Of a DNA stretch of 64,000 nucleotides, positions 1-64,000 are shown piece by piece. The notes under the pieces were generated by a model. It was not told the DNA's origin. It did no database searches and saw nothing but the letters and a program-made list of their open reading frames with translations. The first letter of the stretch is position 1, and each line of letters opens with the position of its first letter. Source of the DNA: Bacteroidales bacterium (GTDB lineage Bacteria; Bacteroidota; Bacteroidia; Bacteroidales; F082); the NCBI GenBank assembly GCA_030683155.1, contig JAUXMV010000045.1, positions 62,001 through 126,000 on the forward strand, given 5' to 3'. The position numbers and the translations under genes are program-made.

Positions 1-562
1 CTTTGTGCTTATACGCCCATGCAGCATCAATATCGTATGTTGGAACGAAGGAGTAATTTCTTTTTTTTGTTTTCAAACCCGGAAACGACTGCTCAAGCTT
101 CTGACCAAGCCAGTTGCACCAAATATTTACAACAGGTTTTTGAAGTAATCCTAGATTTTCGAGACAGCTGGAAGAAGCTTCAAAACGGCCATGATTATCT
201 CTTACGCAAGGCAAATACTCTTCATAACGGCTCACGTTGTAAAAAACAGCTGCGAACAAATCGAAAGGAGCTGCAGTCTGCCTGTGGTAAACAGGGAAAA
301 TGGCTTTTATGTCTTCAAAATTAAATGCTTTTAATTCCTGACTGTTTATCTCACGCTCAAAGAGAAGATGACTGGCCTTAAAAAACATGTTGTTAAAGAC
401 GGCTTCATCTCCATAGATAAATTTTGCGCCTTCGAATGCATTAAAAGTTGCGGTATCAGTTGTAAGTTGGAAACTCAGTCCAAGCTGCTTATCAAGCACC
501 AGATCAAAGGTATACCGAAGTCTGTTGGTAATTTTTGGAACTAAAACAAGCAGATCTTTCAT
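1..562 (-). CDS. Polysaccharide deacetylase-like protein (DUF7033 type), N-terminal part only
   Basis: The minus strand is open from an ATG at 562 to the window edge, giving about 187 residues beginning MKDLLVLVPKI. The visible part matches the N-terminal domain found in Bacteroidota polysaccharide deacetylase-family proteins. It contains VSRYEEY near residue 110 and ends in SFVPTYDIDAAWAYKHK, the run that normally opens the catalytic NodB-like domain with its first metal-binding Asp. Members of this family are presumed to act on cell-surface polysaccharide; the substrate is not known. The C-terminal catalytic half lies outside the window, so activity cannot be judged. The family call is by recognition and is fairly secure; the function is inference. 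Confidence 0.75.
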   Translation of the reverse strand, partial: MKDLLVLVPKITNRLRYTFDLVLDKQLGLSFQLTTDTATFNAFEGAKFIYGDEAVFNNMFFKASHLLFEREINSQELKAFNFEDIKAIFPVYHRQTAAPFDLFAAVFYNVSRYEEYLPCVRDNHGRFEASSSCLENLGLLQKPVVNIWCNWLGQKLEQSFPGLKTKKRNYSFVPTYDIDAAWAYKHK

Positions 563-569
563 AATGCAT

Positions 570-577
570 CAAAAGTA
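570..577 (-). promoter_or_regulatory. Minus-7 element TACTTTTG for the deacetylase-like gene
   Basis: TACTTTTG on the minus strand fits the Bacteroidota consensus TAnnTTTG. It ends only 7 bases before the ATG at 562, so the transcript would start at or next to the start codon (an almost leaderless mRNA). No clear TTG at minus 33 was found. Confidence 0.45.
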
Positions 578-850
578 GCCAATTTGCTGATATTAGAGCT
601 TCAGAATGGATTGAATTTTAGTAACAGATGCTTTAAATTCAAAAATATTTTCTTCAATACAGCAATTTTTGAATGCTATATTGGGAAAAAGAAATGATAT
701 TGACAAACTCAAAATTCTTGATAGTATTATTTAAGATCTGATTTTTCAATGTAATCACAGAATTATTCAAAAGCTTTTAAGGCTTAAGAATTTTAGCACC
801 AGAATGATTCACTTTCTTTGCGAACCATCGCGAAGCCATGGTTTTTTTTG

Positions 851-858
851 TAATTTTG
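851..858 (+). promoter_or_regulatory. Minus-7 element TAATTTTG upstream of dnaX
   Basis: TAATTTTG matches TAnnTTTG and lies 22 bases before the dnaX ATG. The nearest TTTG upstream (817-820) is about 30 bases away, too far for an ideal minus-33 element, so only the minus-7 half is well supported. Confidence 0.4.
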
Positions 859-880
859 AGCAATAATATACACCTTTTTC

Positions 881-2638
881 ATGGACAATTTTATTGTTTC
901 TGCCCGCAAATACCGCCCCGCAACTTTTGATATGGTTGTTGGTCAATCTGCTATTACTTCAACACTGAAAAATGCTATTCGCAACAATATACTGGCTCAG
1001 GCTTTCTTGTTTACAGGTCCAAGAGGTGTTGGCAAAACAACCTGCGCACGCATTATGGCAAAAACAATCAATTGCCTGAATCCAACACCCGAAATGGAAG
1101 CATGCGATCAGTGTGAGTCATGCGTTTCTTTTCGCAATTCTGCCTCATTTAACATCCATGAACTGGATGCTGCCAGTAACAATTCTGTTGATGATATCCG
1201 AAACCTTGTCGATCAGGTGCGCATACCTCCGCAGGTTGGAAAATATAAGATTTATATAATCGATGAGGTTCATATGCTGTCATCAGCGGCTTTTAATGCT
1301 TTTTTAAAAACCCTTGAAGAGCCCCCGGCCTATGCGAAGTTTATTCTCGCTACAACCGAAAAGCATAAAATTATTCCAACAATCCTTTCACGCTGTCAGA
1401 TTTTTGATTTTAAGAGAATCACCGTGGAGGATATTGTCGGACATCTTCAGTATGTAGCAGAAAAAGAAGGTGTTATAGCTGAGTCAGATGCTTTGAGTAT
1501 CATCGCTCAAAAAGCTGATGGAGCTTTGCGGGATGCACTTTCAATCTTTGACCAGATGGTCAGTTTTTCGGGAAGCGGCATCACCTATAAAGATGTGATT
1601 GACAATTTGAACGTTCTCGACTATGAGTATTATTTCAGGATTACGGAGACAATGTTAAGCGGACTGACATCCGATACACTGCTTATTTTGAATGATATTA
1701 TCGATAATGGGTTTGATGGACAGCATTTCATTAACGGGCTTGGCAGTCATTTGCGAAACTTACTTGTAAGCAAAGATGCTGCAACAGTAAAATTATTGGA
1801 GGTTTCTCAAAGTTTGCGTGATCGTTATGCAAATCAGGCTGCACAGTGTCCTTCCGACTTTCTTCTTAAATCATTGAATATTAGCAATCAATGTGATCTT
1901 AATTATTCCAGAAGCAACAATAAAAGACTCCTTATTGAAATTTCACTTTTACAGATTTGTGGAATAATGAACCAAAGCGCAACGGGAGTATATCAATCAC
2001 AAGCAGCTTTGGCTAAGCCCAGCGTTTCGGCAGCAGCATCTCAGCCAGTGCCTGTCAAACCAGCTGTTTCACCTGCAATGAATGTGCCTCCGCAGCAGAA
2101 ACCAACATCACCTGCCTATTCAAATGAGCCTGCAAAGGAGGTGTCTGAGAAAACTCAACCTGCAAATTATGTAAGTGAAGTAGGGCTTTCTAAGCCAAAA
2201 ACTATCCGAACCATCTCAATCAGTGAGGCGGAGAAACCAAAAGTAGTTGAGGAAATTGAAGAAGTTGTCATTGAAACTTCTTTTGACAATGAACAGCTTC
2301 GTGCTGCCTGGAAAAATTTTGCGGAGACCTACAAAAGCACTTCACCCAGTTTTGCATCAGCAATGTTACGCTACCAGCCTGAGGCAGGAGCAGAGAGCAG
2401 TGTTCAGTTTCAGGTTGATAATGGCTTGGTTTTTGGCGACAAGCTCAATGTACATGCTTTGTTAGAGTACCTGAAATCAAGTCTTAAAAACAATCAAATC
2501 AAGCTCGTTCCCATAGTGAAGGAAAAATCAACCGAAATTGAAGCCTATACTGATAAAGAGAAGTTTGAGAAGATGGCAGCACATCGGCCAATGCTTCGAC
2601 TTTTCAAGGATGAGTTAGGCCTTGAAGCAGAGATATAG
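881..2638 (+). CDS. dnaX: DNA polymerase III subunit gamma/tau
   Basis: This 585-residue protein is the clamp-loader ATPase of the replicative polymerase. It shows Walker A GPRGVGKT (residues 46-53), the zinc-module cysteines C65, C75, C78 and C81, the Walker B box DEVH (128-131), and the SRC sensor/arginine-finger motif (170-172). This is the N-terminal AAA+ module shared by gamma and tau. Residues about 365-450 are a Pro/Ala/Ser-rich linker, followed by a conserved C-terminal domain that in tau would contact the polymerase core. The length fits a tau form; no A/G slippery run for making gamma was noticed. It is a single gene facing a CoA-binding protein gene that ends 50 bases downstream. 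Confidence 0.96.
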   Translation: MDNFIVSARKYRPATFDMVVGQSAITSTLKNAIRNNILAQAFLFTGPRGVGKTTCARIMAKTINCLNPTPEMEACDQCESCVSFRNSASFNIHELDAASNNSVDDIRNLVDQVRIPPQVGKYKIYIIDEVHMLSSAAFNAFLKTLEEPPAYAKFILATTEKHKIIPTILSRCQIFDFKRITVEDIVGHLQYVAEKEGVIAESDALSIIAQKADGALRDALSIFDQMVSFSGSGITYKDVIDNLNVLDYEYYFRITETMLSGLTSDTLLILNDIIDNGFDGQHFINGLGSHLRNLLVSKDAATVKLLEVSQSLRDRYANQAAQCPSDFLLKSLNISNQCDLNYSRSNNKRLLIEISLLQICGIMNQSATGVYQSQAALAKPSVSAAASQPVPVKPAVSPAMNVPPQQKPTSPAYSNEPAKEVSEKTQPANYVSEVGLSKPKTIRTISISEAEKPKVVEEIEEVVIETSFDNEQLRAAWKNFAETYKSTSPSFASAMLRYQPEAGAESSVQFQVDNGLVFGDKLNVHALLEYLKSSLKNNQIKLVPIVKEKSTEIEAYTDKEKFEKMAAHRPMLRLFKDELGLEAEI

Positions 2639-2687
2639 GAATTAGTAAATTAACCCTAAAAGTTTAGAAATCAATTATATAATCAAC

Positions 2688-3140
2688 CTATTTAGCAAAA
2701 GTGCCAAATAGTTTGTTGATACGTTCGTGAAATTTATGAAATCCTTCGGGGTTTGTGTACATGAAAATGCATCTCCCGGTCACAACATTGGCATCAGTGT
2801 TTTTGATAATTGAAAATGTTTCAGACCCCTCGGAAAACTGTTGAATCCAAATGTTTTTAAAACCTTTGTCAATTGCTGCTCTCAATAGCACATCCGTTTC
2901 TGTTTTTGGCGTAATCAAACAAATTGCCTCGGTGTCAGAAGGCAAGGCTGCAATGCTGTTGACGCATGGAACATCTTCAATTGACTGAGCCTCGCGATGA
3001 ACAGCAGTGATTTTGTAGCCATTTTTCAACAGCTGCTTCATCACCTCATTGCCAAATTTCTTTGGGTTGCGCGAAACTCCCACAAGACCAATGTTTTTAG
3101 AAGCCAAGAAGTTTTCAATTTGATTTAAATTTGCTTTCAT
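2688..3140 (-). CDS. CoA-binding domain protein (YccU-like)
   Basis: The 150-residue protein is a stand-alone Rossmann-type CoA-binding domain. GVSRNPKKFGN (residues about 21-31) is the nucleotide-binding loop typical of this family, and the later segment IWIQQFSEGSE followed by VVTGRCIFMY fits its C-terminal half. The physiological role of these small proteins is not established; binding of CoA or a similar dinucleotide-like ligand is what the family suggests. It is the last gene of the minus-strand series that begins with porP, although a 73-base gap separates it from folC. The start is an ATG. Confidence 0.85.
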   Translation of the reverse strand: MKANLNQIENFLASKNIGLVGVSRNPKKFGNEVMKQLLKNGYKITAVHREAQSIEDVPCVNSIAALPSDTEAICLITPKTETDVLLRAAIDKGFKNIWIQQFSEGSETFSIIKNTDANVVTGRCIFMYTNPEGFHKFHERINKLFGTFAK

Positions 3141-3213
3141 AGATTTTGTTTTATAGCAGGTTTGTTCAAATATATTTTCTCAATCCAAAGCTAAATTTCA
3201 AACAAAAACAACC

Positions 3214-4500
3214 TTAAACTACTTCAGCTACCACAAAAGTGCTTCCTCCGACAAATACCATATCATCAGTTCTTGCTGCATTCAAAGCACTGAAATAGGC
3301 ATCTCTGACTGAATCATAAACTTTTCCCCTTAAGCCAAACTCGAAAGCTTTTGTAGCTATTTCTTCAGCCGGCATTCCACGGGGGATATCAGCTTTGCAA
3401 AAATAATAAATTGCATGTCTTGGAAGCATTTGCAATAAATCATCAATGGCTTTGTCGTTCACCATTCCCAAAACAAAGTGAAGCTGCCTGAACTGCATCA
3501 AACGCAATTGAAACGCCACTTCCTTAATGCCATCTTTGTTGTGTGCCGTATCGGCCACAACCATTGGATTTCGCCCAAGTATCTGCCATCGACCCATCAA
3601 ACCGGTATTTCTTACCACTGCACCTAAGCCATCGCGAATATCTTTCTCTTCGATGTTAAAATGTTTTTTTATCTGATCAACAGCGCACATCACAGTGATC
3701 AGATTTTTCTGTTGATAGGAGCCAAGCAGTGGAATTTCGAGATGTTCCAGATACAGCAGACTATTTTTCCAGATATCAAAGCTTTGTACCTGTTTGTCTG
3801 CAGTTTCAAGTTTGTTGGCATCAAAAACATAGTCGGCAAAAATAATTGGTGTATTCAGGGCAGCTGCTTTTTCTTCAAAAACAGCTTTCGTTTCAAACTG
3901 CGTCTGACCGATGATTACAGGAATTTTTGGTTTTATGATACCTGCTTTTTCGGCGGCAATTTTTTCCAAAGTTTCACCCAAAAACTGTGTATGATCATAA
4001 CCAATGTTGGTAATTATACTCAGAAGTGGCATCACAAGGTTGGTCGAATCCAGACGGCCACCCATCCCGGTTTCGATAATTGCTATATCAATATTTTCTT
4101 CTTTAAAATGCTGAAACGCCATGCCAACAGTCATTTCAAAGAATGAAAGTTCCATTTTTTCAAAATCATCCTTATGCGATTCGATAAAACTGATCACTTT
4201 ATTCTCGCTGATCATTTCACCATTGATACGAATTCTTTCACGAAAATCTTTGAGATGCGGTGATGTGTAAAGACCGGTTTTGTAACCTGCACTATGTAAA
4301 ATTGATGCCAGCATGTGAGAAACAGAGCCTTTTCCGTTGGTGCCAGCAATGTGGATGGAGCGAAAACTTTTTTGAGGCTCACCCAACAATTCAAGCAGTT
4401 TGATTGTGTTGCTGAGATCGGCTTTGTATGCAGCAGCCCCAATACGCTGGTACATCGGTAATTTGGCAAACATCCAGCTTAGTGTTTCTCTATAGTCCAT
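3214..4500 (-). CDS. folC: Bifunctional folylpolyglutamate synthase / dihydrofolate synthase
   Basis: This 428-residue cytoplasmic Mur-ligase-fold enzyme adds glutamate to dihydropteroate and to reduced folates in an ATP-dependent reaction. The P-loop reads GTNGKGSVSH (residues about 53-62). The folate-ligase signature ETGMGGRLDSTN lies near residue 143 and is followed by ITNIGYDHTQFLG. A C-terminal ligase domain contains DTAHNKDG. The length is normal for the family. It ends 73 bases before the CoA-binding gene and starts 31 bases downstream of tonB, so cotranscription with tonB-exbD-exbB is plausible. Confidence 0.95.
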   Translation of the reverse strand: MDYRETLSWMFAKLPMYQRIGAAAYKADLSNTIKLLELLGEPQKSFRSIHIAGTNGKGSVSHMLASILHSAGYKTGLYTSPHLKDFRERIRINGEMISENKVISFIESHKDDFEKMELSFFEMTVGMAFQHFKEENIDIAIIETGMGGRLDSTNLVMPLLSIITNIGYDHTQFLGETLEKIAAEKAGIIKPKIPVIIGQTQFETKAVFEEKAAALNTPIIFADYVFDANKLETADKQVQSFDIWKNSLLYLEHLEIPLLGSYQQKNLITVMCAVDQIKKHFNIEEKDIRDGLGAVVRNTGLMGRWQILGRNPMVVADTAHNKDGIKEVAFQLRLMQFRQLHFVLGMVNDKAIDDLLQMLPRHAIYYFCKADIPRGMPAEEIATKAFEFGLRGKVYDSVRDAYFSALNAARTDDMVFVGGSTFVVAEVV

Positions 4501-4531
4501 GCTTTCAAAAAGGATGCTAAAATATGTTTTT

Positions 4532-5353
4532 TTAGTTTCTTATAATAAAGGTGTAGGTGATTGTTCCTTTTTGTTGCAATGCAGCCTTGGGATCCTCGGC
4601 AAAGACAGAGTTCAGCGCTGCCTTTACGGCCAGACTTCTGAGCCTGGAATCCAATATTGTAGTTCCTCTCAAACTAACTTCTGCCCTTTGCACAACGCCT
4701 TTGCGGTCAACCCAGATATCAACAACTACATCGCCTTGTTCACTGAAATTACTTGAAGGTCTTTCGAGATATTTAGCACCCCGGCCGCCAAGACTGAAAG
4801 AGGCGCCATCACCCTGACCGCCCTGACCTTCGTAACGCTGTACATCGCGCAAGCCGTCGGGGCGGCCCTGATCGCCAGGCTGGCCTGTGATTCCCTCTGA
4901 GCCTGTGCTGCTTCCTGAAGTTGATCCTCTGAAAAGCGCACGTTGATTGACTTGAGGTTGTGGCTCAGCTACAGGCTCCGGAACAGGTTTTGGTGCAGGC
5001 TCCTGACGTGGTTTTTCAATGGGTTTTTCAATGGGTTGTGTTTTTGGTTTTTCAACAACTCGCTCCGGAAGGGCAGGGGCTTCTTCAGTTTGTTGTGTAA
5101 CTACCTCATCTTTAACAGGGTTTTCTATGACTTGTGGAACTGGCCTTGCAGCTGAAGCTGATATTTCTTGTTTTTCTGGTTGAATCTGTCCCATTCCCTG
5201 ATCGCTATAACCAAGATTTACTTCAACGCCTTCCTCTCCGGGCAAGGGCAAAGGAGTGCGCAGGGCAAGAAAAAACAATGCCAGAAACACCAGAAGATGA
5301 AACAGGATTGTTCCAGCTATGGCTTGTTTTTTATTCTTATCTATTGGCTCCAT
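4532..5353 (-). CDS. TonB-family energy transducer
   Basis: The 273-residue protein has the TonB layout. There is a short cytoplasmic start, one membrane segment (about residues 11-31, rich in Leu/Phe), a long periplasmic Pro/Glu/Lys-rich spacer (about 85-135), a Gly/Ser-rich stretch, and a C-terminal domain ending GTITYTFIIRN. Such proteins pass proton-motive force from ExbB-ExbD to outer-membrane receptors. exbD and exbB lie directly upstream in the same direction, which supports a complete Ton motor. Bacteroidota carry many tonB paralogues, so the specific receptor is unknown. The spacer includes short in-frame repeats (KPIEKPIEKP), normal for this linker. Confidence 0.88.
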   Translation of the reverse strand: MEPIDKNKKQAIAGTILFHLLVFLALFFLALRTPLPLPGEEGVEVNLGYSDQGMGQIQPEKQEISASAARPVPQVIENPVKDEVVTQQTEEAPALPERVVEKPKTQPIEKPIEKPRQEPAPKPVPEPVAEPQPQVNQRALFRGSTSGSSTGSEGITGQPGDQGRPDGLRDVQRYEGQGGQGDGASFSLGGRGAKYLERPSSNFSEQGDVVVDIWVDRKGVVQRAEVSLRGTTILDSRLRSLAVKAALNSVFAEDPKAALQQKGTITYTFIIRN

Positions 5354-5414
5354 CTTTGTTGAAACAGCTTATGGATTGTGATTTGATCAGTCAGATTTAT
5401 TTTACGATAGAAAA

Positions 5415-5828
5415 TCATTTTCTTGGTGAAGTTGCCAAAATTACTTTATGCTTTGTTTGCATTTTGTTGTTCACTTCATTGAGTGCATCAATCACGTTGA
5501 CAACATATTGCACAGGTACGCTTTTATCTGATCTCAGCACAACAGTCCCTTCATCATCGCCAGAAAGCTGACTTTGAAGTAGCGTACTAAGGTCGCTTTC
5601 ATTTACTGGCTCTTCACCAATAAAATAATCATAATTATCATTTATATAGACAGTTACCGTTTGTTTGGCCATCGTTTTGCTGTTGCTTGAGGGCAACAAA
5701 AGTTTGATCGCATTGGGTGCAACAAGTGTTGAAGTTAGCATGAAAAAAATGAGCAGCAGAAAAACGATATCTGACATTGAAGCCATGCTGAATGTGACAC
5801 TTCTTTTATTTCTGGTTTGAATAGCCAT
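5415..5828 (-). CDS. exbD: ExbD/TolR-family biopolymer transport protein
   Basis: The 137-residue protein has a short cytoplasmic N-terminus, one membrane helix (about residues 20-38) and a periplasmic domain. Asp20 in SMSDIVFLLL is the conserved proton-carrying residue of ExbD/TolR/MotB proteins. It works with the ExbB homologue 27 bases upstream and the TonB protein 61 bases downstream. ExbD and TolR cannot be told apart with certainty by eye; the adjacent TonB gene favours ExbD. Confidence 0.92.
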   Translation of the reverse strand: MAIQTRNKRSVTFSMASMSDIVFLLLIFFMLTSTLVAPNAIKLLLPSSNSKTMAKQTVTVYINDNYDYFIGEEPVNESDLSTLLQSQLSGDDEGTVVLRSDKSVPVQYVVNVIDALNEVNNKMQTKHKVILATSPRK

Positions 5829-5855
5829 TTTAGTTGTCTTTAATCTTAGGTTAAT

Positions 5856-6563
5856 TTAGCGTGCAGGTTCATGAAGTAAATCCATGAATTCTGTAGCGCG
5901 TGCTTCAAGCAAATAAACTACTTTTTCTATTCTTGAGACCAATATATTGTAAAAAATAAATGCAAGAATACCAACGATAAGCCCCCCAACAGTTGTTATC
6001 ATCGCCTGATAAATACCCGATGAAAGCAATGCAATGTCAATATTGTTTCCGGCCATTGACATGTCGTAGAAGGCACGAATCATTCCAATAACTGTTCCAA
6101 GAAAACCTAGCATAGGAGCGGCTCCGGCGATTGTTGCAAGGCCGGCAACACCTTTTTCTAATTTACTCACTTCGAGTTTTCCAACATTTTCGATGGCAGC
6201 ATTGATGTCATTCAGCGGTTTTCCAAGCCTCGACAAACCCTTTGCAATCATTTGAGCAATAGGCGTTTCGGTACTTCGACAAAGTGCCATTGCGGCATCA
6301 AGCCGGCCCGAATGAATGTACTCTCTGATATTGTTCATAAAGTTTTTTTCGTTGACCGAGGCCTTCGAAATTGCCAGATAGCGCTCGATGAAAACATAAA
6401 CCGCTATTATGGAAAAAATAGCCAGAACGAGCATAATCCAGCCGCCTTTCACAGCAAGGTCAATGATTGAAAGAGAGATTTCACCTTGTTGTTGCACTTC
6501 TGCTGCGGCGCTACCCAGGTCGTTGGTTACTGTTTGAAGTTGTAATAGAATCCAGTTGAGCAT
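5856..6563 (-). CDS. exbB: MotA/TolQ/ExbB-family proton channel protein
   Basis: The 235-residue inner-membrane protein has three predicted membrane segments (about residues 40-62, 138-165 and 182-210). It also carries the family core motif AGAAPMLGFLGTVIGMI and the conserved GIYQAMITTVGGLIVG segment. With ExbD it forms the proton-driven motor. It is the first of the three Ton genes in transcription order (exbB-exbD-tonB) and lies 74 bases downstream of anmK, in line with one long operon. Confidence 0.92.
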   Translation of the reverse strand: MLNWILLQLQTVTNDLGSAAAEVQQQGEISLSIIDLAVKGGWIMLVLAIFSIIAVYVFIERYLAISKASVNEKNFMNNIREYIHSGRLDAAMALCRSTETPIAQMIAKGLSRLGKPLNDINAAIENVGKLEVSKLEKGVAGLATIAGAAPMLGFLGTVIGMIRAFYDMSMAGNNIDIALLSSGIYQAMITTVGGLIVGILAFIFYNILVSRIEKVVYLLEARATEFMDLLHEPAR

Positions 6564-6637
6564 ATCTATTCCTGTTTTTATTGAATGACTGATTTCGGTG
6601 TTTTGATTTGAGTATAAACTTTAAAATATGTTTTTTA

Positions 6638-7726
6638 TTATGAGTTCCCTTTTTGCTTTGGAAAAAAGAGATCGCCGGAAGAACTGTCTTCATTGGCTCC
6701 TGTAACGCTGGCAAAGCAATTTATTTCACCTCTGAACTTTAAAACGCCCAGAAAAGCAAAAACGATTGCCTCCTTAAAATCTATAATTTTTGGTGAAGGT
6801 AGAACAATATCATGCTTGCAAAGATGTGTTATCCTTTCAATCAGAAATTTATTCTTTGCACCGCCTCCGGTGATGAGCATTTTGGTACTATCAAGGTGAT
6901 TTGCGGCACTTGCAATTTGGATGGCGATATGTTCAGTTACTGTTCTCAAAAGCGAATCATAATCCAAATCTGAATTGTTAATGAACGACATGAATTCAGA
7001 TTCAACCCATTCACGGCCAAGCGATTTTGGAAATTCCTGCCTGTAATAACCAAGTTGGTTCAATTGATTCAGCAGTTCAGGATGCAATTTTCCTGATCTT
7101 GCATTGTCTCCGTCAAAATCAAAATTTAATCCTTTTTTTTCTGCAAGGAAGTTAAGAGGCTGGTTCGCCGGACAAACGTCAAAGGCAAGTCTGGAACCTT
7201 CAAAATCGTAAGAGATATTCGCAATTCCGCCAATGTTCAGGCAAATGTCATATTGGCTAAATAGTAGTTTGTCGCCAACAGGCACCAAGGGAGCGCCCTG
7301 ACCACCTTTACTTACATCCTCTGCCCGGAAATTATTAATCGTTAAAGTTTCAGTTGCTGAAGCAATTGCAGCTCCATCGCCTATCTGCAGGGTATATCCT
7401 TTTTCAGGAAGATGAAAAATTGTATGGCCATGCGATGCGATAAGTTCAGGCCTGAGATAATGATTTTTTATGAAAGCCTTTATTTTGTCGCCCAGAAATT
7501 CACCGTATTCGAAATGTAATTTTTGTATTTCTGTATCAGTTTTGTAGAAAGCTTCAGAAAGTTTGGCTTTCCATTCCAGGTCATAAGGAATTTCTTCGGC
7601 AGCAAGCACTTCAAAGTTCCATAAACCATTGTTGGCAATGAAATTACAACAAACGATGTCAATTCCATCGAGCGATGTACCCGACATAACTCCAATTGCG
7701 CAGTATGTTTTACTGCTCTGACTCAT
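6638..7726 (-). CDS. anmK: Anhydro-N-acetylmuramic acid kinase
   Basis: The 362-residue enzyme phosphorylates and opens 1,6-anhydro-MurNAc, released by lytic transglycosylases, to give MurNAc-6-phosphate for wall recycling. Visible motifs are the N-terminal nucleotide-sugar loop GVMSGTSLDGIDIV (residues 12-25), SHGHTIFH (about 124-131), the middle segment LNIGGIANIS and the C-terminal ITGGGAKN. Its start codon overlaps the murF stop by four bases (ATGA), so the two are translationally coupled. The pairing places recycling directly beside de novo precursor synthesis. A lytic transglycosylase (28945-29922) and a GH3 enzyme (47304-50282) in this window could supply its substrate. Confidence 0.95.
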   Translation of the reverse strand: MSQSSKTYCAIGVMSGTSLDGIDIVCCNFIANNGLWNFEVLAAEEIPYDLEWKAKLSEAFYKTDTEIQKLHFEYGEFLGDKIKAFIKNHYLRPELIASHGHTIFHLPEKGYTLQIGDGAAIASATETLTINNFRAEDVSKGGQGAPLVPVGDKLLFSQYDICLNIGGIANISYDFEGSRLAFDVCPANQPLNFLAEKKGLNFDFDGDNARSGKLHPELLNQLNQLGYYRQEFPKSLGREWVESEFMSFINNSDLDYDSLLRTVTEHIAIQIASAANHLDSTKMLITGGGAKNKFLIERITHLCKHDIVLPSPKIIDFKEAIVFAFLGVLKFRGEINCFASVTGANEDSSSGDLFFPKQKGNS

Positions 7727-9012
7727 AAAAGTGGTAAAACTTTTTCGAGACCGATACCACGGGAACCTTTGATGAGGATATCATAGTTTTTTACTGGATT
7801 CTTTTCAATGTATTTACACAGAGCATCGGCATCTGTGAAGATGTGCCAATCGTCTCCGCCATATACAATTTCAAAAAGAGGTCCGACAAGAATAACTTCT
7901 GCAAAATCTAAATCAGTTAGCAGCTTAAGGATATTAGCATGTTCGTAGTCACTTTCTTCGCCAAGTTCAAGCATGTCTCCCAAAATGACAAGAGACTTAT
8001 TGCCTCTCATGCGATCAAAGTTTCGGATGGCGGCTTCCATGCTAACAGGATTGGCATTATAGGCATCCATGATGATCCTGTTTTTGCGTGTTTCAATCAA
8101 TTGTGAACGGCTGTTTGAAGGGGCATAGTTGCTTACAGCGTCTTCAATATCATCTTGTGAAACATCAAAAAAACACCCGGCTGCAATGGCTGTAAAAATA
8201 TTTTCTGCATTGTAAATACCAATCAATTTTGTGGCTGTCACAGATTGCATTCCTTTATATTCCCAGGCAATATGTAAAAAAGGGTCTGAGTTAATCAGTT
8301 CAGTATAAAGATCGCTGGAAAGCTCATTTCCAAAAGTAAATCGTTTGATATTTGCTGAAAGACGGTTGAGAAGCTCGTTGTCTTTGTTCACAAAAAGCAT
8401 TCCCCCATTGTCATCGATGTAGGAATACATTTCGCTTTTTGCATTGATGACACCTGTAATGCTTCCAAAACCTTCAAGATGTGCCTTACCGATGTTGGTA
8501 ATGATTCCGTAGTTTGGATTTGCAAGAAGGCAAAGTTTTCTGATTTCACCCATATGATTTGCACCCATTTCTATGATTGCCATTTCAGTTTCAGCTTTAA
8601 TTTTCAAAAGGCTGAGTGGAACTCCAATGTGATTGTTCAGATTTCCTGAAGTATAAATGGTGTTATACTTTTTTGACAAGACTCTCGCTAAAAGTTCTTT
8701 GGTAGTTGTTTTACCATTTGATCCTGTAATAGCAATTACTTTGGCATTCATTTTCGACCTGTGAAGTGCTGCAAGTTGCTGCAACGTTTCCAACACATTT
8801 TTTACCTTTATAGTATATGGTGAATCAGGAAATGTCTGATCATCGATGATAGCATAAGATGCACCATCTTCAAGTGCTTTATTGGCTAGTTTATTGGCAT
8901 CAAAATTTGGACCTTTCAATGCAAAGAAAATATCACCCTTTTCAAGTGTCCGGGAGTCGGTCGAAACAGCTGGATGCATTTCGAAGATGCTGTAAATTTC
9001 CTGTAAATCCAT
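7723..9012 (-). CDS. murF: UDP-N-acetylmuramoyl-tripeptide--D-alanyl-D-alanine ligase
   Basis: The 429-residue cytoplasmic Mur ligase joins D-Ala-D-Ala to UDP-MurNAc-tripeptide. The P-loop is TGSNGKTTTKELL (residues about 96-108), followed by the family segments GNLNNHIGVPLSLL and EMGANHMGEI and the C-terminal DAYNANPVSMEAAI. The N-terminus has the MurE/MurF-type STDSRTLEKGDIFFALKG motif. In several Bacteroidota murF lies next to gldJ, and the same linkage is seen here with gldJ upstream. A hairpin with a U-rich tail lies between gldJ and murF. Confidence 0.95.
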   Translation of the reverse strand: MDLQEIYSIFEMHPAVSTDSRTLEKGDIFFALKGPNFDANKLANKALEDGASYAIIDDQTFPDSPYTIKVKNVLETLQQLAALHRSKMNAKVIAITGSNGKTTTKELLARVLSKKYNTIYTSGNLNNHIGVPLSLLKIKAETEMAIIEMGANHMGEIRKLCLLANPNYGIITNIGKAHLEGFGSITGVINAKSEMYSYIDDNGGMLFVNKDNELLNRLSANIKRFTFGNELSSDLYTELINSDPFLHIAWEYKGMQSVTATKLIGIYNAENIFTAIAAGCFFDVSQDDIEDAVSNYAPSNSRSQLIETRKNRIIMDAYNANPVSMEAAIRNFDRMRGNKSLVILGDMLELGEESDYEHANILKLLTDLDFAEVILVGPLFEIVYGGDDWHIFTDADALCKYIEKNPVKNYDILIKGSRGIGLEKVLPLL

Positions 9013-9029
9013 TTTCTTGCTGAAAATAA

Positions 9030-9059
9030 AAACCCCATCATAGATCCATGACGGGGTTT
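9030..9059 (-). terminator. Hairpin between gldJ and murF
   Basis: On the minus strand a 12-base-pair stem (arms 9048-9059 and 9030-9041, one G-U pair) with a 6-base loop is followed by TTTATTTTC. It could stop or attenuate transcription from gldJ into murF. The U tract is interrupted by an A, so termination may be partial. Confidence 0.6.
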
Positions 9060-9078
9060 ATTTGTAAAAAACAATATT

Positions 9079-10548
9079 TTATTTTTTTGCTGTGATTGAG
9101 CTTCCTACTTTATTCATGGCACAGCGGAAACCAATTGCACTCGATGCTTCGTCTTCGTTAAGGAACCTGCGCACACCGGGACTCATAAAATGAGCTCTGT
9201 CATTCCATGAACCACCTTTATATACACGCGCTTTATCACTGATCAGTGTCGTTTCGCCGTAATCGTACATTTTGGAGGTAGAAGTAGGGTCTTCTGTGAG
9301 ATCGATCCAGTCTTGCTGAATTGTTGAAGAATAATCTCCATCACGATAGTTCACAGCATAACCTCTGCGATAATTTTTTCTGTTGGCAGCTTCTTCAGGA
9401 GTAATTTCAACGTATTGAAGTCTGCCAAGTGAATCTTTTTGGGCAATTGACCCGTCAGCATCTCTTTTTTTGTTGACAAATACATTGCCTCTGAAGGGGT
9501 TGTAATCTGCAACATCTTCAAAGGAAAGCGGACGATAAACATCCAACACCCATTCCGAAACGTTGCCACCCATGTTATAAAGTCCATAATCATTTGGCCA
9601 GTAAGAACCTACCGGTGCAGGCTGAGCGGCACCGTCATTAAGACTTCCTGCAACACCCATATAGTCACCCTGACCGCGTTTGAAGTTGGCTACAAAACTT
9701 CCCATATATTTTTTATGGTCGGTGCGAAGCCCATCTCCATTCCATGGATAAACTCTTCTTTCTACAATACGCTCATTCACAGTATTTCCAATAAGTCCTA
9801 AAGCAGCATATTCCCACTCAGCTTCTGTTGGGAGCCTGTATTTTGGCAGCATTATACCATCTTCGAAACGCACATTGCGGATACCTGAACCGCTAGGGTC
9901 AAGATCAGCTTTGCCTTCTCTTACAAGACCCTGATATTGACCGGCCAGATATGCTTCGGTATTGAAATTATTTTCATTTTTTTGATCCGGATCAAAATCC
10001 AGAACACCGGCTTTGATCAACAAAAGTTCGTTTACGCGGTCAGTTCTCCAATTGGCATAATCATTGGCCTGAAGCCATGAAACACCAACCACCGGATAAT
10101 CGTGATACGATGGATGACGGAAATAGAGCTCAACCAAAGGTTCATTGTAGGAGAGCCTGTCTCGCCAGACAAGACTGTCAGGTAAAGCTTTTTGCACAAC
10201 CTGTGGGTAATCCTGTCCAAATACGCGTCCCAGCCAGTAGATATACTCTAGATAATCCAGATTGCTAACCTCTGTTTGATCCATAAAGAATGAAGCAACT
10301 GTCACGCGACGGGGAATGTTGTTCCATTCAAATAAAAGATCCTCGTTGGAGGCTCCCATAAGGAAGGTTCCACCTTCAATAGCAACCAAACCTGGTCCAA
10401 CTTTTTGATCCTGACTTTTAGCAACTTCAAATCCACCAAACTTTGGGTCGTTGAAATTCCAGCCAGTAGAACGTGAAACTTCTTTGCTGCATGACGAGAT
10501 AAGGACTGCGGCAAGCAGTAGCGGCAGAATGATATTCGTTTTCTTCAT
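9079..10548 (-). CDS. gldJ: Gliding motility / T9SS lipoprotein GldJ
   Basis: This is an outer-membrane lipoprotein of the formylglycine-generating-enzyme (SUMF1) fold, required in model flavobacteria for gliding and for stability of the GldK ring component. The ATG at 10548 is preferred because it places a lipoprotein signal peptide (MKKTNIILPLL to LISSC) right at the N-terminus; an ATG 27 bases upstream (10575) would add nine basic residues. Recognised segments are VAIEGGTFLMG, MDQTEVSNLDYLEYIYWL, GDYMGVAGSLNDGAAQPAPV and NMGGNVSEWV. GldK shares the fold, but the murF-gldJ-porU/porV neighbourhood matches that known for gldJ. It lies 12 bases downstream of porP. Confidence 0.88.
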   Translation of the reverse strand: MKKTNIILPLLLAAVLISSCSKEVSRSTGWNFNDPKFGGFEVAKSQDQKVGPGLVAIEGGTFLMGASNEDLLFEWNNIPRRVTVASFFMDQTEVSNLDYLEYIYWLGRVFGQDYPQVVQKALPDSLVWRDRLSYNEPLVELYFRHPSYHDYPVVGVSWLQANDYANWRTDRVNELLLIKAGVLDFDPDQKNENNFNTEAYLAGQYQGLVREGKADLDPSGSGIRNVRFEDGIMLPKYRLPTEAEWEYAALGLIGNTVNERIVERRVYPWNGDGLRTDHKKYMGSFVANFKRGQGDYMGVAGSLNDGAAQPAPVGSYWPNDYGLYNMGGNVSEWVLDVYRPLSFEDVADYNPFRGNVFVNKKRDADGSIAQKDSLGRLQYVEITPEEAANRKNYRRGYAVNYRDGDYSSTIQQDWIDLTEDPTSTSKMYDYGETTLISDKARVYKGGSWNDRAHFMSPGVRRFLNEDEASSAIGFRCAMNKVGSSITAKK

Positions 10549-10587
10549 TTTAAAGTGTTGTCTTCTTTTAAACATTCGATTCTATAA

Positions 10588-11568
10588 CTAAAAGGAGGGT
10601 GATTTTATTGTACGGATTGTTCTCTTTGATGCTGTATAAACGCAAAATTCCCATGCAAGGGATATCTCATGAGCGCCTCCACTGCGTCCGCCAAGCTTTG
10701 AAACAGTGAAATCATAGCTATATCCAAACCTGAATTGATCCCATTTGATTCCAGCCAAAACAACAACTGCATCCATGTTGTTGAATGTGTGGCGAAACCA
10801 GGCGCCGGTAACGAAAGGGTACTTGTTGACATACACCCCCGCATTGAGCTGGCTGAAGTCTCCCTGTTGTATAAAAAGTAAATTTGGCTGAATCAGCAAA
10901 TCGCTTTCACGCCCACCGCCAAGTTGACCTGTGGTTGTATTGATATTTATTCCGGCGTGCGCAGAAACTTTTAATGGCAAAAAACTGTTGTCATTGTCAT
11001 AAAATGTAAGGGTGGGTTGACTTAAATGGTCTGCGGCCACACCAAAAAACATTTCATCGCGAATTCCTAAAACCATTCCCGCAGAGAAATCTAGGGTATA
11101 AATTGTCGGATTCTCAGGAGGCGTTTCTGCTCCAATTCCTGAAATATTGCTTGCAAAAATAAGTTTAGACCAATTGATGCTTTCCTGATAAAATGCTGCC
11201 TTCATACCAAAAGAAAGCATAGTCTCAGCATTAATCTGAAGTTTGTATGAATAAAATGCTCCGGCAAGTGTTCGGTTAAAAGCACCATCACCCTGCTGGT
11301 CATTCATGGCTATAAAACCAAAACCACTGTTGATATTAGACAAGCTTTGATCGTATGTTACACTATAAGTTGTATATGCTTTACCTAGTGATGGCCATTG
11401 ATTGCGGTAGTTTGTATGAATCCGTCCACATTCAGTGTTGCCAGTAAGTGCAGGATTCAAAAACAGTGGGTTGGCATAAAACTGAGTGAATGCAGCATCC
11501 TGAGCATGCACAGAACACAAGCCTGAAAACAGCAAAAATATTAAGAAGGATGCAACAATTTTTATCAT
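10588..11568 (-). CDS. PorP/SprF family T9SS membrane protein
   Basis: The 326-residue outer-membrane beta-barrel protein of the PorP/SprF family starts at the ATG at 11568, which leads straight into a signal peptide (MIKIVASFLIFLLF to VHAQ). The first mature segment QDAAFTQFYANPLFLNPALTGN is the family signature. In T9SS organisms these proteins associate with PorE and the PorK/N ring, or help deliver specific cargo such as SprB. It is the first gene of the minus-strand series and is only 12 bases from gldJ. Many paralogues exist per genome, so this may be either the core PorP or a cargo-specific SprF. Confidence 0.87.
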   Translation of the reverse strand: MIKIVASFLIFLLFSGLCSVHAQDAAFTQFYANPLFLNPALTGNTECGRIHTNYRNQWPSLGKAYTTYSVTYDQSLSNINSGFGFIAMNDQQGDGAFNRTLAGAFYSYKLQINAETMLSFGMKAAFYQESINWSKLIFASNISGIGAETPPENPTIYTLDFSAGMVLGIRDEMFFGVAADHLSQPTLTFYDNDNSFLPLKVSAHAGININTTTGQLGGGRESDLLIQPNLLFIQQGDFSQLNAGVYVNKYPFVTGAWFRHTFNNMDAVVVLAGIKWDQFRFGYSYDFTVSKLGGRSGGAHEISLAWEFCVYTASKRTIRTIKSPSF

Positions 11569-11803
11569 ATCAGATGAAAAACGAGCGCTAAAATTTCGTG
11601 GCAATATTACGGAAAATTTTGCACACCGGGGTTTGCTTCAGCAAAATAAGTGAACCGCAATAAATGAACTTTTTCTGCGTTCGGGAATATGTCACTTAGC
11701 CATTCGATTTAGGTTCACTTCTTAAACAAAAGTTTGCTTTGGTTGTTTCCTTGTTGGCTGGTGAAAGCTTTTAGTGATTTAAACTGTCACGAATAATAAA
11801 AAC

Positions 11804-14800
11804 ATGATCAAAAAATTTTTATTTTTTTTACTGACAACCCTGAGCTTACTTTCATATTCTCAACAGCCTTTTAAGACCAATATTATAGGTATCGATTGGC
11901 AGCCTTCAGATTCGCTTCAGTTTGACGGACGTGAGATTCTTGCCAGACCTTACTTTACTAATGCCTGGTATGAAAGTGATTTAGCTGTCATACCCTACTA
12001 CTCTGAAAATATCTATCTGTACGATAATAATCTGAAGCCTACTGTCAATTTGTTGAATATTGAGGTTGAAACAGTTGAGCTACAGTTGCTTAATATTAGT
12101 GATGTTTCTAAACTTGACACCACTTTTGTTGTTAAAACTAATATCAAAACAGCACGTGAGCAATACATTCTGCACTTGCTTATTCCGGCTTTGAGATACA
12201 ATCCGACGAAAGGAACAGTTGAAAAGCTTCTGAAATTTGAATACGAGCTTTTTCTAGAATACGAAGAAAATTTTAAACAAGCCCCTGCAGGTTTTACCAA
12301 TAATTCTGTTCTGGCATCCGGAAACTGGTATAAAGTTCGTGTAAGTAACAGTGGAATTCACCGAATTACCTTCGCTAATCTGCAAGCTATTGGCTTGAAT
12401 CCTTCAACACTTAACCCGCGTAATATCAGGATTTATGGCAATGGGGGAGGTGTTTTAAGTGAAAGAAATGCAGATTTCAGACATGACGACCTTGTTGAAA
12501 ACCCCATTGTTGTTGTAGGTGAGGAGGACGGGGTTTTTAATCAATCCGACTATATTTTGTTATACGCAGAAGGGCCTTTAACCTGGAAATTTGATCAGCC
12601 TTCAGGGTTTTACAAGCATCAGAGTAATTACTATGATGACTACGCCTATCTTTTTATAACTGCAGATTTGGGAGCTGGAAAGAGAATTCAAACTTCAAGC
12701 CAAACAGGAATACCTTCTGAAATAGTCACCGATTTTCTGGATAAACAGTTACACGAAGAGGATATTGTTAATTTGTCAAATACTGGCAGGACTTGGTATG
12801 GCGAGTTGTTTGATGTTACTTTAAGCCGTGACTTCAATTTCAATTTTCCCGGTTTAATTACATCAAAAACTGCACGCGTTGAAACTGATGTTGCAGGAAG
12901 AAATTTCGGGCCTGCAAATTTCCAGCTTTTTATTGATCAACAATTGAAACGCACAATGAATATCGATCCAACGCAGGTCACAGGATATGATTATGCAAAA
13001 GGTGCTTCTGCAATTGTTGATTTTAATCCGGTAAATGATATCGTTAATGTTAACCTGAAATTTAACCGTTCAATAAATTCAGCGCGCGGATGGTTAAATT
13101 ACATTTCGGTAAATGCTTGGAGAAATCTAAGCTTTACTGGCCCTCAGATGATATTTGGAAACACCCGAAGCATTGATCAATCAGCTGTTTATGAGTACCG
13201 TGTAGCAAATTCCAACAATCAGGTTAGCATTTGGGATATTACCGATCCAACAGCGGCAGTCAGAGTTGAAACAACATTGCAGGGCAACACTATGACATTC
13301 AAAGCTGATGGAAGTTCAATGAGGAATTTCATTGCTTTTGATAACACTTCCTTTTATTCTGTGGAAGCAGTTGGTGCTGTTGCCAACCAAAATTTGCATA
13401 GTGTTCGCGATATTGATTACTTGATTATAACCCATCCGAATTTTTTAGATCAAGCCAATCGTTTGGCTGCTTTTCATAGACAGAATAGCGGATTAGAAGT
13501 CTTTGTAACTATTCCGGAACTTATCTATAATGAGTTTTCGTCTGGTTCACAAGATGTAACAGCAATTCGTGACTTTGCGAGAATGCTCTTCTCTGAAAGC
13601 AGTCCCGGACGCAAGCTAAGATACCTCTTAATGTTTGGGGATGCTTCTTTTGATTACAAGGACAAGTTGACAGACAATACCAATTATGTTCCAACATTTC
13701 AAACCCTTGCCTCATTAAATCTGGTCAGTTCAATTGCAACAGATGATTATTTTGGGTATCTCGATTTTAATGAAGGAACAAACGACAGTAGTCTGCTTGA
13801 CATTGGCATTGGTCGTTTTCCTGTTTCAACGATAGATCAGGCACGACAAATGGTTGATAAAGTATTTCGCTATGTAGCTCGAAATGAAGTAACTATGAGT
13901 CCATGGCGCAATGAAATAACTTTTGTTGCTGATGATGGAGATTCAAATCAACATCTGCGAGATGCTGAGGCGTTGGCTGGATTAATTGGAACTGATTATC
14001 CGGCTTTCAACCTCAATAAAATATACCTCGATGCCTATCGTCAAATTGCTACTCCAAGCGGGCAAAAAGCACCTGAAGTAAACGAAGCCATCAATAAAAG
14101 TATGGAGAGAGGGACACTTATCATGAACTATTCCGGTCATGGTGGTGAGGTTGGTTGGACAGAAGAAAGAATTCTTGAAATTGCTGATATCATTTCCTGG
14201 AGAAATCGCGAGAAAATGCCTGTTTTTATTACAGCTACCTGTGAATTTTCACGGTATGATGATCCAACCCGATTATCAGCCGGTGAAATGGTTTTTCTCA
14301 ATCCCGATGGAGGCGCAATCGCAATGTTTACAACAGCCAGGGCAACCTACGCTTCTACAAACCTGCGATTGAACAGAGCAATTTTTAACGACAATATTTT
14401 TATGCGTGAGAATGGTGAATTTCCGCGCTTCGGCGATGTAATCCGTCGGTCAAAACTTACAGGTGATGCAAATGACAGAAAATTCGTACTTCTTGGTGAT
14501 CCTGCGCTCGCATTGCATTTTCCACCCAATAAAGTAATCACAACTCATATCAATGGCAATGCTGTTGAAGCTGTCCCTGATACACTCAAAGCACTTGATC
14601 TTGTTACAATTAAAGGCTTTGTGGCTGATAGCTGGAATCAGCAGATCAATAATTTCACCGGAATACTTTACATTACAGTCTATGATAAAGCTAATTCCGT
14701 TTCAACCTTTGGAGATCAAAGTGCTTCTACAACTTTTATCGTTAGAAATAGTATAATATATAAAGGTGCAGTTGAAGTGGTTGGTGGTCAGTTCGAATTT

Positions 14801-15601
14801 TCGTTTATGATGCCAAAAGATATTTCCTATCGTTTTGGACAAGGCAGAATAAGCTATTATGCCACAGATTATGAGATAGATGCACAAGGATACTTTGAAG
14901 ATTTTGTTGTTGGAGGATTTAGTAATAATGTTGTTAACGATGATAAAGGGCCTGAAATCAAACTTTACATAGGAGATACAACGTTTAAAAGCGGTGGTTT
15001 TACGAGTGAAAATCCGGTTTTGCTTGCACTGCTTTCTGATGAAAGTGGTATCAATACAACTGGGGCTGGCATAGGTCATGATATTGTAGCGACTTTAACT
15101 GGTGCCACAGAAAGGTATGCTATATTAAATGAGTATTATGCAGCTAAAATCAACAAAAATTCTGAAGGAGTTGTAACTTTTCCATTCTTTAATTTAAATC
15201 CTGGAAAGCATGTGCTTACACTTAAAGTTTGGGATATTTTAAACAATTCGGGTTCTGCAAGTATTGAATTTGAAGTTATCCCCAAGAATCAGGTTACCAT
15301 CGATGAGCTTTATAATTATCCAAATCCATTTATGGACGAAACATGGTTTGTTTTCCGGCACAATCAAGCGAATGAAATAATAGATGTTGAAATAAAAATA
15401 TACAACACCAACGGACAGCTGATGAAAACCCTTATTGCTGACAATCTTAGCAGCAGTTTCCTTAGCAATCCTATACGTTGGGATGGCAGAACTGATTCAG
15501 GGCAGCGAATTGCAAAAGGTTTGTATATTTACCGACTGATTGTAACCAATAAAGATGGTGTTCAATCAGAGAAAAGATCAAAACTTATTAATTATAAGTA
15601 G
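11804..15601 (+). CDS. porU: T9SS C-terminal signal peptidase/sortase PorU (copy 1)
   Basis: The 1265-residue protein has a signal peptide (MIKKFLFFLLTTLSLLSYSQ) and a gingipain-type peptidase C25 domain with the catalytic pair His779 in NYSGHGG and Cys813 in TATCEFSRYD. A C-terminal FlgD-like/T9SS sorting region (YNYPNPF to GLYIYRLIV) follows. PorU removes the C-terminal signal of T9SS cargo and attaches the cargo to surface lipopolysaccharide, held at the outer membrane by PorV. Both catalytic residues are present and the length is normal. It diverges from porP across 235 bases and is followed without any gap by a second porU-like gene. Confidence 0.93.
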   Translation: MIKKFLFFLLTTLSLLSYSQQPFKTNIIGIDWQPSDSLQFDGREILARPYFTNAWYESDLAVIPYYSENIYLYDNNLKPTVNLLNIEVETVELQLLNISDVSKLDTTFVVKTNIKTAREQYILHLLIPALRYNPTKGTVEKLLKFEYELFLEYEENFKQAPAGFTNNSVLASGNWYKVRVSNSGIHRITFANLQAIGLNPSTLNPRNIRIYGNGGGVLSERNADFRHDDLVENPIVVVGEEDGVFNQSDYILLYAEGPLTWKFDQPSGFYKHQSNYYDDYAYLFITADLGAGKRIQTSSQTGIPSEIVTDFLDKQLHEEDIVNLSNTGRTWYGELFDVTLSRDFNFNFPGLITSKTARVETDVAGRNFGPANFQLFIDQQLKRTMNIDPTQVTGYDYAKGASAIVDFNPVNDIVNVNLKFNRSINSARGWLNYISVNAWRNLSFTGPQMIFGNTRSIDQSAVYEYRVANSNNQVSIWDITDPTAAVRVETTLQGNTMTFKADGSSMRNFIAFDNTSFYSVEAVGAVANQNLHSVRDIDYLIITHPNFLDQANRLAAFHRQNSGLEVFVTIPELIYNEFSSGSQDVTAIRDFARMLFSESSPGRKLRYLLMFGDASFDYKDKLTDNTNYVPTFQTLASLNLVSSIATDDYFGYLDFNEGTNDSSLLDIGIGRFPVSTIDQARQMVDKVFRYVARNEVTMSPWRNEITFVADDGDSNQHLRDAEALAGLIGTDYPAFNLNKIYLDAYRQIATPSGQKAPEVNEAINKSMERGTLIMNYSGHGGEVGWTEERILEIADIISWRNREKMPVFITATCEFSRYDDPTRLSAGEMVFLNPDGGAIAMFTTARATYASTNLRLNRAIFNDNIFMRENGEFPRFGDVIRRSKLTGDANDRKFVLLGDPALALHFPPNKVITTHINGNAVEAVPDTLKALDLVTIKGFVADSWNQQINNFTGILYITVYDKANSVSTFGDQSASTTFIVRNSIIYKGAVEVVGGQFEFSFMMPKDISYRFGQGRISYYATDYEIDAQGYFEDFVVGGFSNNVVNDDKGPEIKLYIGDTTFKSGGFTSENPVLLALLSDESGINTTGAGIGHDIVATLTGATERYAILNEYYAAKINKNSEGVVTFPFFNLNPGKHVLTLKVWDILNNSGSASIEFEVIPKNQVTIDELYNYPNPFMDETWFVFRHNQANEIIDVEIKIYNTNGQLMKTLIADNLSSSFLSNPIRWDGRTDSGQRIAKGLYIYRLIVTNKDGVQSEKRSKLINYK

Positions 15602-18600
15602 ATGATATTCAGTTATATAAATATTGATTTAATATATTCTTCGTCATTAAAGAAGCTAAATAACAGTTTCCTTCTTTTGGTATTTTCAGTTCTGGGCTTG
15701 TCAGTTATGGCCCAAAACCAATCTGTTGAATTTTCGATTCATTGGGGTCCAAACGAATCAGTGAGATTACGAAATGGTTCAGTTGCTGAGGTGTTTTGGT
15801 TTGAAGACGCTGTTACTAAATCATCAACAGCACTTTTGCCGTGGTTTGAGTTGGAGCTGCCACTTGAAGATGGTTTTAAACCTGAAAATATCCAGCTTAC
15901 TGCATTGAAAACAGTTGCTTTAGAGCCGATAGAAAGTTTAAATTTATTGGATTTTGAATCAATACCTGCTGAATTTGAATGGCATCTCAAAGAGGTTAAG
16001 ACCAATAACAAGATCAGGCATTATTTGCATATTTTACCCATTCGAGCAACAAATGGCTTGCCTGAGAAGTTGACCAGGGCTTCAGTGAGTTTTGAACCAA
16101 ATGAATTTGTTGACACAAGAGAGTCAGCATTTTTAATGACTTATGCAGAGAATTCTGTACTTGCCAATGGGCAATGGGTAAAGATGGGCATTACTGAAAC
16201 TGGTATTTACAAAATTGGTTATAACGAGCTTAAAGCAATGGGTTTCAATCCTGATGCGATTGACCCACGTCATATTGGCATTTTTGGCAATGGTGGCCGC
16301 ATGTTGCCTGAACAGAACAACCATTTTCGCTATGACGATTTGTTTGAAAATTCCATCAGGGTTATTGGTGAAGAAGATGGAGCTTTTGATCCGGAGGATG
16401 GAATATATTTTTATGCTCAAGAGCCGGTGGTATGGAATTATTCAGGTTTTAACAGCCGTTTTGTCCACGTTGCCAATTTTTATACTGATACAACTTTTTA
16501 TTTTCTTACTGTTAAACCTGAAGGTGCAAGAAAGCGAATTCAGTTAAAGGAACAATCGGAATTACCTGCAAACAAAGAGGTTGACATTTTTCTTGACAGG
16601 ATTCATCACGAAAATGATTTAGAAAATCTGATACATTCCGGAAAAGAGTGGTTTGGAGAAACTTTCAGCCGCAATGAGCCTTCACTCAGCTGGAGTTTTA
16701 ATTTTCTAAACAGGGTGACAGCCCGTCCCATCATGTTTAATACCCATTTTGCCGGCAGATCGATAACAGAAAATATTTTTTTCAGCGCCACCGCCAACGG
16801 TCATACACTTTTTGAAAATATCATGCTAATGCAGTTGAGTACAAACAATGCCACTTATGCACGTGATATCTTTCAATCGATAAACTTCCTGGATAATTCT
16901 GATCAGATTGATTTAAATATCTATTTATCAGCTCAAAGCGATAATTCTAAAGGCTGGCTGAATTATTTCAGATTCAATGTCTGGAGATACCTCAAATACA
17001 CTGGCATGCAGCTTCATTTCAGAAATCCTGAATCCATTGGGTCAACTACTGTCAGTAATTTTAAAATTCAGGATGTTAACGCAAGCCTTGAGCTTTGGGA
17101 TGTAACTCAGCCGCTTATGCCATTTAGGCAAGTATTTGATATCACAGAAAGTGAATTGCAGTTTAAAGTTAAAACGGATATACTGCGCGAGTATGTTTTA
17201 TTTGGTTCATCAGATAGCAAAAGCATTGCTTCATTCAAAGTGATCCCAAATCAAAATCTTCACAATATCAGCTCATGTGACATGCTGATTATTGCGCATC
17301 CGGATTTTATTTCTCATGCAGAGGAGATTTCAGATATACATTTTCAAGATGATGGTCTTGAAAGTGTTGTTGTAAATGTGAAAGAAATTTATAATGAATT
17401 TGGCAGTGGTTCACAAGATGTAACTGCTTTAAGAGATTTTGTAAGAATGGTCTATCAAAAGTCAGGTCAGCAGCTTAAATATCTATTGCTTTTTGGATCA
17501 GCCTCTTACGATTATAAGGATCGAATTCCAAACAATACAAATTTCATTCCTACCTATCAAAGCACCATCGCCCTGATTGAAACACAGAGTTTTGTCAGTG
17601 ACGATTATTTTGGCTTGCTTGACGATAACGAAGGTCTGGAAATGGACGGAATACTCGATATTGGCATCGGGCGTTTTCCTGTTACTTCGCAATCTGAAGC
17701 GGATGCGATGGTTAACAAAGTAAGGCATTATCTGGCTTCTCAGCGGAGTCAAACAGGTGAGTGGCGAAACAACATTCTTTTTGTAGCAGATGATGGCGAT
17801 AATAATCTGCACTTTCAGCAAGCTGAGACGCTTGCCGGAATCGTTGATACAGCTTTTATCAATATGAACGTCAGAAAAGTTTATCTTGATTCGTACAAGC
17901 GGGTTTCAGTTCCTGGTGGTTTTAGGTATCCTGATGCAAATACAGCCTTTGTCAATCAATTGAATGAAGGAACACTTATCGTAAACTACACAGGCCACGG
18001 AGGTATTGCAGGGCTTTCAGATGAGAGAGTCTTTACCGGCTCTGACATTGCAGCATTGAATAATTTCGACAGAATGCCTTTTTTTATCACTGCAACCTGT
18101 GAATTCAGCCGTTTTGATAACCCAGCATTTGTTTCGGCCGGCGAACAACTTTTGCTCAACCCGGTAGGTGGAAGTATTGCCATTATGACCACAACAAGGC
18201 TTGCTTTTGCACATTCCAATTTTGCCATTAACCGCCGGATATATTCTTCAATGTTTTCAGAAGGAAAGCAGGAAATTCGACGTTTAGGTGACATCATGAG
18301 ACTTAGTAAAAATCCAACCAATACCTATGTTTACAATTTTGTTTTGCTTGGAAATCCTGCACTGCGATTAAAGTATCCTGAATTTAAGGTGGAGCCAATC
18401 AGTTTTAATAACCAAATGCTGCCGCATGCTGGCGACACCCTTGGAGCTATGTCAGAAATTTTCATTGAAGGACGCATTGTTGATGCCAATGGAAATTTTC
18501 GCGATGATTTCAATGGATATATCTATCCAAAAATGTTCGATAAGAAAGCCGTTTACAAAACTTTGGCCAATGACGCATCGAGTCATTCAACTAATTTTTC

Positions 18601-19471
18601 TTACTACAACAAGTTGCTTTTTAAAGGTAATTCAACTGTTGTAAATGGGAAATTTGAAATAAGGTTTAAGCTCCCAAGAGACATTGCCTATCAGTTTGGA
18701 CAGGCCAAAATTAGCTTTTATGCAGTGGATACAATTAATTTCAAGGATGCTGGTGGCTATTTTAATCAAATGATTGTTGGTGGAACTGATGAAGCTATAA
18801 CTATCGACAATCAAGGGCCAGCAATAGTGCTTTATGCTGATAATCCAGACTTTAATGATGGTGATTATTTGGCTGGGGATCCAGTAATATATGTCAGATT
18901 AGAAGATCCGCAGGGAATAAATTTTTTGGGAAATTCTATCGGAAGGGATATTGTTATTACCCATGAAGGAGTAAGTTTTAACAAATATATCGTTAACCAT
19001 CTTTTTCAGCCTGACTTTGATAATTTTGCCGGTGGTAAAATTGTGTTTCCGATGAAAAATCTTCAGGATGGAAAACATCGAATAAGCGTAAAAGCTTGGG
19101 ATTTACATAATAATTCAAGTGAAAGTGAAATCTGGTTTGAAATCAATCCAAAAGTTAAATTGCATATATGGAATCTGCGAAATGCACCAAATCCTTTCAG
19201 TAATTCAACGCAATTTCTTTTTGAACACAACAAGCCAGGTGAAGTACTTGATGTCACAATTGATATTTTTAACCATATGGGGGCAATGGTAGTGAGCCTC
19301 AAAAAGCAAATGACCACATCAGGGAGTCAGTCTGTTCCAATACCAATGACGATGGGTGATGCTGCTGTATATGGCATTCTTCCGGGATTTTATTTATATC
19401 GTGTTACTGTTACAGATAGCTCTGGAAACAAAAACCAACTCATTCAAAAAATGATTTTCACGCGCAATTAA
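15602..19471 (+). CDS. Second PorU-like sortase, tandem paralogue
   Basis: The 1289-residue protein has the same plan as its upstream neighbour. It shows a signal peptide ending SVMAQ, the segment NGQWVKMGITETGIYKI near residue 185 (compare NWYKVRVSNSGIHRI in copy 1), a peptidase C25 domain and a C-terminal APNPFSNSTQFLFEH to GFYLYRVTV sorting-type domain. The catalytic pair is intact: His799 in NYTGHGG and Cys833 in TATCEFSRFD. The ATG directly follows the TAG of copy 1, so translation is probably coupled. The two copies clearly share motifs but differ throughout, indicating an old duplication. Whether it processes different cargo or replaces PorU under some condition is unknown. Confidence 0.88.
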   Translation: MIFSYINIDLIYSSSLKKLNNSFLLLVFSVLGLSVMAQNQSVEFSIHWGPNESVRLRNGSVAEVFWFEDAVTKSSTALLPWFELELPLEDGFKPENIQLTALKTVALEPIESLNLLDFESIPAEFEWHLKEVKTNNKIRHYLHILPIRATNGLPEKLTRASVSFEPNEFVDTRESAFLMTYAENSVLANGQWVKMGITETGIYKIGYNELKAMGFNPDAIDPRHIGIFGNGGRMLPEQNNHFRYDDLFENSIRVIGEEDGAFDPEDGIYFYAQEPVVWNYSGFNSRFVHVANFYTDTTFYFLTVKPEGARKRIQLKEQSELPANKEVDIFLDRIHHENDLENLIHSGKEWFGETFSRNEPSLSWSFNFLNRVTARPIMFNTHFAGRSITENIFFSATANGHTLFENIMLMQLSTNNATYARDIFQSINFLDNSDQIDLNIYLSAQSDNSKGWLNYFRFNVWRYLKYTGMQLHFRNPESIGSTTVSNFKIQDVNASLELWDVTQPLMPFRQVFDITESELQFKVKTDILREYVLFGSSDSKSIASFKVIPNQNLHNISSCDMLIIAHPDFISHAEEISDIHFQDDGLESVVVNVKEIYNEFGSGSQDVTALRDFVRMVYQKSGQQLKYLLLFGSASYDYKDRIPNNTNFIPTYQSTIALIETQSFVSDDYFGLLDDNEGLEMDGILDIGIGRFPVTSQSEADAMVNKVRHYLASQRSQTGEWRNNILFVADDGDNNLHFQQAETLAGIVDTAFINMNVRKVYLDSYKRVSVPGGFRYPDANTAFVNQLNEGTLIVNYTGHGGIAGLSDERVFTGSDIAALNNFDRMPFFITATCEFSRFDNPAFVSAGEQLLLNPVGGSIAIMTTTRLAFAHSNFAINRRIYSSMFSEGKQEIRRLGDIMRLSKNPTNTYVYNFVLLGNPALRLKYPEFKVEPISFNNQMLPHAGDTLGAMSEIFIEGRIVDANGNFRDDFNGYIYPKMFDKKAVYKTLANDASSHSTNFSYYNKLLFKGNSTVVNGKFEIRFKLPRDIAYQFGQAKISFYAVDTINFKDAGGYFNQMIVGGTDEAITIDNQGPAIVLYADNPDFNDGDYLAGDPVIYVRLEDPQGINFLGNSIGRDIVITHEGVSFNKYIVNHLFQPDFDNFAGGKIVFPMKNLQDGKHRISVKAWDLHNNSSESEIWFEINPKVKLHIWNLRNAPNPFSNSTQFLFEHNKPGEVLDVTIDIFNHMGAMVVSLKKQMTTSGSQSVPIPMTMGDAAVYGILPGFYLYRVTVTDSSGNKNQLIQKMIFTRN

Positions 19472-19552
19472 CTATCTCAAAATTATTATACAATAAACCA
19501 AAACATGTTTCGTTTAACCCTTTGGAATTTTCAATCTCATACCTAAATAATT

Positions 19553-20782
19553 ATGAAAATTAAAGTCACTCTTTTGACTCTTGTCTTTTTTACAACGGTT
19601 GTTAACTATGTTTTGCCACAAACTCCTAATTATCAAGAGTTGTCAGGCCGAAATCTTAATGTAATAACAACCTCGGTTCCTTTTTTGATGATTGCTCCCG
19701 ATTCAAGAGCAGGTGCGATGGGTGATGCAGGCGTTTCCTCTGATCCTGATGTTTTTTCGATGCATTGGAATCCGGCAAAATACTCCTTTATAAAGAGTGA
19801 TATGAGTGTTGGTTTATCCTATAGTCCATGGCTCAGAAATCTTGTTCCTGATATGAATCTTGCATATCTTGCTTTTTCAAAAAGAATCAATGATGTTTCG
19901 GCTTTTGCTTCCACACTACGTTTTTTCACATTGGGCGACATTCAGTTTACCGATATTAACGGCGGTGACCAGGGGACTTACAGGCCAAGTGAATGGGCAA
20001 TAGATGCAACATATTCCCGTATGCTCACAGATCACCTTTCAGGTGCAGTAGCAGGGCGTTTTATATACTCTAATCTTACCTTAGGCCAAAATGTCGGAGG
20101 GGCTTCTACTTCTGCGGGCATTTCCGTTGCTGCCGATGTGGCTGTATATTGGGAAAAGGAAGTTGCATGGTTTAGTGATATTGAATCAAGTTTTGCATGG
20201 GGAATCAATGTTTCCAATATTGGAAATAAATTAGGGTATAGCTCTGCAAGTATCAAAAAAGATTTTATCCCAACAAATCTTCGTTTTGGACCAACACTCA
20301 ATCTGGATATTGACGAGTATAACAAAATCTCGTTTTCATTGGATGTAAATAAACTTTTAGTTCCAACACCTCCAATTTATCTTCGCGATTCAATAACAGG
20401 GTTTCCAATCCTTATTCCGGGAACAGACAAATATGAGATTTTAGCTGGAAAAGACAATGACGTTTCTGTAGTGGCCGGAATGTTGCAATCTTTTTATGAC
20501 GCGCCGGATGGATTCGCTGAAGAAATGCGTGAATTGTATTATTCGTTTGGAGTTGAATATTGGTACAACGAAGCTTTTGCTTTGCGCGGCGGAGCATTTT
20601 ATGAAGATAAATCAAAAGGAAATCGTAAGTTTTTTACTTTGGGAGCTGCTTTGCGTTACAATGTTTTTGGACTCGATTTTTCTTATCTGATTCCAATTGA
20701 TTCTCGAAACAATCCGCTTCAAAATACATTGCGCTTTGCATTGACGTTTGACCTCGATGCAGCCTCAAGAGCAAAAAAATAA
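19553..20782 (+). CDS. porV: T9SS outer-membrane protein PorV (LptO)
   Basis: The 409-residue beta-barrel protein of the FadL-like PorV family has an N-terminal signal peptide (to about residue 22). It carries the family segment FLMIAPDSRAGAMGDAG with SMHWNPAKYSF shortly after. PorV shuttles T9SS cargo from the SprA translocon and holds it at the PorU sortase complex. It lies 81 bases after the second porU gene on the same strand, giving a porU-porU2-porV unit. Its length is typical. A bidirectional hairpin follows its stop. Confidence 0.94.
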   Translation: MKIKVTLLTLVFFTTVVNYVLPQTPNYQELSGRNLNVITTSVPFLMIAPDSRAGAMGDAGVSSDPDVFSMHWNPAKYSFIKSDMSVGLSYSPWLRNLVPDMNLAYLAFSKRINDVSAFASTLRFFTLGDIQFTDINGGDQGTYRPSEWAIDATYSRMLTDHLSGAVAGRFIYSNLTLGQNVGGASTSAGISVAADVAVYWEKEVAWFSDIESSFAWGINVSNIGNKLGYSSASIKKDFIPTNLRFGPTLNLDIDEYNKISFSLDVNKLLVPTPPIYLRDSITGFPILIPGTDKYEILAGKDNDVSVVAGMLQSFYDAPDGFAEEMRELYYSFGVEYWYNEAFALRGGAFYEDKSKGNRKFFTLGAALRYNVFGLDFSYLIPIDSRNNPLQNTLRFALTFDLDAASRAKK

Positions 20783-20809
20783 AGTTTCGGAAAAGAAAAC
20801 GATATATAT

Positions 20810-20833
20810 AAAGGAGTCTTTCAGGACTCCTTT
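20810..20833. terminator. Bidirectional terminator between porV and the helicase gene
   Basis: A perfect 9-base-pair stem, AAAGGAGTC (20810-20818) with GACTCCTTT (20825-20833), has a 6-base loop. It is flanked by T-rich sequence on the plus-strand 3' side and by A-rich sequence on the other side, suiting both convergent genes. It overlaps the last codons of the helicase gene. Confidence 0.7.
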
Positions 20834-22272
20834 GTTGTTTCAGGTAACTCCGGTTCAAAAAAAGCATCAATGAAATTCATCAGATAAAGTTTTTCTGTGG
20901 CTCGGGTAACCGCTGTGTAAAGCCATCGAAGATACGCTTTGTCCAATTGTTCTTCTTTGTTGATGCCGGCTTCTAAAAAAACGACTGGCCATTGACCGCC
21001 CTGGGTTTTGTGACAGGTGAGGGCATAGGCAAATTTTACCTGAAGAGCGTTAAAATATGGATTTTTTTTCATCATCGCATAGCGCTTTCTACGTGAAGGT
21101 TCTTCCAGATAATCTTCTTCAATAGTAGAAGTCAACTGCCTGAATATTGGTTCGGGAAGCGCAGGCCCATCTGTCATGATCGTTTCGAGAATTAACTTCA
21201 CTTCAAAAGCTGGATGTTCGGGATAATCAACTAGTTTGACATCTGCATCAGCAAAATTGAAGCCGTACATTTCTTCGAATCGTTTAATCCTTGTGATTTC
21301 CATGATGTCGCCGTTAGCAATAAAACCGCCACCTTCATTGTTTTCAAGCCAATAATAATTGTTTTTAACTGCCATCAGCAAATCGCCTGAAGATATTTCA
21401 CCTTCCATGCCCAAAATGCGTTGCCTTATGGCTTGATTAAACATATTGGCATTTTTGTTCGATCTGCAAACGACCACTGCTTTGGTGAAATCTCTGCTTC
21501 CAAACGCGTCTTGCATCAATTCTTCAAGCTCATAACCATCAACTTTTGTGATGTCACTAAAGTTTCCGAGATTTAGCAAAGGCATATTAGATTCACTTGC
21601 AGCAAGCTTTTCACGCAATCTTGTTGCATTAAATAATATACCTGAATCCAATGCTTGTCTCATAACTTCAGTAAGCTCAAATGTGGCAGCTGTGATGGGG
21701 TAACTTGTTTTTAACATCTGCAGATTAAGTGCAGGGCTGATATCGAGGCCTACAGGGGGAAGCTGAGCATGATCGCCAATCATTAAAATTCTGCAATCTT
21801 CGCCCTCCGACACATATTGAATGAGGTCATCCAGAAGATTTCGTCCACCAAAAAGACCTCCATCTGATGTGGTATCAGCAATCATTGAAGCTTCATCAAC
21901 AACAAAAAGGGTACGTTTTGATTTGTTTTGAGACAACACAATACGATGACTTCCATCAGCTGTTTGTGTTTGCATGTATATCTTACGGTGAATGGTGTGG
22001 GCAATGAAACCACTGTAGGAAGTGAGAACTTTTGCAGCTCTGCCTGTTGGTGCGAGCAATATAAACCGCATTCTCAATAAAGGTAAAACTTTTACTAAAG
22101 CAGAAACAAGGGAGGTTTTTCCTGTGCCGGCATAACCTTTCAAAAGATAAAAAGGATTAGGTTTATCTGATAGCAGAAAAGCGGCAAGATGGTTCATCAC
22201 AGTCTGTTGACCAGCTGTGGGAATATGGCCGAAAGCATTTTCTAACAGCTGGTATAGTTCTTTTCTTTCCAT
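20821..22272 (-). CDS. RecD-like ATP-dependent DNA helicase (superfamily 1)
   Basis: The 483-residue SF1 helicase is of the short RecD/Dda-like type. Walker A is GYAGTGKTS (residues about 44-52), motif II is FVVDEASMIAD, motif III is MIGDHAQLPPVG, and the C-terminal UvrD-type motif is ALTCHKTQGGQWPVV with WLYTAVTRATEKL. It lacks the long N-terminal region of true RecD2. A 5'-3' helicase role in repair or replication restart is the usual expectation. Its ATG shares one base with the tamL stop (TGATG), so its translation is probably coupled to tamL even though the functions seem unrelated. Confidence 0.9.
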   Translation of the reverse strand: MERKELYQLLENAFGHIPTAGQQTVMNHLAAFLLSDKPNPFYLLKGYAGTGKTSLVSALVKVLPLLRMRFILLAPTGRAAKVLTSYSGFIAHTIHRKIYMQTQTADGSHRIVLSQNKSKRTLFVVDEASMIADTTSDGGLFGGRNLLDDLIQYVSEGEDCRILMIGDHAQLPPVGLDISPALNLQMLKTSYPITAATFELTEVMRQALDSGILFNATRLREKLAASESNMPLLNLGNFSDITKVDGYELEELMQDAFGSRDFTKAVVVCRSNKNANMFNQAIRQRILGMEGEISSGDLLMAVKNNYYWLENNEGGGFIANGDIMEITRIKRFEEMYGFNFADADVKLVDYPEHPAFEVKLILETIMTDGPALPEPIFRQLTSTIEEDYLEEPSRRKRYAMMKKNPYFNALQVKFAYALTCHKTQGGQWPVVFLEAGINKEEQLDKAYLRWLYTAVTRATEKLYLMNFIDAFFEPELPETTKES

Positions 22273-24767
22273 CAGAATGGGTATCCTATTCCAAAATTCC
22301 AGACAAAAGTCTTTAGTTTTATATTGTTAAACTGCCATCTTTCTTCAGGAATTTTTGCCGGGTTGTGTAAAGGTACAGCAGCATCAAGTCTGAAAACAAA
22401 AAATGATAAATCAAATCTGAACCCGATTCCTGCATCAACAGCAAAATCTTTATAAAATTTGTCAAGTTTGAAGGCTCCTCCGGGAAGATTTTCTATCTCT
22501 CTGAGGGTCCAAATATTACCTGCATCAACAAACAATGCTCCTTTGAGATAATCATAGATTGGAAAACGATATTCAGCATTAAACTCTAGCTGTATATCAC
22601 CGATTCGCTCAATATTGAGGGTGTCTCTGAATGTGCCGGGACCTAACTGTTTGTATTGCCATCCACGCATTCCATTTGCTCCTCCGGCAAAAAAACTTCT
22701 TTCAAATGGCATCTCTGAAGAATTTCCATAAGGGATAGCTAATCCTACAAAAGTTCTGAATACAAGTCTGTTGTCAAGTGATAATAATCGATAATACCTG
22801 AAATCATGATCAATCCGAAAGAACTGAGCATATCTTATGCCAAGTAATTCTGCGTAATCATTTTTGTATGAATACAAGGAAGTGTTGTTAAACAGTGAAA
22901 GGACATTTCCAGCACTTTCAACATTTAACCGATAGTAAAAAAAGTTATTTAACTTATTAATTTTCTGATTGTTAAATGTAAAACTATAACGTAAGCTTAG
23001 AATAAGATGGTTCGAGTATTGATCTTTGAACCTTTGATTTATAATATTGTCCAGGAATGCTTTAAACTCAGGTGTCGGATCAACTTTTACAGAATTCAGA
23101 CTTATTGGCGTAAAGATATGGTTTACTGTATTGCTGCTCATCCAGTCGTATCCAAAAGAAGTTCTTATAATAAACCGTTGATAATAAACAAGATTTTGCG
23201 AACTGAATCCGATATTGAGATTTGTTCTGGGTTGGTATTCTTTGATAAAATTGGTAAAGGCTATGGGCGAAAGAAAACGGGGAAAATTAATATTTGCGTC
23301 CATCCCTGTTTCTGTAGTATTGAAAATAGTTGATTTTGTTTCACCAACATCCAAATTTACGACCGATATTTTTTGCGCTTCAAAACCTCCATTGAACCTG
23401 ACACGCAAAACTTCGGCGCCTTTGAAGAGATTTCTGTTGGTAAAAACAAGGCTGCCTCTTACTCCTAAATCACCGCTTGAGTTTGTTCCTTCTATTTCAA
23501 AAGAATATGCATTGGCCTTGTTTCGCTGAAGATTTATATTGCAATCAATCCAGTTTTGGAATTCATCGGTGGTATTAATTTGGCTTCCGGTTGTGTCAAA
23601 AGTGATGTTGGAGGCTCTGTAAATTTTCAAATTTGTAAGGCCTTTGTAGGTTTGGCGCAGTTTCGATAAATTGAAAGCTTCATTTTCATAAATCTGAACT
23701 ACCTGACTAAATGTCCCAGGCTTTATCCGCATATCACCATTTGAATAAAAATAGAGCCTGGATTTTTCTTTTTTACTTTCACTTTTTATATCAATAAAAG
23801 TTGTATCAAAGGGTAAAGTGTTTAATGAGAAGGGATTGTGTGTAGGGAAAATACCTACGCGGCGAATAAAATATCTTTGGTGAGGTTTTCCTGCAAAAGT
23901 TGTATCAAACCGAAAGCCCGCTGATTTTCTGTTTTCAATGATAAGGTTGATTTTAATTTTTTTGGCTTGAGTGTTGCTGTCGGCTTCAAATAGAATATAA
24001 TCTTTAGTAAAATAATAATAGCCGTTGTTTTTGAGATGTGTCGTAATTCTATCTCTTTCGTTATCCAAAATATAAGCATTGTAGATGGCATCTTTTTTCA
24101 ATAAAGTCTCTGATTTAATTGCATCTACATAAACTGCAAGGCTTGTGTCTGCTATGTTATATTGTATATCGCTCAATCTGTGAGGCTCCATTGGCTCTAC
24201 ATTATAAATGACCCTTGTTGTTCGATTTTTCCGATTGATGGGTTTATAACTGACCTTGCTGTTAAAATAACCAACATTTTGCAAATATTGTGTCATTTGT
24301 TGTGTTGAGGTGCTGGATTGGTTCTCATCGAAGTAAACAGGCGGATTTCCAACAACATTATGAACCCATTTCCAGACTTTTTTATCAGTTTTATTTTCTG
24401 TTACATAAAAGGTCCATAAGCGGAAACGTGTTCCTAAAAAACTATTGTTTCGTTTTTGTGAAATCAGAATGGATAGATCAGATTTGCTAAAACTGGTCTT
24501 TTCAGCTTTGATCTGCACTTTGTTTTTGTGAAGTAATAATTTGTTTTCTGGAATGTATCGTGTTCCTGAACAGGAAGCTAAAAACAGGCCAAAGAAAAGA
24601 ATGAAATATAACGGCTTTAAGAATTTAAATTTAAGAAAATTGGCTTTGATGATTTTTGTTCTGGTTAAAGTAAAATCAGCCTCAACTATCTTTTTCGCTA
24701 TTCTGCATAAGAAATGAAAGTTTTGGAATATTTTAGATATAAGATTAGTTCTTTTAAAAACCGTCAC
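22272..24767 (-). CDS. tamL: TamL-type BamA/TamA outer-membrane lipoprotein
   Basis: The 831-residue protein belongs to the Omp85 superfamily. It has an N-terminal lipobox (LFLASC, Cys at about residue 66), POTRA-like repeats and a C-terminal barrel with FFAGGANGMRGWQY, the conserved Omp85 region. In Bacteroidota this lipidated TamA homologue (TamL) pairs with TamB in outer-membrane biogenesis. No ATG lies upstream of the lipobox in frame; GTG at 24767 is the only common start, and a TACATTTG element 20 bases upstream supports it. That leaves an unusually long basic extension (about 45 residues) before the hydrophobic core, so the true start is uncertain. Confidence 0.87.
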   Translation of the reverse strand: MTVFKRTNLISKIFQNFHFLCRIAKKIVEADFTLTRTKIIKANFLKFKFLKPLYFILFFGLFLASCSGTRYIPENKLLLHKNKVQIKAEKTSFSKSDLSILISQKRNNSFLGTRFRLWTFYVTENKTDKKVWKWVHNVVGNPPVYFDENQSSTSTQQMTQYLQNVGYFNSKVSYKPINRKNRTTRVIYNVEPMEPHRLSDIQYNIADTSLAVYVDAIKSETLLKKDAIYNAYILDNERDRITTHLKNNGYYYFTKDYILFEADSNTQAKKIKINLIIENRKSAGFRFDTTFAGKPHQRYFIRRVGIFPTHNPFSLNTLPFDTTFIDIKSESKKEKSRLYFYSNGDMRIKPGTFSQVVQIYENEAFNLSKLRQTYKGLTNLKIYRASNITFDTTGSQINTTDEFQNWIDCNINLQRNKANAYSFEIEGTNSSGDLGVRGSLVFTNRNLFKGAEVLRVRFNGGFEAQKISVVNLDVGETKSTIFNTTETGMDANINFPRFLSPIAFTNFIKEYQPRTNLNIGFSSQNLVYYQRFIIRTSFGYDWMSSNTVNHIFTPISLNSVKVDPTPEFKAFLDNIINQRFKDQYSNHLILSLRYSFTFNNQKINKLNNFFYYRLNVESAGNVLSLFNNTSLYSYKNDYAELLGIRYAQFFRIDHDFRYYRLLSLDNRLVFRTFVGLAIPYGNSSEMPFERSFFAGGANGMRGWQYKQLGPGTFRDTLNIERIGDIQLEFNAEYRFPIYDYLKGALFVDAGNIWTLREIENLPGGAFKLDKFYKDFAVDAGIGFRFDLSFFVFRLDAAVPLHNPAKIPEERWQFNNIKLKTFVWNFGIGYPF

Positions 24768-24786
24768 AAGTGAAATTATTAAGTGA

Positions 24787-24794
24787 CAAATGTA
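24787..24794 (-). promoter_or_regulatory. Minus-7 element TACATTTG for tamL
   Basis: TACATTTG on the minus strand fits TAnnTTTG and ends 20 bases before the GTG at 24767, giving a leader of roughly a dozen bases. It helps to justify the GTG start. A minus-33 TTG at proper distance is not evident. Confidence 0.45.
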
Positions 24795-24870
24795 ATATTA
24801 ATCCTTTATTCATTGGATGTTTCAGGCGTAGTTGAGTAAAAATTCGTCTGAGTATTTCCATTCATTGATA

Positions 24871-24899
24871 AAAAAAGGCTGTCTAATGAGACAACCTTT
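24871..24899 (-). terminator. Terminator after the groES gene
   Basis: On the minus strand the arms 24889-24899 and 24874-24884 form an 11-base-pair stem with one G-U pair and a 4-base loop, followed directly by a T run. It lies 20 bases past the groES stop. Confidence 0.75.
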
Positions 24900-24919
24900 A
24901 CATTTTGATTCTGTCAGTT

Positions 24920-25207
24920 TTAAATTTCGTCTGTTGTAACGACTTTTGCAAGTATGTCAGCATAAGGAATGACCAAAAGCTTACGGCCATCAAATTCAAT
25001 TTCTGTTCCTGAATACTTTTTGAATAAAACGGAATCACCCACAAATACTGCAGGATTTTCAATAGTACTTATCGCGATGACTTTCGCTATTTGAGGCTTT
25101 TCTTTTGCTGTATCCGGAATAATTAATCCAGAAGCAGTTCTTTGCTCAGTTTTTTCATTGCTCAAATCGAGAATGACGTTTTCGTTTAATGGTTGTAACT
25201 CTTTCAT
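24920..25207 (-). CDS. GroES-family co-chaperonin, not linked to groEL
   Basis: The 95-residue protein is a complete Cpn10. It has an N-terminal strand with ENVIL, the mobile loop TASGLIIPDTAKEKPQ, a central FVGDSVLFKKYSGTEIEFDG and a C-terminal DILAKV. It would cap a GroEL chamber. The unusual point is its place: it follows a glutaredoxin-like gene by 13 bases and ends in a terminator, with no groEL nearby. It may be a second GroES paralogue or a relocated single copy; the window cannot tell which. Confidence 0.9.
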   Translation of the reverse strand: MKELQPLNENVILDLSNEKTEQRTASGLIIPDTAKEKPQIAKVIAISTIENPAVFVGDSVLFKKYSGTEIEFDGRKLLVIPYADILAKVVTTDEI

Positions 25208-25220
25208 ATAGAATTATATA

Positions 25221-25817
25221 TTAATTATTTGATGACTGAATTCCAAGAAGTAAATTAATTTTGTTTTTGTCGAAGCCAACTATTATCCTGCCTTCAATGT
25301 CCATCTGAGGAACACCTTGTTGTCCACTTTTACGAACCATTTCTTCAACAGCCTGTTGATTTCGTGAAACATCGATATCAGTATAATGAATGTTTACAGA
25401 CTTGAGGTATCTTTTTAAGGTTGAGCACCATGAACAACTTGGTGTTGAGTATACAATAACACGTTTTTGTTTCGGCTGTCCGTCACCCATTGCAGGATGA
25501 AAATATGACTCCTCAAACAAGGAAATATAGTAGATTGGATCATTGCAACCTTTGATAACATTGATGAAGCGATCTCCTTCAAAAACTAAAAGTGAAGGGG
25601 AACTGTTAATGTTGTAAACTGAATGGATATCGCGCACTTTAGTTACATCTGCCGTCATAACATTAACCTTATCAAGCTTTTGTGCGGCTGTTAAAATATT
25701 ATTCAGACTGCATTTACCTGCTTCAGTTTCTGAATTGTACAATAAAATGTAGTTCTTGGAATCTTTTTTAAGACCATCCAACATTTCGGAATGTGAAAGA
25801 ATATTTTGTGTCGCCAT
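25221..25817 (-). CDS. Thioredoxin-fold protein with C-terminal glutaredoxin domain
   Basis: The 198-residue protein combines two thioredoxin-like folds. The N-terminal half (about 1-105) looks like a thioredoxin lacking the CxxC pair. The C-terminal half (about 118-195) is a NrdH/YruB-like glutaredoxin with active-site CSWC in STPSCSWCSTLKRYL and the cis-Pro segment GVPQMDIEGRIIVGFD. A role in cytoplasmic thiol reduction is likely; no signal peptide is seen. It is cotranscribed with the groES gene 13 bases downstream, which hints at a stress-related unit, though that is inference. Confidence 0.8.
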   Translation of the reverse strand: MATQNILSHSEMLDGLKKDSKNYILLYNSETEAGKCSLNNILTAAQKLDKVNVMTADVTKVRDIHSVYNINSSPSLLVFEGDRFINVIKGCNDPIYYISLFEESYFHPAMGDGQPKQKRVIVYSTPSCSWCSTLKRYLKSVNIHYTDIDVSRNQQAVEEMVRKSGQQGVPQMDIEGRIIVGFDKNKINLLLGIQSSNN

Positions 25818-25935
25818 GATTTTTTTTCCAAACGGGAATCAATATGCATGCCAGCAAGCTTCTCTGTCGATGCGACACTAAATTGCATGACAAAATTTCA
25901 GTTTAGATATTTGAAGAAAAAGAGGAACTAAAAGA

Positions 25936-26376
25936 TTAAAAAATGAAAGGAATAAGTCTCCAGCTTTTTTGCATATAAGTTGTGTAATCTGGAAATTGAT
26001 TTCTTAAATTTCGCTCTTCGAAAAAAAGTTTGAACACTAAATTGATTAACAAAACCGACCAGCCAATCATTCTGAAATTTGTGTAAGACTCAACAACCAA
26101 AGGCAACAAAGCCAGTAATTGCGCCAGATACATTGGATGACGGATGTATTGATATATCCCGTTTGTGACAAGCACTCCACCTGCTTTTGGCAAGGGTGCC
26201 AAATTGAAATTACCAATCTGCATCCTAAAAATTGCAATGATGCCTATGAACAGACCAGCAACTTCAACCAAAATTCCAACATTAGAATTTGCGAGCCATG
26301 GTCCTGATGCCAATAAAAAGATGAGCATGCTGAATTGGACAAAAACAAAAAAATATGCCAATGCTTTTAACTTCAT
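25936..26376 (-). CDS. Small membrane isoprenylcysteine/phospholipid-type methyltransferase
   Basis: The ATG at 26376 (MKLKALAYFFVF) gives a 146-residue integral membrane protein with about four hydrophobic segments. It has the ICMT/PEMT-family signature GIYQYIRHPMYLAQLL and a C-terminal FEERNLRNQFPDYTTYMQKSWRLIPFIF, where the Glu pair and the final Arg lie in the SAM-binding region. Upstream in-frame starts are rejected because the sequence there is a structured RNA with a U tract. The substrate of bacterial members is usually unknown (lipids, quinones and small molecules are options). Confidence 0.8.
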   Translation of the reverse strand: MKLKALAYFFVFVQFSMLIFLLASGPWLANSNVGILVEVAGLFIGIIAIFRMQIGNFNLAPLPKAGGVLVTNGIYQYIRHPMYLAQLLALLPLVVESYTNFRMIGWSVLLINLVFKLFFEERNLRNQFPDYTTYMQKSWRLIPFIF

Positions 26377-26389
26377 AGCGTATAATATG

Positions 26390-26465
26390 AAAAAAAAGAA
26401 CTCCCGGTTTGTCGGTCTCCTTACCGACAGAATATGCAAGCAGAGAGGTTTGTACCCGGGAGTTC
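26390..26465 (-). ncRNA. Candidate structured RNA or attenuator upstream of the methyltransferase gene
   Basis: Read on the minus strand, a perfect 10-base-pair outer stem (GAACTCCCGG at 26465-26456 with CCGGGAGTTC at 26407-26398) encloses about 26 mostly unpaired bases and an inner 7-base-pair hairpin (26429-26423 with 26416-26410, loop AAGGAG). The outer stem is followed directly by eight Ts (26397-26390). A TATCTTTG minus-7 element lies just before the outer stem, so the transcript would begin at about its first base. This could be a free-standing small RNA of about 75 nt, or a leader that controls the gene starting 14 bases further on. Size and phylum recall the Flavo-1 RNA class, but I cannot confirm membership. 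Confidence 0.6.
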
Positions 26466-26469
26466 GCTG

Positions 26470-26477
26470 CAAAGATA
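26470..26477 (-). promoter_or_regulatory. Minus-7 element TATCTTTG for the structured RNA
   Basis: TATCTTTG matches TAnnTTTG and ends five bases before the outer stem of the RNA candidate. The expected minus-33 TTG is not clear. Confidence 0.5.
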
Positions 26478-26797
26478 GTTTTTGTATACATTGAAAAAAA
26501 TGTAAATTCATCTTTTTACTTAAAAAGAGTGTATTCAATCGTAATCTATTTCTGATCAACAGTAGTTCTATCGCAGGTAAAAATTGTAAATATTTAACAA
26601 AGAACACTATAGAAGATGATTATTATTTTTCAAATGGTTGGATTGATTTTTAAAAAGAAAATTCTGAGTTATTAATATCAAGGTTTGACAACAATTTTTA
26701 GAATCATATGTTTTTAAGACATGTTTGGTTGATTGCTGGATCTTTTTCAATGGCCTTCCGCCAAATGATAAAAGCATGTTGTCAATGTGTAAATTTG

Positions 26798-26805
26798 TAC
26801 CTTTG
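26798..26805 (+). promoter_or_regulatory. Minus-7 element TACCTTTG upstream of lpdA
   Basis: TACCTTTG matches TAnnTTTG, 33 bases before the lpdA ATG. A TTG at 26779-26781 lies 16 bases upstream, slightly short of the usual spacing. Confidence 0.5.
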
Positions 26806-26838
26806 CATCCTTAATTTCCATTAAAATCTACATTGTTT

Positions 26839-28230
26839 ATGAAATATGACGTAATTGTAATTGGCAGCGGCCCGGGAGGTTATGTTGCTGCTATCAGAGC
26901 TTCACAGCTTGGAAAAAAAGTTGCTGTTGTTGAAAAATCAGAAATAGGTGGTGTATGTCTCAACTGGGGCTGTATTCCTACAAAAGCACTGCTCAAAAGC
27001 GCTCAAGTCTTTAATTATGTAAAACATGCAGCTGATTATGGCATAAACATCGGATCTGAGTCGAGCATTGACTTTGAAGCAGTTGTTAAACGGAGCCGCG
27101 GCGTTGCTGATGGAATGAGTAAGGGCGTGCAGTATCTTTTTAAAAAGAATAAAATCGACTTGATATCAGGTTTTGGAAAACTACAAGCCGGTAAAAAAGT
27201 TGAGGTAACAGATTCAGACTCAAAAAAGACTATTTACGAAGCGGATCACATCATTCTTGCAACAGGTGCTCGTTCACGCGAGTTGCCCAATTTGAAAATG
27301 GATGGAAAGAAAATAATTGGATACCGTGATGCATTGGTTTTGCCAAAATTACCTAAATCTATGGTAGTTGTAGGCTCTGGCGCTATCGGAAGTGAGTTTG
27401 CGTTCTTCTACAATTCTATGGGTGTTGATGTCACTTTGGTTGAGTTTTTACCAAATATTCTCCCTATTGAGGATGAAGAGGTGTCAAAACAACTCGAACG
27501 TTCGTTCAAAAAAGCGAAAATGAAAGTGATGACAAATGCTTCCGTCGAGAAAGTTGACACAACGGGTGAAGTTTGTAAAGTAACAATTAAAACAAAAAAA
27601 GGAGAAGAAGTTGTTGATGCTGAAATCGTACTTTCTGCTGTTGGCATCGCCACAAATCTTGAAGGTTTGGGTCTGGACGAAACCGGTGTAAAACACGATA
27701 AAGGTAAAGTGTTGGTTGATAGTTTCTACCGCACGAATGTTGAAGGTGTTTATGCTATTGGCGACATCGTTCATGGCCCTGCATTGGCGCATACAGCATC
27801 TCATGAAGGCATTACATGCGTTGAAGCATTTTGTGGCCTTAATCCTGATCCGATCGACTACAGCAATATCCCATCCTGCACTTATACTAATCCTGAAGTA
27901 GCTTCTGTTGGAATGACGGAAAAGCAGGCGAAAGATGCCGGATATGAAATTAAGGTCGGCAAATTTCCGTTTTCAGCATCTGGTAAAGCAAGCGCATCCG
28001 GCAGCAAAGATGGTTTTGTTAAAGTAATTTTTGACGCAAAATATGGTGAATGGCTTGGTTGCCATATGATCGGTGACAATGTGACTGAAATGATTGCTGA
28101 GGCAGTTGTTGCGCGTAAACTGGAGACAACCGGACATGAAATAATCAACGCAATTCACCCACATCCAACCATGTCTGAAGCAATAATGGAGGCTGCTGCC
28201 GATGCTTATGGCGAGGTGATACACCTTTAG
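26839..28230 (+). CDS. lpdA: Dihydrolipoyl dehydrogenase
   Basis: The 463-residue flavoenzyme reoxidises dihydrolipoamide of 2-oxoacid dehydrogenase and glycine cleavage complexes, with NAD as acceptor. The FAD-binding GSGPGGYVAA (residues 9-18), the redox disulphide C40/C45 in GGVCLNWGCIPTKALL, the NAD-binding VVGSGAIGSEFA, and the C-terminal His-Glu pair in HPHPTMSEAIMEAA are all present. The ATG at 26839 is used rather than a TTG six bases upstream. It is a single gene with no E1/E2 genes next to it, so it probably serves several complexes. Confidence 0.95.
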   Translation: MKYDVIVIGSGPGGYVAAIRASQLGKKVAVVEKSEIGGVCLNWGCIPTKALLKSAQVFNYVKHAADYGINIGSESSIDFEAVVKRSRGVADGMSKGVQYLFKKNKIDLISGFGKLQAGKKVEVTDSDSKKTIYEADHIILATGARSRELPNLKMDGKKIIGYRDALVLPKLPKSMVVVGSGAIGSEFAFFYNSMGVDVTLVEFLPNILPIEDEEVSKQLERSFKKAKMKVMTNASVEKVDTTGEVCKVTIKTKKGEEVVDAEIVLSAVGIATNLEGLGLDETGVKHDKGKVLVDSFYRTNVEGVYAIGDIVHGPALAHTASHEGITCVEAFCGLNPDPIDYSNIPSCTYTNPEVASVGMTEKQAKDAGYEIKVGKFPFSASGKASASGSKDGFVKVIFDAKYGEWLGCHMIGDNVTEMIAEAVVARKLETTGHEIINAIHPHPTMSEAIMEAAADAYGEVIHL

Positions 28231-28306
28231 AGTACCTTTTTAAGTAGGAATAATGACACTGTTAGTCTGGATTGAACTAATCTGAATTTTTTTAAAAGCA
28301 TCTGCA

Positions 28307-28849
28307 ATGGAAATTATTGAAACTAAAATACCTGATTTATATATCGTTAAGCCAGTAGTTTTTGAAGATCAAAGAGGTTATTTTTTTGAATCATACAACA
28401 AGGAAAAATTCTTGCACCATGGCATTGATCAGAATTTTGTGCAGGATAATGAATCGAAATCCATGAAAGGCGTTTTGCGTGGATTGCATTTTCAGGCGCC
28501 TCCTTTTGCGCAGGGTAAACTGGTGCGTGTGATGAAAGGAGCAGTTCTTGATGTGGCAGTTGATATCAGAAAAAACTCACCTACCTATGGACAATGGGCT
28601 GCGATTGAATTAACAGAGTCAAACAAATGGATGTATTGGGTGCCACCGGGATTTGCGCATGGTTTTGTTACGCTCGAAGACAATACTGTTTTCTTCTACA
28701 AATGCACAAATATGTACAATAAAACTTCTGAAGGAAGCATTCGCTGGAACGATCCGGATCTGAATATCGATTGGGGAATAGATTCACCATTGCTTTCAGA
28801 AAAGGACGAAACAGCTCCTTTTTTCAAAGATTTTATAAGCCCCTTTTAA
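28307..28849 (+). CDS. rfbC: dTDP-4-dehydrorhamnose 3,5-epimerase
   Basis: The 180-residue cupin-fold enzyme epimerises dTDP-4-keto-6-deoxyglucose on the way to dTDP-L-rhamnose. His61 in RGLHFQ is the catalytic base, and Tyr130 in FFYKCTN is the likely acid. VVFEDQRGYFFESYN and GFAHGFVTLED are family motifs. The length is normal. The other rml genes (rmlA, rmlB, rmlD) are not adjacent, so the pathway must be completed elsewhere. Confidence 0.93.
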   Translation: MEIIETKIPDLYIVKPVVFEDQRGYFFESYNKEKFLHHGIDQNFVQDNESKSMKGVLRGLHFQAPPFAQGKLVRVMKGAVLDVAVDIRKNSPTYGQWAAIELTESNKWMYWVPPGFAHGFVTLEDNTVFFYKCTNMYNKTSEGSIRWNDPDLNIDWGIDSPLLSEKDETAPFFKDFISPF

Positions 28850-28944
28850 TTGATGCTTTAGGTTTATCTTGTAAGTGAAATCTCAATCTGTAAACAACTC
28901 ATTGCTAACTTAAGTCATTGATTTATAAATTACTAATTCTTAAT

Positions 28945-29922
28945 ATGTTCAAGAAAATATTTCTAACGCTTAGTATAATTTTTGCCGTAGGTTTTTCGGG
29001 TTTGTTGCTTCTGAACTCAGGTGAGCAATTTCTGCTAAATGCGCAATCAAGCGAAAAAACAGTGAATTCATCTGGATTGCAGAACTACAGAATAATAAGT
29101 TTTGACCTTCCGAATGAATTGTATTTTGCTGGAGAAAAGGTTCCTATGGAGCTTTTTTATGTTAGAGAAAGTCTTGAACGTGAGTTGGTTGTAAATACAT
29201 ATTGGCATAGTTCAACACTTTTACTTCTTAAAAGAGCCAATCGCTGGTTTCCTGTAATTGAACCGATACTGGCAAAAAATGGAGTGCCGAACGATTTCAA
29301 ATACCTTAGCATGATTGAGAGCAATCTCACAAATGCACGCTCCCCAGCTGGTGCAGTTGGATTCTGGCAATTTCTGGAAGCCACAGCAAAGGAATATGGA
29401 ATGGAAGTTACAAAAGACGTTGATGATCGTTATCATGTTGAGAAATCTACTGAAGCGGCCTGTCGTTATCTTTTGAAAGCTTACAATAAATATGGTAGTT
29501 GGTCACTTGTAGCTGCCGCTTTTAATGCTGGCAACAGAAGAATCGATGGCTTTTTGCAGGAGCAACAGGCCGACTCTTATTTTGATTTGCTTATGGCCGA
29601 GGAAACTGAAAGATATCTTTTCAGAATGATCGCAATGAAAATGATTGTTGAAAATCCAACTTTCTATGGCTTTTATCCTGAAATTGAAAAGTTATATCAA
29701 CCATTAACTTACGAAATTGTAAAAGTAAACTCCAGTATTCTTAATCTTGCAGATTATTCAAAAGAGAAGGGCATTTCCTACAAATTGCTGAAGTACTTTA
29801 ATCCCTGGATGCGTTCAAACCAACTTCCGGTGAATCCGGGCAAAAGTTATGCAGTTAAAATTCCTTTAGAACCATATAATCTAACACATTATCAGATCAG
29901 AGATTCCAAAAATCAGGAATAG
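28945..29922 (+). CDS. Lytic murein transglycosylase (SLT domain)
   Basis: The 325-residue exported protein has an N-terminal membrane or signal segment (about residues 4-24) and an SLT/GH23 domain. Glu125 in YLSMIESNLTNARSPAGAVGFWQF is the catalytic acid, and AAFNAGNRRIDGF follows near residue 195. It cleaves glycan strands to 1,6-anhydro-MurNAc ends, the substrate source for AnmK. The C-terminal ~70 residues resemble the LysM-like tail of MltD-type enzymes but show no clear LysM repeat. The ATG at 28945 is chosen over a TTG 27 bases upstream. Confidence 0.88.
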   Translation: MFKKIFLTLSIIFAVGFSGLLLLNSGEQFLLNAQSSEKTVNSSGLQNYRIISFDLPNELYFAGEKVPMELFYVRESLERELVVNTYWHSSTLLLLKRANRWFPVIEPILAKNGVPNDFKYLSMIESNLTNARSPAGAVGFWQFLEATAKEYGMEVTKDVDDRYHVEKSTEAACRYLLKAYNKYGSWSLVAAAFNAGNRRIDGFLQEQQADSYFDLLMAEETERYLFRMIAMKMIVENPTFYGFYPEIEKLYQPLTYEIVKVNSSILNLADYSKEKGISYKLLKYFNPWMRSNQLPVNPGKSYAVKIPLEPYNLTHYQIRDSKNQE

Positions 29923-29958
29923 TTAAATCTGAAAAACACTTGAAATCGAGGTTTATAA

Positions 29959-32805
29959 ATGACTGAAAATAGTTTTTCCGAAGATAAATTTCTTGAAATA
30001 CTCGGTGCAAGGGTTCACAATCTTAAAAACATTGACCTGAAAATCCCCCGCAATGAGCTTGTCGTTATTACAGGTCTGAGTGGAAGTGGTAAATCGTCAT
30101 TGGCTTTTGATACAATTTATGCCGAAGGTCAGCGAAGGTATATGGAATCCTTTTCGGCTTATGCACGGCAGTTTATCGGAAATATGGAACGCCCCGATGT
30201 AGATAAAATTACCGGTTTAAGCCCTGTTATTTCTATAGAACAAAAATCAGTTAACAGAAATCCGCGTTCTACCGTGGGCACAATCACTGAAATCTACGAC
30301 TTTTTTCGTCTGCTTTATGCCAGAGCTGCTGATGCTTTCTCTTATGAAACGGGCGAAATGATGGTTCGTTATGCAGAAGATCAAATTGTTAACCTCATTC
30401 TTGAGCAGTTTGAAAACAAGAGAATAACATTGCTGGCGCCAATTGTACGCGCCAGAAAAGGACATTACCGCGAGCTATTTGAGCAGATCAGACAGGCAGG
30501 TTTTCTAAAAGTGCGCATTGATGGCGAAATCAAAGATATTGCTTTTGGAATGCAACTTGACCGATACAAAGTGCATGACATTGAAATAGTGATCGACCGG
30601 CTCGATCTGAATAATCCCGATGAAAGACGCCTCTCTCAATCGGTGCAGTCTGCCATGAAACATGGTAAAGGTCTGATGCAGTTGCTTGAAAATGAAAATG
30701 ATAACCTACGCTATTACAGTAAGTTGCTCATGTGCCCAACAACAGGTATTTCCTATAATGAACCTGAACCAAACACCTTTTCTTTTAATTCACCCTATGG
30801 TGCATGTCCTAAATGCAATGGACTGGGGGAAATTGCCGAAATAGACCTTGCTAAAATTATTCCTGATTCATCTCTCTCAATTAAGAAGGGAGGTCTCGCA
30901 CCTCTGGGTGAATTTAAAAGCAACTGGATTTTCAATCAGATCGAAGCAATAGGGCAAAAATATAACTTTACCCTAAATACACCCATCTGCGACATTCCTG
31001 AAGAGGCTGTTGATGCATTGCTTTACGGTTCAACCGAAAGCTATGAAGTGAAAAAGGAGTATCTTGGGATAACATCAACATATACACTTAATTTTGAGGG
31101 AATTATAAATTTCATCTCTGCGCAGGATAACGAAAATGCTTCGCCAGGCATTAGAAGATGGGCACAGGGATTTATGAATCATGTTACTTGCCCGGTTTGT
31201 TTAGGTTCAAGATTGAAGAAGGAATCGCGTTATTTTCTCATAGATGGGAAAAGTATTGCCGATGTTTCAAAGATGGACATCAGGCGACTTTCAGAATGGG
31301 TAAAGTCCTTGCCCGAACAATTATCAGACAGACAATTACAAATTGCAAGAGAAGTTCTTCGTGAAATCGAAAAACGCATTGATTTTTTACTTGAGGTTGG
31401 CATTGATTATCTGAATTTAAACAGACCCGCTAACAGTTTGTCGGGTGGTGAATCGCAGCGAATCCGCCTTGCTACGCAAATTGGCTCTCAGCTTACCGGA
31501 GTTTTGTATATCCTCGACGAGCCAAGCATTGGGTTGCATCAGCGAGACAATCATCGCCTTATTGAGTCTTTAAAACAATTGCGGGATATTGGTAATTCTG
31601 TGATTGTAGTTGAACATGACAGAGATACTATTCTTGCCGCTGATCATGTTGTTGATATTGGGCCCGGAGCCGGGATTCATGGCGGTATAATTGTGGCGCA
31701 AGGGAAACCAGGCGAAATGATCGATTGTAACAGCATTACATGTGATTATCTGAGCGGAAAAAAACGCATTGAAATTCCGAAGAATCGCCGAGAAGGCCAT
31801 ATAGATAAAAAGATTTTTTTGAAGGGTGCAAAAGGAAATAATCTAAAAAACATAGATCTTGAATTGCCTTTAGGTAAAATGATTTGCGTAACAGGTGTTT
31901 CGGGTTCAGGTAAATCAACGCTTATCAATGAAACCTTGTATCCGATTCTGAACCAGCATTTCTTTAGGGCTGTTAAAGCACCGTTAAGTTACGAAAGCAT
32001 CAGCGGACTAGAACATATTGATAAAGTTATTGAAATTGATCAATCTCCCATAGGACGGACACCACGCTCAAATCCTGCAACTTACACCAAAGTATTTGAT
32101 GATATCCGGAAACTTTATGGCATTTTGCCGGAGTCGAAAATCAGAGGATATAAGCCGGGTCGTTTCTCTTTTAATGTTATGGGTGGCCGCTGCGAAACCT
32201 GCAAAGGTGCTGGCGTTAGAATAATCGAAATGAATTTTCTTCCAGATGTCTCTGTTCTTTGCGAGGACTGCAACGGAAAAAGGTACAACAGAGAAACACT
32301 TGAAGTCCGTTATAGGGGCAAATCAATCAATGATGTACTTAATTTAACCATTGATCAGGCCATCGATTTCTTCGAAAACATCCCGTCTATTTTGCACCGG
32401 ATTAAAACTTTAAAAGATGTTGGACTAGGTTATCTGAGCCTTGGTCAGGCCTCAACGACCATTTCAGGTGGAGAGGCTCAAAGAGTGAAGCTTGCCTCTG
32501 AATTGTCAAAAAAAGATACCGGAAAAACCCTCTATATTTTGGATGAACCTACAACCGGTTTACATTTTGAAGATGTTAAAGTGTTGCTAGATGTTTTAAA
32601 TAAGTTGGTTGATAAAGGCAATACAGTTGTGATTATTGAACACAATATGGAAGTTATAAAAGTCTCTGATCATGTCATTGACTTAGGTCCTGAAGGTGGA
32701 GATAAAGGAGGTTCTGTCATTTGTCAGGGGACACCAGAAGAAATATCAAACACGCATGGAAGTCATACTGCTTTCTATCTACGATCAGAGCTGACCCAGA
32801 AATAA
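29959..32805 (+). CDS. uvrA: Excinuclease ABC subunit A
   Basis: This is the 948-residue damage-recognition ATPase of nucleotide excision repair. The two ABC modules have Walker [10 protein letters not shown] (residues 39-47) and GVSGSGKST (about 645-653). There are two signature motifs ([14 protein letters not shown] and [14 protein letters not shown]) and two Walker B sequences ending ILDEP. The zinc module is CPTTGISY...CPKCNGLG, where the first CxxC is replaced by CPTT, a variant I recall from other Bacteroidota, while the C-terminal zinc finger CETCKGAG...CEDCNGKR is complete. A terminator hairpin follows the stop. Confidence 0.96.
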
Positions 32806-32834
32806 AAACCCTTCGAGAAGATCTCAAGGGTTTT
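32805..32834 (+). terminator. Terminator after uvrA
   Basis: AAAACCCTT (32805-32813) pairs with AAGGGTTTT (32826-32834). It extends inwards by GAG/CTC across a bulged C, closes on a 5-base loop and ends in TTTT. Confidence 0.7.
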
Positions 32835-33217
32835 AAATATTCGTCAAATATTTTGAAAAAAATTACTAAATCAATCATTAACAAAAATTAAACCATTTTG
32901 CGTAGATTATTTTTATCGCTACAAATCAACTTTGTATAGTTTTGTAAATAAGATTATTACAGTAATTAAATAGTGTAATATTTTTTTTTATGTCGAAAAA
33001 TGACTTGATCTTTTTACAATATACTTTCCAGAATCCGATATTTAATTCCGAAATCGTAAGTTATCCAGACATTACTTAAGAGAATCTTGTTTTGTGTAAA
33101 AAATGAATATAATCAGCTTGCCAGAAACAATTTAAAAAAGTTTTGTTTGTTATTTAGATTTATTCTAAATTAGCGGATTCAAACCAAAGTTAAGAGTATA
33201 AATCTATATTACTGAGA
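32835..33217. other. AT-rich region before the cytochrome oxidase operon
   Basis: About 380 bases with no open reading frame of interest. It contains a TAGTTTTG element at 32937-32944 on the plus strand without a well-placed minus-33 box, and an inverted repeat at 33152-33170 just before the SCO gene. It probably carries the promoter and control sites of the oxidase operon. Confidence 0.45.
33152..33170. promoter_or_regulatory. Inverted repeat ATTTAGA-N5-TCTAAAT
   Basis: A perfect 7-base inverted repeat with a 5-base spacer lies 47 bases before the SCO ATG. It is a plausible operator for a dimeric regulator of the oxidase operon. It is too AT-rich and short to be a convincing terminator, and chance occurrence cannot be excluded. 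Confidence 0.3.
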
Positions 33218-34009
33218 ATGAAACGTTTAAATCAAAGTTTGTTTCTAAATTTTCTGCTTTTCATCGTAAGTTTTACTTATTTTTCCAATGTTCTCAAAGC
33301 TGATGAGAAGCTTGGCGTTTATGAGCAATTGGACAAATACATTGAATCAGACATTTTTTTCACAGATGAAAAATTCAATAAGGTAAATATTAACGACGCG
33401 ATTCAAATGCCCACTGTAATTGCAATGGTGTATTATGAATGCCCCGGAATCTGTACACCGTTGATGAATGGCCTTGCAGAAGTCATGAAAAAAACTGATT
33501 TGGTTCTTAATAAAGATTATCAGGTCTTTACCATTAGTTTTAGTCATCTCGAGAAAACAATTTTAGCACAAAATAAGAAGCGCACCTATGAAAAGCTTGT
33601 TGGCAAAGGTGATACTGAAAATGGGTGGCGGTTTTTTACCGGAGATAGTGTGAACATCCATCGCTTTCTTGATAACATTGGTTACCAGATCAAACAGGAG
33701 GGTCAGGATTTTATCCATCCTGCAACTTTGGTTGTAATCAGTCCTGATGGAAAAATCACTCGTTATCTTCATGGGACATATTTTTTGCCATTTGACCTCA
33801 AAATGGCAGTAGTGGAATCAAGTATGGGAAGATCAGGTCCGACAATAAATAAAGTGTTGAAATTTTGTTTCAGTTATGATGCTGAAGGAAAAAGATATGC
33901 TTTTAATGTTACCAAAGTGTCAGGTACGATTATTCTGTTAATTGCACTTTCATTTTTATCCTATCTCATAGTTTCTGAAAAACGTAGAAGAAAAACCAAT
34001 AATCTTTAA
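33218..34009 (+). CDS. SCO1/SenC-family copper chaperone for cytochrome oxidase
   Basis: The 263-residue protein has a signal/membrane segment at the N-terminus and a thioredoxin-like SCO domain. The copper-binding Cys75 and Cys79 lie in ECPGICTPLMNG, and the conserved His is in FIHPATLVV. A C-terminal membrane helix (about residues 232-253) follows. SCO proteins deliver copper to the CuA centre of subunit II or reduce it. Its position 6 bases before ctaD, in an operon that encodes a CuA subunit, fits this role. Confidence 0.9.
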   Translation: MKRLNQSLFLNFLLFIVSFTYFSNVLKADEKLGVYEQLDKYIESDIFFTDEKFNKVNINDAIQMPTVIAMVYYECPGICTPLMNGLAEVMKKTDLVLNKDYQVFTISFSHLEKTILAQNKKRTYEKLVGKGDTENGWRFFTGDSVNIHRFLDNIGYQIKQEGQDFIHPATLVVISPDGKITRYLHGTYFLPFDLKMAVVESSMGRSGPTINKVLKFCFSYDAEGKRYAFNVTKVSGTIILLIALSFLSYLIVSEKRRRKTNNL

Positions 34010-34015
34010 ATCTAT

Positions 34016-35635
34016 ATGGCAACCGCAACTGCTAACATCAATTTTTTTCAGGCAAGGAAAGGTCTCTTTTCCTGGATTTTCAGTGTCGACCATAAGCGTA
34101 TTGGTCTGCTTTATTTATATTCTCTCATGACATTTTTTCTTGTGGGAGTTACACTTGGCTTGTTGATGCGTTATGAACTGCTGAACCCCGGCAAGGATCT
34201 TGTTGAAGCCCAGACCTACAATCAGATATTCACCCTTCATGGTGTAATCATGATTTTCCTGTTTATCATTCCAAGTATACCGGCTGTTTTCGGAAATTTC
34301 TTTCTGCCGATTATGCTGGGTACTGACGATGTATCTTTTCCCAGATTGAATCTTTTGTCTTGGTGGATATACATCATTGGTGCTATCATGGCTTTGTCAA
34401 CTTTGGTTTTCGGTGATGGACCTGCAGATACTGGCTGGACATTTTATGCGCCCTACAGTGTAAATACGACAACCAATGTCTCAATGTCAGTTCTTGCTGC
34501 CTTTGTTCTCGGGTTTTCGTCTATCCTGACTGGATTGAACTTCATTGTTACGATACACAGACTGCGAACTCCCGGCATGACTTTTCTTAAAATGCCTTTG
34601 TTTGCGTGGTCTTTATATGCCACTTCATGGATTCAGCTGCTTGCAACCCCGATTATCGGAATTACTCTGCTTATGATTGTAGCCGAGCGTGCGTTGGGAG
34701 TTGGTCTATTTGACCCTTCAATTGGTGGAGATCCAATTTTGTATCAACACTTATTTTGGATCTACTCACATCCTGCAGTTTATATAATGGCCTTGCCTGC
34801 TTTTGGAGTAATTTCCGAATTGCTTCCAACCTTTAGTCAGCGTACAATTTTTGGATACAAAGCGATCGCATTTTCTAGTTTAGCAATAGCTTTTGTTGGC
34901 TATTTTATTTGGGGTCACCACATGTTTACTTCAGGTATGAGTGGTACTGCCAGAATCATTTTCTCCATTCTTACTTTTTTTGTTGCAATACCAACAGCCA
35001 TAAAAGTTTTCAACTGGGTAGCCACTTTATATAAAGGATCAATTAACGTTCAACCACCACTTTTGTATGCCCTGGCATTTATTTTCCAGTTTATGATTGG
35101 TGGTTTTACAGGGCTAATTCTGGGTGCGCTTGCAACGGATATTCACTTGCACGACACCTATTTTGTTGTAGGTCATTTCCATTATGTGATGTTTGGAGGT
35201 ACAGGATTTGCTTTCTTTGGCGCCCTGCACTACTGGTATCCAAAGATTTGGGGAAGAATGTACAATGTTAAAGTAGCCAATATTGCATTTACAATCTTCT
35301 TTATTGGGTTTAATATGCTTTATTTTCCCATGCTCATTGCCGGTTTGATGGGAATGCCTCGTCGTTATTACGATTATTTGCCCGAATTTCATCTTCCCAA
35401 TATGATCAGCACCTATGGTTCATGGGTTCTGGCTGTGGGGTTGCTTTTAATGTTAGGTAACTTAATTGCAGGCTTCTATAAGGGAAAGCGTGGAGTTGGG
35501 AGAAACCCATGGGGTGGAATTACACTCGAATGGCAAACATTGTCTCCACCTCCTGTACAAAATTTTGACAGAATGCCTGAAATTCCAAAAAATGGCCCAT
35601 ACGATTACGAGAATAAACCCATCATCAAAGAATAA
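34016..35635 (+). CDS. ctaD: Cytochrome c oxidase subunit I
   Basis: The 539-residue polytopic haem-copper oxidase subunit has about twelve membrane helices. Visible ligands and channel residues include FTLHGVIMIF (haem a His), the CuB/cross-linked region WIYSHPAVYIMALPAFG with HPAVY, WGHHMF, and the haem pair region HDTYFVVGHFHYVM. The YSHP motif marks an A-type oxidase with the Tyr of the K-channel. It is followed after 4 bases by ctaE. Confidence 0.96.
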   Translation: MATATANINFFQARKGLFSWIFSVDHKRIGLLYLYSLMTFFLVGVTLGLLMRYELLNPGKDLVEAQTYNQIFTLHGVIMIFLFIIPSIPAVFGNFFLPIMLGTDDVSFPRLNLLSWWIYIIGAIMALSTLVFGDGPADTGWTFYAPYSVNTTTNVSMSVLAAFVLGFSSILTGLNFIVTIHRLRTPGMTFLKMPLFAWSLYATSWIQLLATPIIGITLLMIVAERALGVGLFDPSIGGDPILYQHLFWIYSHPAVYIMALPAFGVISELLPTFSQRTIFGYKAIAFSSLAIAFVGYFIWGHHMFTSGMSGTARIIFSILTFFVAIPTAIKVFNWVATLYKGSINVQPPLLYALAFIFQFMIGGFTGLILGALATDIHLHDTYFVVGHFHYVMFGGTGFAFFGALHYWYPKIWGRMYNVKVANIAFTIFFIGFNMLYFPMLIAGLMGMPRRYYDYLPEFHLPNMISTYGSWVLAVGLLLMLGNLIAGFYKGKRGVGRNPWGGITLEWQTLSPPPVQNFDRMPEIPKNGPYDYENKPIIKE

Positions 35636-35639
35636 AAAT

Positions 35640-36269
35640 ATGGAACACGCAACTGGTTTTATTTTACCCAACTCTGGCCACAACCGTGATGCAGAAGCCT
35701 CTAAAATGGGCATGTGGCTCTTTTTGTTTACTGAACTTCTGCTTTTTGGTGGTTTGTTTATTGTGTACATGGTATATCGCTTGATGAACCATGACGCTTT
35801 TTTACTATCATCATTTGAACTGAATGTTGTTATGGGAACTGTGAACACAATTGTGTTGCTTGTGAGCAGTATGACCATAGCAATGTCAATCACAGCAATT
35901 CAAAAGGGGAATAGCATTCTTTCTATAAAACTTCTGGCAACAACACTTATTCTGTCGCTGGTTTTTATGATTATTAAATATTTTGAGTGGAGTTCCAAAA
36001 TTCATCATGGACTTTTTCCCGGGATGGAATATTATGGTAATCTTCCCAAAGGAGAAGCGCTGTTTTTCTTTCTTTATTTTTTCATGACAGGCCTTCATGC
36101 TTTACATATTATTATAGGTGCAGTGCTAATTGCTGTTGTTATTTATCGTACCAAAAAAGGTGAGGTTCACTCAGAGAACTACACCTTAACTGAGAATGCA
36201 GGATTATATTGGCATCTTGTTGACCTGATCTGGATATACCTGTTTCCGTTGTTTTACCTCATACATTGA
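35640..36269 (+). CDS. ctaE: Cytochrome c oxidase subunit III
   Basis: The ATG at 35640 gives 209 residues with five predicted membrane helices. Family motifs are KMGMWLFLFTELLLFGGLF near the start and FFFLYFFMTGLHALHIIIGAVLI with GLYWHLVDLIWIYLFPLFYLI at the end. The 209-residue length is the short form seen in caa3 and cbo-type oxidases. The in-frame sequence upstream of the ATG overlaps ctaD and is not used. Confidence 0.94.
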   Translation: MEHATGFILPNSGHNRDAEASKMGMWLFLFTELLLFGGLFIVYMVYRLMNHDAFLLSSFELNVVMGTVNTIVLLVSSMTIAMSITAIQKGNSILSIKLLATTLILSLVFMIIKYFEWSSKIHHGLFPGMEYYGNLPKGEALFFFLYFFMTGLHALHIIIGAVLIAVVIYRTKKGEVHSENYTLTENAGLYWHLVDLIWIYLFPLFYLIH

Positions 36270-36277
36270 TAATTATC

Positions 36278-36598
36278 ATGGAAAATCATAAAAATCATCA
36301 CAACGACGATCAGCATGAAACGCATCATATAGCGAGTTATAAAGAGCATTTCAGCACCCTTGCAGCACTTCTGCTACTGACTTTCGTTACAGTTGTTGTT
36401 TCAGTTTTTGGAGCTAATCTGGCAACTTTATCTGTAGCAACCGCTTTGTTGATCGCAACAATTAAAGTAATTGTTGTGGCTTATTATTTTATGCATCTTA
36501 AGTACGAGAAGAAAATTTATTCCTGGCTTATTTTGCTTGTAGTTGTTTTATTTGTTGCATTTACTGTAATAACAGCCATAGAATACTTAAACCGATAA
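36278..36598 (+). CDS. Cytochrome c oxidase subunit IV family protein
   Basis: A 106-residue small subunit with a His-rich cytoplasmic N-terminus (NHKNHHNDDQHETHH) and three membrane helices. YYFMHLKYEKKIYSW is the family motif. It stabilises bacterial haem-copper oxidases. The His-rich start might bind metal, but that is speculation. The ATG at 36278 is 8 bases after the ctaE stop; an upstream TTG is not preferred. Confidence 0.88.
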   Translation: MENHKNHHNDDQHETHHIASYKEHFSTLAALLLLTFVTVVVSVFGANLATLSVATALLIATIKVIVVAYYFMHLKYEKKIYSWLILLVVVLFVAFTVITAIEYLNR

Positions 36599-36604
36599 TT
36601 CAGT

Positions 36605-37513
36605 ATGAGAACATCCGCTTCAACTTTTGCCGATGGTGTTGACCTGTCACTTTATATAATAACTGGAATCTCATTGTTTTTCCTTTTAGGAATCACTATT
36701 GTGATGCTGTTTTTTGTTTTCAGGTACAATAAAAAACGAAATCCGGTAGCATCCAACATTGAAGGTGATCATCGCCTTGAGATTATCTGGACAGCCATTC
36801 CAACAATTCTGGTGATGGTTATGTTTTATTTTGGATGGATTGGCTATAAGCCAATGCGGCAGGTTCCGGACGGGGCAATGGAAATAAACGCATATGCACA
36901 GATGTGGAAATTTTCTTTTGAATACCCTGATGGGAGAATTACTGATACCCTTGTTGTTCCTATAGGAAAGCCTGTTAAGCTCAATCTTATTTCAAGAGAT
37001 GTCTTGCATTCTTTTTTCGTGCCTGCTTTTAGAATTAAGGAGGATATGGTGCCTGGAAAGAACAATTTTATGTGGTTTGAGGCAACTCAGGAAGGTCGCT
37101 TCGATGTTCTTTGTGCCGAGTATTGCGGTCAGCTTCACAGTTATATGCTTTCCAGCGTTACTGTTGTATCTGAAAGCGCTTATCAAAACTGGCTGACTAC
37201 AGTTTCAAGTATTACTGATGAGCATCCCGGACTAACTTTACTTAAACAGAATGCTTGTCTGACTTGCCATTCTCAGGATGGCAGCAAAATCATCGGACCT
37301 TCTTTCAAAGGCATTTATGGAAAAAGTGAAATTGTTGAAACTGATGGAAAAGACCGTGAAATTGTTATCGATGATGAATATCTTATCCGATCCATCAGGC
37401 AGCCAAATGCCGACATAGTTAAAGGTTATATGAAAGGGCTGATGATCGCTTATGATAATATCACTGATGAGCAAATCAAAGATATTATCGACTATATCAA
37501 AACATTGGAGTAA
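36605..37513 (+). CDS. ctaC: Cytochrome c oxidase subunit II with fused cytochrome c domain
   Basis: The 302-residue subunit has two N-terminal membrane helices and a periplasmic cupredoxin domain with CuA ligands C170, C174, H178 and M181 (CAEYCGQLHSYM). A C-terminal cytochrome c domain carries a single CLTCH haem site (Cys218-His222), with candidate axial Met residues near MKGLM. This makes the enzyme caa3-type, able to take electrons directly through its own cytochrome c. The 13-base repeat at its 3' end is described separately. Confidence 0.95.
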   Translation: MRTSASTFADGVDLSLYIITGISLFFLLGITIVMLFFVFRYNKKRNPVASNIEGDHRLEIIWTAIPTILVMVMFYFGWIGYKPMRQVPDGAMEINAYAQMWKFSFEYPDGRITDTLVVPIGKPVKLNLISRDVLHSFFVPAFRIKEDMVPGKNNFMWFEATQEGRFDVLCAEYCGQLHSYMLSSVTVVSESAYQNWLTTVSSITDEHPGLTLLKQNACLTCHSQDGSKIIGPSFKGIYGKSEIVETDGKDREIVIDDEYLIRSIRQPNADIVKGYMKGLMIAYDNITDEQIKDIIDYIKTLE

Positions 37514-37536
37514 ATTCCTTTCATCAAAACATTGGA
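37497..37536 (+). repeat. 13-base direct repeat at the ctaC 3' end
   Basis: TCAAAACATTGGA occurs at 37497-37509 (in the last codons of ctaC) and again at 37524-37536, 27 bases apart. It looks like a local duplication with no evident function. Confidence 0.6.
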
Positions 37537-37565
37537 TATTAAGTCTAGAAAACCAAGCTTATTAA

Positions 37566-38429
37566 ATGATCAAAGAAAAACTTTCTTTACTTGCTGAATT
37601 AAGCAAGATAAAAATCACATTTGCAGTAGCTTTGACTACCATTGCTGGATATTTGCTTGCCAAAGGTAGTTTTGACGCCGGATTAATTTTACCCACTCTT
37701 GGAATATTTATCCTTGCATGTGGTTCATCTGCTTTGAATCATGTGCAGGATAGTGACAGGGATCGATTGATGAAGCGCACAAGCAACAGGCCCATACCAT
37801 CGGGACGTATTAGTCGTTCAGGCGCCCTCATTGTGGCAATCATTCTTTCTGTATTTGGCTCTTTACTCATCTATTTGGGATCTGATTTTGTGGGATTCCA
37901 GCTAGGTCTCCTTGCGCTGATATGGTACAATGGTATCTATACTCCTATGAAAAGGAAAACAGCTTTTGCAGTTATTCCCGGCTCAGTCATTGGTGCAATA
38001 CCTCCCGTTGTGGGTTGGGTTGCAGGTGGTGGAGAATTGTTTTCATCTCAGGCACTTATTTTGGCCTTCTTTTTCTTCATTTGGCAGGTGCCGCATTTCT
38101 GGTTGCTGATGCTTAAATATGGCGATGAATATGTAAAAGCTGGCTATCCCTCAATAACCCAGCTTTATGATGAAAAACAAATCAGATACATTACTTTTAT
38201 CTGGATTTTTGCAACAGCAGTATCCGCCTTGATGATTCCATTATTCGGAGTTATTCATTCCAGCGTAATTACGTTGTTGATTTTAGTTGCCGTTTTCTGG
38301 CTGGTACTTGTGTTTTCAGGAATTTTGAGAAGTAAACAAATCTTTAATCCTTTCTTTTATTTTATGAGGATCAATTATTTTGTGCTCGTAATGATAATTG
38401 CACTCTCTGTTGATTCCTTTATAAAATAA
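37566..38429 (+). CDS. ctaB: Protoheme IX farnesyltransferase (haem O synthase)
   Basis: The 287-residue UbiA-family membrane enzyme attaches the farnesyl chain to haem b, giving haem O for the oxidase. Prenyl-diphosphate binding motifs are NHVQDSDRDRLMKRTSNRPIPSG in the first loop and DEYVKAGYPSITQLYDEKQI later. About eight or nine membrane helices are predicted. It ends the oxidase operon. A haem A synthase gene (ctaA) is not present here. Confidence 0.94.
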   Translation: MIKEKLSLLAELSKIKITFAVALTTIAGYLLAKGSFDAGLILPTLGIFILACGSSALNHVQDSDRDRLMKRTSNRPIPSGRISRSGALIVAIILSVFGSLLIYLGSDFVGFQLGLLALIWYNGIYTPMKRKTAFAVIPGSVIGAIPPVVGWVAGGGELFSSQALILAFFFFIWQVPHFWLLMLKYGDEYVKAGYPSITQLYDEKQIRYITFIWIFATAVSALMIPLFGVIHSSVITLLILVAVFWLVLVFSGILRSKQIFNPFFYFMRINYFVLVMIIALSVDSFIK

Positions 38430-38472
38430 GTATTGTTTACCTCTGGGAGCATCAACTTATTTATCGATAAAA

Positions 38473-38502
38473 AAAGCTCCGTTGAATTAACAAAGGAGCT
38501 TT
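38473..38502. terminator. Bidirectional terminator between ctaB and the HU gene
   Basis: AAAGCTCC (38473-38480) pairs with GGAGCTTT (38495-38502), with a further GTT/AAC pairing inside. The T run is strongest on the minus strand, so it mainly serves the HU gene. Confidence 0.75.
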
Positions 38503-38522
38503 AGGTTCTTTAGAGGTAAAAA

Positions 38523-38795
38523 CTATTTTACCACAGCAGAAAGTTCGGCACCTGGTTTAAATTTCACAACTTTTTTGGCAGCAATATTAATTTCTGCTCC
38601 AGTTTGTGGGTTGCGTCCTTTTCTTTCAGATCTGCCTGAAACGGAAAAGGTGCCAAAGCCTACAAGAGTAACTTTGTCACCTTCTTTTAAAGCACTAGAA
38701 GTAGCTCCAATAAAAGCATCCAATGCTTTTTTTGCTTCTACTTTGGTCAAATTGGCTTCTGAGGCCATTGCATCGATTAATTCAGCTTTGTTCAT
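38523..38795 (-). CDS. HU-family DNA-binding protein
   Basis: The 90-residue histone-like protein shows N-terminal dimerisation helices and the beta-arm signature [21 protein letters not shown], with C-terminal VVKFKPG. It bends and compacts DNA. Typical length and sequence for the canonical HU rather than a phage or IHF-like paralogue. It has its own promoter and terminator. Confidence 0.95.
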
Positions 38796-38834
38796 CTTTT
38801 TGAATATTAGTTAGAATATTGGTCGAATAATACA

Positions 38835-38864
38835 CAAAAATAAACTATAAATAAACAAATGCAA
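38835..38864 (-). promoter_or_regulatory. Promoter of the HU gene
   Basis: On the minus strand TTG (38864-38862) is followed after 19 bases by TATTTTTG (38842-38835), matching both halves of the Bacteroidota consensus. The start codon is 39 bases downstream. Confidence 0.6.
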
Positions 38865-39008
38865 GGACTTTGATAAAAAAAGTGAAAAAAAATGTTTATT
38901 TATTTAAAAAAATGTTGTTTTTTTAGAAAAACATACTTTTTTGCACCCTCAAATTACGACTTTTGTTGGATTGTAGTGGTTTTCAGAATGATATTTGGAC
39001 AATAATTT

Positions 39009-39983
39009 TTATGGTTTTGCTTGCCAAAAACCTTCAAAATTATATCCCTGAAGGAAAATCTTTACACCTAAGACCTTTTTCCCGGCTTGCTGAATCATTT
39101 CAAGAAAAATAAAACCATCCTTCAATGCAACCTTTAAAAAAGACTTGTTGTCTGTCAAAAGGGTAAGACTGCCATCACTTGAAATATCAGGTTCAAATCT
39201 GGCCTGATAAATTTTTAACTCGATTTCTTTTCCAGTTGATGAAAAAAAAGTTGCTGTTGCTCCAGGATAAGGACTCAGCCCTCTGATATGATTATAAATG
39301 ATAACTCCTGAATTTGACCAATCGATTTTACAGTCATTTTTGAATATTTTTGGAGCTTCGTGTAGCTTTGCATCTAAAGAAATGAAATCATTCTGATCAA
39401 TAAGGTTAATTTCACCAGATGCTATCTTTTCAATGGTTTGTATGACCAGGTCTTTACTTTCTTCAATCATTCTGTCATGCAATTCACCCGAATTTTCTTC
39501 AGGTCCGATCTTTAGCTTCTTTTGGAGAATAATATTTCCATGGTCAATCTTATTGTTGATGAAAAATGTTGTGAGACCTGTTTCTGTTTCTCCATTCATT
39601 ATTACCCTATTGATGGGTGCCGCACCTCTGTATTGAGGGAGCAATGAAGCATGAAGATTAAAAGTGCCTATTGGTGGCAGTTTCCAAACAACTTCTGGGA
39701 GCATTCTAAATGCAATTACAATAAAAAGGTCGGCTCCAAGATTCTTTAATCCGGCGATAAATGTTTCATCCCTGAGACTCTCAGGTTGGAGTAAAGGTAT
39801 AGTAAAATGCTCTGCAACCTTTTTTACTGCAGAGGATGAAAGCGTTTTTCCTCGTCCTGCCTTCTTGTCTGAAGCCGTTACCACCCCGACAATATTGAAA
39901 TCGTTTTTGATTAGATTTTCAAGTTGTACTGAAGCAAACTCAGGGGTTCCAAAGAAAACTATTCTCATTGACTTGCTATCCAT
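39009..39983 (-). CDS. fmt: Methionyl-tRNA formyltransferase
   Basis: The 324-residue enzyme formylates initiator Met-tRNA. N-terminal MRIVFFGTPEFAS, the catalytic SLLPQYRGAAPINRVIMNGE with FNLHAS before it, and TTFFINNKIDHGNIILQ are diagnostic. A C-terminal OB-like domain is present (SPYPGATATFF region). An ATG five codons in (39968) would begin exactly at MRIVFFG and is an equally good start. It appears to be a single gene. Confidence 0.95.
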   Translation of the reverse strand: MDSKSMRIVFFGTPEFASVQLENLIKNDFNIVGVVTASDKKAGRGKTLSSSAVKKVAEHFTIPLLQPESLRDETFIAGLKNLGADLFIVIAFRMLPEVVWKLPPIGTFNLHASLLPQYRGAAPINRVIMNGETETGLTTFFINNKIDHGNIILQKKLKIGPEENSGELHDRMIEESKDLVIQTIEKIASGEINLIDQNDFISLDAKLHEAPKIFKNDCKIDWSNSGVIIYNHIRGLSPYPGATATFFSSTGKEIELKIYQARFEPDISSDGSLTLLTDNKSFLKVALKDGFIFLEMIQQAGKKVLGVKIFLQGYNFEGFWQAKP

Positions 39984-40076
39984 AAGGTATCGATATGAAG
40001 ATTTTAAAATTTAAAGACAGATTAAAACAATGTGTTTATGATCAAACCGGTTTCAATCAGCATATCAAAGCTAATA

Positions 40077-40110
40077 AAAAAACCTGATCAGCAATGCCGT
40101 CAGGTTTTTT
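40077..40110. terminator. Bidirectional terminator after the TPR gene
   Basis: AAAAAACCTGA (40077-40087) pairs with TCAGGTTTTTT (40100-40110), 11 base pairs with a 12-base loop. It lies just past the TPR gene stop on the minus strand. Confidence 0.75.
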
Positions 40111-40130
40111 AAAATGGAATGTCTTAAAAA

Positions 40131-40829
40131 TTATTTTACACTTAGAGCTTTTGCTCTTGCAAGATATTTTTCAATATTCCTGCCTTCTGTTGAGGATGGA
40201 AATTCCTTTTGAATTTTTTCATACATCTCGGCAGCTTTCTTATAGTTATTATCTAACTCATAAGCTCTTCCTGCTTTAAACAACATCATAGGCGTAGTGA
40301 GCTCATTGCTGTTTTTTTGCGAAGCTTTTAAGTACAAGTCAGCTGCTTTGGTAATTTCGTTGAGTTCAAGATGAGCATCTGCATTTGCTCCTATTGCAAG
40401 TGATGCAACAATATTATCTCTTCCTTTGAACTTATTCAGATATTTTATTGCTTCATTGAATTCACCTTGTTTCAGGAAAGATACACCAGCGTAGTATTTA
40501 GCAAGATTTCCCGTTTTGGTTGATCCAAATTCATCAATGATATCGAGAAATCCCATATTGTTTCCGTCTCCATATAATGCTCTGTTCAATGAGTCAGACT
40601 CAAAATACTTTTCAGCCATAAATATTTGAACTTGTGCTTCTTTTTCACGTGGCTCAAGATAATAGCGGTTAATTCCAAGATATCCCAAGACCACAACTAC
40701 CAGCACAGTAACAACTATCGTGATAATTTTTTGGTTTTCAACAATAAAACGTTCAGATTTGCTTAATGCTTCCTCTACAACTTCTAGTTTTTCGTCACCT
40801 TTTGTAATAATGCCTTTTTGTTTAGCCAT
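40131..40829 (-). CDS. Membrane-anchored tetratricopeptide repeat protein
   Basis: The 232-residue protein has a cytoplasmic N-terminus, one membrane helix (about residues 38-56, VVTVLVVVVLGYLGI) and a periplasmic series of TPR-like helices (for example AKYYAGVSFLKQGEFNEAIKYL and MLFKAGRAYELDNNYKKAAEMYEKI). The layout resembles YfgM, which works with the SecYEG/BamA environment, but that link is not shown here. The start is the ATG at 40829, behind a TACTTTTG element; the longer in-frame extension is rejected. Confidence 0.85.
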   Translation of the reverse strand: MAKQKGIITKGDEKLEVVEEALSKSERFIVENQKIITIVVTVLVVVVLGYLGINRYYLEPREKEAQVQIFMAEKYFESDSLNRALYGDGNNMGFLDIIDEFGSTKTGNLAKYYAGVSFLKQGEFNEAIKYLNKFKGRDNIVASLAIGANADAHLELNEITKAADLYLKASQKNSNELTTPMMLFKAGRAYELDNNYKKAAEMYEKIQKEFPSSTEGRNIEKYLARAKALSVK

Positions 40830-40852
40830 GATATGATGCAATTTTAGAGGTG

Positions 40853-40860
40853 CAAAAGTA
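40853..40860 (-). promoter_or_regulatory. Minus-7 element TACTTTTG for the TPR gene
   Basis: TACTTTTG on the minus strand fits TAnnTTTG and lies 23 bases before the ATG at 40829. It falls inside the longer reading frame and so argues against the upstream start. Confidence 0.5.
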
Positions 40861-41005
40861 CTTTTTTTTTCCTTTCTAAAATAGCCTTTAATGTATTTTT
40901 TTATCTTTGAGTGATTTAACAAAAATCTATTCCTGTGTTAATGACATGAAATATCTTGTAAATAGCATGTAATGAGATCACTGAGTTTTTATCTGGATAA
41001 TAATT

Positions 41006-41905
41006 ATGAAAATTGAAAATTTGAACATTTTATTTCTTTTTAGTTTTTTGGCAGTCGCAACTAACCTGAATGCAGGTTGGTTCATCGTTGAGAAAAGGGA
41101 AGATAAATTTGGTAATCTGACCATGCAAAGTGTTTTTATCCAGGATCAAAAATTACGTGTAGAGAACCAAACTTCTTCCTTTATTTTTGATTTGGAGAAT
41201 GAATATGTGACTGTAATTTTTCCTAAAAGGAGTGTTTTTTGGAGCGGTAAGCCTGATACTTTAAAGACTGCGCTGTTTAATACAATTGAGACCCAGATTG
41301 TTGTTATGATACAGCAAATGCCAGAGCGTGATAGAATTGAAGCTGAGGCGGATTTTAAGAAAGTGTTGAATGAAATGAAAGCTGGCATTACAGACACATC
41401 CTTACCTGTGAACGCTAATATAAGTGCAACCGATTCATCGATGAAAATTCTTGACTATCAAGCTGAAAAATATTTGTTTATTCTGGATAGCATCACCCTT
41501 GAAGAGTTTTGGATTACCCGCGAAGTTGTGCCCTATAAAGAGCTGAATCTTGTTAAATTGAATGAGATGATGCGTGTATTCAGTCGGCCATCAATGCTTT
41601 CAGTTTATCGTGAGAGTAAAGAATGGCTTGAGATAATAAGTGAGGGGTTGGTGCTTCGATCGGTGATTCCAACAACGCTCGGGCAAAGCGAAATGGAGGT
41701 TGTTACCGTTAGAAAGGCTGAAATTCCGGTTGACTTTTTCGATCCGCCTCCTACATATCGCGGAATTGGAATTGATGAAGTCATCAGTATAATGATGGGA
41801 GAAGATGATGTCATCAAGTCACCAGAAGATTACAACACATCACGTCCTGAACTTTTTAACAAAACAAATTCAGCGATCACTCCAACTAAACCTAATCCTT
41901 ATTGA
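41006..41905 (+). CDS. Secreted protein of unknown function, DUF4412-like
   Basis: The 299-residue protein has a signal peptide (to about LNAG, residue 23) and no membrane helix after it. The mature N-terminus (KREDKFGNLTMQSVFIQDQKLRVEN) and the pattern of a strand-rich domain followed by FILDSITLEEFWITREV resemble DUF4412-type periplasmic proteins, whose function is unknown. The C-terminal 50 residues are polar. It is a single gene between the TPR gene (divergent) and the bTHX gene. I do not recognise a catalytic motif. Confidence 0.6.
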   Translation: MKIENLNILFLFSFLAVATNLNAGWFIVEKREDKFGNLTMQSVFIQDQKLRVENQTSSFIFDLENEYVTVIFPKRSVFWSGKPDTLKTALFNTIETQIVVMIQQMPERDRIEAEADFKKVLNEMKAGITDTSLPVNANISATDSSMKILDYQAEKYLFILDSITLEEFWITREVVPYKELNLVKLNEMMRVFSRPSMLSVYRESKEWLEIISEGLVLRSVIPTTLGQSEMEVVTVRKAEIPVDFFDPPPTYRGIGIDEVISIMMGEDDVIKSPEDYNTSRPELFNKTNSAITPTKPNPY

Positions 41906-42052
41906 AAAGACTGATTTTCACCTAAATTGTTTACTCCTTATCATGACTAACTGGGTCAAAATTGCATAGATTTATCCTTTAAATTTTCTTAAAAATTCAA
42001 GTTGAAATTTTATTATTTCAGTAAAATCACTTCTGGTTTAGAAATTGTAAAC

Positions 42053-42083
42053 TTGACAGTTTTTCTTACTTCTATTACTTTTG
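42053..42083 (+). promoter_or_regulatory. Promoter of the bTHX gene
   Basis: TTG (42053-42055) and TACTTTTG (42076-42083) are separated by 20 bases, a good fit to the Bacteroidota promoter consensus. The bTHX ATG is 38 bases downstream. Confidence 0.6.
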
Positions 42084-42121
42084 TAGCTAATAGTTGATTT
42101 TTTTCATTAAAATTTATAGTT

Positions 42122-42274
42122 ATGGGAAAAGGAGATAAAAAAACCAGACGTGGTAAAATAGTTATGGGCTCATATGGCGTCAGACGCCCGCGAAAGAACG
42201 ATAATACTGTTGTTTCAGTCAGCGAGAAAACACCTGCACCAGCTAAAAAGAATGTAAAAAAGGCTGTAAAATAA
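42122..42274 (+). CDS. Small ribosomal subunit protein bTHX
   Basis: A 50-residue, very basic protein beginning MGKGDKKTRRGKI and continuing with MGSYGVRRPRK. This is the conserved core of ribosomal protein THX, which fills a pocket in the head of the 30S subunit. The C-terminus is an Ala/Lys-rich tail (PAPAKKNVKKAVK). It is short enough to be missed by gene finders with length cut-offs. A well-formed promoter precedes it and the next gene is convergent, so it is a single-gene unit. Confidence 0.9.
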   Translation: MGKGDKKTRRGKIVMGSYGVRRPRKNDNTVVSVSEKTPAPAKKNVKKAVK

Positions 42275-42314
42275 ATCTGTTTAATCTTATTGGAAGCAAG
42301 AATACCTTTTCGGA

Positions 42315-43625
42315 TCATTTGTACGAAAGGGAATTTCTGGTGAATTGGTTTGCCAAATCTTTAAAAGTATCTCCTCTGTGCTCAAAATTCCGATATTGAT
42401 CATAGCTGGCTGCTGCAGGCGAAAGCAAACACACATCACCTGACTTTCCACTTTCACGAAGAGTATCAAAAACCTCTTCAAGTTTATCAAATGCTTTAAT
42501 GTCGATGTGATGAGTGTGCTTGATTATCAACTCAATGATTCGTTTCCCAGCCTTACCAGTATAAAAAACATGGTTTACCGGCTTGTTCAAAAGGTAATTT
42601 GCCAATATCTCGTAATTAATTCCTCTATCGAAACCCCCAATTATCAGCCAATCTACTTTTGTTAAACTTTCCAACGCAGCTATCGTTGCCTCAGGTATAG
42701 TCGCTATGCTGTCATTGTAGAAAGCAATACCACTTTTATCGTCAACAAATTCCAATCTGTGAGGTAATCCTTTAAATGTATTTAATTTTAAAGAAATCTC
42801 TGCCTCACTTAATCCCAATATTTTTGTGCTTAAAACTGCAGCCTGTATATTAAGTCTGTTATGTAATCCTTTCAGCTTGTCTGCTGTGAAACCAGACATT
42901 TCATCATCTGGATACGTCAAAATATTGGTTTGAGGAGTGCTATCTGCCAAATAAAGAAAATCTTTGTGAATAATCAGGAAATCACTTGGGCGTCTGTGTT
43001 TGAAAATATTCATTTTTGCATTTTTATATGCTTCAAAAGTGCCAAAATGATCCAGATGTTCTTCATAGAGATTCAGGAAAATGGCTATATGAGGGGAATG
43101 ACAGGTGTTTTCCAGCTGATTGGCAGAAAGCTCGAAAACAACATGCGTTTCCGGAGTTATTTCAGGAATGACATCAAAACATGGGATGCCAATATTGCCA
43201 GTCAGCAAACTGGTTTTTCCGGATTCTGACAACAAATGATACACGAGACTTGCCGTTGTACTTTTGCCCTTCGTACCAGTAATGCCAATAGTCTGATCAT
43301 GAAAAGCCATTAAAAATAGATCAGTCTGAGAGCTTAAGATTTGATCTTGATTCATTGAAAGATACCTTGAAGGTATGCCTGGTGCTTTTAGTATGAAGTT
43401 GTATCCTGCAATAGATTCAAGGTAATTTTCACCACTGTGAACTGAAATATTTTGCTGCTTTTTCAAAACTTCAATATCCTCTGGCGACAGGTTTTGATCT
43501 GAGATTCCAATTTTTGCATTTACTTCGTAACGTTTTAAAAAATTTAAACTTGATCGGCCTTCTTTGCCAAATCCAAGAATGAGAATCTTTTTTCCGGTCA
43601 ATTCATTGATGATTTTTTCAACCAT
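42315..43625 (-). CDS. murD: UDP-N-acetylmuramoyl-L-alanine--glutamate ligase (MurD family)
   Basis: The 436-residue Mur ligase has an N-terminal Rossmann domain (KKILILGFGKEGRSS) and the ATP loop GITGTKGKSTTASLV. FELSANQLENT and NLYEEHLDHFGTFEAY follow, and then the C-terminal NDSIATIPEATIAAL. The start at 43625 is fixed by a strong AGGAGGT 6 bases upstream; a TTG 57 bases further up is rejected. The gene overlaps the end of the murL-like gene by 8 bases. Classical MurD adds D-Glu, while MurD2, known to work with MurL, adds L-Glu. The overlap with murL suggests the MurD2 type here, but substrate choice cannot be read from the sequence. Confidence 0.92.
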   Translation of the reverse strand: MVEKIINELTGKKILILGFGKEGRSSLNFLKRYEVNAKIGISDQNLSPEDIEVLKKQQNISVHSGENYLESIAGYNFILKAPGIPSRYLSMNQDQILSSQTDLFLMAFHDQTIGITGTKGKSTTASLVYHLLSESGKTSLLTGNIGIPCFDVIPEITPETHVVFELSANQLENTCHSPHIAIFLNLYEEHLDHFGTFEAYKNAKMNIFKHRRPSDFLIIHKDFLYLADSTPQTNILTYPDDEMSGFTADKLKGLHNRLNIQAAVLSTKILGLSEAEISLKLNTFKGLPHRLEFVDDKSGIAFYNDSIATIPEATIAALESLTKVDWLIIGGFDRGINYEILANYLLNKPVNHVFYTGKAGKRIIELIIKHTHHIDIKAFDKLEEVFDTLRESGKSGDVCLLSPAAASYDQYRNFEHRGDTFKDLANQFTRNSLSYK

Positions 43626-45000
43626 ATATTGACCTCCTGACAATTTTTTCAAATTTTGATTCAAGGAAATGCTTCGTGTCAAATTGGTTTATCAAAGCCT
43701 CGAAATCATTTTTCACTTTAGCTAAGTTGTGATTTGAATATTTTTCCAACAAGGGTGTCTCACTGTTTCTATCCATCAAAAGAAGATTGTTTACTGCTAT
43801 TCCCACTTCTTCAACAGTGCCAACACATTCAAAAGGCTTGGCTTCGGTTTTTCCCATAAGTTCATCAAGGGTTTTTTGAAGTTCTCGATTTTCAAGAAGA
43901 TTATTTCCAAAAATACCGATTAGTTTTTTTTTCGAAAGAAACGGGGAAAGCATCAGCCATGTAAAAAGGCATTTTGGACAATTGCAGCACCATGAATCTG
44001 TTTTACTGCCAACGTTGCAGCTTTTAAAAACGGGATGAAAGGCTTCAAATCTACTGAAAAGAGAGGCAATCTGCAATTCATTTAATGGTCTGAGAAGACT
44101 GAAATAGTTCAATTGTTCACAAATATTTCTGCTGAGGTAATTTCTGAAATCTTCCTCAAATTCAATCGATTTGCTGTACTGATGATTCACGTTGGTATCC
44201 GGCACAGTTGATTCACTTGCGCTGGATTCATTTGATAATGCGATGTTTTTGACGCCTGCCAAAACAGCTGCAAAAGCTGAAATAAAAGCAAGCAAAGCAG
44301 AGAAAGGCGTATGTCCGTTAAGAAAGCCCAATCCATTCAATCGAATGAGTTCATTGTCAATCTTTCGATCTATGATAATACATTTTTCAGGTGGAAATCC
44401 AGCAATAGCAGCACATCCAGCACTTGCCTCTCTTGGGTTCACTATCAATGGAATTATATCGAAACCATTCTGGAGAAGCAATTCAAGACTGACAACAGAA
44501 TCCTTACCTCCACCAACGGGAACAATGACTTTTTCAGATGCGGAAATAGAAATCTTACTGAATTCCAGTGTTGTATGGCATTGAATTTCCATGAATTCGT
44601 CAAACTCAGTTTTGATTTTGTTTATAAAAAAAAACTCTCCCAAACCATTGAAATATAGCTTTTTCCACCATAAAATCTGGTTTTCAGACAATTTAAAGGG
44701 TTTTATAATCACCAAAGGAGGACAAGCTGCTTTCCAATAGCTGATGAGTTCGACCATTCCAATATTGAATGCCAGTGTTTCGAGCAGCATTTTATTGGGA
44801 TTTTTAAGAAAGAAATCTCTTTTCCAAATGACCGATTGTGGCTGAAAAGTAAATTCATTTGCTAAATTAAAGTTAAAAGTCAGCCGAAAACAATCTGATT
44901 CCTCTTTAATAGTATAACTTTGGAACTCGAAAAATGCATACCGCTTTCTCAGATTGTCGAATTTTTCGTTGTGTGTATTAGCTGCCAATGTATGGTACAT
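43618..45000 (-). CDS. murL: Putative UDP-MurNAc-L-Ala-L-Glu epimerase (MurL)
   Basis: The 460-residue cytoplasmic protein has a PP-loop-like ATP motif, VPVGGGKDSVVSLELLLQ (GGGKDS at residues 163-168). Downstream segments are ALSNESSASESTVPDTNVNHQYSKS cut by an acidic FEEDFR run, and a Cys cluster CCNCPKCLFTWLMLSPFL. This combination matches, as I recall it, the ATP-dependent MurL epimerase described in Xanthomonas, which converts the L-Glu residue of UDP-MurNAc-L-Ala-L-Glu to D-Glu. The overlap with murD strongly supports a wall-precursor role. The ATG at 45000 is chosen; a longer frame to 45066 would run into the divergent yqgE region. The assignment needs a database comparison to be firm. 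Confidence 0.78.
   Translation of the reverse strand: MYHTLAANTHNEKFDNLRKRYAFFEFQSYTIKEESDCFRLTFNFNLANEFTFQPQSVIWKRDFFLKNPNKMLLETLAFNIGMVELISYWKAACPPLVIIKPFKLSENQILWWKKLYFNGLGEFFFINKIKTEFDEFMEIQCHTTLEFSKISISASEKVIVPVGGGKDSVVSLELLLQNGFDIIPLIVNPREASAGCAAIAGFPPEKCIIIDRKIDNELIRLNGLGFLNGHTPFSALLAFISAFAAVLAGVKNIALSNESSASESTVPDTNVNHQYSKSIEFEEDFRNYLSRNICEQLNYFSLLRPLNELQIASLFSRFEAFHPVFKSCNVGSKTDSWCCNCPKCLFTWLMLSPFLSKKKLIGIFGNNLLENRELQKTLDELMGKTEAKPFECVGTVEEVGIAVNNLLLMDRNSETPLLEKYSNHNLAKVKNDFEALINQFDTKHFLESKFEKIVRRSIYG
43632..43638 (-). promoter_or_regulatory. Shine-Dalgarno site AGGAGGT for murD
   Basis: A full AGGAGGT, rare in this phylum, lies inside the last codons of the murL-like gene and 6 bases before the murD ATG. 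It decides the murD start and implies coupled translation. Confidence 0.8.
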
Positions 45001-45071
45001 TTTTTGATTGAACTGTAAAATTAGAGAATAGAATGATAGAAACGTCAATCTTCTCAAAAATTGCAATAAAC

Positions 45072-45653
45072 ATGGAAAAACTTATTCAAATAAAGAGCAA
45101 CGATCTGAAGCCTGCAAAAGGCAGAGCTTTGATCGCAGAACCTTTTATGGGTGATTTTTATTTTGGCAGGTCTGTTGTGCTGCTTATAGAGCATAATTTG
45201 GAAGGCACTTTTGGTCTTGTTATGAATAAACCTTCAGGCTCGACTTTTAATGATATTATTCTTGATTTTCCTCCTTTTAATGCAATGGTATACATTGGTG
45301 GACCTGTACAGACTGATAATCTGTTTTTTATGCATACTTTAGGCAATGAAATACCAGGAAGTGAAGAGGTTATACCCGGATTATACTGGGGAGGAGAGCT
45401 TGAAGCTGTAAAGGAATTAATGACGATTGGATCGCTTAAAAGTGAAAATATAAGATTTTTTCTTGGCTATTCAGGTTGGGAATCGCTTCAGCTTGAAGGA
45501 GAATTGAAGCGCAATGCATGGGTAGTTTCCGAAACCAATCTGAATTCTCTACTCAAAACAAAGTCCAACAAAATGTGGAATCACTTCTTGCAAAGAATGG
45601 GGCCAACCTACGATTTGTGGCGTAGTTTTCCAGTCGATCCCGAAATGAACTAA
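45072..45653 (+). CDS. YqgE/AlgH family protein
   Basis: The 193-residue cytoplasmic protein has the family core KGRALIAEPFMGDFYFGRSVVLLIEHN, NKPSGSTFNDII and IGGPVQTDNLFFMHTL. The molecular function of YqgE/AlgH is unknown. In Pseudomonas it was linked to alginate regulation. The ATG at 45072 (MEKLIQI) is preferred because it leaves 71 bases for divergent promoters; an ATG at 45033 would add 13 residues and is possible. Confidence 0.88.
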   Translation: MEKLIQIKSNDLKPAKGRALIAEPFMGDFYFGRSVVLLIEHNLEGTFGLVMNKPSGSTFNDIILDFPPFNAMVYIGGPVQTDNLFFMHTLGNEIPGSEEVIPGLYWGGELEAVKELMTIGSLKSENIRFFLGYSGWESLQLEGELKRNAWVVSETNLNSLLKTKSNKMWNHFLQRMGPTYDLWRSFPVDPEMN

Positions 45654-45757
45654 TGCTAATTAATTGAAAATCAATCGATTATTCGCATTCTTTCCGGAAA
45701 AGAAATCTAAAATCCTCAAATTTAGCAAAGAATATTTGAGACCTAATAGATGCAATA

Positions 45758-46366
45758 CTAGCCTAAAAATTGTTGAATAAACTTTTCCAGCAAGCTTGGC
45801 TTTAGCAGCAATGTAAAAACAAACCCAAAAACTGCACCAAAAAAGTGAGCATAATGACCGATGTTGTCCTGCCCGCGTTTACCCATATAGACTGAATAAA
45901 TTAAGTAAAGACCGCCAAAAATATAGGCTGGTATGGGAATTGGAATCGGAAACAAAAAGAGAGACATCTTGGGAGCAATTAAAATACTTGCAAAAACTAT
46001 TGCTGCAACTGCACCAGATGCTCCAACAGCATCGTAATAGGGATTGTTCTTTTGTCTACCAAAATCGAAAAGTGTCGAAAAAATAATACCGCCAACATAC
46101 AACATTCCATAATTGATCAGTCCTTTTGGGAATCCGAAGATGCTGTTAAAGCTACTCTCGATATTACGTCCAAAGGAATAAAGCACGAACATATTTATTG
46201 CAAGGTGCGTCCAACCCGCATGTACAAATGCATAAGTAAAAAATCGCCAGCCTTGCTTTTTGGTTTTTATAAGCCAGGCATTGAATTTTAGTTGGTGGAA
46301 CAAGTCTATATTGTTGAAAGCCAGTATCGAAAAAAGCGCAGTAAAGGCGATGATGATAATTGTCAT
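45758..46366 (-). CDS. Rhomboid-family intramembrane serine protease
   Basis: The 202-residue protein has six hydrophobic segments. The catalytic Ser118 lies in AVGASGAVAAI and His174 in GHYAHFFGAVFGF; His54 in WTHLAINMFVLY belongs to the oxyanion region. Together these are the complete rhomboid set. It cleaves other membrane proteins within the bilayer; the substrate is unknown. Its ATG overlaps the stop of the upstream membrane-protein gene by four bases, so the two are probably made together. Confidence 0.92.
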   Translation of the reverse strand: MTIIIIAFTALFSILAFNNIDLFHQLKFNAWLIKTKKQGWRFFTYAFVHAGWTHLAINMFVLYSFGRNIESSFNSIFGFPKGLINYGMLYVGGIIFSTLFDFGRQKNNPYYDAVGASGAVAAIVFASILIAPKMSLFLFPIPIPIPAYIFGGLYLIYSVYMGKRGQDNIGHYAHFFGAVFGFVFTLLLKPSLLEKFIQQFLG

Positions 46367-47199
46367 TGTGTAATTTCGGTTTGATTAGGATGTGGTTCAA
46401 GTTCTGTGAAATCAATTTCGGAGCCTAAAACAGAGTGCGGAATCAAATAAACAGCCAGCATAACAAAAGTTGCTACCAAAGGCCATAGGCGGTTTTCAGG
46501 TTTTTTTCTGAGAACAAACCACGCAATCAGCCAGAAAATAAATGCAACGATGGTTTTATTATCTGTTAAGTCATGCCCCCAGGGCCAGCCTGTCCAGTAA
46601 GCATCGAAGGCATATTTTTGAACAATCGGACCAAGAATAAGGCCTCCAAGGAGTAATAAGAACAAGGTTATTGAGGTAAGCTTATAGGTTTGATTTCTTC
46701 TCAGAATAGCTTCAAAACCAGTGCGTATGCTGAAAACCATAGCGAAAAACATGAAAAATATATGAGGAATTAAAACAAAATCCGGTACCACACCTTTGAA
46801 ACGAATTATAACAGGTTCTTCGGTAAGCGGATAAGCTTTTTCGCCATCCATTAACGCAATCTGATATTGGACTTTTCCTGCAGGTGGCTGATTGGGCACG
46901 CCTACATTAATCTTTCCATCTTTCTCCGAAAGCTCCACAGCCGTCCATTCATCATGACTTTTAAAGCGTTTGTACCTGAAGACAGCTTTTATGCCTTCCG
47001 GAACAGCGATTTCTACTGGTGCATCTATGCCGGTATCATGACTTCGCAGGAGTTTGAATTTGACAGTTTCACCTTTGATTTCGACCTTTCCGCGCACAGG
47101 GTAAGTGGGGCCAGTTGTACGTTGATAAATTGCAAGCGTCAGCATCAGAACAACTGACAAAGTCCAAAGTAAAACTGATTTGATGGAATCTTTTTTCAT
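46363..47199 (-). CDS. Conserved-looking membrane protein of unknown function
   Basis: The 278-residue protein has an N-terminal membrane helix (about residues 8-24) and an extracytoplasmic beta-rich domain (about 30-130). About four further helices lie between residues 138 and 262. A loop between two of these helices reads AFDAYWTGWPWGHDLTDNKT, followed by IVAFIFWLIAWFVLRKK. It is rich in Trp and has a His-Asp pair, which faintly recalls the WWD loop of haem-handling CcsA/CcmC proteins. I do not recognise a named family. It is translationally coupled to a rhomboid protease downstream, which could process it or a shared partner. Confidence 0.6.
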   Translation of the reverse strand: MKKDSIKSVLLWTLSVVLMLTLAIYQRTTGPTYPVRGKVEIKGETVKFKLLRSHDTGIDAPVEIAVPEGIKAVFRYKRFKSHDEWTAVELSEKDGKINVGVPNQPPAGKVQYQIALMDGEKAYPLTEEPVIIRFKGVVPDFVLIPHIFFMFFAMVFSIRTGFEAILRRNQTYKLTSITLFLLLLGGLILGPIVQKYAFDAYWTGWPWGHDLTDNKTIVAFIFWLIAWFVLRKKPENRLWPLVATFVMLAVYLIPHSVLGSEIDFTELEPHPNQTEITQ

Positions 47200-47303
47200 A
47201 TCTACCGTTTTAATTATTTATTTCTTTTCTAACTTTTGAAGGAAATCTATAATATCACTTTTCGTGATCGATTTAATTTATTAAATATCAATGATATACA
47301 TGA

Positions 47304-50282
47304 TTACTTCATTGCTGTATTGGTTTTAAGGGCTTGATAAAACAAGTCATGAATCTTGGATCTGATATTCATTTTTGCAAGCAGGTTGTCCTTGGCGTCA
47401 GGGAAAACACGGTTTGAGAGGAAAACCAAAACAAGTTTGTTCGCCGGATCGGCATAAGCAAAAGTGCCTGTAAAACCTGTATGTCCAAAACATTGCATTG
47501 AAGCTGAATCAGCCATCGACCGGCCTTTATCGGTTTTATTCAATGGAGGCTTATCGAACCCGATTCCACGCCGATTTTGTTTATCTGCAAAATGTGCCGT
47601 ATTAAAGTATTTAACTGTTTCAGGTTTAATGTATTGAACACCGTTGATATTGCCCTCATTGAGAAGCATCTGCATTATTTTGGCAACATCCATTGCATTG
47701 CCAAACAAACCGGCATGTCCTGAAATGCCTCCCATTAAGGCGGCTCCCTGATCATGTACTGTACCTCTTAAAAGTTGCTTGCGAAATGCAATGTCATTTT
47801 CAGTTGGAGCTATTTGTGCTTCCGGGAAGTGGAAAAGTGGTCTGAAAGCCAGATATTTTAAACCAAGTGGCCTATAGAATTGTCTTTGCAGGTAGATGTC
47901 AAACTCTTCATTTGTTACAAGTGAAACGATCTCAGGAATAAAGTAAAATCCCAGATCACTGTAACGGTATTCTTTTGTTTTCAGCTTGCTTTTGACAATT
48001 TCATCAAAAAGCTTGTGTTTGTATGCCCTGTTTATATAAAGGTCTTTGGCAACTCTTAATGGAAACTCAGGACTCATGGAATTGCTGTAGATTTTGGGGT
48101 CAAAACCATCTTTATTTAATGTTTTGAGATAATAAGCAATCCAACCGTCAAATCCGGATTGGTGCGTTAAAATGTCGATAAGTTTGATGTCTGCCTTATC
48201 TGTTTTTCTCATGTAAGGGAAAAAATAACCAAGATTTGCATTTAGTGAAACAAGACTGTCTTCATAGAGTTTCATCATCGCCAATGTTGATCCCAGCACC
48301 TTTGTTAAAGAGGCAAGATCGTAGATGGTTGTGTCTGTTACAGGATCAGTTTTTTCGTAGGTAAGATGTCCAAAAGACTTAATATAAATCAGATTTCCAT
48401 CATGTAAAGCTACGATTTGACAACCGGGATAAGCTTTTTTCTGTATCCCATCAAGTGCAATTGAATCAATCTTTCTTATAAATTTTTCGCTGAGGACATT
48501 TTGAAATGTGGGTTCGAAAAAATCAGGTATTACAGTCTCAGTTTCGTAAATTGTGGCTGAGGCTGTGATGCCATGCCCTGCTGGAAAACCGGTTTTCAAA
48601 GTAACCGGAAGCTTTCCTGAGGCTTGCTTTTTTCCTAAAAGGATTTCTGAAACTGCTTTCACAGCATCTTGCCGATCTTGATAACCTATCACAATTGCCT
48701 TGTAGTTTTCGTTGATCTTTAAAAAATCCAGTGCATAGGGTGAAGCAAAAACATTCAATATTAGCGACTTGCTCTTTGAAAGCTCATTGAGGAAAGCGAT
48801 TGCAGCATCTTCAATACCAAATTTTCTGTTTGCCAGTATATTGGTGTTTTGAATATTTACGATGATTTTGTCAAAGCTCTTCAGCTGATTTTGCAAGCTG
48901 GAAATCTGTTCTTTTGTTGCATTTTTGTTGAGTTGAAATGTTGTGGTTTTAAATCCGGCTTCAGAAAGAATTCCATTCATGGATGAGGCTTTTTCAGAAC
49001 CGATCGTAAGCAATGCCCATTTCAAATTGTCTTTTTGCAAAGGGATGGAGCCATCATCATTTTTTACGATTGTAATGGCTTCAGCAATAAGCTTGTCCGC
49101 AAGATTTTTATATTCCTGCTTGTTAAGGTCAGCATTCAGTTGCTCAATAAATGAAGGCCTGTATGCATTGAGGCCAGCTCTGTATTTATATCTCAGCACT
49201 TTTCGGCAACTTTCTTCAAGACGGCTTTCGGGAAGTTCACCTTTTTCGATGGCAGTTTTAATCATTTCAATAGCCAACGGCACATTTTCGGGCAGCAGAA
49301 GGATATCATTTCCTGCCTTTAAAGCCAGAAGTTCAATTGTTCCGGGGGGATGAACGGAGGTAACACCTTTCATATCAAGTCCATCGGTAACAATAAGTCC
49401 TTTAAAGCCTAATTCATTTTTCAATAAATCGGTCACAACTTTTTCAGAAAGTGTCGAGGGTGTATTTGGTTTACTATCAAGAGATGGGATGTCAAGATGT
49501 GCAATCATAATGCCATCAACGCCGTCATCTATGATTTTCTTAAAAGGGTTAAGTTCTGTTGAATCGAGATGACTCCTCGAATGCAGAATAACCGGCAAGG
49601 TGTAATGGGAGTCATTTTGCGTATCGCCATGACCAGGAAAATGCTTGGCCGTGGCAATAACTCCTCCTGCCTTTAATCCCCGCGCGTAGGCAATTCCTTT
49701 GCTTGAAACTATTTCAGGTGTATCGCCAAAACTACGCATCCCAATTACGGGGTTTGCAGGGTTGTTGTTTACATCAACCACTGGTGCAAAGTTGATGTGA
49801 ATACCCATTCGCTGGCATTGTTCCGCAATCTGTCGTCCCATTTCAAAAATCAGGTTATCGTTTTCAATGGCGCCCAGCGTCATTTGCAAAGGGTAGGAAA
49901 CAGTTCCTGAAAGCCGCATAGATAATCCCCATTCTGCATCGATACTAATGAAAAGCGGTGTTTTCGAAAGTTGCTGCCAACGGTTTGTCTGAATTAATTG
50001 CTGTTCGGGCTTACCTTTAAAGAAAGTTACACCTCCAATATTGTATTTTTTAATATATTCATCAATCTGTGAATCATATGCATTATCCGGCTGATTGGCT
50101 CTGACAACCATCAGTTGTGCGATCCTTTCTGCTGTGCCAAGACTATTGTAAACCGAGTCAACCCAACGATTCTCAAGCTCAGAGCCCGGCAATTGCCGTT
50201 GGGAAAAACTTTCAACGGGTATAAAAATGAATGTGAACAGAATAATGAGAGCCGAGAGAAGGAGTTTCGATTTATTAAACAT
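47304..50282 (-). CDS. GH3 beta-N-acetylhexosaminidase fused to a serine beta-lactamase-type domain
   Basis: The ATG at 50282 starts a 992-residue secreted protein with a clear signal peptide (to VESFSQ). The N-terminal GH3 domain (about 40-380) has the NagZ signature KHFPGHGDTQNDSHYTLP, where the Asp-His pair acts in catalysis, plus VTDGLDMKGV. A GH3 C-terminal domain follows. The last ~370 residues are a class C beta-lactamase/DD-peptidase-like domain with SLTK (SxxK), YSD in place of YxN, and HTGFTG in place of KTG. Similar fusions are common in Bacteroidota. The likely job is removal of GlcNAc from peptidoglycan fragments and trimming or binding of peptides, outside the cytoplasm. Confidence 0.87.
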   Translation of the reverse strand: MFNKSKLLLSALIILFTFIFIPVESFSQRQLPGSELENRWVDSVYNSLGTAERIAQLMVVRANQPDNAYDSQIDEYIKKYNIGGVTFFKGKPEQQLIQTNRWQQLSKTPLFISIDAEWGLSMRLSGTVSYPLQMTLGAIENDNLIFEMGRQIAEQCQRMGIHINFAPVVDVNNNPANPVIGMRSFGDTPEIVSSKGIAYARGLKAGGVIATAKHFPGHGDTQNDSHYTLPVILHSRSHLDSTELNPFKKIIDDGVDGIMIAHLDIPSLDSKPNTPSTLSEKVVTDLLKNELGFKGLIVTDGLDMKGVTSVHPPGTIELLALKAGNDILLLPENVPLAIEMIKTAIEKGELPESRLEESCRKVLRYKYRAGLNAYRPSFIEQLNADLNKQEYKNLADKLIAEAITIVKNDDGSIPLQKDNLKWALLTIGSEKASSMNGILSEAGFKTTTFQLNKNATKEQISSLQNQLKSFDKIIVNIQNTNILANRKFGIEDAAIAFLNELSKSKSLILNVFASPYALDFLKINENYKAIVIGYQDRQDAVKAVSEILLGKKQASGKLPVTLKTGFPAGHGITASATIYETETVIPDFFEPTFQNVLSEKFIRKIDSIALDGIQKKAYPGCQIVALHDGNLIYIKSFGHLTYEKTDPVTDTTIYDLASLTKVLGSTLAMMKLYEDSLVSLNANLGYFFPYMRKTDKADIKLIDILTHQSGFDGWIAYYLKTLNKDGFDPKIYSNSMSPEFPLRVAKDLYINRAYKHKLFDEIVKSKLKTKEYRYSDLGFYFIPEIVSLVTNEEFDIYLQRQFYRPLGLKYLAFRPLFHFPEAQIAPTENDIAFRKQLLRGTVHDQGAALMGGISGHAGLFGNAMDVAKIMQMLLNEGNINGVQYIKPETVKYFNTAHFADKQNRRGIGFDKPPLNKTDKGRSMADSASMQCFGHTGFTGTFAYADPANKLVLVFLSNRVFPDAKDNLLAKMNIRSKIHDLFYQALKTNTAMK

Positions 50283-50304
50283 AAAAGTTTTCTTTTTCAA
50301 TTGC

Positions 50305-50312
50305 CAAAAATA
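50305..50312 (-). promoter_or_regulatory. Minus-7 element TATTTTTG for the GH3 fusion gene
   Basis: TATTTTTG on the minus strand lies 22 bases before the ATG at 50282. It falls after the longer in-frame ATG (50336), which supports the shorter start with its signal peptide. Confidence 0.5.
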
Positions 50313-50469
50313 GTGAATCCCATGTTTGTGGGACATTTGAGATATGTTAAAAATATGATACTTTGCACCATTGCTTTTTAAGTTAGAAGAAGTTGTAGTT
50401 GATTAAAAATTAAGTTGTTATGACCAAAGTCTACCAAAACCAATGCAATAATGCTTTGTTGTATACCTG

Positions 50470-51888
50470 TTATTTCAATTTATAGACTGCTTTTAACTCT
50501 GCCATACCTGAAGGTTTGGATTGAATTTTCTTATCCGCATCAAGTAGAAAGAGGGTAGGAGTTCCGTAAATCATGTAGGATTCAACGATTGGACTTTCCC
50601 AGCCTTTGCCATCTGTGATATGAATCCAGTCGAGTTCTCCTTGTTCTATCAGACTTTTTAAAGTGCTGCTATTCGGACTCATAATGATGGAAACGATTGT
50701 CACTTCCGGGTTTTCTTTACCGAACTGTTTCAATTCTGGTAAAAGTTCAAGACAGTGAGGACATGTTATTGACCAAAAAACAAGAATTGTTTTCTGGCTT
50801 TCAAGTTTTTTAAGATCAAATGGCTTTCCTTCAATATCAACCGAAACAATGTCAGGAGCAGCTGATCCAGTGATAATTTTTCGATGAGGACCTACAATCT
50901 GCTCAATTTGCATCAGTGTTTCCACATCCATGCAATCGCTGTTCAAGTGCGGCAAAGTGCTTAAATAATCGCTTACCCCTGTAAGTCCCATTTGATAAAA
51001 ACCTTCAATAAAGAATTCAATGACAAATAAGTACATTTTGTTCTCCACTGATGCAAGCTTTAATATTTCATCAAGACCGCGGATGAATTCGAGCTGAAGC
51101 TCGGGCATACTCATATTTGGTCGTTGGTGAAGCGACAAGAAATCAATCATTTTACGTGATAAAATATCTGACTGAATTAATAAGGTGTCAGAAAAATCAG
51201 TTTCAGCAAAAAAACGCTTTTTGAGTAAGGCTCTTTGTTCATCAAAGCTTAAATCAGTATCTATTATTGGTGATAAATCTGTTCGGATAAACCTCGCGGC
51301 CATTGTTTCAGGGTGGCTTGAGATGATTTTATTCGCTTTTTCGTGTAAACTTACCTGAAGTTTATTGTATTCTTCCTTTGTCTGCAGGTAAAAAAGCTCA
51401 TCTTGAGGATATTGCTGCATGATTGGTTTCAGAAGATCCTGCATATACTGTGTTTTGCTCTTCAAAATAAAATATTCATACCAAAGCTGATTTTCTTTAG
51501 ATTGAACAAATTCAACGACAGAAGCGTCATCAACACCACCTGAAACAAGACGAATATCTTCGTTGTTGTACAAAATCCGGATCGAATTCCCTTCAGCAGT
51601 TCTTAAAAGGTACATTCCCGGAATAAGTTTCCAGCGTGGAATGATACTGAAATGCCCTTCATTGTTGGTTCTGACAGAATCTATTGCCAGTTTCTGGTCG
51701 CCTCTTATCATTAAGAGATTGATGGTCTTATTGTTGTAACCATGTATGGTTCCGGAAATTGAATTTTGAGACCATGTTGTGTTTGAGGTGATAAGCAGGC
51801 ATGCGAGAAAAGCAATTGCAATGAATTTTTGTATTAATAAGACCTTTCGTTGAATCTTGTAACTCATATTGATCTGGTATTGCTGCAT
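50470..51888 (-). CDS. Secreted TlpA-like thioredoxin with long N-terminal domain
   Basis: The 472-residue exported protein begins with a signal peptide (to TTWSQ). A DUF4369-like beta domain (about 45-125) follows, then a helical middle region and a C-terminal TlpA/ResA-type thioredoxin domain with CPHC in FWSITCPHCLELLPEL and cis-Pro in YGTPTLFLLD. This layout is typical of Bacteroidota periplasmic thiol oxidoreductases. The electron donor and client are unknown. An ATG seven codons downstream (51867) would also serve. It is a single gene, divergent from the pheA operon. Confidence 0.85.
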   Translation of the reverse strand: MQQYQINMSYKIQRKVLLIQKFIAIAFLACLLITSNTTWSQNSISGTIHGYNNKTINLLMIRGDQKLAIDSVRTNNEGHFSIIPRWKLIPGMYLLRTAEGNSIRILYNNEDIRLVSGGVDDASVVEFVQSKENQLWYEYFILKSKTQYMQDLLKPIMQQYPQDELFYLQTKEEYNKLQVSLHEKANKIISSHPETMAARFIRTDLSPIIDTDLSFDEQRALLKKRFFAETDFSDTLLIQSDILSRKMIDFLSLHQRPNMSMPELQLEFIRGLDEILKLASVENKMYLFVIEFFIEGFYQMGLTGVSDYLSTLPHLNSDCMDVETLMQIEQIVGPHRKIITGSAAPDIVSVDIEGKPFDLKKLESQKTILVFWSITCPHCLELLPELKQFGKENPEVTIVSIIMSPNSSTLKSLIEQGELDWIHITDGKGWESPIVESYMIYGTPTLFLLDADKKIQSKPSGMAELKAVYKLK

Positions 51889-52125
51889 TATTAGACTTTA
51901 AAAAAGTTGATTGAATATTTTGCGAAAATACTCAAAACATTTGAAAGCAAAATAGGCACTGACTCGCCATTAACATTAGTTTTCAAGCCTGATGTGAAAT
52001 CGTTTTATCAGGGTTATAATTCTGAAAATTGCTTAAATAAGCATCAGATTACCTGTTTTTCTTTGTATGTAAAGCACATCCTGTCAAACACATAGAAATT
52101 ATTTTAGAAATTATACATTTTTTCC
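51889..52125. other. Divergent region between the TlpA-like gene and the pheA operon
   Basis: AT-rich sequence with no gene. It must hold the promoter of the TlpA-like gene on the minus strand, but no clean TAnnTTTG was found. The pheA operon promoter begins at its right edge. Confidence 0.4.
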
Positions 52126-52157
52126 TTGCAATGTATTTATAAAACATCCTACTTTTG
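52126..52157 (+). promoter_or_regulatory. Promoter of the phenylalanine/tyrosine operon
   Basis: TTG (52126-52128) and TACTTTTG (52150-52157), 21 bases apart, match the Bacteroidota promoter consensus. Transcription would start near 52163-52165, about 15 bases before the leader-peptide ATG. Confidence 0.65.
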
Positions 52158-52177
52158 GCGGCGTAAATCATATAACA

Positions 52178-52252
52178 ATGAACACTCAAACCTCCTTTTA
52201 TTATTATTTCTTTTTTGGAAGCGTAAGCAAAGGGGGAGGATCGTGTGTTTAG
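52178..52252 (+). CDS. Phe/Tyr-rich leader peptide of the pheA operon
   Basis: A 24-codon reading frame starting ATG AAC ACT and ending TAG encodes seven consecutive aromatic codons, FYYYFFF, at 52196-52216 (four Phe, three Tyr). It lies between a consensus promoter and a strong terminator upstream of four genes of Phe/Tyr synthesis. This is the classical arrangement of a ribosome-sensed leader peptide: shortage of charged Phe- or Tyr-tRNA would stall the ribosome on these codons. The peptide itself probably has no other role. The open frame is too short for normal gene finding. Confidence 0.85.
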   Translation: MNTQTSFYYYFFFGSVSKGGGSCV

Positions 52253-52293
52253 CTGACATGAAAAACACAAAAAGAAATTGCGAATCCTGCCCC
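52191..52293 (+). promoter_or_regulatory. Attenuator pairing elements (regions 1, 2 and 3)
   Basis: Region 1, CCTCC (52191-52195), can pair with GGAGG (52235-52239). Region 2, GGGGGAGGAT (52232-52241), can instead pair with region 3, ATCCTGCCCC (52284-52293), with nine of ten matches. Region 3 contains most of the 5' arm of the terminator. A ribosome stalled on the aromatic codons covers region 1 and frees region 2 to pair with region 3, which blocks the terminator. A ribosome that reaches the stop codon covers region 2 and lets the terminator form. Confidence 0.75.
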
Positions 52294-52312
52294 AAAGGCA
52301 GGATTTTTTTTT
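52283..52312 (+). terminator. Attenuator terminator before pheA
   Basis: A perfect 9-base-pair stem, AATCCTGCC (52283-52291) with GGCAGGATT (52297-52305), has a 5-base loop and nine Ts (52304-52312). It sits 18 bases before the pheA ATG, inside the operon leader rather than at an operon end. Confidence 0.88.
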
Positions 52313-52330
52313 GACATTATTTTTTCTAAA

Positions 52331-53221
52331 ATGAATGATATTATGATACAAGTTTTCATACAAGGATTTGAGGGTTCGAACCATGATCTGGCAGCACGTG
52401 AATATTTTGGACATCTTCCGATTAAAGTTTTGCCGTGCATGACTTTCAGAGAATTGTTCGATAAACTATCTGAAAGCCCTTCCATGTTTGGACTGGTTGC
52501 AATGGAAAATACTTTGGCCGGCAGCCTTTTGGCCAATTACAACCTTATGCGTAAAAGTGGTATGAGGATCCTAGGAGAACATAAAATGAAAATTTCGCAT
52601 CAGTTGCTTGCTTTGCCGGGACAAAATTTGAGTGATCTCAGTGAGGTACACTCGCATCCGATGGCTCTGGCTCAATGTGAAGATTTTCTTTTGAAACACC
52701 CTCATTTAAAGTTGATTGAAACTGAAGATACTGCATTAAGTGCTAAAATGATTCGAAAGGAGTCAAGAAAAAGAATTGCAGCCATTGCAAGTAGCCTCGC
52801 AGGACAATTATTTGAACTTGAAACACTTGCATCTGATATTGAATCCAATCCACATAATTTCACCAGATTTTTATTGGTTGGACATGCAGAGCAAACGCAT
52901 TCAGGATTGTTGCCTTTGATAGAAAACATTAACAAATCATCATTGGTTTTTTCCTTGCCTCACGAGTCGGGAAGTTTGTCAAGGGTGTTGAGTGTTTTAG
53001 CTTTTTATGGTGTGAGTCTTACAAAAATTCAATCTCTTCCTGTAATCGGAAAAGAATGGGAGTACCTTTTTTATATAGATCTTGGTTTTTCCGACTATCA
53101 CCGTTATCGGCAATCCCTTGATGCAATCCGACCGCTTTCGATAGGACTTGAAGTGTTGGGTGAATATGAAACCCACGAATCAAGAACAATGAATGCCATC
53201 CCTGCAAAAATTGCAATATGA
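52331..53221 (+). CDS. pheA: Prephenate dehydratase
   Basis: The 296-residue enzyme converts prephenate to phenylpyruvate. It has the periplasmic-binding-like catalytic domain with IQGFEGSNHDLAA at the start, VAMENTLAGSL, SHPMALAQCEDFL and the catalytic Thr in NFTRFLLVG (TRF). A C-terminal ACT domain (about 200-285) carries HESGSLSRVLSVLAFYGVSLTKIQS, which normally binds Phe for feedback control; the usual ESRP motif reads QSLP here, so inhibition may differ. An ATG four codons in is possible. It is first in a four-gene operon behind the attenuator. Confidence 0.93.
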   Translation: MNDIMIQVFIQGFEGSNHDLAAREYFGHLPIKVLPCMTFRELFDKLSESPSMFGLVAMENTLAGSLLANYNLMRKSGMRILGEHKMKISHQLLALPGQNLSDLSEVHSHPMALAQCEDFLLKHPHLKLIETEDTALSAKMIRKESRKRIAAIASSLAGQLFELETLASDIESNPHNFTRFLLVGHAEQTHSGLLPLIENINKSSLVFSLPHESGSLSRVLSVLAFYGVSLTKIQSLPVIGKEWEYLFYIDLGFSDYHRYRQSLDAIRPLSIGLEVLGEYETHESRTMNAIPAKIAI

Positions 53222-54414
53222 GAAAAACTGACATAGAAAGGCCAAAGGTCATTTTGCCTGCAACGCGCATCGAATCGGTGAATGAGTATTACTTTTCTCA
53301 GAAACTACAGCAAATCAGTTCAATGCGATCTGAAGGAGTCGATGTAATCAATCTAGGAATTGGAAGTCCCGATCTTCCACCGGCACCTGAGGTGATAGCA
53401 GCTTTACAAACATCGGCTATAATTCCGGAACATCACGGATACCAAAGTTACAGGGGAACCGATGCTTTGCGAAATGCATACGCCGACTGGTATAAACACT
53501 ATTTTGAAGTTGATTTGAATCCATCAAATGAAATTATTCCATTGATGGGCTCTAAAGAAGGCATCATGCATATTTCTATGGCTTTTTTGAATCCGGGTGA
53601 TAAAGTACTGATTCCAGATCCCGGCTATCCAACATATGCTGCTGCAGCAAGGCTTACAGGTGCTGAACCCATTTTTTATGACTTGAATGAAGACACAGGA
53701 TGGATTCCGGATTTGTTTCAAATAGAGAAAAATGGACTTAATGGCGTCAAAATGATGTGGGTCAATTATCCTCAGATGCCTTCAGGTGCTGTTTGCAACA
53801 AAGACTTTTTTGAAGGATTAATCACTTTCGGAAAGCAGCATAATATTTTAATCTGTAATGACAATCCCTATGCATTTATTCTTAACGATCATCCTATGAG
53901 TCTTTTATCTGTGAAAGGCAGCAAGGACATCGCAATTGAATTGAACTCATTGAGCAAGTCACATAATATGGCAGGCTGGCGTATGGGCATGGCGGCAACA
54001 AATGCGGTTTTTGCCAACCATATATTAAAGGTGAAAAGCAACATGGATTCAGGAATGTTCAAGCCGCTACAGGATGCTGCTGTTGTGGCGCTATCGCTGG
54101 GTTCAGACTGGTATAAAAGCGTGAATAAAATTTATGATGAGCGCAGAAGCATTGTCCGGGAAATATTTGATACTTTGAAATGCAGTTACAGCAGAAACCA
54201 GGCTGGCTTGTTTGTTTGGGCAAAAATTCCTGATGATTATGCTGATGCTGAAGCACTTTCGGAAATAATTTTAGAGGAAAGCGGAGTGTTTTTTACGCCT
54301 GGCCATGTTTTTGGAGAGAATGGCAAAATGTATCTCCGAAGTTCATTGTGTGCCCCCGAAAGCAGAATTAAAGAAGCTTTGCTAAGACTCAAAAATATAA
54401 ACTTCAAATCCTAA
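53218..54414 (+). CDS. PLP-dependent class I/II aminotransferase
   Basis: The 398-residue fold-type I aminotransferase has NLGIGSPDLPP near the start, the phosphate/PLP segment NDNPYAFIL, and the Schiff-base Lys in SLSKSHNMAGWRMGM. It overlaps pheA by four bases (ATGA). Its place between prephenate dehydratase and DAHP synthase suggests that it makes Phe and Tyr from phenylpyruvate and 4-hydroxyphenylpyruvate. The sequence alone resembles LL-diaminopimelate or aspartate aminotransferases, so specificity is inferred from context. Confidence 0.88.
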   Translation: MRKTDIERPKVILPATRIESVNEYYFSQKLQQISSMRSEGVDVINLGIGSPDLPPAPEVIAALQTSAIIPEHHGYQSYRGTDALRNAYADWYKHYFEVDLNPSNEIIPLMGSKEGIMHISMAFLNPGDKVLIPDPGYPTYAAAARLTGAEPIFYDLNEDTGWIPDLFQIEKNGLNGVKMMWVNYPQMPSGAVCNKDFFEGLITFGKQHNILICNDNPYAFILNDHPMSLLSVKGSKDIAIELNSLSKSHNMAGWRMGMAATNAVFANHILKVKSNMDSGMFKPLQDAAVVALSLGSDWYKSVNKIYDERRSIVREIFDTLKCSYSRNQAGLFVWAKIPDDYADAEALSEIILEESGVFFTPGHVFGENGKMYLRSSLCAPESRIKEALLRLKNINFKS

Positions 54415-54431
54415 CTACAAAAACTATTAAA

Positions 54432-55544
54432 ATGAAAAATTTAAATATTGAACCTTTTTCATTTCCTGGCTGTGATATGAGCCGCCCGGTCATTATCGCA
54501 GGACCTTGCAGCGCTGAAACTGAAGAACAAACGCTGGCTACTGCAAAGGAACTCTCAGCATTGGGGGTAAAAATTTTCAGAGCAGGACTTTGGAAGCCCC
54601 GCACACGCCCGGGAGCGTTTGAAGGTGTTGGCGTTGAGGGTTTGCCCTGGATGCAAAAGGTAAAAAAGGAAACAGGAATGTATGTCGGCACTGAAGTTGC
54701 AACTGCACAGCATGTTTTTGAGGCTTTAAAATACGGAATCGATTTCGTTTGGATTGGTGCGCGCACAACAGCAAACCCATTTGCTGTGCAGGAAATTGCC
54801 GATGCATTGCGTGGTGCAAGGATACCTGTAATGGTAAAAAATCCAGTAAATCCTGACCTGGAATTGTGGATTGGTGCATTAGAGCGTATCAATCGGGCTG
54901 GGATAACACAAATAGCAGCCATTCACCGTGGCTTCAGTACCTATGCCAAAAGTGAGTTTCGCAACCACCCGCAATGGCTTATTCCCATTGAACTTCACCG
55001 CCGTTTGCCTGAACTTCCTATTCTGACCGATCCCAGTCATATTGCAGGAAACAGAACCCTTCTGGCTCAGATTTGTCAACAGGCTATGGACATAAACTTC
55101 AATGGCTTGATTGTTGAAACGCATTTCAGGCCAGATGAAGCATGGAGCGATGCACAGCAACAAATTACCCCTCAGCAGCTCAGGAAGTTGATTGATTCGC
55201 TTAAATTTCGCAAGCATGATATAGAAAATATTCCCCGTACGGTTCTGGATGACTTACGTATGCATATTGATGATGTTGATAATCAGCTTATTGAGCTTTT
55301 GAGTGAACGTATGAAAATTTCAAAAGCAATAGGTCTGTATAAACTTGAAAACAACATTACTATTCTCCAATCTCGACGATACAATGAAATTATAAGAGAC
55401 AGAAACCTTAAAGCTGTTCAAAAAGGTCTTGGAGGTGAGTTTGTCGATAAGATTTTCGAGACAATACATGAAGAATCGGTTTTGTTGCAAAGTAAGGTGA
55501 TGAACAGCAAACTCAATAATTCATCAACCAATAAAAAATCATAA
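54432..55544 (+). CDS. DAHP synthase fused to chorismate mutase
   Basis: The 370-residue bifunctional protein has an N-terminal 3-deoxy-7-phosphoheptulonate synthase barrel (about 1-260) of the KDO8PS-like type Ib/AroAII group. Its motifs are IIAGPCSAETEEQ, FRAGLWKPRTRPG and LTDPSHIAGNR. A C-terminal type II (AroQ) chorismate mutase domain (about 280-360) reads DDLRMHIDDVDNQLIELLSERMKISKAIGLYK, interrupted here only for length. It catalyses the first step of the shikimate pathway and the branch to prephenate; the mutase domain may also be the allosteric sensor for prephenate. It supplies substrate for the pheA and tyrA products beside it. Confidence 0.92.
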   Translation: MKNLNIEPFSFPGCDMSRPVIIAGPCSAETEEQTLATAKELSALGVKIFRAGLWKPRTRPGAFEGVGVEGLPWMQKVKKETGMYVGTEVATAQHVFEALKYGIDFVWIGARTTANPFAVQEIADALRGARIPVMVKNPVNPDLELWIGALERINRAGITQIAAIHRGFSTYAKSEFRNHPQWLIPIELHRRLPELPILTDPSHIAGNRTLLAQICQQAMDINFNGLIVETHFRPDEAWSDAQQQITPQQLRKLIDSLKFRKHDIENIPRTVLDDLRMHIDDVDNQLIELLSERMKISKAIGLYKLENNITILQSRRYNEIIRDRNLKAVQKGLGGEFVDKIFETIHEESVLLQSKVMNSKLNNSSTNKKS

Positions 55545-55546
55545 GT

Positions 55547-56332
55547 ATGAAAATTGCTATTCTGGGCGCTGGAAAAATGGGCACATGGCTCTGCGATGCA
55601 CTTTGTCTTCAGCATGAAGTTGCTGTTTATGACCCTGAAGTAAAACGATTGAGTTATGTTTTCAATACAATTCGTATGATGAAACTTGAGGAGATAGCTG
55701 ATTTTGAACCGGATATATTAATTAACTCTGCAAATCTGCAGCATACCCGAAAAGCATTTGAAGAAGCAATGCCATTTTTGTCGAAGGATTGTATTTTAGC
55801 AGATATTGCGTCTGTTAAAAACGGCCTGCAGCATTTTTACTTAAATTCTGGACGAAGATTTGTTTCGGTTCATCCTATGTTTGGGCCAACTTTTGCAAGT
55901 TTGAATGATCTGAGTCGTCATCATGCCGTCATCATAAAAGAATCGGATGAAGAAGGGAAGGCTTTTTTCAGGAGCTTTTTTGGTCCTCTTGGCCTGCGTT
56001 TGCATGATTATAGTTTTGAAGAACATGACCAGACAATCGCTTACTCCCTGTCGGTGCCTTTTGCCTCAACACTGGTTTTTGGCGCCTGTATGAAACATCA
56101 GGAAGCGCCCGGCACAACCTTCGAAAAGCATCTTACTATTGCACACGGATTGCTTTCGGAAGATGACCATCTGCTCAGTGAGATTCTTTTCAATCCCTAT
56201 ACTTTGCCGCAACTGGAAAATATTTGTGATGCGCTGGAGCATTTGAAAAATCTGATAAAAGTAAAAGACAGCGATGGAATGCGGTCATTTTTGGCTAAAG
56301 TCAGGGAAGGTTTGGTTGACTCCGGATCATAG
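55547..56332 (+). CDS. tyrA: Prephenate dehydrogenase
   Basis: The 261-residue NAD(P)-dependent enzyme turns prephenate into 4-hydroxyphenylpyruvate. It starts with a Rossmann motif GAGKMGTWL and carries ADIASVKNGLQ and SVHPMFGPTFA, the substrate-binding His region. No ACT domain is attached. It starts two bases after the upstream stop and is the last gene of the aromatic operon. With the dehydratase it completes both the Phe and Tyr branches in one transcript, which fits a leader peptide that senses both amino acids. Confidence 0.9.
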   Translation: MKIAILGAGKMGTWLCDALCLQHEVAVYDPEVKRLSYVFNTIRMMKLEEIADFEPDILINSANLQHTRKAFEEAMPFLSKDCILADIASVKNGLQHFYLNSGRRFVSVHPMFGPTFASLNDLSRHHAVIIKESDEEGKAFFRSFFGPLGLRLHDYSFEEHDQTIAYSLSVPFASTLVFGACMKHQEAPGTTFEKHLTIAHGLLSEDDHLLSEILFNPYTLPQLENICDALEHLKNLIKVKDSDGMRSFLAKVREGLVDSGS

Positions 56333-56457
56333 CTAAATGAAACCCATCAATGGTTTGTTAGTTCATTCAGTGGATTAAATATGATCAAAAGAATGACAAG
56401 AAAGGGATGAGTCAGATGTAAAAATCTATGTAAATTAGCCCTTTCAAATTAATTACC

Positions 56458-58596
56458 ATGCACGAAATTGCTATTTATGCAAGTTTGATATCAAAGGAGT
56501 TAAACTTAGATTATCAAAATGTACGCAACACCCTGAGTCTGCTTACTGAAGGTGCTACCATACCCTTTATTGCACGTTATCGAAAGGAAAAAACAGGCTC
56601 AATGGATGAAGAGGTAATTGCTGCTTTGCAAAAACGATTGCAACAATTACAAGCCTTGGATAAGCGCAAGGAAACAGTTTTGGCAAGTATCGCTGAGCAA
56701 GATAAACTCACACCTGAACTGAAGAAATTAATTGAAGAGGCTGCAACAATGCAGGAACTTGAGGACATTTATCTTCCTTACAAGCCAAAACGCCGTACAC
56801 GGGCAACAATTGCACGGGAAAAAGGACTTGAGCCTTTGGCATTATTTCTTTTAGAACAACAGTTTAAATCGGTTGAGACGGAAGCCAAACGTTTTGTAAA
56901 TGCTTCAAAAGGTGTAAATGATATTTCAGAGGCTCTAGCAGGAGCAAGAGATATTGTTGCCGAAATGGTCGCTGAAAACCGACTTATTCGTGAACGTATG
57001 CGACAACTTTTTCACCGCACTTCTGCCATAAGCAGCACAGTTGTTGAAGGAAAGGAAGATGAGGGAAAGACTTACCGCCTTTATTTTGAATGGAATGAGT
57101 TACTTGCAAAGGCACCTTCGCACAGAATACTTGCGCTTTTTCGCGGCGAAAATGAAGGTTTTCTGAAAGTGAAACTGAGTGTAGAAAATGAAAAAGCTTT
57201 GCCAATAATTGAAAGGTTTTATATAAAGGATGGAAGCTTGTCTGCTCCACATTTGAAACTCGCTATTGCCGATTCATGGAAACGTTTGCTTGAACCTTCC
57301 ATTGAAAATGATGTCAGAGCGTTGTATAAAGAAAAAGCAGATGCAGTGGCTATCAGAGTTTTTGCTGAAAATCTCAGACAATTGCTTCTTGCTCCTCCGC
57401 TAGGTCCAAAACGAGTGCTAGCGATTGATCCTGGATTCAGAACCGGATGCAAAATCGTTGTTTTGAACGAAAACGGTCAATTGTTGCACAATGACACCAT
57501 TTATCCTCACCCTCCAAATCATGAGGTGAAACAGACGATCCAAAAGCTTAAGAATCTGGTTAATTCATACAAAATAGATGTTATTGCTGTTGGCAACGGA
57601 ACAGCCGGACGCGAAACAGAAGATCTCATTCGTGGCATCCGATTTGAAACAGAAGTGATGGCACTGATGGTAAATGAGAGCGGAGCATCGGTTTATTCGG
57701 CTTCAAAAGTTGCAAGAGATGAGTTTCCAGACTATGATATTACTGTCAGAGGCGGCGTCAGCATTGGTCGCAGACTTATGGATCCACTTGCTGAGCTTGT
57801 CAAAATTGATCCGAAATCGATAGGAGTTGGGCAATACCAGCATGATGTTGATCAAAAGGCCTTGCACGAAAGTCTTGTGCTCACAGTTGAAAGTTGTGTG
57901 AATGCCGTTGGCGTAGAACTAAACACTGCCAGCGAACAATTGCTTTCCTATGTGAGTGGAGTTGGCCCGCAACTAGCTGCAAATATTATTCGCTATCGTA
58001 ATGAGGCCGGAGGTTTTAAAAGCCGCAAAGAACTTATGAAAGTAAGTCGTCTGGGTGAAAAGGCCTATGAGCAATGCGCAGGTTTTCTCAGAATCCGGGA
58101 AGGCCTGAATCCTTTGGATGCAAGTGCTGTTCACCCTGAAAGCTATCCTGTTGTAGAGAAAATTGCCAGCAATATTGGTTTGCCATTAACTGATTTGATT
58201 GGGAAAAAGGACTTGCGTAATGCAATCAATGTCAATGATTTCATCAATAAAGATGTTGGAAAAGAAACCTTGAATGATATTTTGAATGAGCTTGAAAAGC
58301 CGGGCCGCGATCCGAGGCAGAAGTTTGAAATGTTTGAGTTTTCAAAGAATATCAGGTCGGTAAGTGATTTGCAACCAGGAATGGAGCTTAATGGAATCGT
58401 CACAAATATCACTGCTTTTGGTGCTTTTGTTGATGTTGGCGTTCATCAGGATGGTTTGGTACATCTGAGTCAGTTGGCCGATCGTTTTATCCGTGATCCC
58501 AATGAAGTTGTTAAAATAAATCAGAAAGTCAGAGTTAAAGTGATTGAAGTTGATTTGGACCGCAAGAGGATAAATCTGACAATGAAATTGCAGTAA
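56458..58596 (+). CDS. Tex-family RNA-binding transcription accessory protein
   Basis: The 712-residue protein is a complete Tex. It has a helical N-terminus with EGATIPFIARYRKEKTG and a YqgF-like RNase H fold around residues 320-450 (VLAIDPGFRTGCK). A helix-hairpin-helix region (VGVELNTASEQLLSYVSGVGPQLAANI) follows, and then a C-terminal S1 RNA-binding domain (about 640-710, GIVTNITAFGAFVDVGVHQDG). Tex binds RNA and nucleic-acid structures and affects transcription; its exact role is unsettled. It seems to be a single gene. Confidence 0.95.
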   Translation: MHEIAIYASLISKELNLDYQNVRNTLSLLTEGATIPFIARYRKEKTGSMDEEVIAALQKRLQQLQALDKRKETVLASIAEQDKLTPELKKLIEEAATMQELEDIYLPYKPKRRTRATIAREKGLEPLALFLLEQQFKSVETEAKRFVNASKGVNDISEALAGARDIVAEMVAENRLIRERMRQLFHRTSAISSTVVEGKEDEGKTYRLYFEWNELLAKAPSHRILALFRGENEGFLKVKLSVENEKALPIIERFYIKDGSLSAPHLKLAIADSWKRLLEPSIENDVRALYKEKADAVAIRVFAENLRQLLLAPPLGPKRVLAIDPGFRTGCKIVVLNENGQLLHNDTIYPHPPNHEVKQTIQKLKNLVNSYKIDVIAVGNGTAGRETEDLIRGIRFETEVMALMVNESGASVYSASKVARDEFPDYDITVRGGVSIGRRLMDPLAELVKIDPKSIGVGQYQHDVDQKALHESLVLTVESCVNAVGVELNTASEQLLSYVSGVGPQLAANIIRYRNEAGGFKSRKELMKVSRLGEKAYEQCAGFLRIREGLNPLDASAVHPESYPVVEKIASNIGLPLTDLIGKKDLRNAINVNDFINKDVGKETLNDILNELEKPGRDPRQKFEMFEFSKNIRSVSDLQPGMELNGIVTNITAFGAFVDVGVHQDGLVHLSQLADRFIRDPNEVVKINQKVRVKVIEVDLDRKRINLTMKLQ

Positions 58597-58688
58597 TTAT
58601 TTAAAAATTAGTAGTATAAATAAAATTTCATAAATTTTAAGCTTAGAATCCTATTGAAACAAAATTGAAATTATTAAAAACAATTATC

Positions 58689-59573
58689 ATGTCTGATATC
58701 CTTCTAGTAATTCAGGAAAGATCTGCCAGCATTGGAAAATCCACAGTTGGCCGTCTGTTGCCATACAGAGCAAAAAGGATGATTGGACCATTTATTTATA
58801 TGGACCATATGGGGCCGGAATTGTTTGAAAAAGACGAAAACTTTGATGTTGGGCCACATCCGCACATTGGACTTTCAACACTCACCTATTTGCTTGAAGG
58901 AAGCATTATGCATCGCGACACTTTGGGCAATGTACTTGAAATCAAGCCTGGTGAAGTGAATTGGATGACAGCCGGAAAGGGTATTGTACACTCTGAAAGA
59001 ACGCCGGATTATCTTAGAAACCAGAAAAAGAAAATGCATGGGTTACAAATCTGGATAGCACTGCCAAAAGAACTGGAACAAATGGAAGCAGATTTCTATC
59101 ATGCCGGAAAAGAATCGCTGCCGCAATGGAATGTAGGTGATGTTTCATTCAAACTCATTGCTGGTGAAGCTTTTGGCAGAAAATCACCTGTCCCGGTTTA
59201 CAGCAAACTTTTTTTCGTGGAGGTGAAAAGCCTGTCAAACCAAACACTTTCAATTGTGAACGAGCTTTTTAGTGAAGCCGGAATCTATATTTTGGAAGGC
59301 AGTATTGAAGCTGAAGGAAAGAATTTTGAGGCAGGACAACTTGTCGTTTCAAAGAATAGCATGCTTCCGGAGTTTTTAATCTCTGCGGGGTCCACGGTTT
59401 TTTTGCTTGGTGGCGAGCCTTTCCCTGAGGAGCGTTTTATCGACTGGAATTTTGTTTCGAGCAGCAGGGTTTTACTTGAGGAAGCCCGGCAACGCTGGAT
59501 AGCACAGGAGTTTGGTCAAATTACAGGCGAAAATGATTTTATACCTCTTCCAAACCTAAAGCCAGAAAACTAA
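58689..59573 (+). CDS. Pirin family protein
   Basis: The 294-residue bicupin protein has the metal-binding set GPHPHIGLSTLTYLLEG, MHRDTLGN and GKGIVHSERTP. Bacterial pirins include quercetin dioxygenases and regulators of metabolism; the role here is unknown. The ATG at 58689 is used instead of a TTG 24 bases upstream. Its stop overlaps that of the convergent glutaminase gene by four bases. Confidence 0.9.
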   Translation: MSDILLVIQERSASIGKSTVGRLLPYRAKRMIGPFIYMDHMGPELFEKDENFDVGPHPHIGLSTLTYLLEGSIMHRDTLGNVLEIKPGEVNWMTAGKGIVHSERTPDYLRNQKKKMHGLQIWIALPKELEQMEADFYHAGKESLPQWNVGDVSFKLIAGEAFGRKSPVPVYSKLFFVEVKSLSNQTLSIVNELFSEAGIYILEGSIEAEGKNFEAGQLVVSKNSMLPEFLISAGSTVFLLGGEPFPEERFIDWNFVSSSRVLLEEARQRWIAQEFGQITGENDFIPLPNLKPEN

Positions 59574-60487
59574 AAAACAGATTTGCCACTATAGGTGGTA
59601 AAGCGTTCGAGCGCCTCAAATCCGGCAATAGAATTTCCCATTTCATTCAATGGTGGCGACCATGTAGCAATGCTCAGCAAGTTTGGGATTACTGCAACAA
59701 TGCCTCCTCCAACTCCACTTTTTCCCGGCATTCCAACTCTGAAAGCAAAATCGCCTGATTCATTGTATAATCCTGTTGTGAGCATAAGGGCTTTTAAACG
59801 CTTGGCCTGACTTGCTGTTAAAATCTGTTTGTTGTTGTGTGGATTAACCCCGTCATTGGCCAGAAAAAGAAAGGAACATGCAAGTTGGTCGGTCGTCAAA
59901 GCAAGTGAGCACTGATGGAAGTAGATATCAAGCACGTCTTCCACAGAATTTTGAATGTTGCCAAAACTTTTCATAAAATGTGCCAAAGCGAAATTTCTGT
60001 GTCCTGTAACTTTTTCGGAGAATGCAACATTTTCATCATAGTTAATGCTATCATTATTAGCAAGTTCTCTAACGAAGTCCAGAAGAATTTTTTTTGGATC
60101 AGGAAATATCGACAGAAGAATATCAGCAACAACAATAGCACCTGCATTGATGAAGGGATTTCGCGGAATGCCATGTTCATGCTCAAGCTGAATCAGCGAA
60201 TTGAAGGCAGTTCCGGAGGGCTCACGTCCGATGCGTTCCCATATTTTATGACCCAAACGCGCGTATGCAAGCGAAAAAGTGAACACTTTGGATATGCTTT
60301 GAATAGAAAACAAAATATCATGGTCGCCTGCATTAAATTGTTTCCTTTCGAGTGTTGAAATGCTGATTCCGTATTTTTCCGGCGACACTTCTGCCAAAGC
60401 AGGAATATAAGCGGCAACTTTTCCGTTTTTAGCCAATGGCTTTGTTTCGAGTAGAATGCGGTCAATGTGACTTTGGTATTCAATCAT
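59570..60487 (-). CDS. glsA: Glutaminase A
   Basis: The 305-residue serine-dependent beta-lactamase-fold enzyme hydrolyses glutamine to glutamate and ammonia. The catalytic SxxK lies in SIQSISKVFTF, with NPFINAGAIVV, Tyr in the YNESGDFA region, and GKSGVGGGIVAVIP near the C-terminus. The length is normal for the bacterial single-domain form. It is convergent with the pirin gene. Confidence 0.94.
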   Translation of the reverse strand: MIEYQSHIDRILLETKPLAKNGKVAAYIPALAEVSPEKYGISISTLERKQFNAGDHDILFSIQSISKVFTFSLAYARLGHKIWERIGREPSGTAFNSLIQLEHEHGIPRNPFINAGAIVVADILLSIFPDPKKILLDFVRELANNDSINYDENVAFSEKVTGHRNFALAHFMKSFGNIQNSVEDVLDIYFHQCSLALTTDQLACSFLFLANDGVNPHNNKQILTASQAKRLKALMLTTGLYNESGDFAFRVGMPGKSGVGGGIVAVIPNLLSIATWSPPLNEMGNSIAGFEALERFTTYSGKSVF

Positions 60488-60732
60488 GAAAATTCGTTCT
60501 AAAGTGTTACAAAGGTAGTATTACTGATTGATTCCAAAATGTAAATACGGCTTCAAAACCTATGATATTGGTGATATTTTTCATATGATTTTTTAAATTA
60601 ACTGGACTTTTGTCTTATCTTGCAGCCTCTCTGGAGATAAAGCGAAAGAAGTTTATTAAAGCATGTACTTTTGGCTTCTGAATTGCGTTTAAGAAAGTCC
60701 TCAAAATTGAAAACAGAAAAATTGTTTCAGGC

Positions 60733-62700
60733 ATGAAACTATCGGTGGTTATTGTCAACTATAATGTTGAATATTTTTTAGAGCAATGTCTTTATGCAGT
60801 CCGAAAGGCAATGAAAGATATTGAAGCTGAGGTTTTTGTTGTTGATAATAATTCTGTTGACGGATCATTACGTATGCTGCGGCAAAAATTTCCGGAAGTA
60901 AAACTTATTGCCAACAAAGAAAATACCGGTTTCAGCAGAGCCAACAATCAGGCAATCCGGATCTCATCGGGCGAATATGTTTTATTGCTGAATCCGGACA
61001 CCGTTGTTGAGGATGATACTTTTCAGAAGGTAATTGCATTTATGGACGAACATCCTGATGCCGGTGGTCTTGGGGTGAAAATGGTTGATGGGCAAGGGAA
61101 ATTTCTTCCTGAATCAAAGCGCGGATTACCTACACCGGCAACTGCATTTTATAAAATATTCGGTCTTTCACGCATTTTTCCACGTTCAAAAAGATTTGCC
61201 CGTTATCATCTGGGTTTTCTTGATAAGGAACAAACACATGAAGTGGATGTTTTGGCAGGCGCTTTTATGTTGCTGAGAAAGAAAGTCCTGGACGAGATTG
61301 GCCTGCTTGATGAAGCCTTTTTTATGTATGGAGAAGATATTGACTTGTCATACAGAATCACACTTGCAGGCTATAAAAACTATTATTTTCCGCAAACCCG
61401 CATCATTCATTACAAAGGCGAAAGCACAAAAAAGAGCAGCGTAAACTATGTTTTTGTGTTTTATAATGCCATGATAATTTTTGCCCGCAAGCATTTTAGT
61501 CAGAAAAGAGCAAAAACTTTTGCCTTTTTAATCAATATTGCAATTTATTTCAGGGCATTTTTAGCCATTGCAGCACGTTTTGTCAAGCGCATTGCACTTC
61601 CAATGCTTGATGCTTTGGCCGCCTATGCAGGGATAATTCTTATAAAAACATTCTGGGGCGAACTGACAATCTACCGTGATGGCGGTGACTATCCACTTGA
61701 GCTGATTGTGGTTGTCATTCCTTTTTACATTGCTATATGGCTGGTTTCTATCTACTTGAGTGGAGGTTATGACAAACCTTATAAAATAGGAAAGGCGCTG
61801 CGTGGTATTGCTGCTGGCACAATATTGATTTTGGTTGTATATGGCTTGCTTCCTGAAACATACCGGTTTTCCAGAGCGCTAATCTTTCTTGGAGCCGTGT
61901 GGTTTACAGCAGTAATTTCTTTATGGCGTTTGTTCGGCCATTTTCTCAATTACGAAGGGTTTGTTTTTGGAGATCAGGAAAAGAAACGTTTCCTGGTTAT
62001 TGGTAGTAAAGAAGAAGCCGGGCGCGTTGAAGAAATTCTTTTAAGCACTGCAATCAAAGCAGATTTTATTGGGATTGTTTCAACCGACACAAACGCTGTT
62101 GCTGATGATATTTGCATCGGAAACCTTCAGCAAGTGCCGGATATTATCAATATCTATAAAATCAATGAGGTCATTTTTTGTTCAAAAGATATTGCACATC
62201 AGACCATTATCGATAAAATGACAGAGTGGCATAACAGCAAAATCAATTATAAAATTGCTCCTGAAGACAGTCTTTCAATTATAGGAAGCAACTCCATAAA
62301 TACAAGTGGGGACTTGTATGCTGTTGATATAAAAGCAATTGACACGCTTGCCAATCGCAGAAATAAACGCATGTTTGATGTATTGGCCTCCACGATTGTC
62401 ATTGCAGGATGGCCGGTATTTTTATTTCTCATTCCCCAACCGGCACAAGTACTTTCCAATGCGCTGAAAGTTTTCATAGGAAGGTTGAGTTGGGTTGGTT
62501 ATTGCAAGGAATCAGAGCCTTCTTCCGTAAAGTTGCCTGCTGTCCGCGAAGGTGTTCTTTGTCCGTCAGATGTATTCGAACGAACAGTTGAAGATATAGG
62601 TTTGCTAAGCAGAATAAACCTGCTTTATGCCCGCGACTACAGTATCTATAAGGATATCAATATTTTCAGCCGTTGTTTCAGAAAAATTGGGAAACGTTAA
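60733..62700 (+). CDS. GT2 glycosyltransferase fused to a degenerate sugar-phosphate transferase
   Basis: The 655-residue protein starts with a family 2 glycosyltransferase domain (about 1-250). It shows SVVIVNYNVEYFLEQCL, DNNSVDGS, NTGFSRANNQAI, LLNPDTVVE and MYGEDIDLSYR, as in rhamnosyltransferase-like enzymes. A membrane region (about 262-420, with five or so helices) follows, then a soluble nucleotide-binding-like domain (about 425-540). The C-terminus resembles the end of WbaP/WcaJ-type polyprenyl glycosyl-phosphotransferases (NKRMFDVLAS, GRLSWVGYC, YARDYSIYKDINIF). The catalytic stretch of that last family is missing. It probably acts in surface polysaccharide synthesis at the inner membrane. 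Confidence 0.8.
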   Translation: MKLSVVIVNYNVEYFLEQCLYAVRKAMKDIEAEVFVVDNNSVDGSLRMLRQKFPEVKLIANKENTGFSRANNQAIRISSGEYVLLLNPDTVVEDDTFQKVIAFMDEHPDAGGLGVKMVDGQGKFLPESKRGLPTPATAFYKIFGLSRIFPRSKRFARYHLGFLDKEQTHEVDVLAGAFMLLRKKVLDEIGLLDEAFFMYGEDIDLSYRITLAGYKNYYFPQTRIIHYKGESTKKSSVNYVFVFYNAMIIFARKHFSQKRAKTFAFLINIAIYFRAFLAIAARFVKRIALPMLDALAAYAGIILIKTFWGELTIYRDGGDYPLELIVVVIPFYIAIWLVSIYLSGGYDKPYKIGKALRGIAAGTILILVVYGLLPETYRFSRALIFLGAVWFTAVISLWRLFGHFLNYEGFVFGDQEKKRFLVIGSKEEAGRVEEILLSTAIKADFIGIVSTDTNAVADDICIGNLQQVPDIINIYKINEVIFCSKDIAHQTIIDKMTEWHNSKINYKIAPEDSLSIIGSNSINTSGDLYAVDIKAIDTLANRRNKRMFDVLASTIVIAGWPVFLFLIPQPAQVLSNALKVFIGRLSWVGYCKESEPSSVKLPAVREGVLCPSDVFERTVEDIGLLSRINLLYARDYSIYKDINIFSRCFRKIGKR

Positions 62701-62739
62701 ATCTATAAGTTTTTTTCTAAGATTTTGCGAAAAAAAGTC

Positions 62740-62747
62740 TATTTTTG
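62740..62747 (+). promoter_or_regulatory. Minus-7 element TATTTTTG upstream of nusB
   Basis: TATTTTTG fits TAnnTTTG and ends 36 bases before the nusB ATG. An in-frame TTG at 62745 falls within this element, which argues against it as a start. Confidence 0.5.
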
Positions 62748-62783
62748 CGGCCTTGTTTATACATCAAAGGTTCATTTACAATT

Positions 62784-63746
62784 ATGCTCAGCAGAAGGCA
62801 CCTACGCGTTAAAGTATTACAGGCTCTATACGCCTATTTTCAATCGGGAAACGCAAAAATCGATCAGGGTGAAAACCAGCTCATACTTAGTATCAATAAG
62901 CTTTATGAACTGTTTATTTATCAACTCTCATTTCTAATTGAAACAGCACACTTTGCTGAACGTCGGTTGGAGGACAACAAGGGTAAGCATCTGCCAACTG
63001 CAGAAGATTTGAATCCCAATTTGCGGTTTTCAGAGAATATATTTCTCAAAACCATCAACAACAACCGCGATTTTCAAAAGAAAGAAAACTTGTACAAGAT
63101 CAACTGGTCTCAGGAACAGGAAATGGTTCGTCGTTTCTACAATATAATCCGTGAAACGGAAGAGTATGAGCGTTATATGAATAATCCGGTTTCAGGTTTT
63201 GAAACCGATAAGAAGTTTATCATGTTCATCGTTGATCAATTATTTGTCGATTTTGAACTACTTCAGTCTTTCTATGAAGAAAAGAGCATCTTTTTCGTAG
63301 ATGATTTCCATCTCGTTTCATATCTTTTATTGAATTTTATCAAGTTTACGGATAAAAAGTTTAATGAAAACGATAATCTGCCGACCATATTCAAGACCGA
63401 GAATGATGAGACCAACGAAGATTCGATTTTTGTTAAACATCTTTTCAGAAAAACAATTTTACAAAGTGAGGAGTGGGGTAAAATAATTGCAGCATCTACT
63501 TCAAACTGGGAACTTGAGCGCATAGCTATTATGGATATGATTATCCTCAAAATGGCACTCACTGAGCTGACCGAATTTAAATCTATACCTATCAAAGTTA
63601 CTTTGAATGAATATATTGACATTTCAAAGTATTTCAGCACCGCCAGAAGCAAAATTTTCGTGAATGGAATCCTGGATAAATTGATTGCCGATTTTAATGA
63701 AAGCGGCCGGATTGTAAAAACTGGACGTGGTTTGATGGAACAGTAG
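62784..63746 (+). CDS. nusB: Transcription antitermination factor NusB, long form
   Basis: The 320-residue protein starts MLSRRHLRVKVLQALYAYFQS, the conserved N-terminal helix of NusB, and ends with a typical NusB C-terminal half (RIAIMDMIILKMALTEL to VNGILDKLIADF). Bacteroidota NusB proteins are about twice the length of E. coli NusB because of a long central insertion, and this one fits that pattern. With NusE it binds boxA RNA during rRNA transcription. A TATTTTTG element shortly upstream supports the start at 62784. Confidence 0.93.
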   Translation: MLSRRHLRVKVLQALYAYFQSGNAKIDQGENQLILSINKLYELFIYQLSFLIETAHFAERRLEDNKGKHLPTAEDLNPNLRFSENIFLKTINNNRDFQKKENLYKINWSQEQEMVRRFYNIIRETEEYERYMNNPVSGFETDKKFIMFIVDQLFVDFELLQSFYEEKSIFFVDDFHLVSYLLLNFIKFTDKKFNENDNLPTIFKTENDETNEDSIFVKHLFRKTILQSEEWGKIIAASTSNWELERIAIMDMIILKMALTELTEFKSIPIKVTLNEYIDISKYFSTARSKIFVNGILDKLIADFNESGRIVKTGRGLMEQ

Positions 63747-63937
63747 ATGCTACTTTTTTGAAATTATACGCCTTTCATTTTTTGATATTAAGCTTTCATT
63801 CCGTCCTGCTTCAAAACTTTCGTCTTATTACGATGTATTCTTTTCGCTATTAATTTTAAATCACCAGAATTTTTGCCCGCAGAATCCATCTGAAAAAATG
63901 TTCTGCAAATTTGAACAGCTTGTTTGCATGTTTTTTA

Positions 63938-63945
63938 TAAATTTG
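63938..63945 (+). promoter_or_regulatory. Minus-7 element TAAATTTG near the window end
   Basis: TAAATTTG matches TAnnTTTG in the 254-base stretch after nusB. It probably serves a gene beyond the window. The stretch holds no coding sequence. Confidence 0.4.
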
Positions 63946-64000
63946 CATTAAAAGCTTGATTTTATTGTTATTATATTCACACAAACACAAAGGTTTTAAA

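Follow-up and report, generated by a model that had tools for sequence, protein, structure and literature searches.

Can one short leader switch an operon that serves two amino acids, and can the codons within it tell which amino acids these are? This question is raised by a locus in the window (the whole stretch of DNA that was analysed, 64,000 nt), in which pheA, an aminotransferase gene, a DAHP synthase-chorismate mutase gene and tyrA lie nearly end to end behind a leader containing a run of Phe and Tyr codons. An earlier note, made from the sequence alone, had interpreted this leader as an attenuator following the trp/phe logic and sensing both amino acids. The genes of the operon are as follows:

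52331..53221, + strand, pheA, prephenate dehydratase (by Pfam: PDT, weak ACT)
53218..54414, + strand, class I/II aminotransferase, with a 4-nt overlap with the end of pheA
54432..55544, + strand, DAHP synthase fused to type II chorismate mutase
55547..56332, + strand, tyrA, prephenate dehydrogenase (Pfam PDH_N)

As conservation in the pheA alignment sets in at about codon 5-7, the gene may in fact start at the ATG at 52343. The tyrA product is short (261 aa), and its matches to prephenate dehydrogenase models are weak, lying under the curated NCBIfam cut-offs. Upstream of pheA, the following elements were identified, with the basis of each in brackets:

52126..52157, + strand, promoter with TTG (-33) at 52126-52128 and TACTTTTG (-7) at 52150-52157 (sequence)
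52178..52252, + strand, leader ORF MNTQTSFYYYFFFGSVSKGGGSCV, 24 codons, from ATG 52178 to stop codon TAG 52250-52252 (sequence and relatives)
52191..52198, + strand, region 1, CCTCCTTT, able to pair with region 2 (minimum-free-energy fold)
52196..52216, + strand, regulatory codons F Y Y Y F F F (TTT TAT TAT TAT TTC TTT TTT) (sequence)
52232..52241, + strand, region 2, GGGGGAGGAT, 5' strand of the antiterminator, within the leader tail (sequence; shuffle, swap and spacing tests)
52284..52293, + strand, region 3, ATCCTGCCCC, common to antiterminator and terminator (sequence; shuffle and swap tests)
52283..52312, + strand, intrinsic terminator with the 3:4 stem 52283-52291/52297-52305 and a T run at 52304-52312 (terminator scan)

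The consensus promoter described earlier is correctly placed and belongs to the Bacteroidota type (TTG plus TAnnTTTG), with TACTTTTG at 52150-52157 fitting the -7 consensus TAnnTTTG and transcription expected to start a few bases past 52157. Across the leaders collected from relatives, 134 of 191 have TAnnTTTG no more than 120 nt before the leader ATG, compared with 15.3 expected from shuffles. The sigma-70 consensus is unsuited to this phylum, and TAnnTTTG was preferred to its hits at 52179 and 52311. The 24-codon leader with FYYYFFF at 52196-52216 was likewise read in the sequence exactly to the base. A seven-codon aromatic run is matched only once in the 64,000-nt window (0.03 expected), and the 4.7-Mb genome contains six such runs, the leader's own included; none of the other five genomic runs lies in a leader before aromatic genes.

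Within the window, the terminator has a CCAAA loop and nine Ts, with 18 nt between the T run and the pheA ATG at 52331, as the note had it, and the scan found it to be the sole terminator-like site within 1.2 kb. Both alternative pairings that had been reported are present where they had been placed: CCTCC of region 1 (52191-52195) pairs with GGAGG (52235-52239), and region 2 pairs with region 3 at nine of ten positions (52232-52241 with 52284-52293). The 1:2, 2:3 and 3:4 pairings are mutually exclusive. The leader RNA folds better than its dinucleotide shuffles (z -2.85), the 1:2 pairing being part of that fold, while the 2:3 pairing exceeds shuffled sequences at p 0.01, and region 2 fits its own terminator arm better than 99% of the arms of other loci (rank 1%). 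Region 1, ACCTCCTTT (52190-52198), looks like the anti-Shine-Dalgarno end of 16S rRNA, and region 2, AAGGGGGAGG (52230-52239), like a strong Shine-Dalgarno sequence; the same is seen in the nearest relative (L011), and this likeness is probably a by-product of the 1:2 pairing.

For comparison with relatives, pheA was searched in the family, the order and the phylum. Operon-sized regions were collected from about 145 genomes, in most cases a single genome for each genus, and the set was later extended, so that a uniform re-analysis covered 236 distinct pheA upstream regions. An operon was considered joint when pheA adjoined the aminotransferase, DAHP synthase-chorismate mutase or tyrA gene. Among these 236 regions, the leader is present in 176 of about 183 joint operons, and three of the approximately seven joint operons lacking it have DAHP synthase fused to pheA. 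At four loci (L082, L183, L195 and L203), a single frame of about 700 codons apparently joins DAHP synthase-chorismate mutase to prephenate dehydratase; a leader is present at L195, and the other three show no clear one. Conservation of the aromatic run and of the alternative pairings in relatives had been set as the test on which the attenuator could fail, and the outcome strongly favors it. As for the suggestion that the attenuator is notable in its phylum, the element itself stands, but not its standing as an isolated case, because it is the norm for the Phe/Tyr operon in the class and a putative attenuator had been listed for this operon in Bacteroides thetaiotaomicron (PMC1173090).

The competing structures were assessed over the whole set of leaders, 188 of 192 of which have a usable terminator. 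In these 188 leaders, the 2:3 pairing is stronger than in shuffles (median z -2.96; p<=0.05 in 148), compared with a z of -0.43 for a control pairing of the terminator 3' arm with the piece following the run, and region 2 favors the terminator 5' arm of its own locus above the arms of other loci (median rank 8%). The terminator stem covaries, with 99 of 99 pair cells kept and 3 compensatory pairs in 11 relatives. As bulges displace region 2 from one species to another, a formal count of covariation in the 2:3 helix (MAFFT alignment) was dropped in favor of the shuffle and swap tests. Across the set, the 1:2 pairing is weak (median z -0.68), with the distribution shifted overall. Spacing provides a further line of evidence: region 2 begins 8.4 +/- 3.6 nt past the last aromatic codon, compared with 17.6 +/- 13.5 nt in shuffles, and its distance to the stop codon is far more variable (sd 10.0). 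Given the generally known size of the ribosome footprint, a ribosome positioned at the stop codon would cover 5 nt or more of region 2 in 161 of 188 leaders. A ribosome stalled on the run would thus just clear region 2 and one at the stop codon would cover it, in agreement with the geometry envisaged earlier, in which stalling hides region 1 and termination of translation hides region 2.

Judged by its parts, pairings, spacing and conservation, the trp/phe-type logic is well supported, and the leader in the window very probably controls transcription by ribosome-mediated attenuation, as in E. coli pheA and trp, serving both Phe and Tyr. In the proposed mechanism, polymerase would start just past 52157, and a ribosome would follow on the 24-codon leader. 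When charged tRNA-Phe and tRNA-Tyr are both ample, the ribosome would reach the stop codon at 52250-52252 and cover region 2, so that region 3 would pair with region 4 and transcription would terminate before pheA. If either tRNA were uncharged, the ribosome would stall within 52196-52216, covering region 1 and leaving region 2 free to capture region 3, with predicted read-through into pheA and the aminotransferase, DAHP synthase-chorismate mutase and tyrA genes. Termination and its relief on starvation are what these sequence features predict. Through its mixed codons, a single switch would serve both end products; it probably senses Tyr as well as Phe, and starvation for Tyr alone would presumably suffice for relief.

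The identity of the leader codons bears directly on this last point, as codon content tracks operon content among the sequences compared. Phe and Tyr codons are both present in all 176 joint-operon runs, which contain 871 F, 649 Y and 46 W in total, mostly with three to five Tyr codons per run. Outside joint operons, a stand-alone pheA mostly has no leader at all. Sixteen such loci in four families do have one (L106, L127, L137, L241-L246, L249, L274, L275 and L280-L283; L274 and L280, with weak runs, were included manually on the strength of leaders in their relatives), and their runs are Phe-only or nearly so, for example FFFFFF, FRFFFFFAFFF and FFTHFFFFF. In total, these 16 runs hold 97 F, 4 Y and 0 W, and 12 of them have no Tyr; for some of these loci, close relatives have joint operons with Phe+Tyr leaders. 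The Tyr share of F+Y is 4% in stand-alone and 43% in joint leaders (Fisher p 5e-16, a value that ignores relatedness). Operon state changes four times on the pheA tree, and of three independent contrasts on well-supported branches about 2.9 agree with expectation (sign test p 0.25, a test that cannot reach significance with only three contrasts). In genomes with a split operon, the aminotransferase-aroF-tyrA or tyrA-aroF operon left behind is often preceded by a Phe+Tyr leader of its own (L305-L308, L310, L314, L317-L321 and L324), with runs such as FAYFYYYFYF, FGYYAFYYYFFY and FFFFYF, as would be expected if the codons sense the downstream products.

The most serious alternative accepts the same attenuator and regards it as a Phe-only sensor in practice, the Tyr codons having little regulatory effect. 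It has a precedent in AroR of Corynebacterium glutamicum, whose Phe-Tyr-Phe leader reportedly responds to Phe and not to Tyr (PMC11802643), so that Tyr codons alone are no proof of Tyr sensing. Against this reading, Tyr codons are universal in the joint leaders and largely lost when pheA leaves tyrA/aroF, and Phe and Tyr are interleaved beyond chance, with 643 transitions compared with 538 +/- 15 in 134 distinct runs. The first of these observations lends indirect support to the joint sensing postulated earlier, and a Phe-only sensor appears unlikely. Control could also be exerted by the nascent leader peptide (arrest by the free amino acid, as in TnaC) or by Rho, without tRNA-dependent stalling, and the recurring K/G/R/S composition of the leader tail might be read in this way. 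That composition can be attributed to the G-rich region 2, and outside the aromatic run the leader peptide shows no conservation from one family to another. Together with the intrinsic terminator, its T run and the support obtained for the competing pairing, this leaves the second alternative highly improbable. The idea that an ordinary short ORF and a constitutive terminator merely happen to precede pheA, to which the chance occurrence of five other aromatic-rich runs in the same genome might lend some color, is contradicted by the 176 joint operons in which the arrangement is conserved, as well as by the competing pairings, the spacing and the covariation, and has a negligible chance of being right.

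Dual sensing by tRNA-dependent stalling, the preferred reading, may extend to a further amino acid. A Trp codon stands in or at the edge of the run in 46 of 176 joint-operon leaders and in 0 of 16 stand-alone pheA leaders. Inside the runs, Trp occurs 30 times, next to 45 occurrences of Ser, 37 of Ala and 35 of Gly, a frequency above its rarity in proteins that is only suggestive of selection; Trp is a possible third input. Tentatively, and with somewhat less than even confidence, the aromatic attenuator of the Bacteroidia could be seen as an either/or sensor of Phe and Tyr, with Trp added in about a quarter of cases, that is re-tuned as genes leave or join the operon. If true, the leader could be read as a record of the products of its operon. 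The contrast between joint (Phe+Tyr) and stand-alone pheA (Phe) leaders offers a simple test of multi-amino-acid sensing, and leader codons provide a means of predicting operon products.

To place the switch among known systems, the whole 64,000-nt window was searched against Rfam, with no match at the gathering score, Phe_leader included. A search of mostly open-access literature found no account of a phylum-wide mixed leader or of a change in its codons with operon content. A comparative paper by Vitreschak and others (2004) is said to have covered some attenuators of Bacteroidetes/Chlorobi. Most of what is known of leader-peptide attenuation comes from Proteobacteria and Actinobacteria, and a 2010 survey knew of none shown outside these two phyla before its own example from Firmicutes (PMC2965389). 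The switch described here was found, by sequence comparison, before the Phe/Tyr operon across most of the phylum. In this phylum, which makes little use of Shine-Dalgarno signals, the same logic appears to govern the operon throughout.

One of the closest known systems is E. coli pheL-pheA (a Phe leader family exists in Rfam), in which a short leader ORF likewise carries a run of regulatory codons, antiterminator and intrinsic terminator exclude each other, and prephenate dehydratase is the first gene. The E. coli leader, however, contains Phe codons only and precedes the CM-PDT gene alone (PMC11802643), whereas here a mixed Phe/Tyr run precedes a two-product operon. AroR of C. glutamicum shares a leader with Phe and Tyr codons, placed before a DAHP synthase operon, but it belongs to another phylum, has only Phe-Tyr-Phe and is reported to respond to Phe alone (PMC11802643). 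Within the phylum, short ORFs reminiscent of leader peptides have been described in 5' UTRs of B. thetaiotaomicron (PMC7366714), and a structured 5' element before pheA was described in Flavobacterium psychrophilum and relatives in 2021, together with clues for leader-peptide attenuation before amino-acid operons (PMC9723704); the main text of that study is not known to describe leader codons. Another precedent is Table 7 of a 2005 study, where a putative attenuator is listed before pheA > hisHb > aroA-aroQ > tyrA of B. thetaiotaomicron (PMC1173090). This is the same operon, in the same phylum, with a predicted attenuator, but the entry comes from a database screen and, as listed, carries no leader peptide, codons or comparative test. 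As attenuators before this operon had already been listed or indicated in 2005 and 2021, it is the match between leader codons and operon content that may be the new part.
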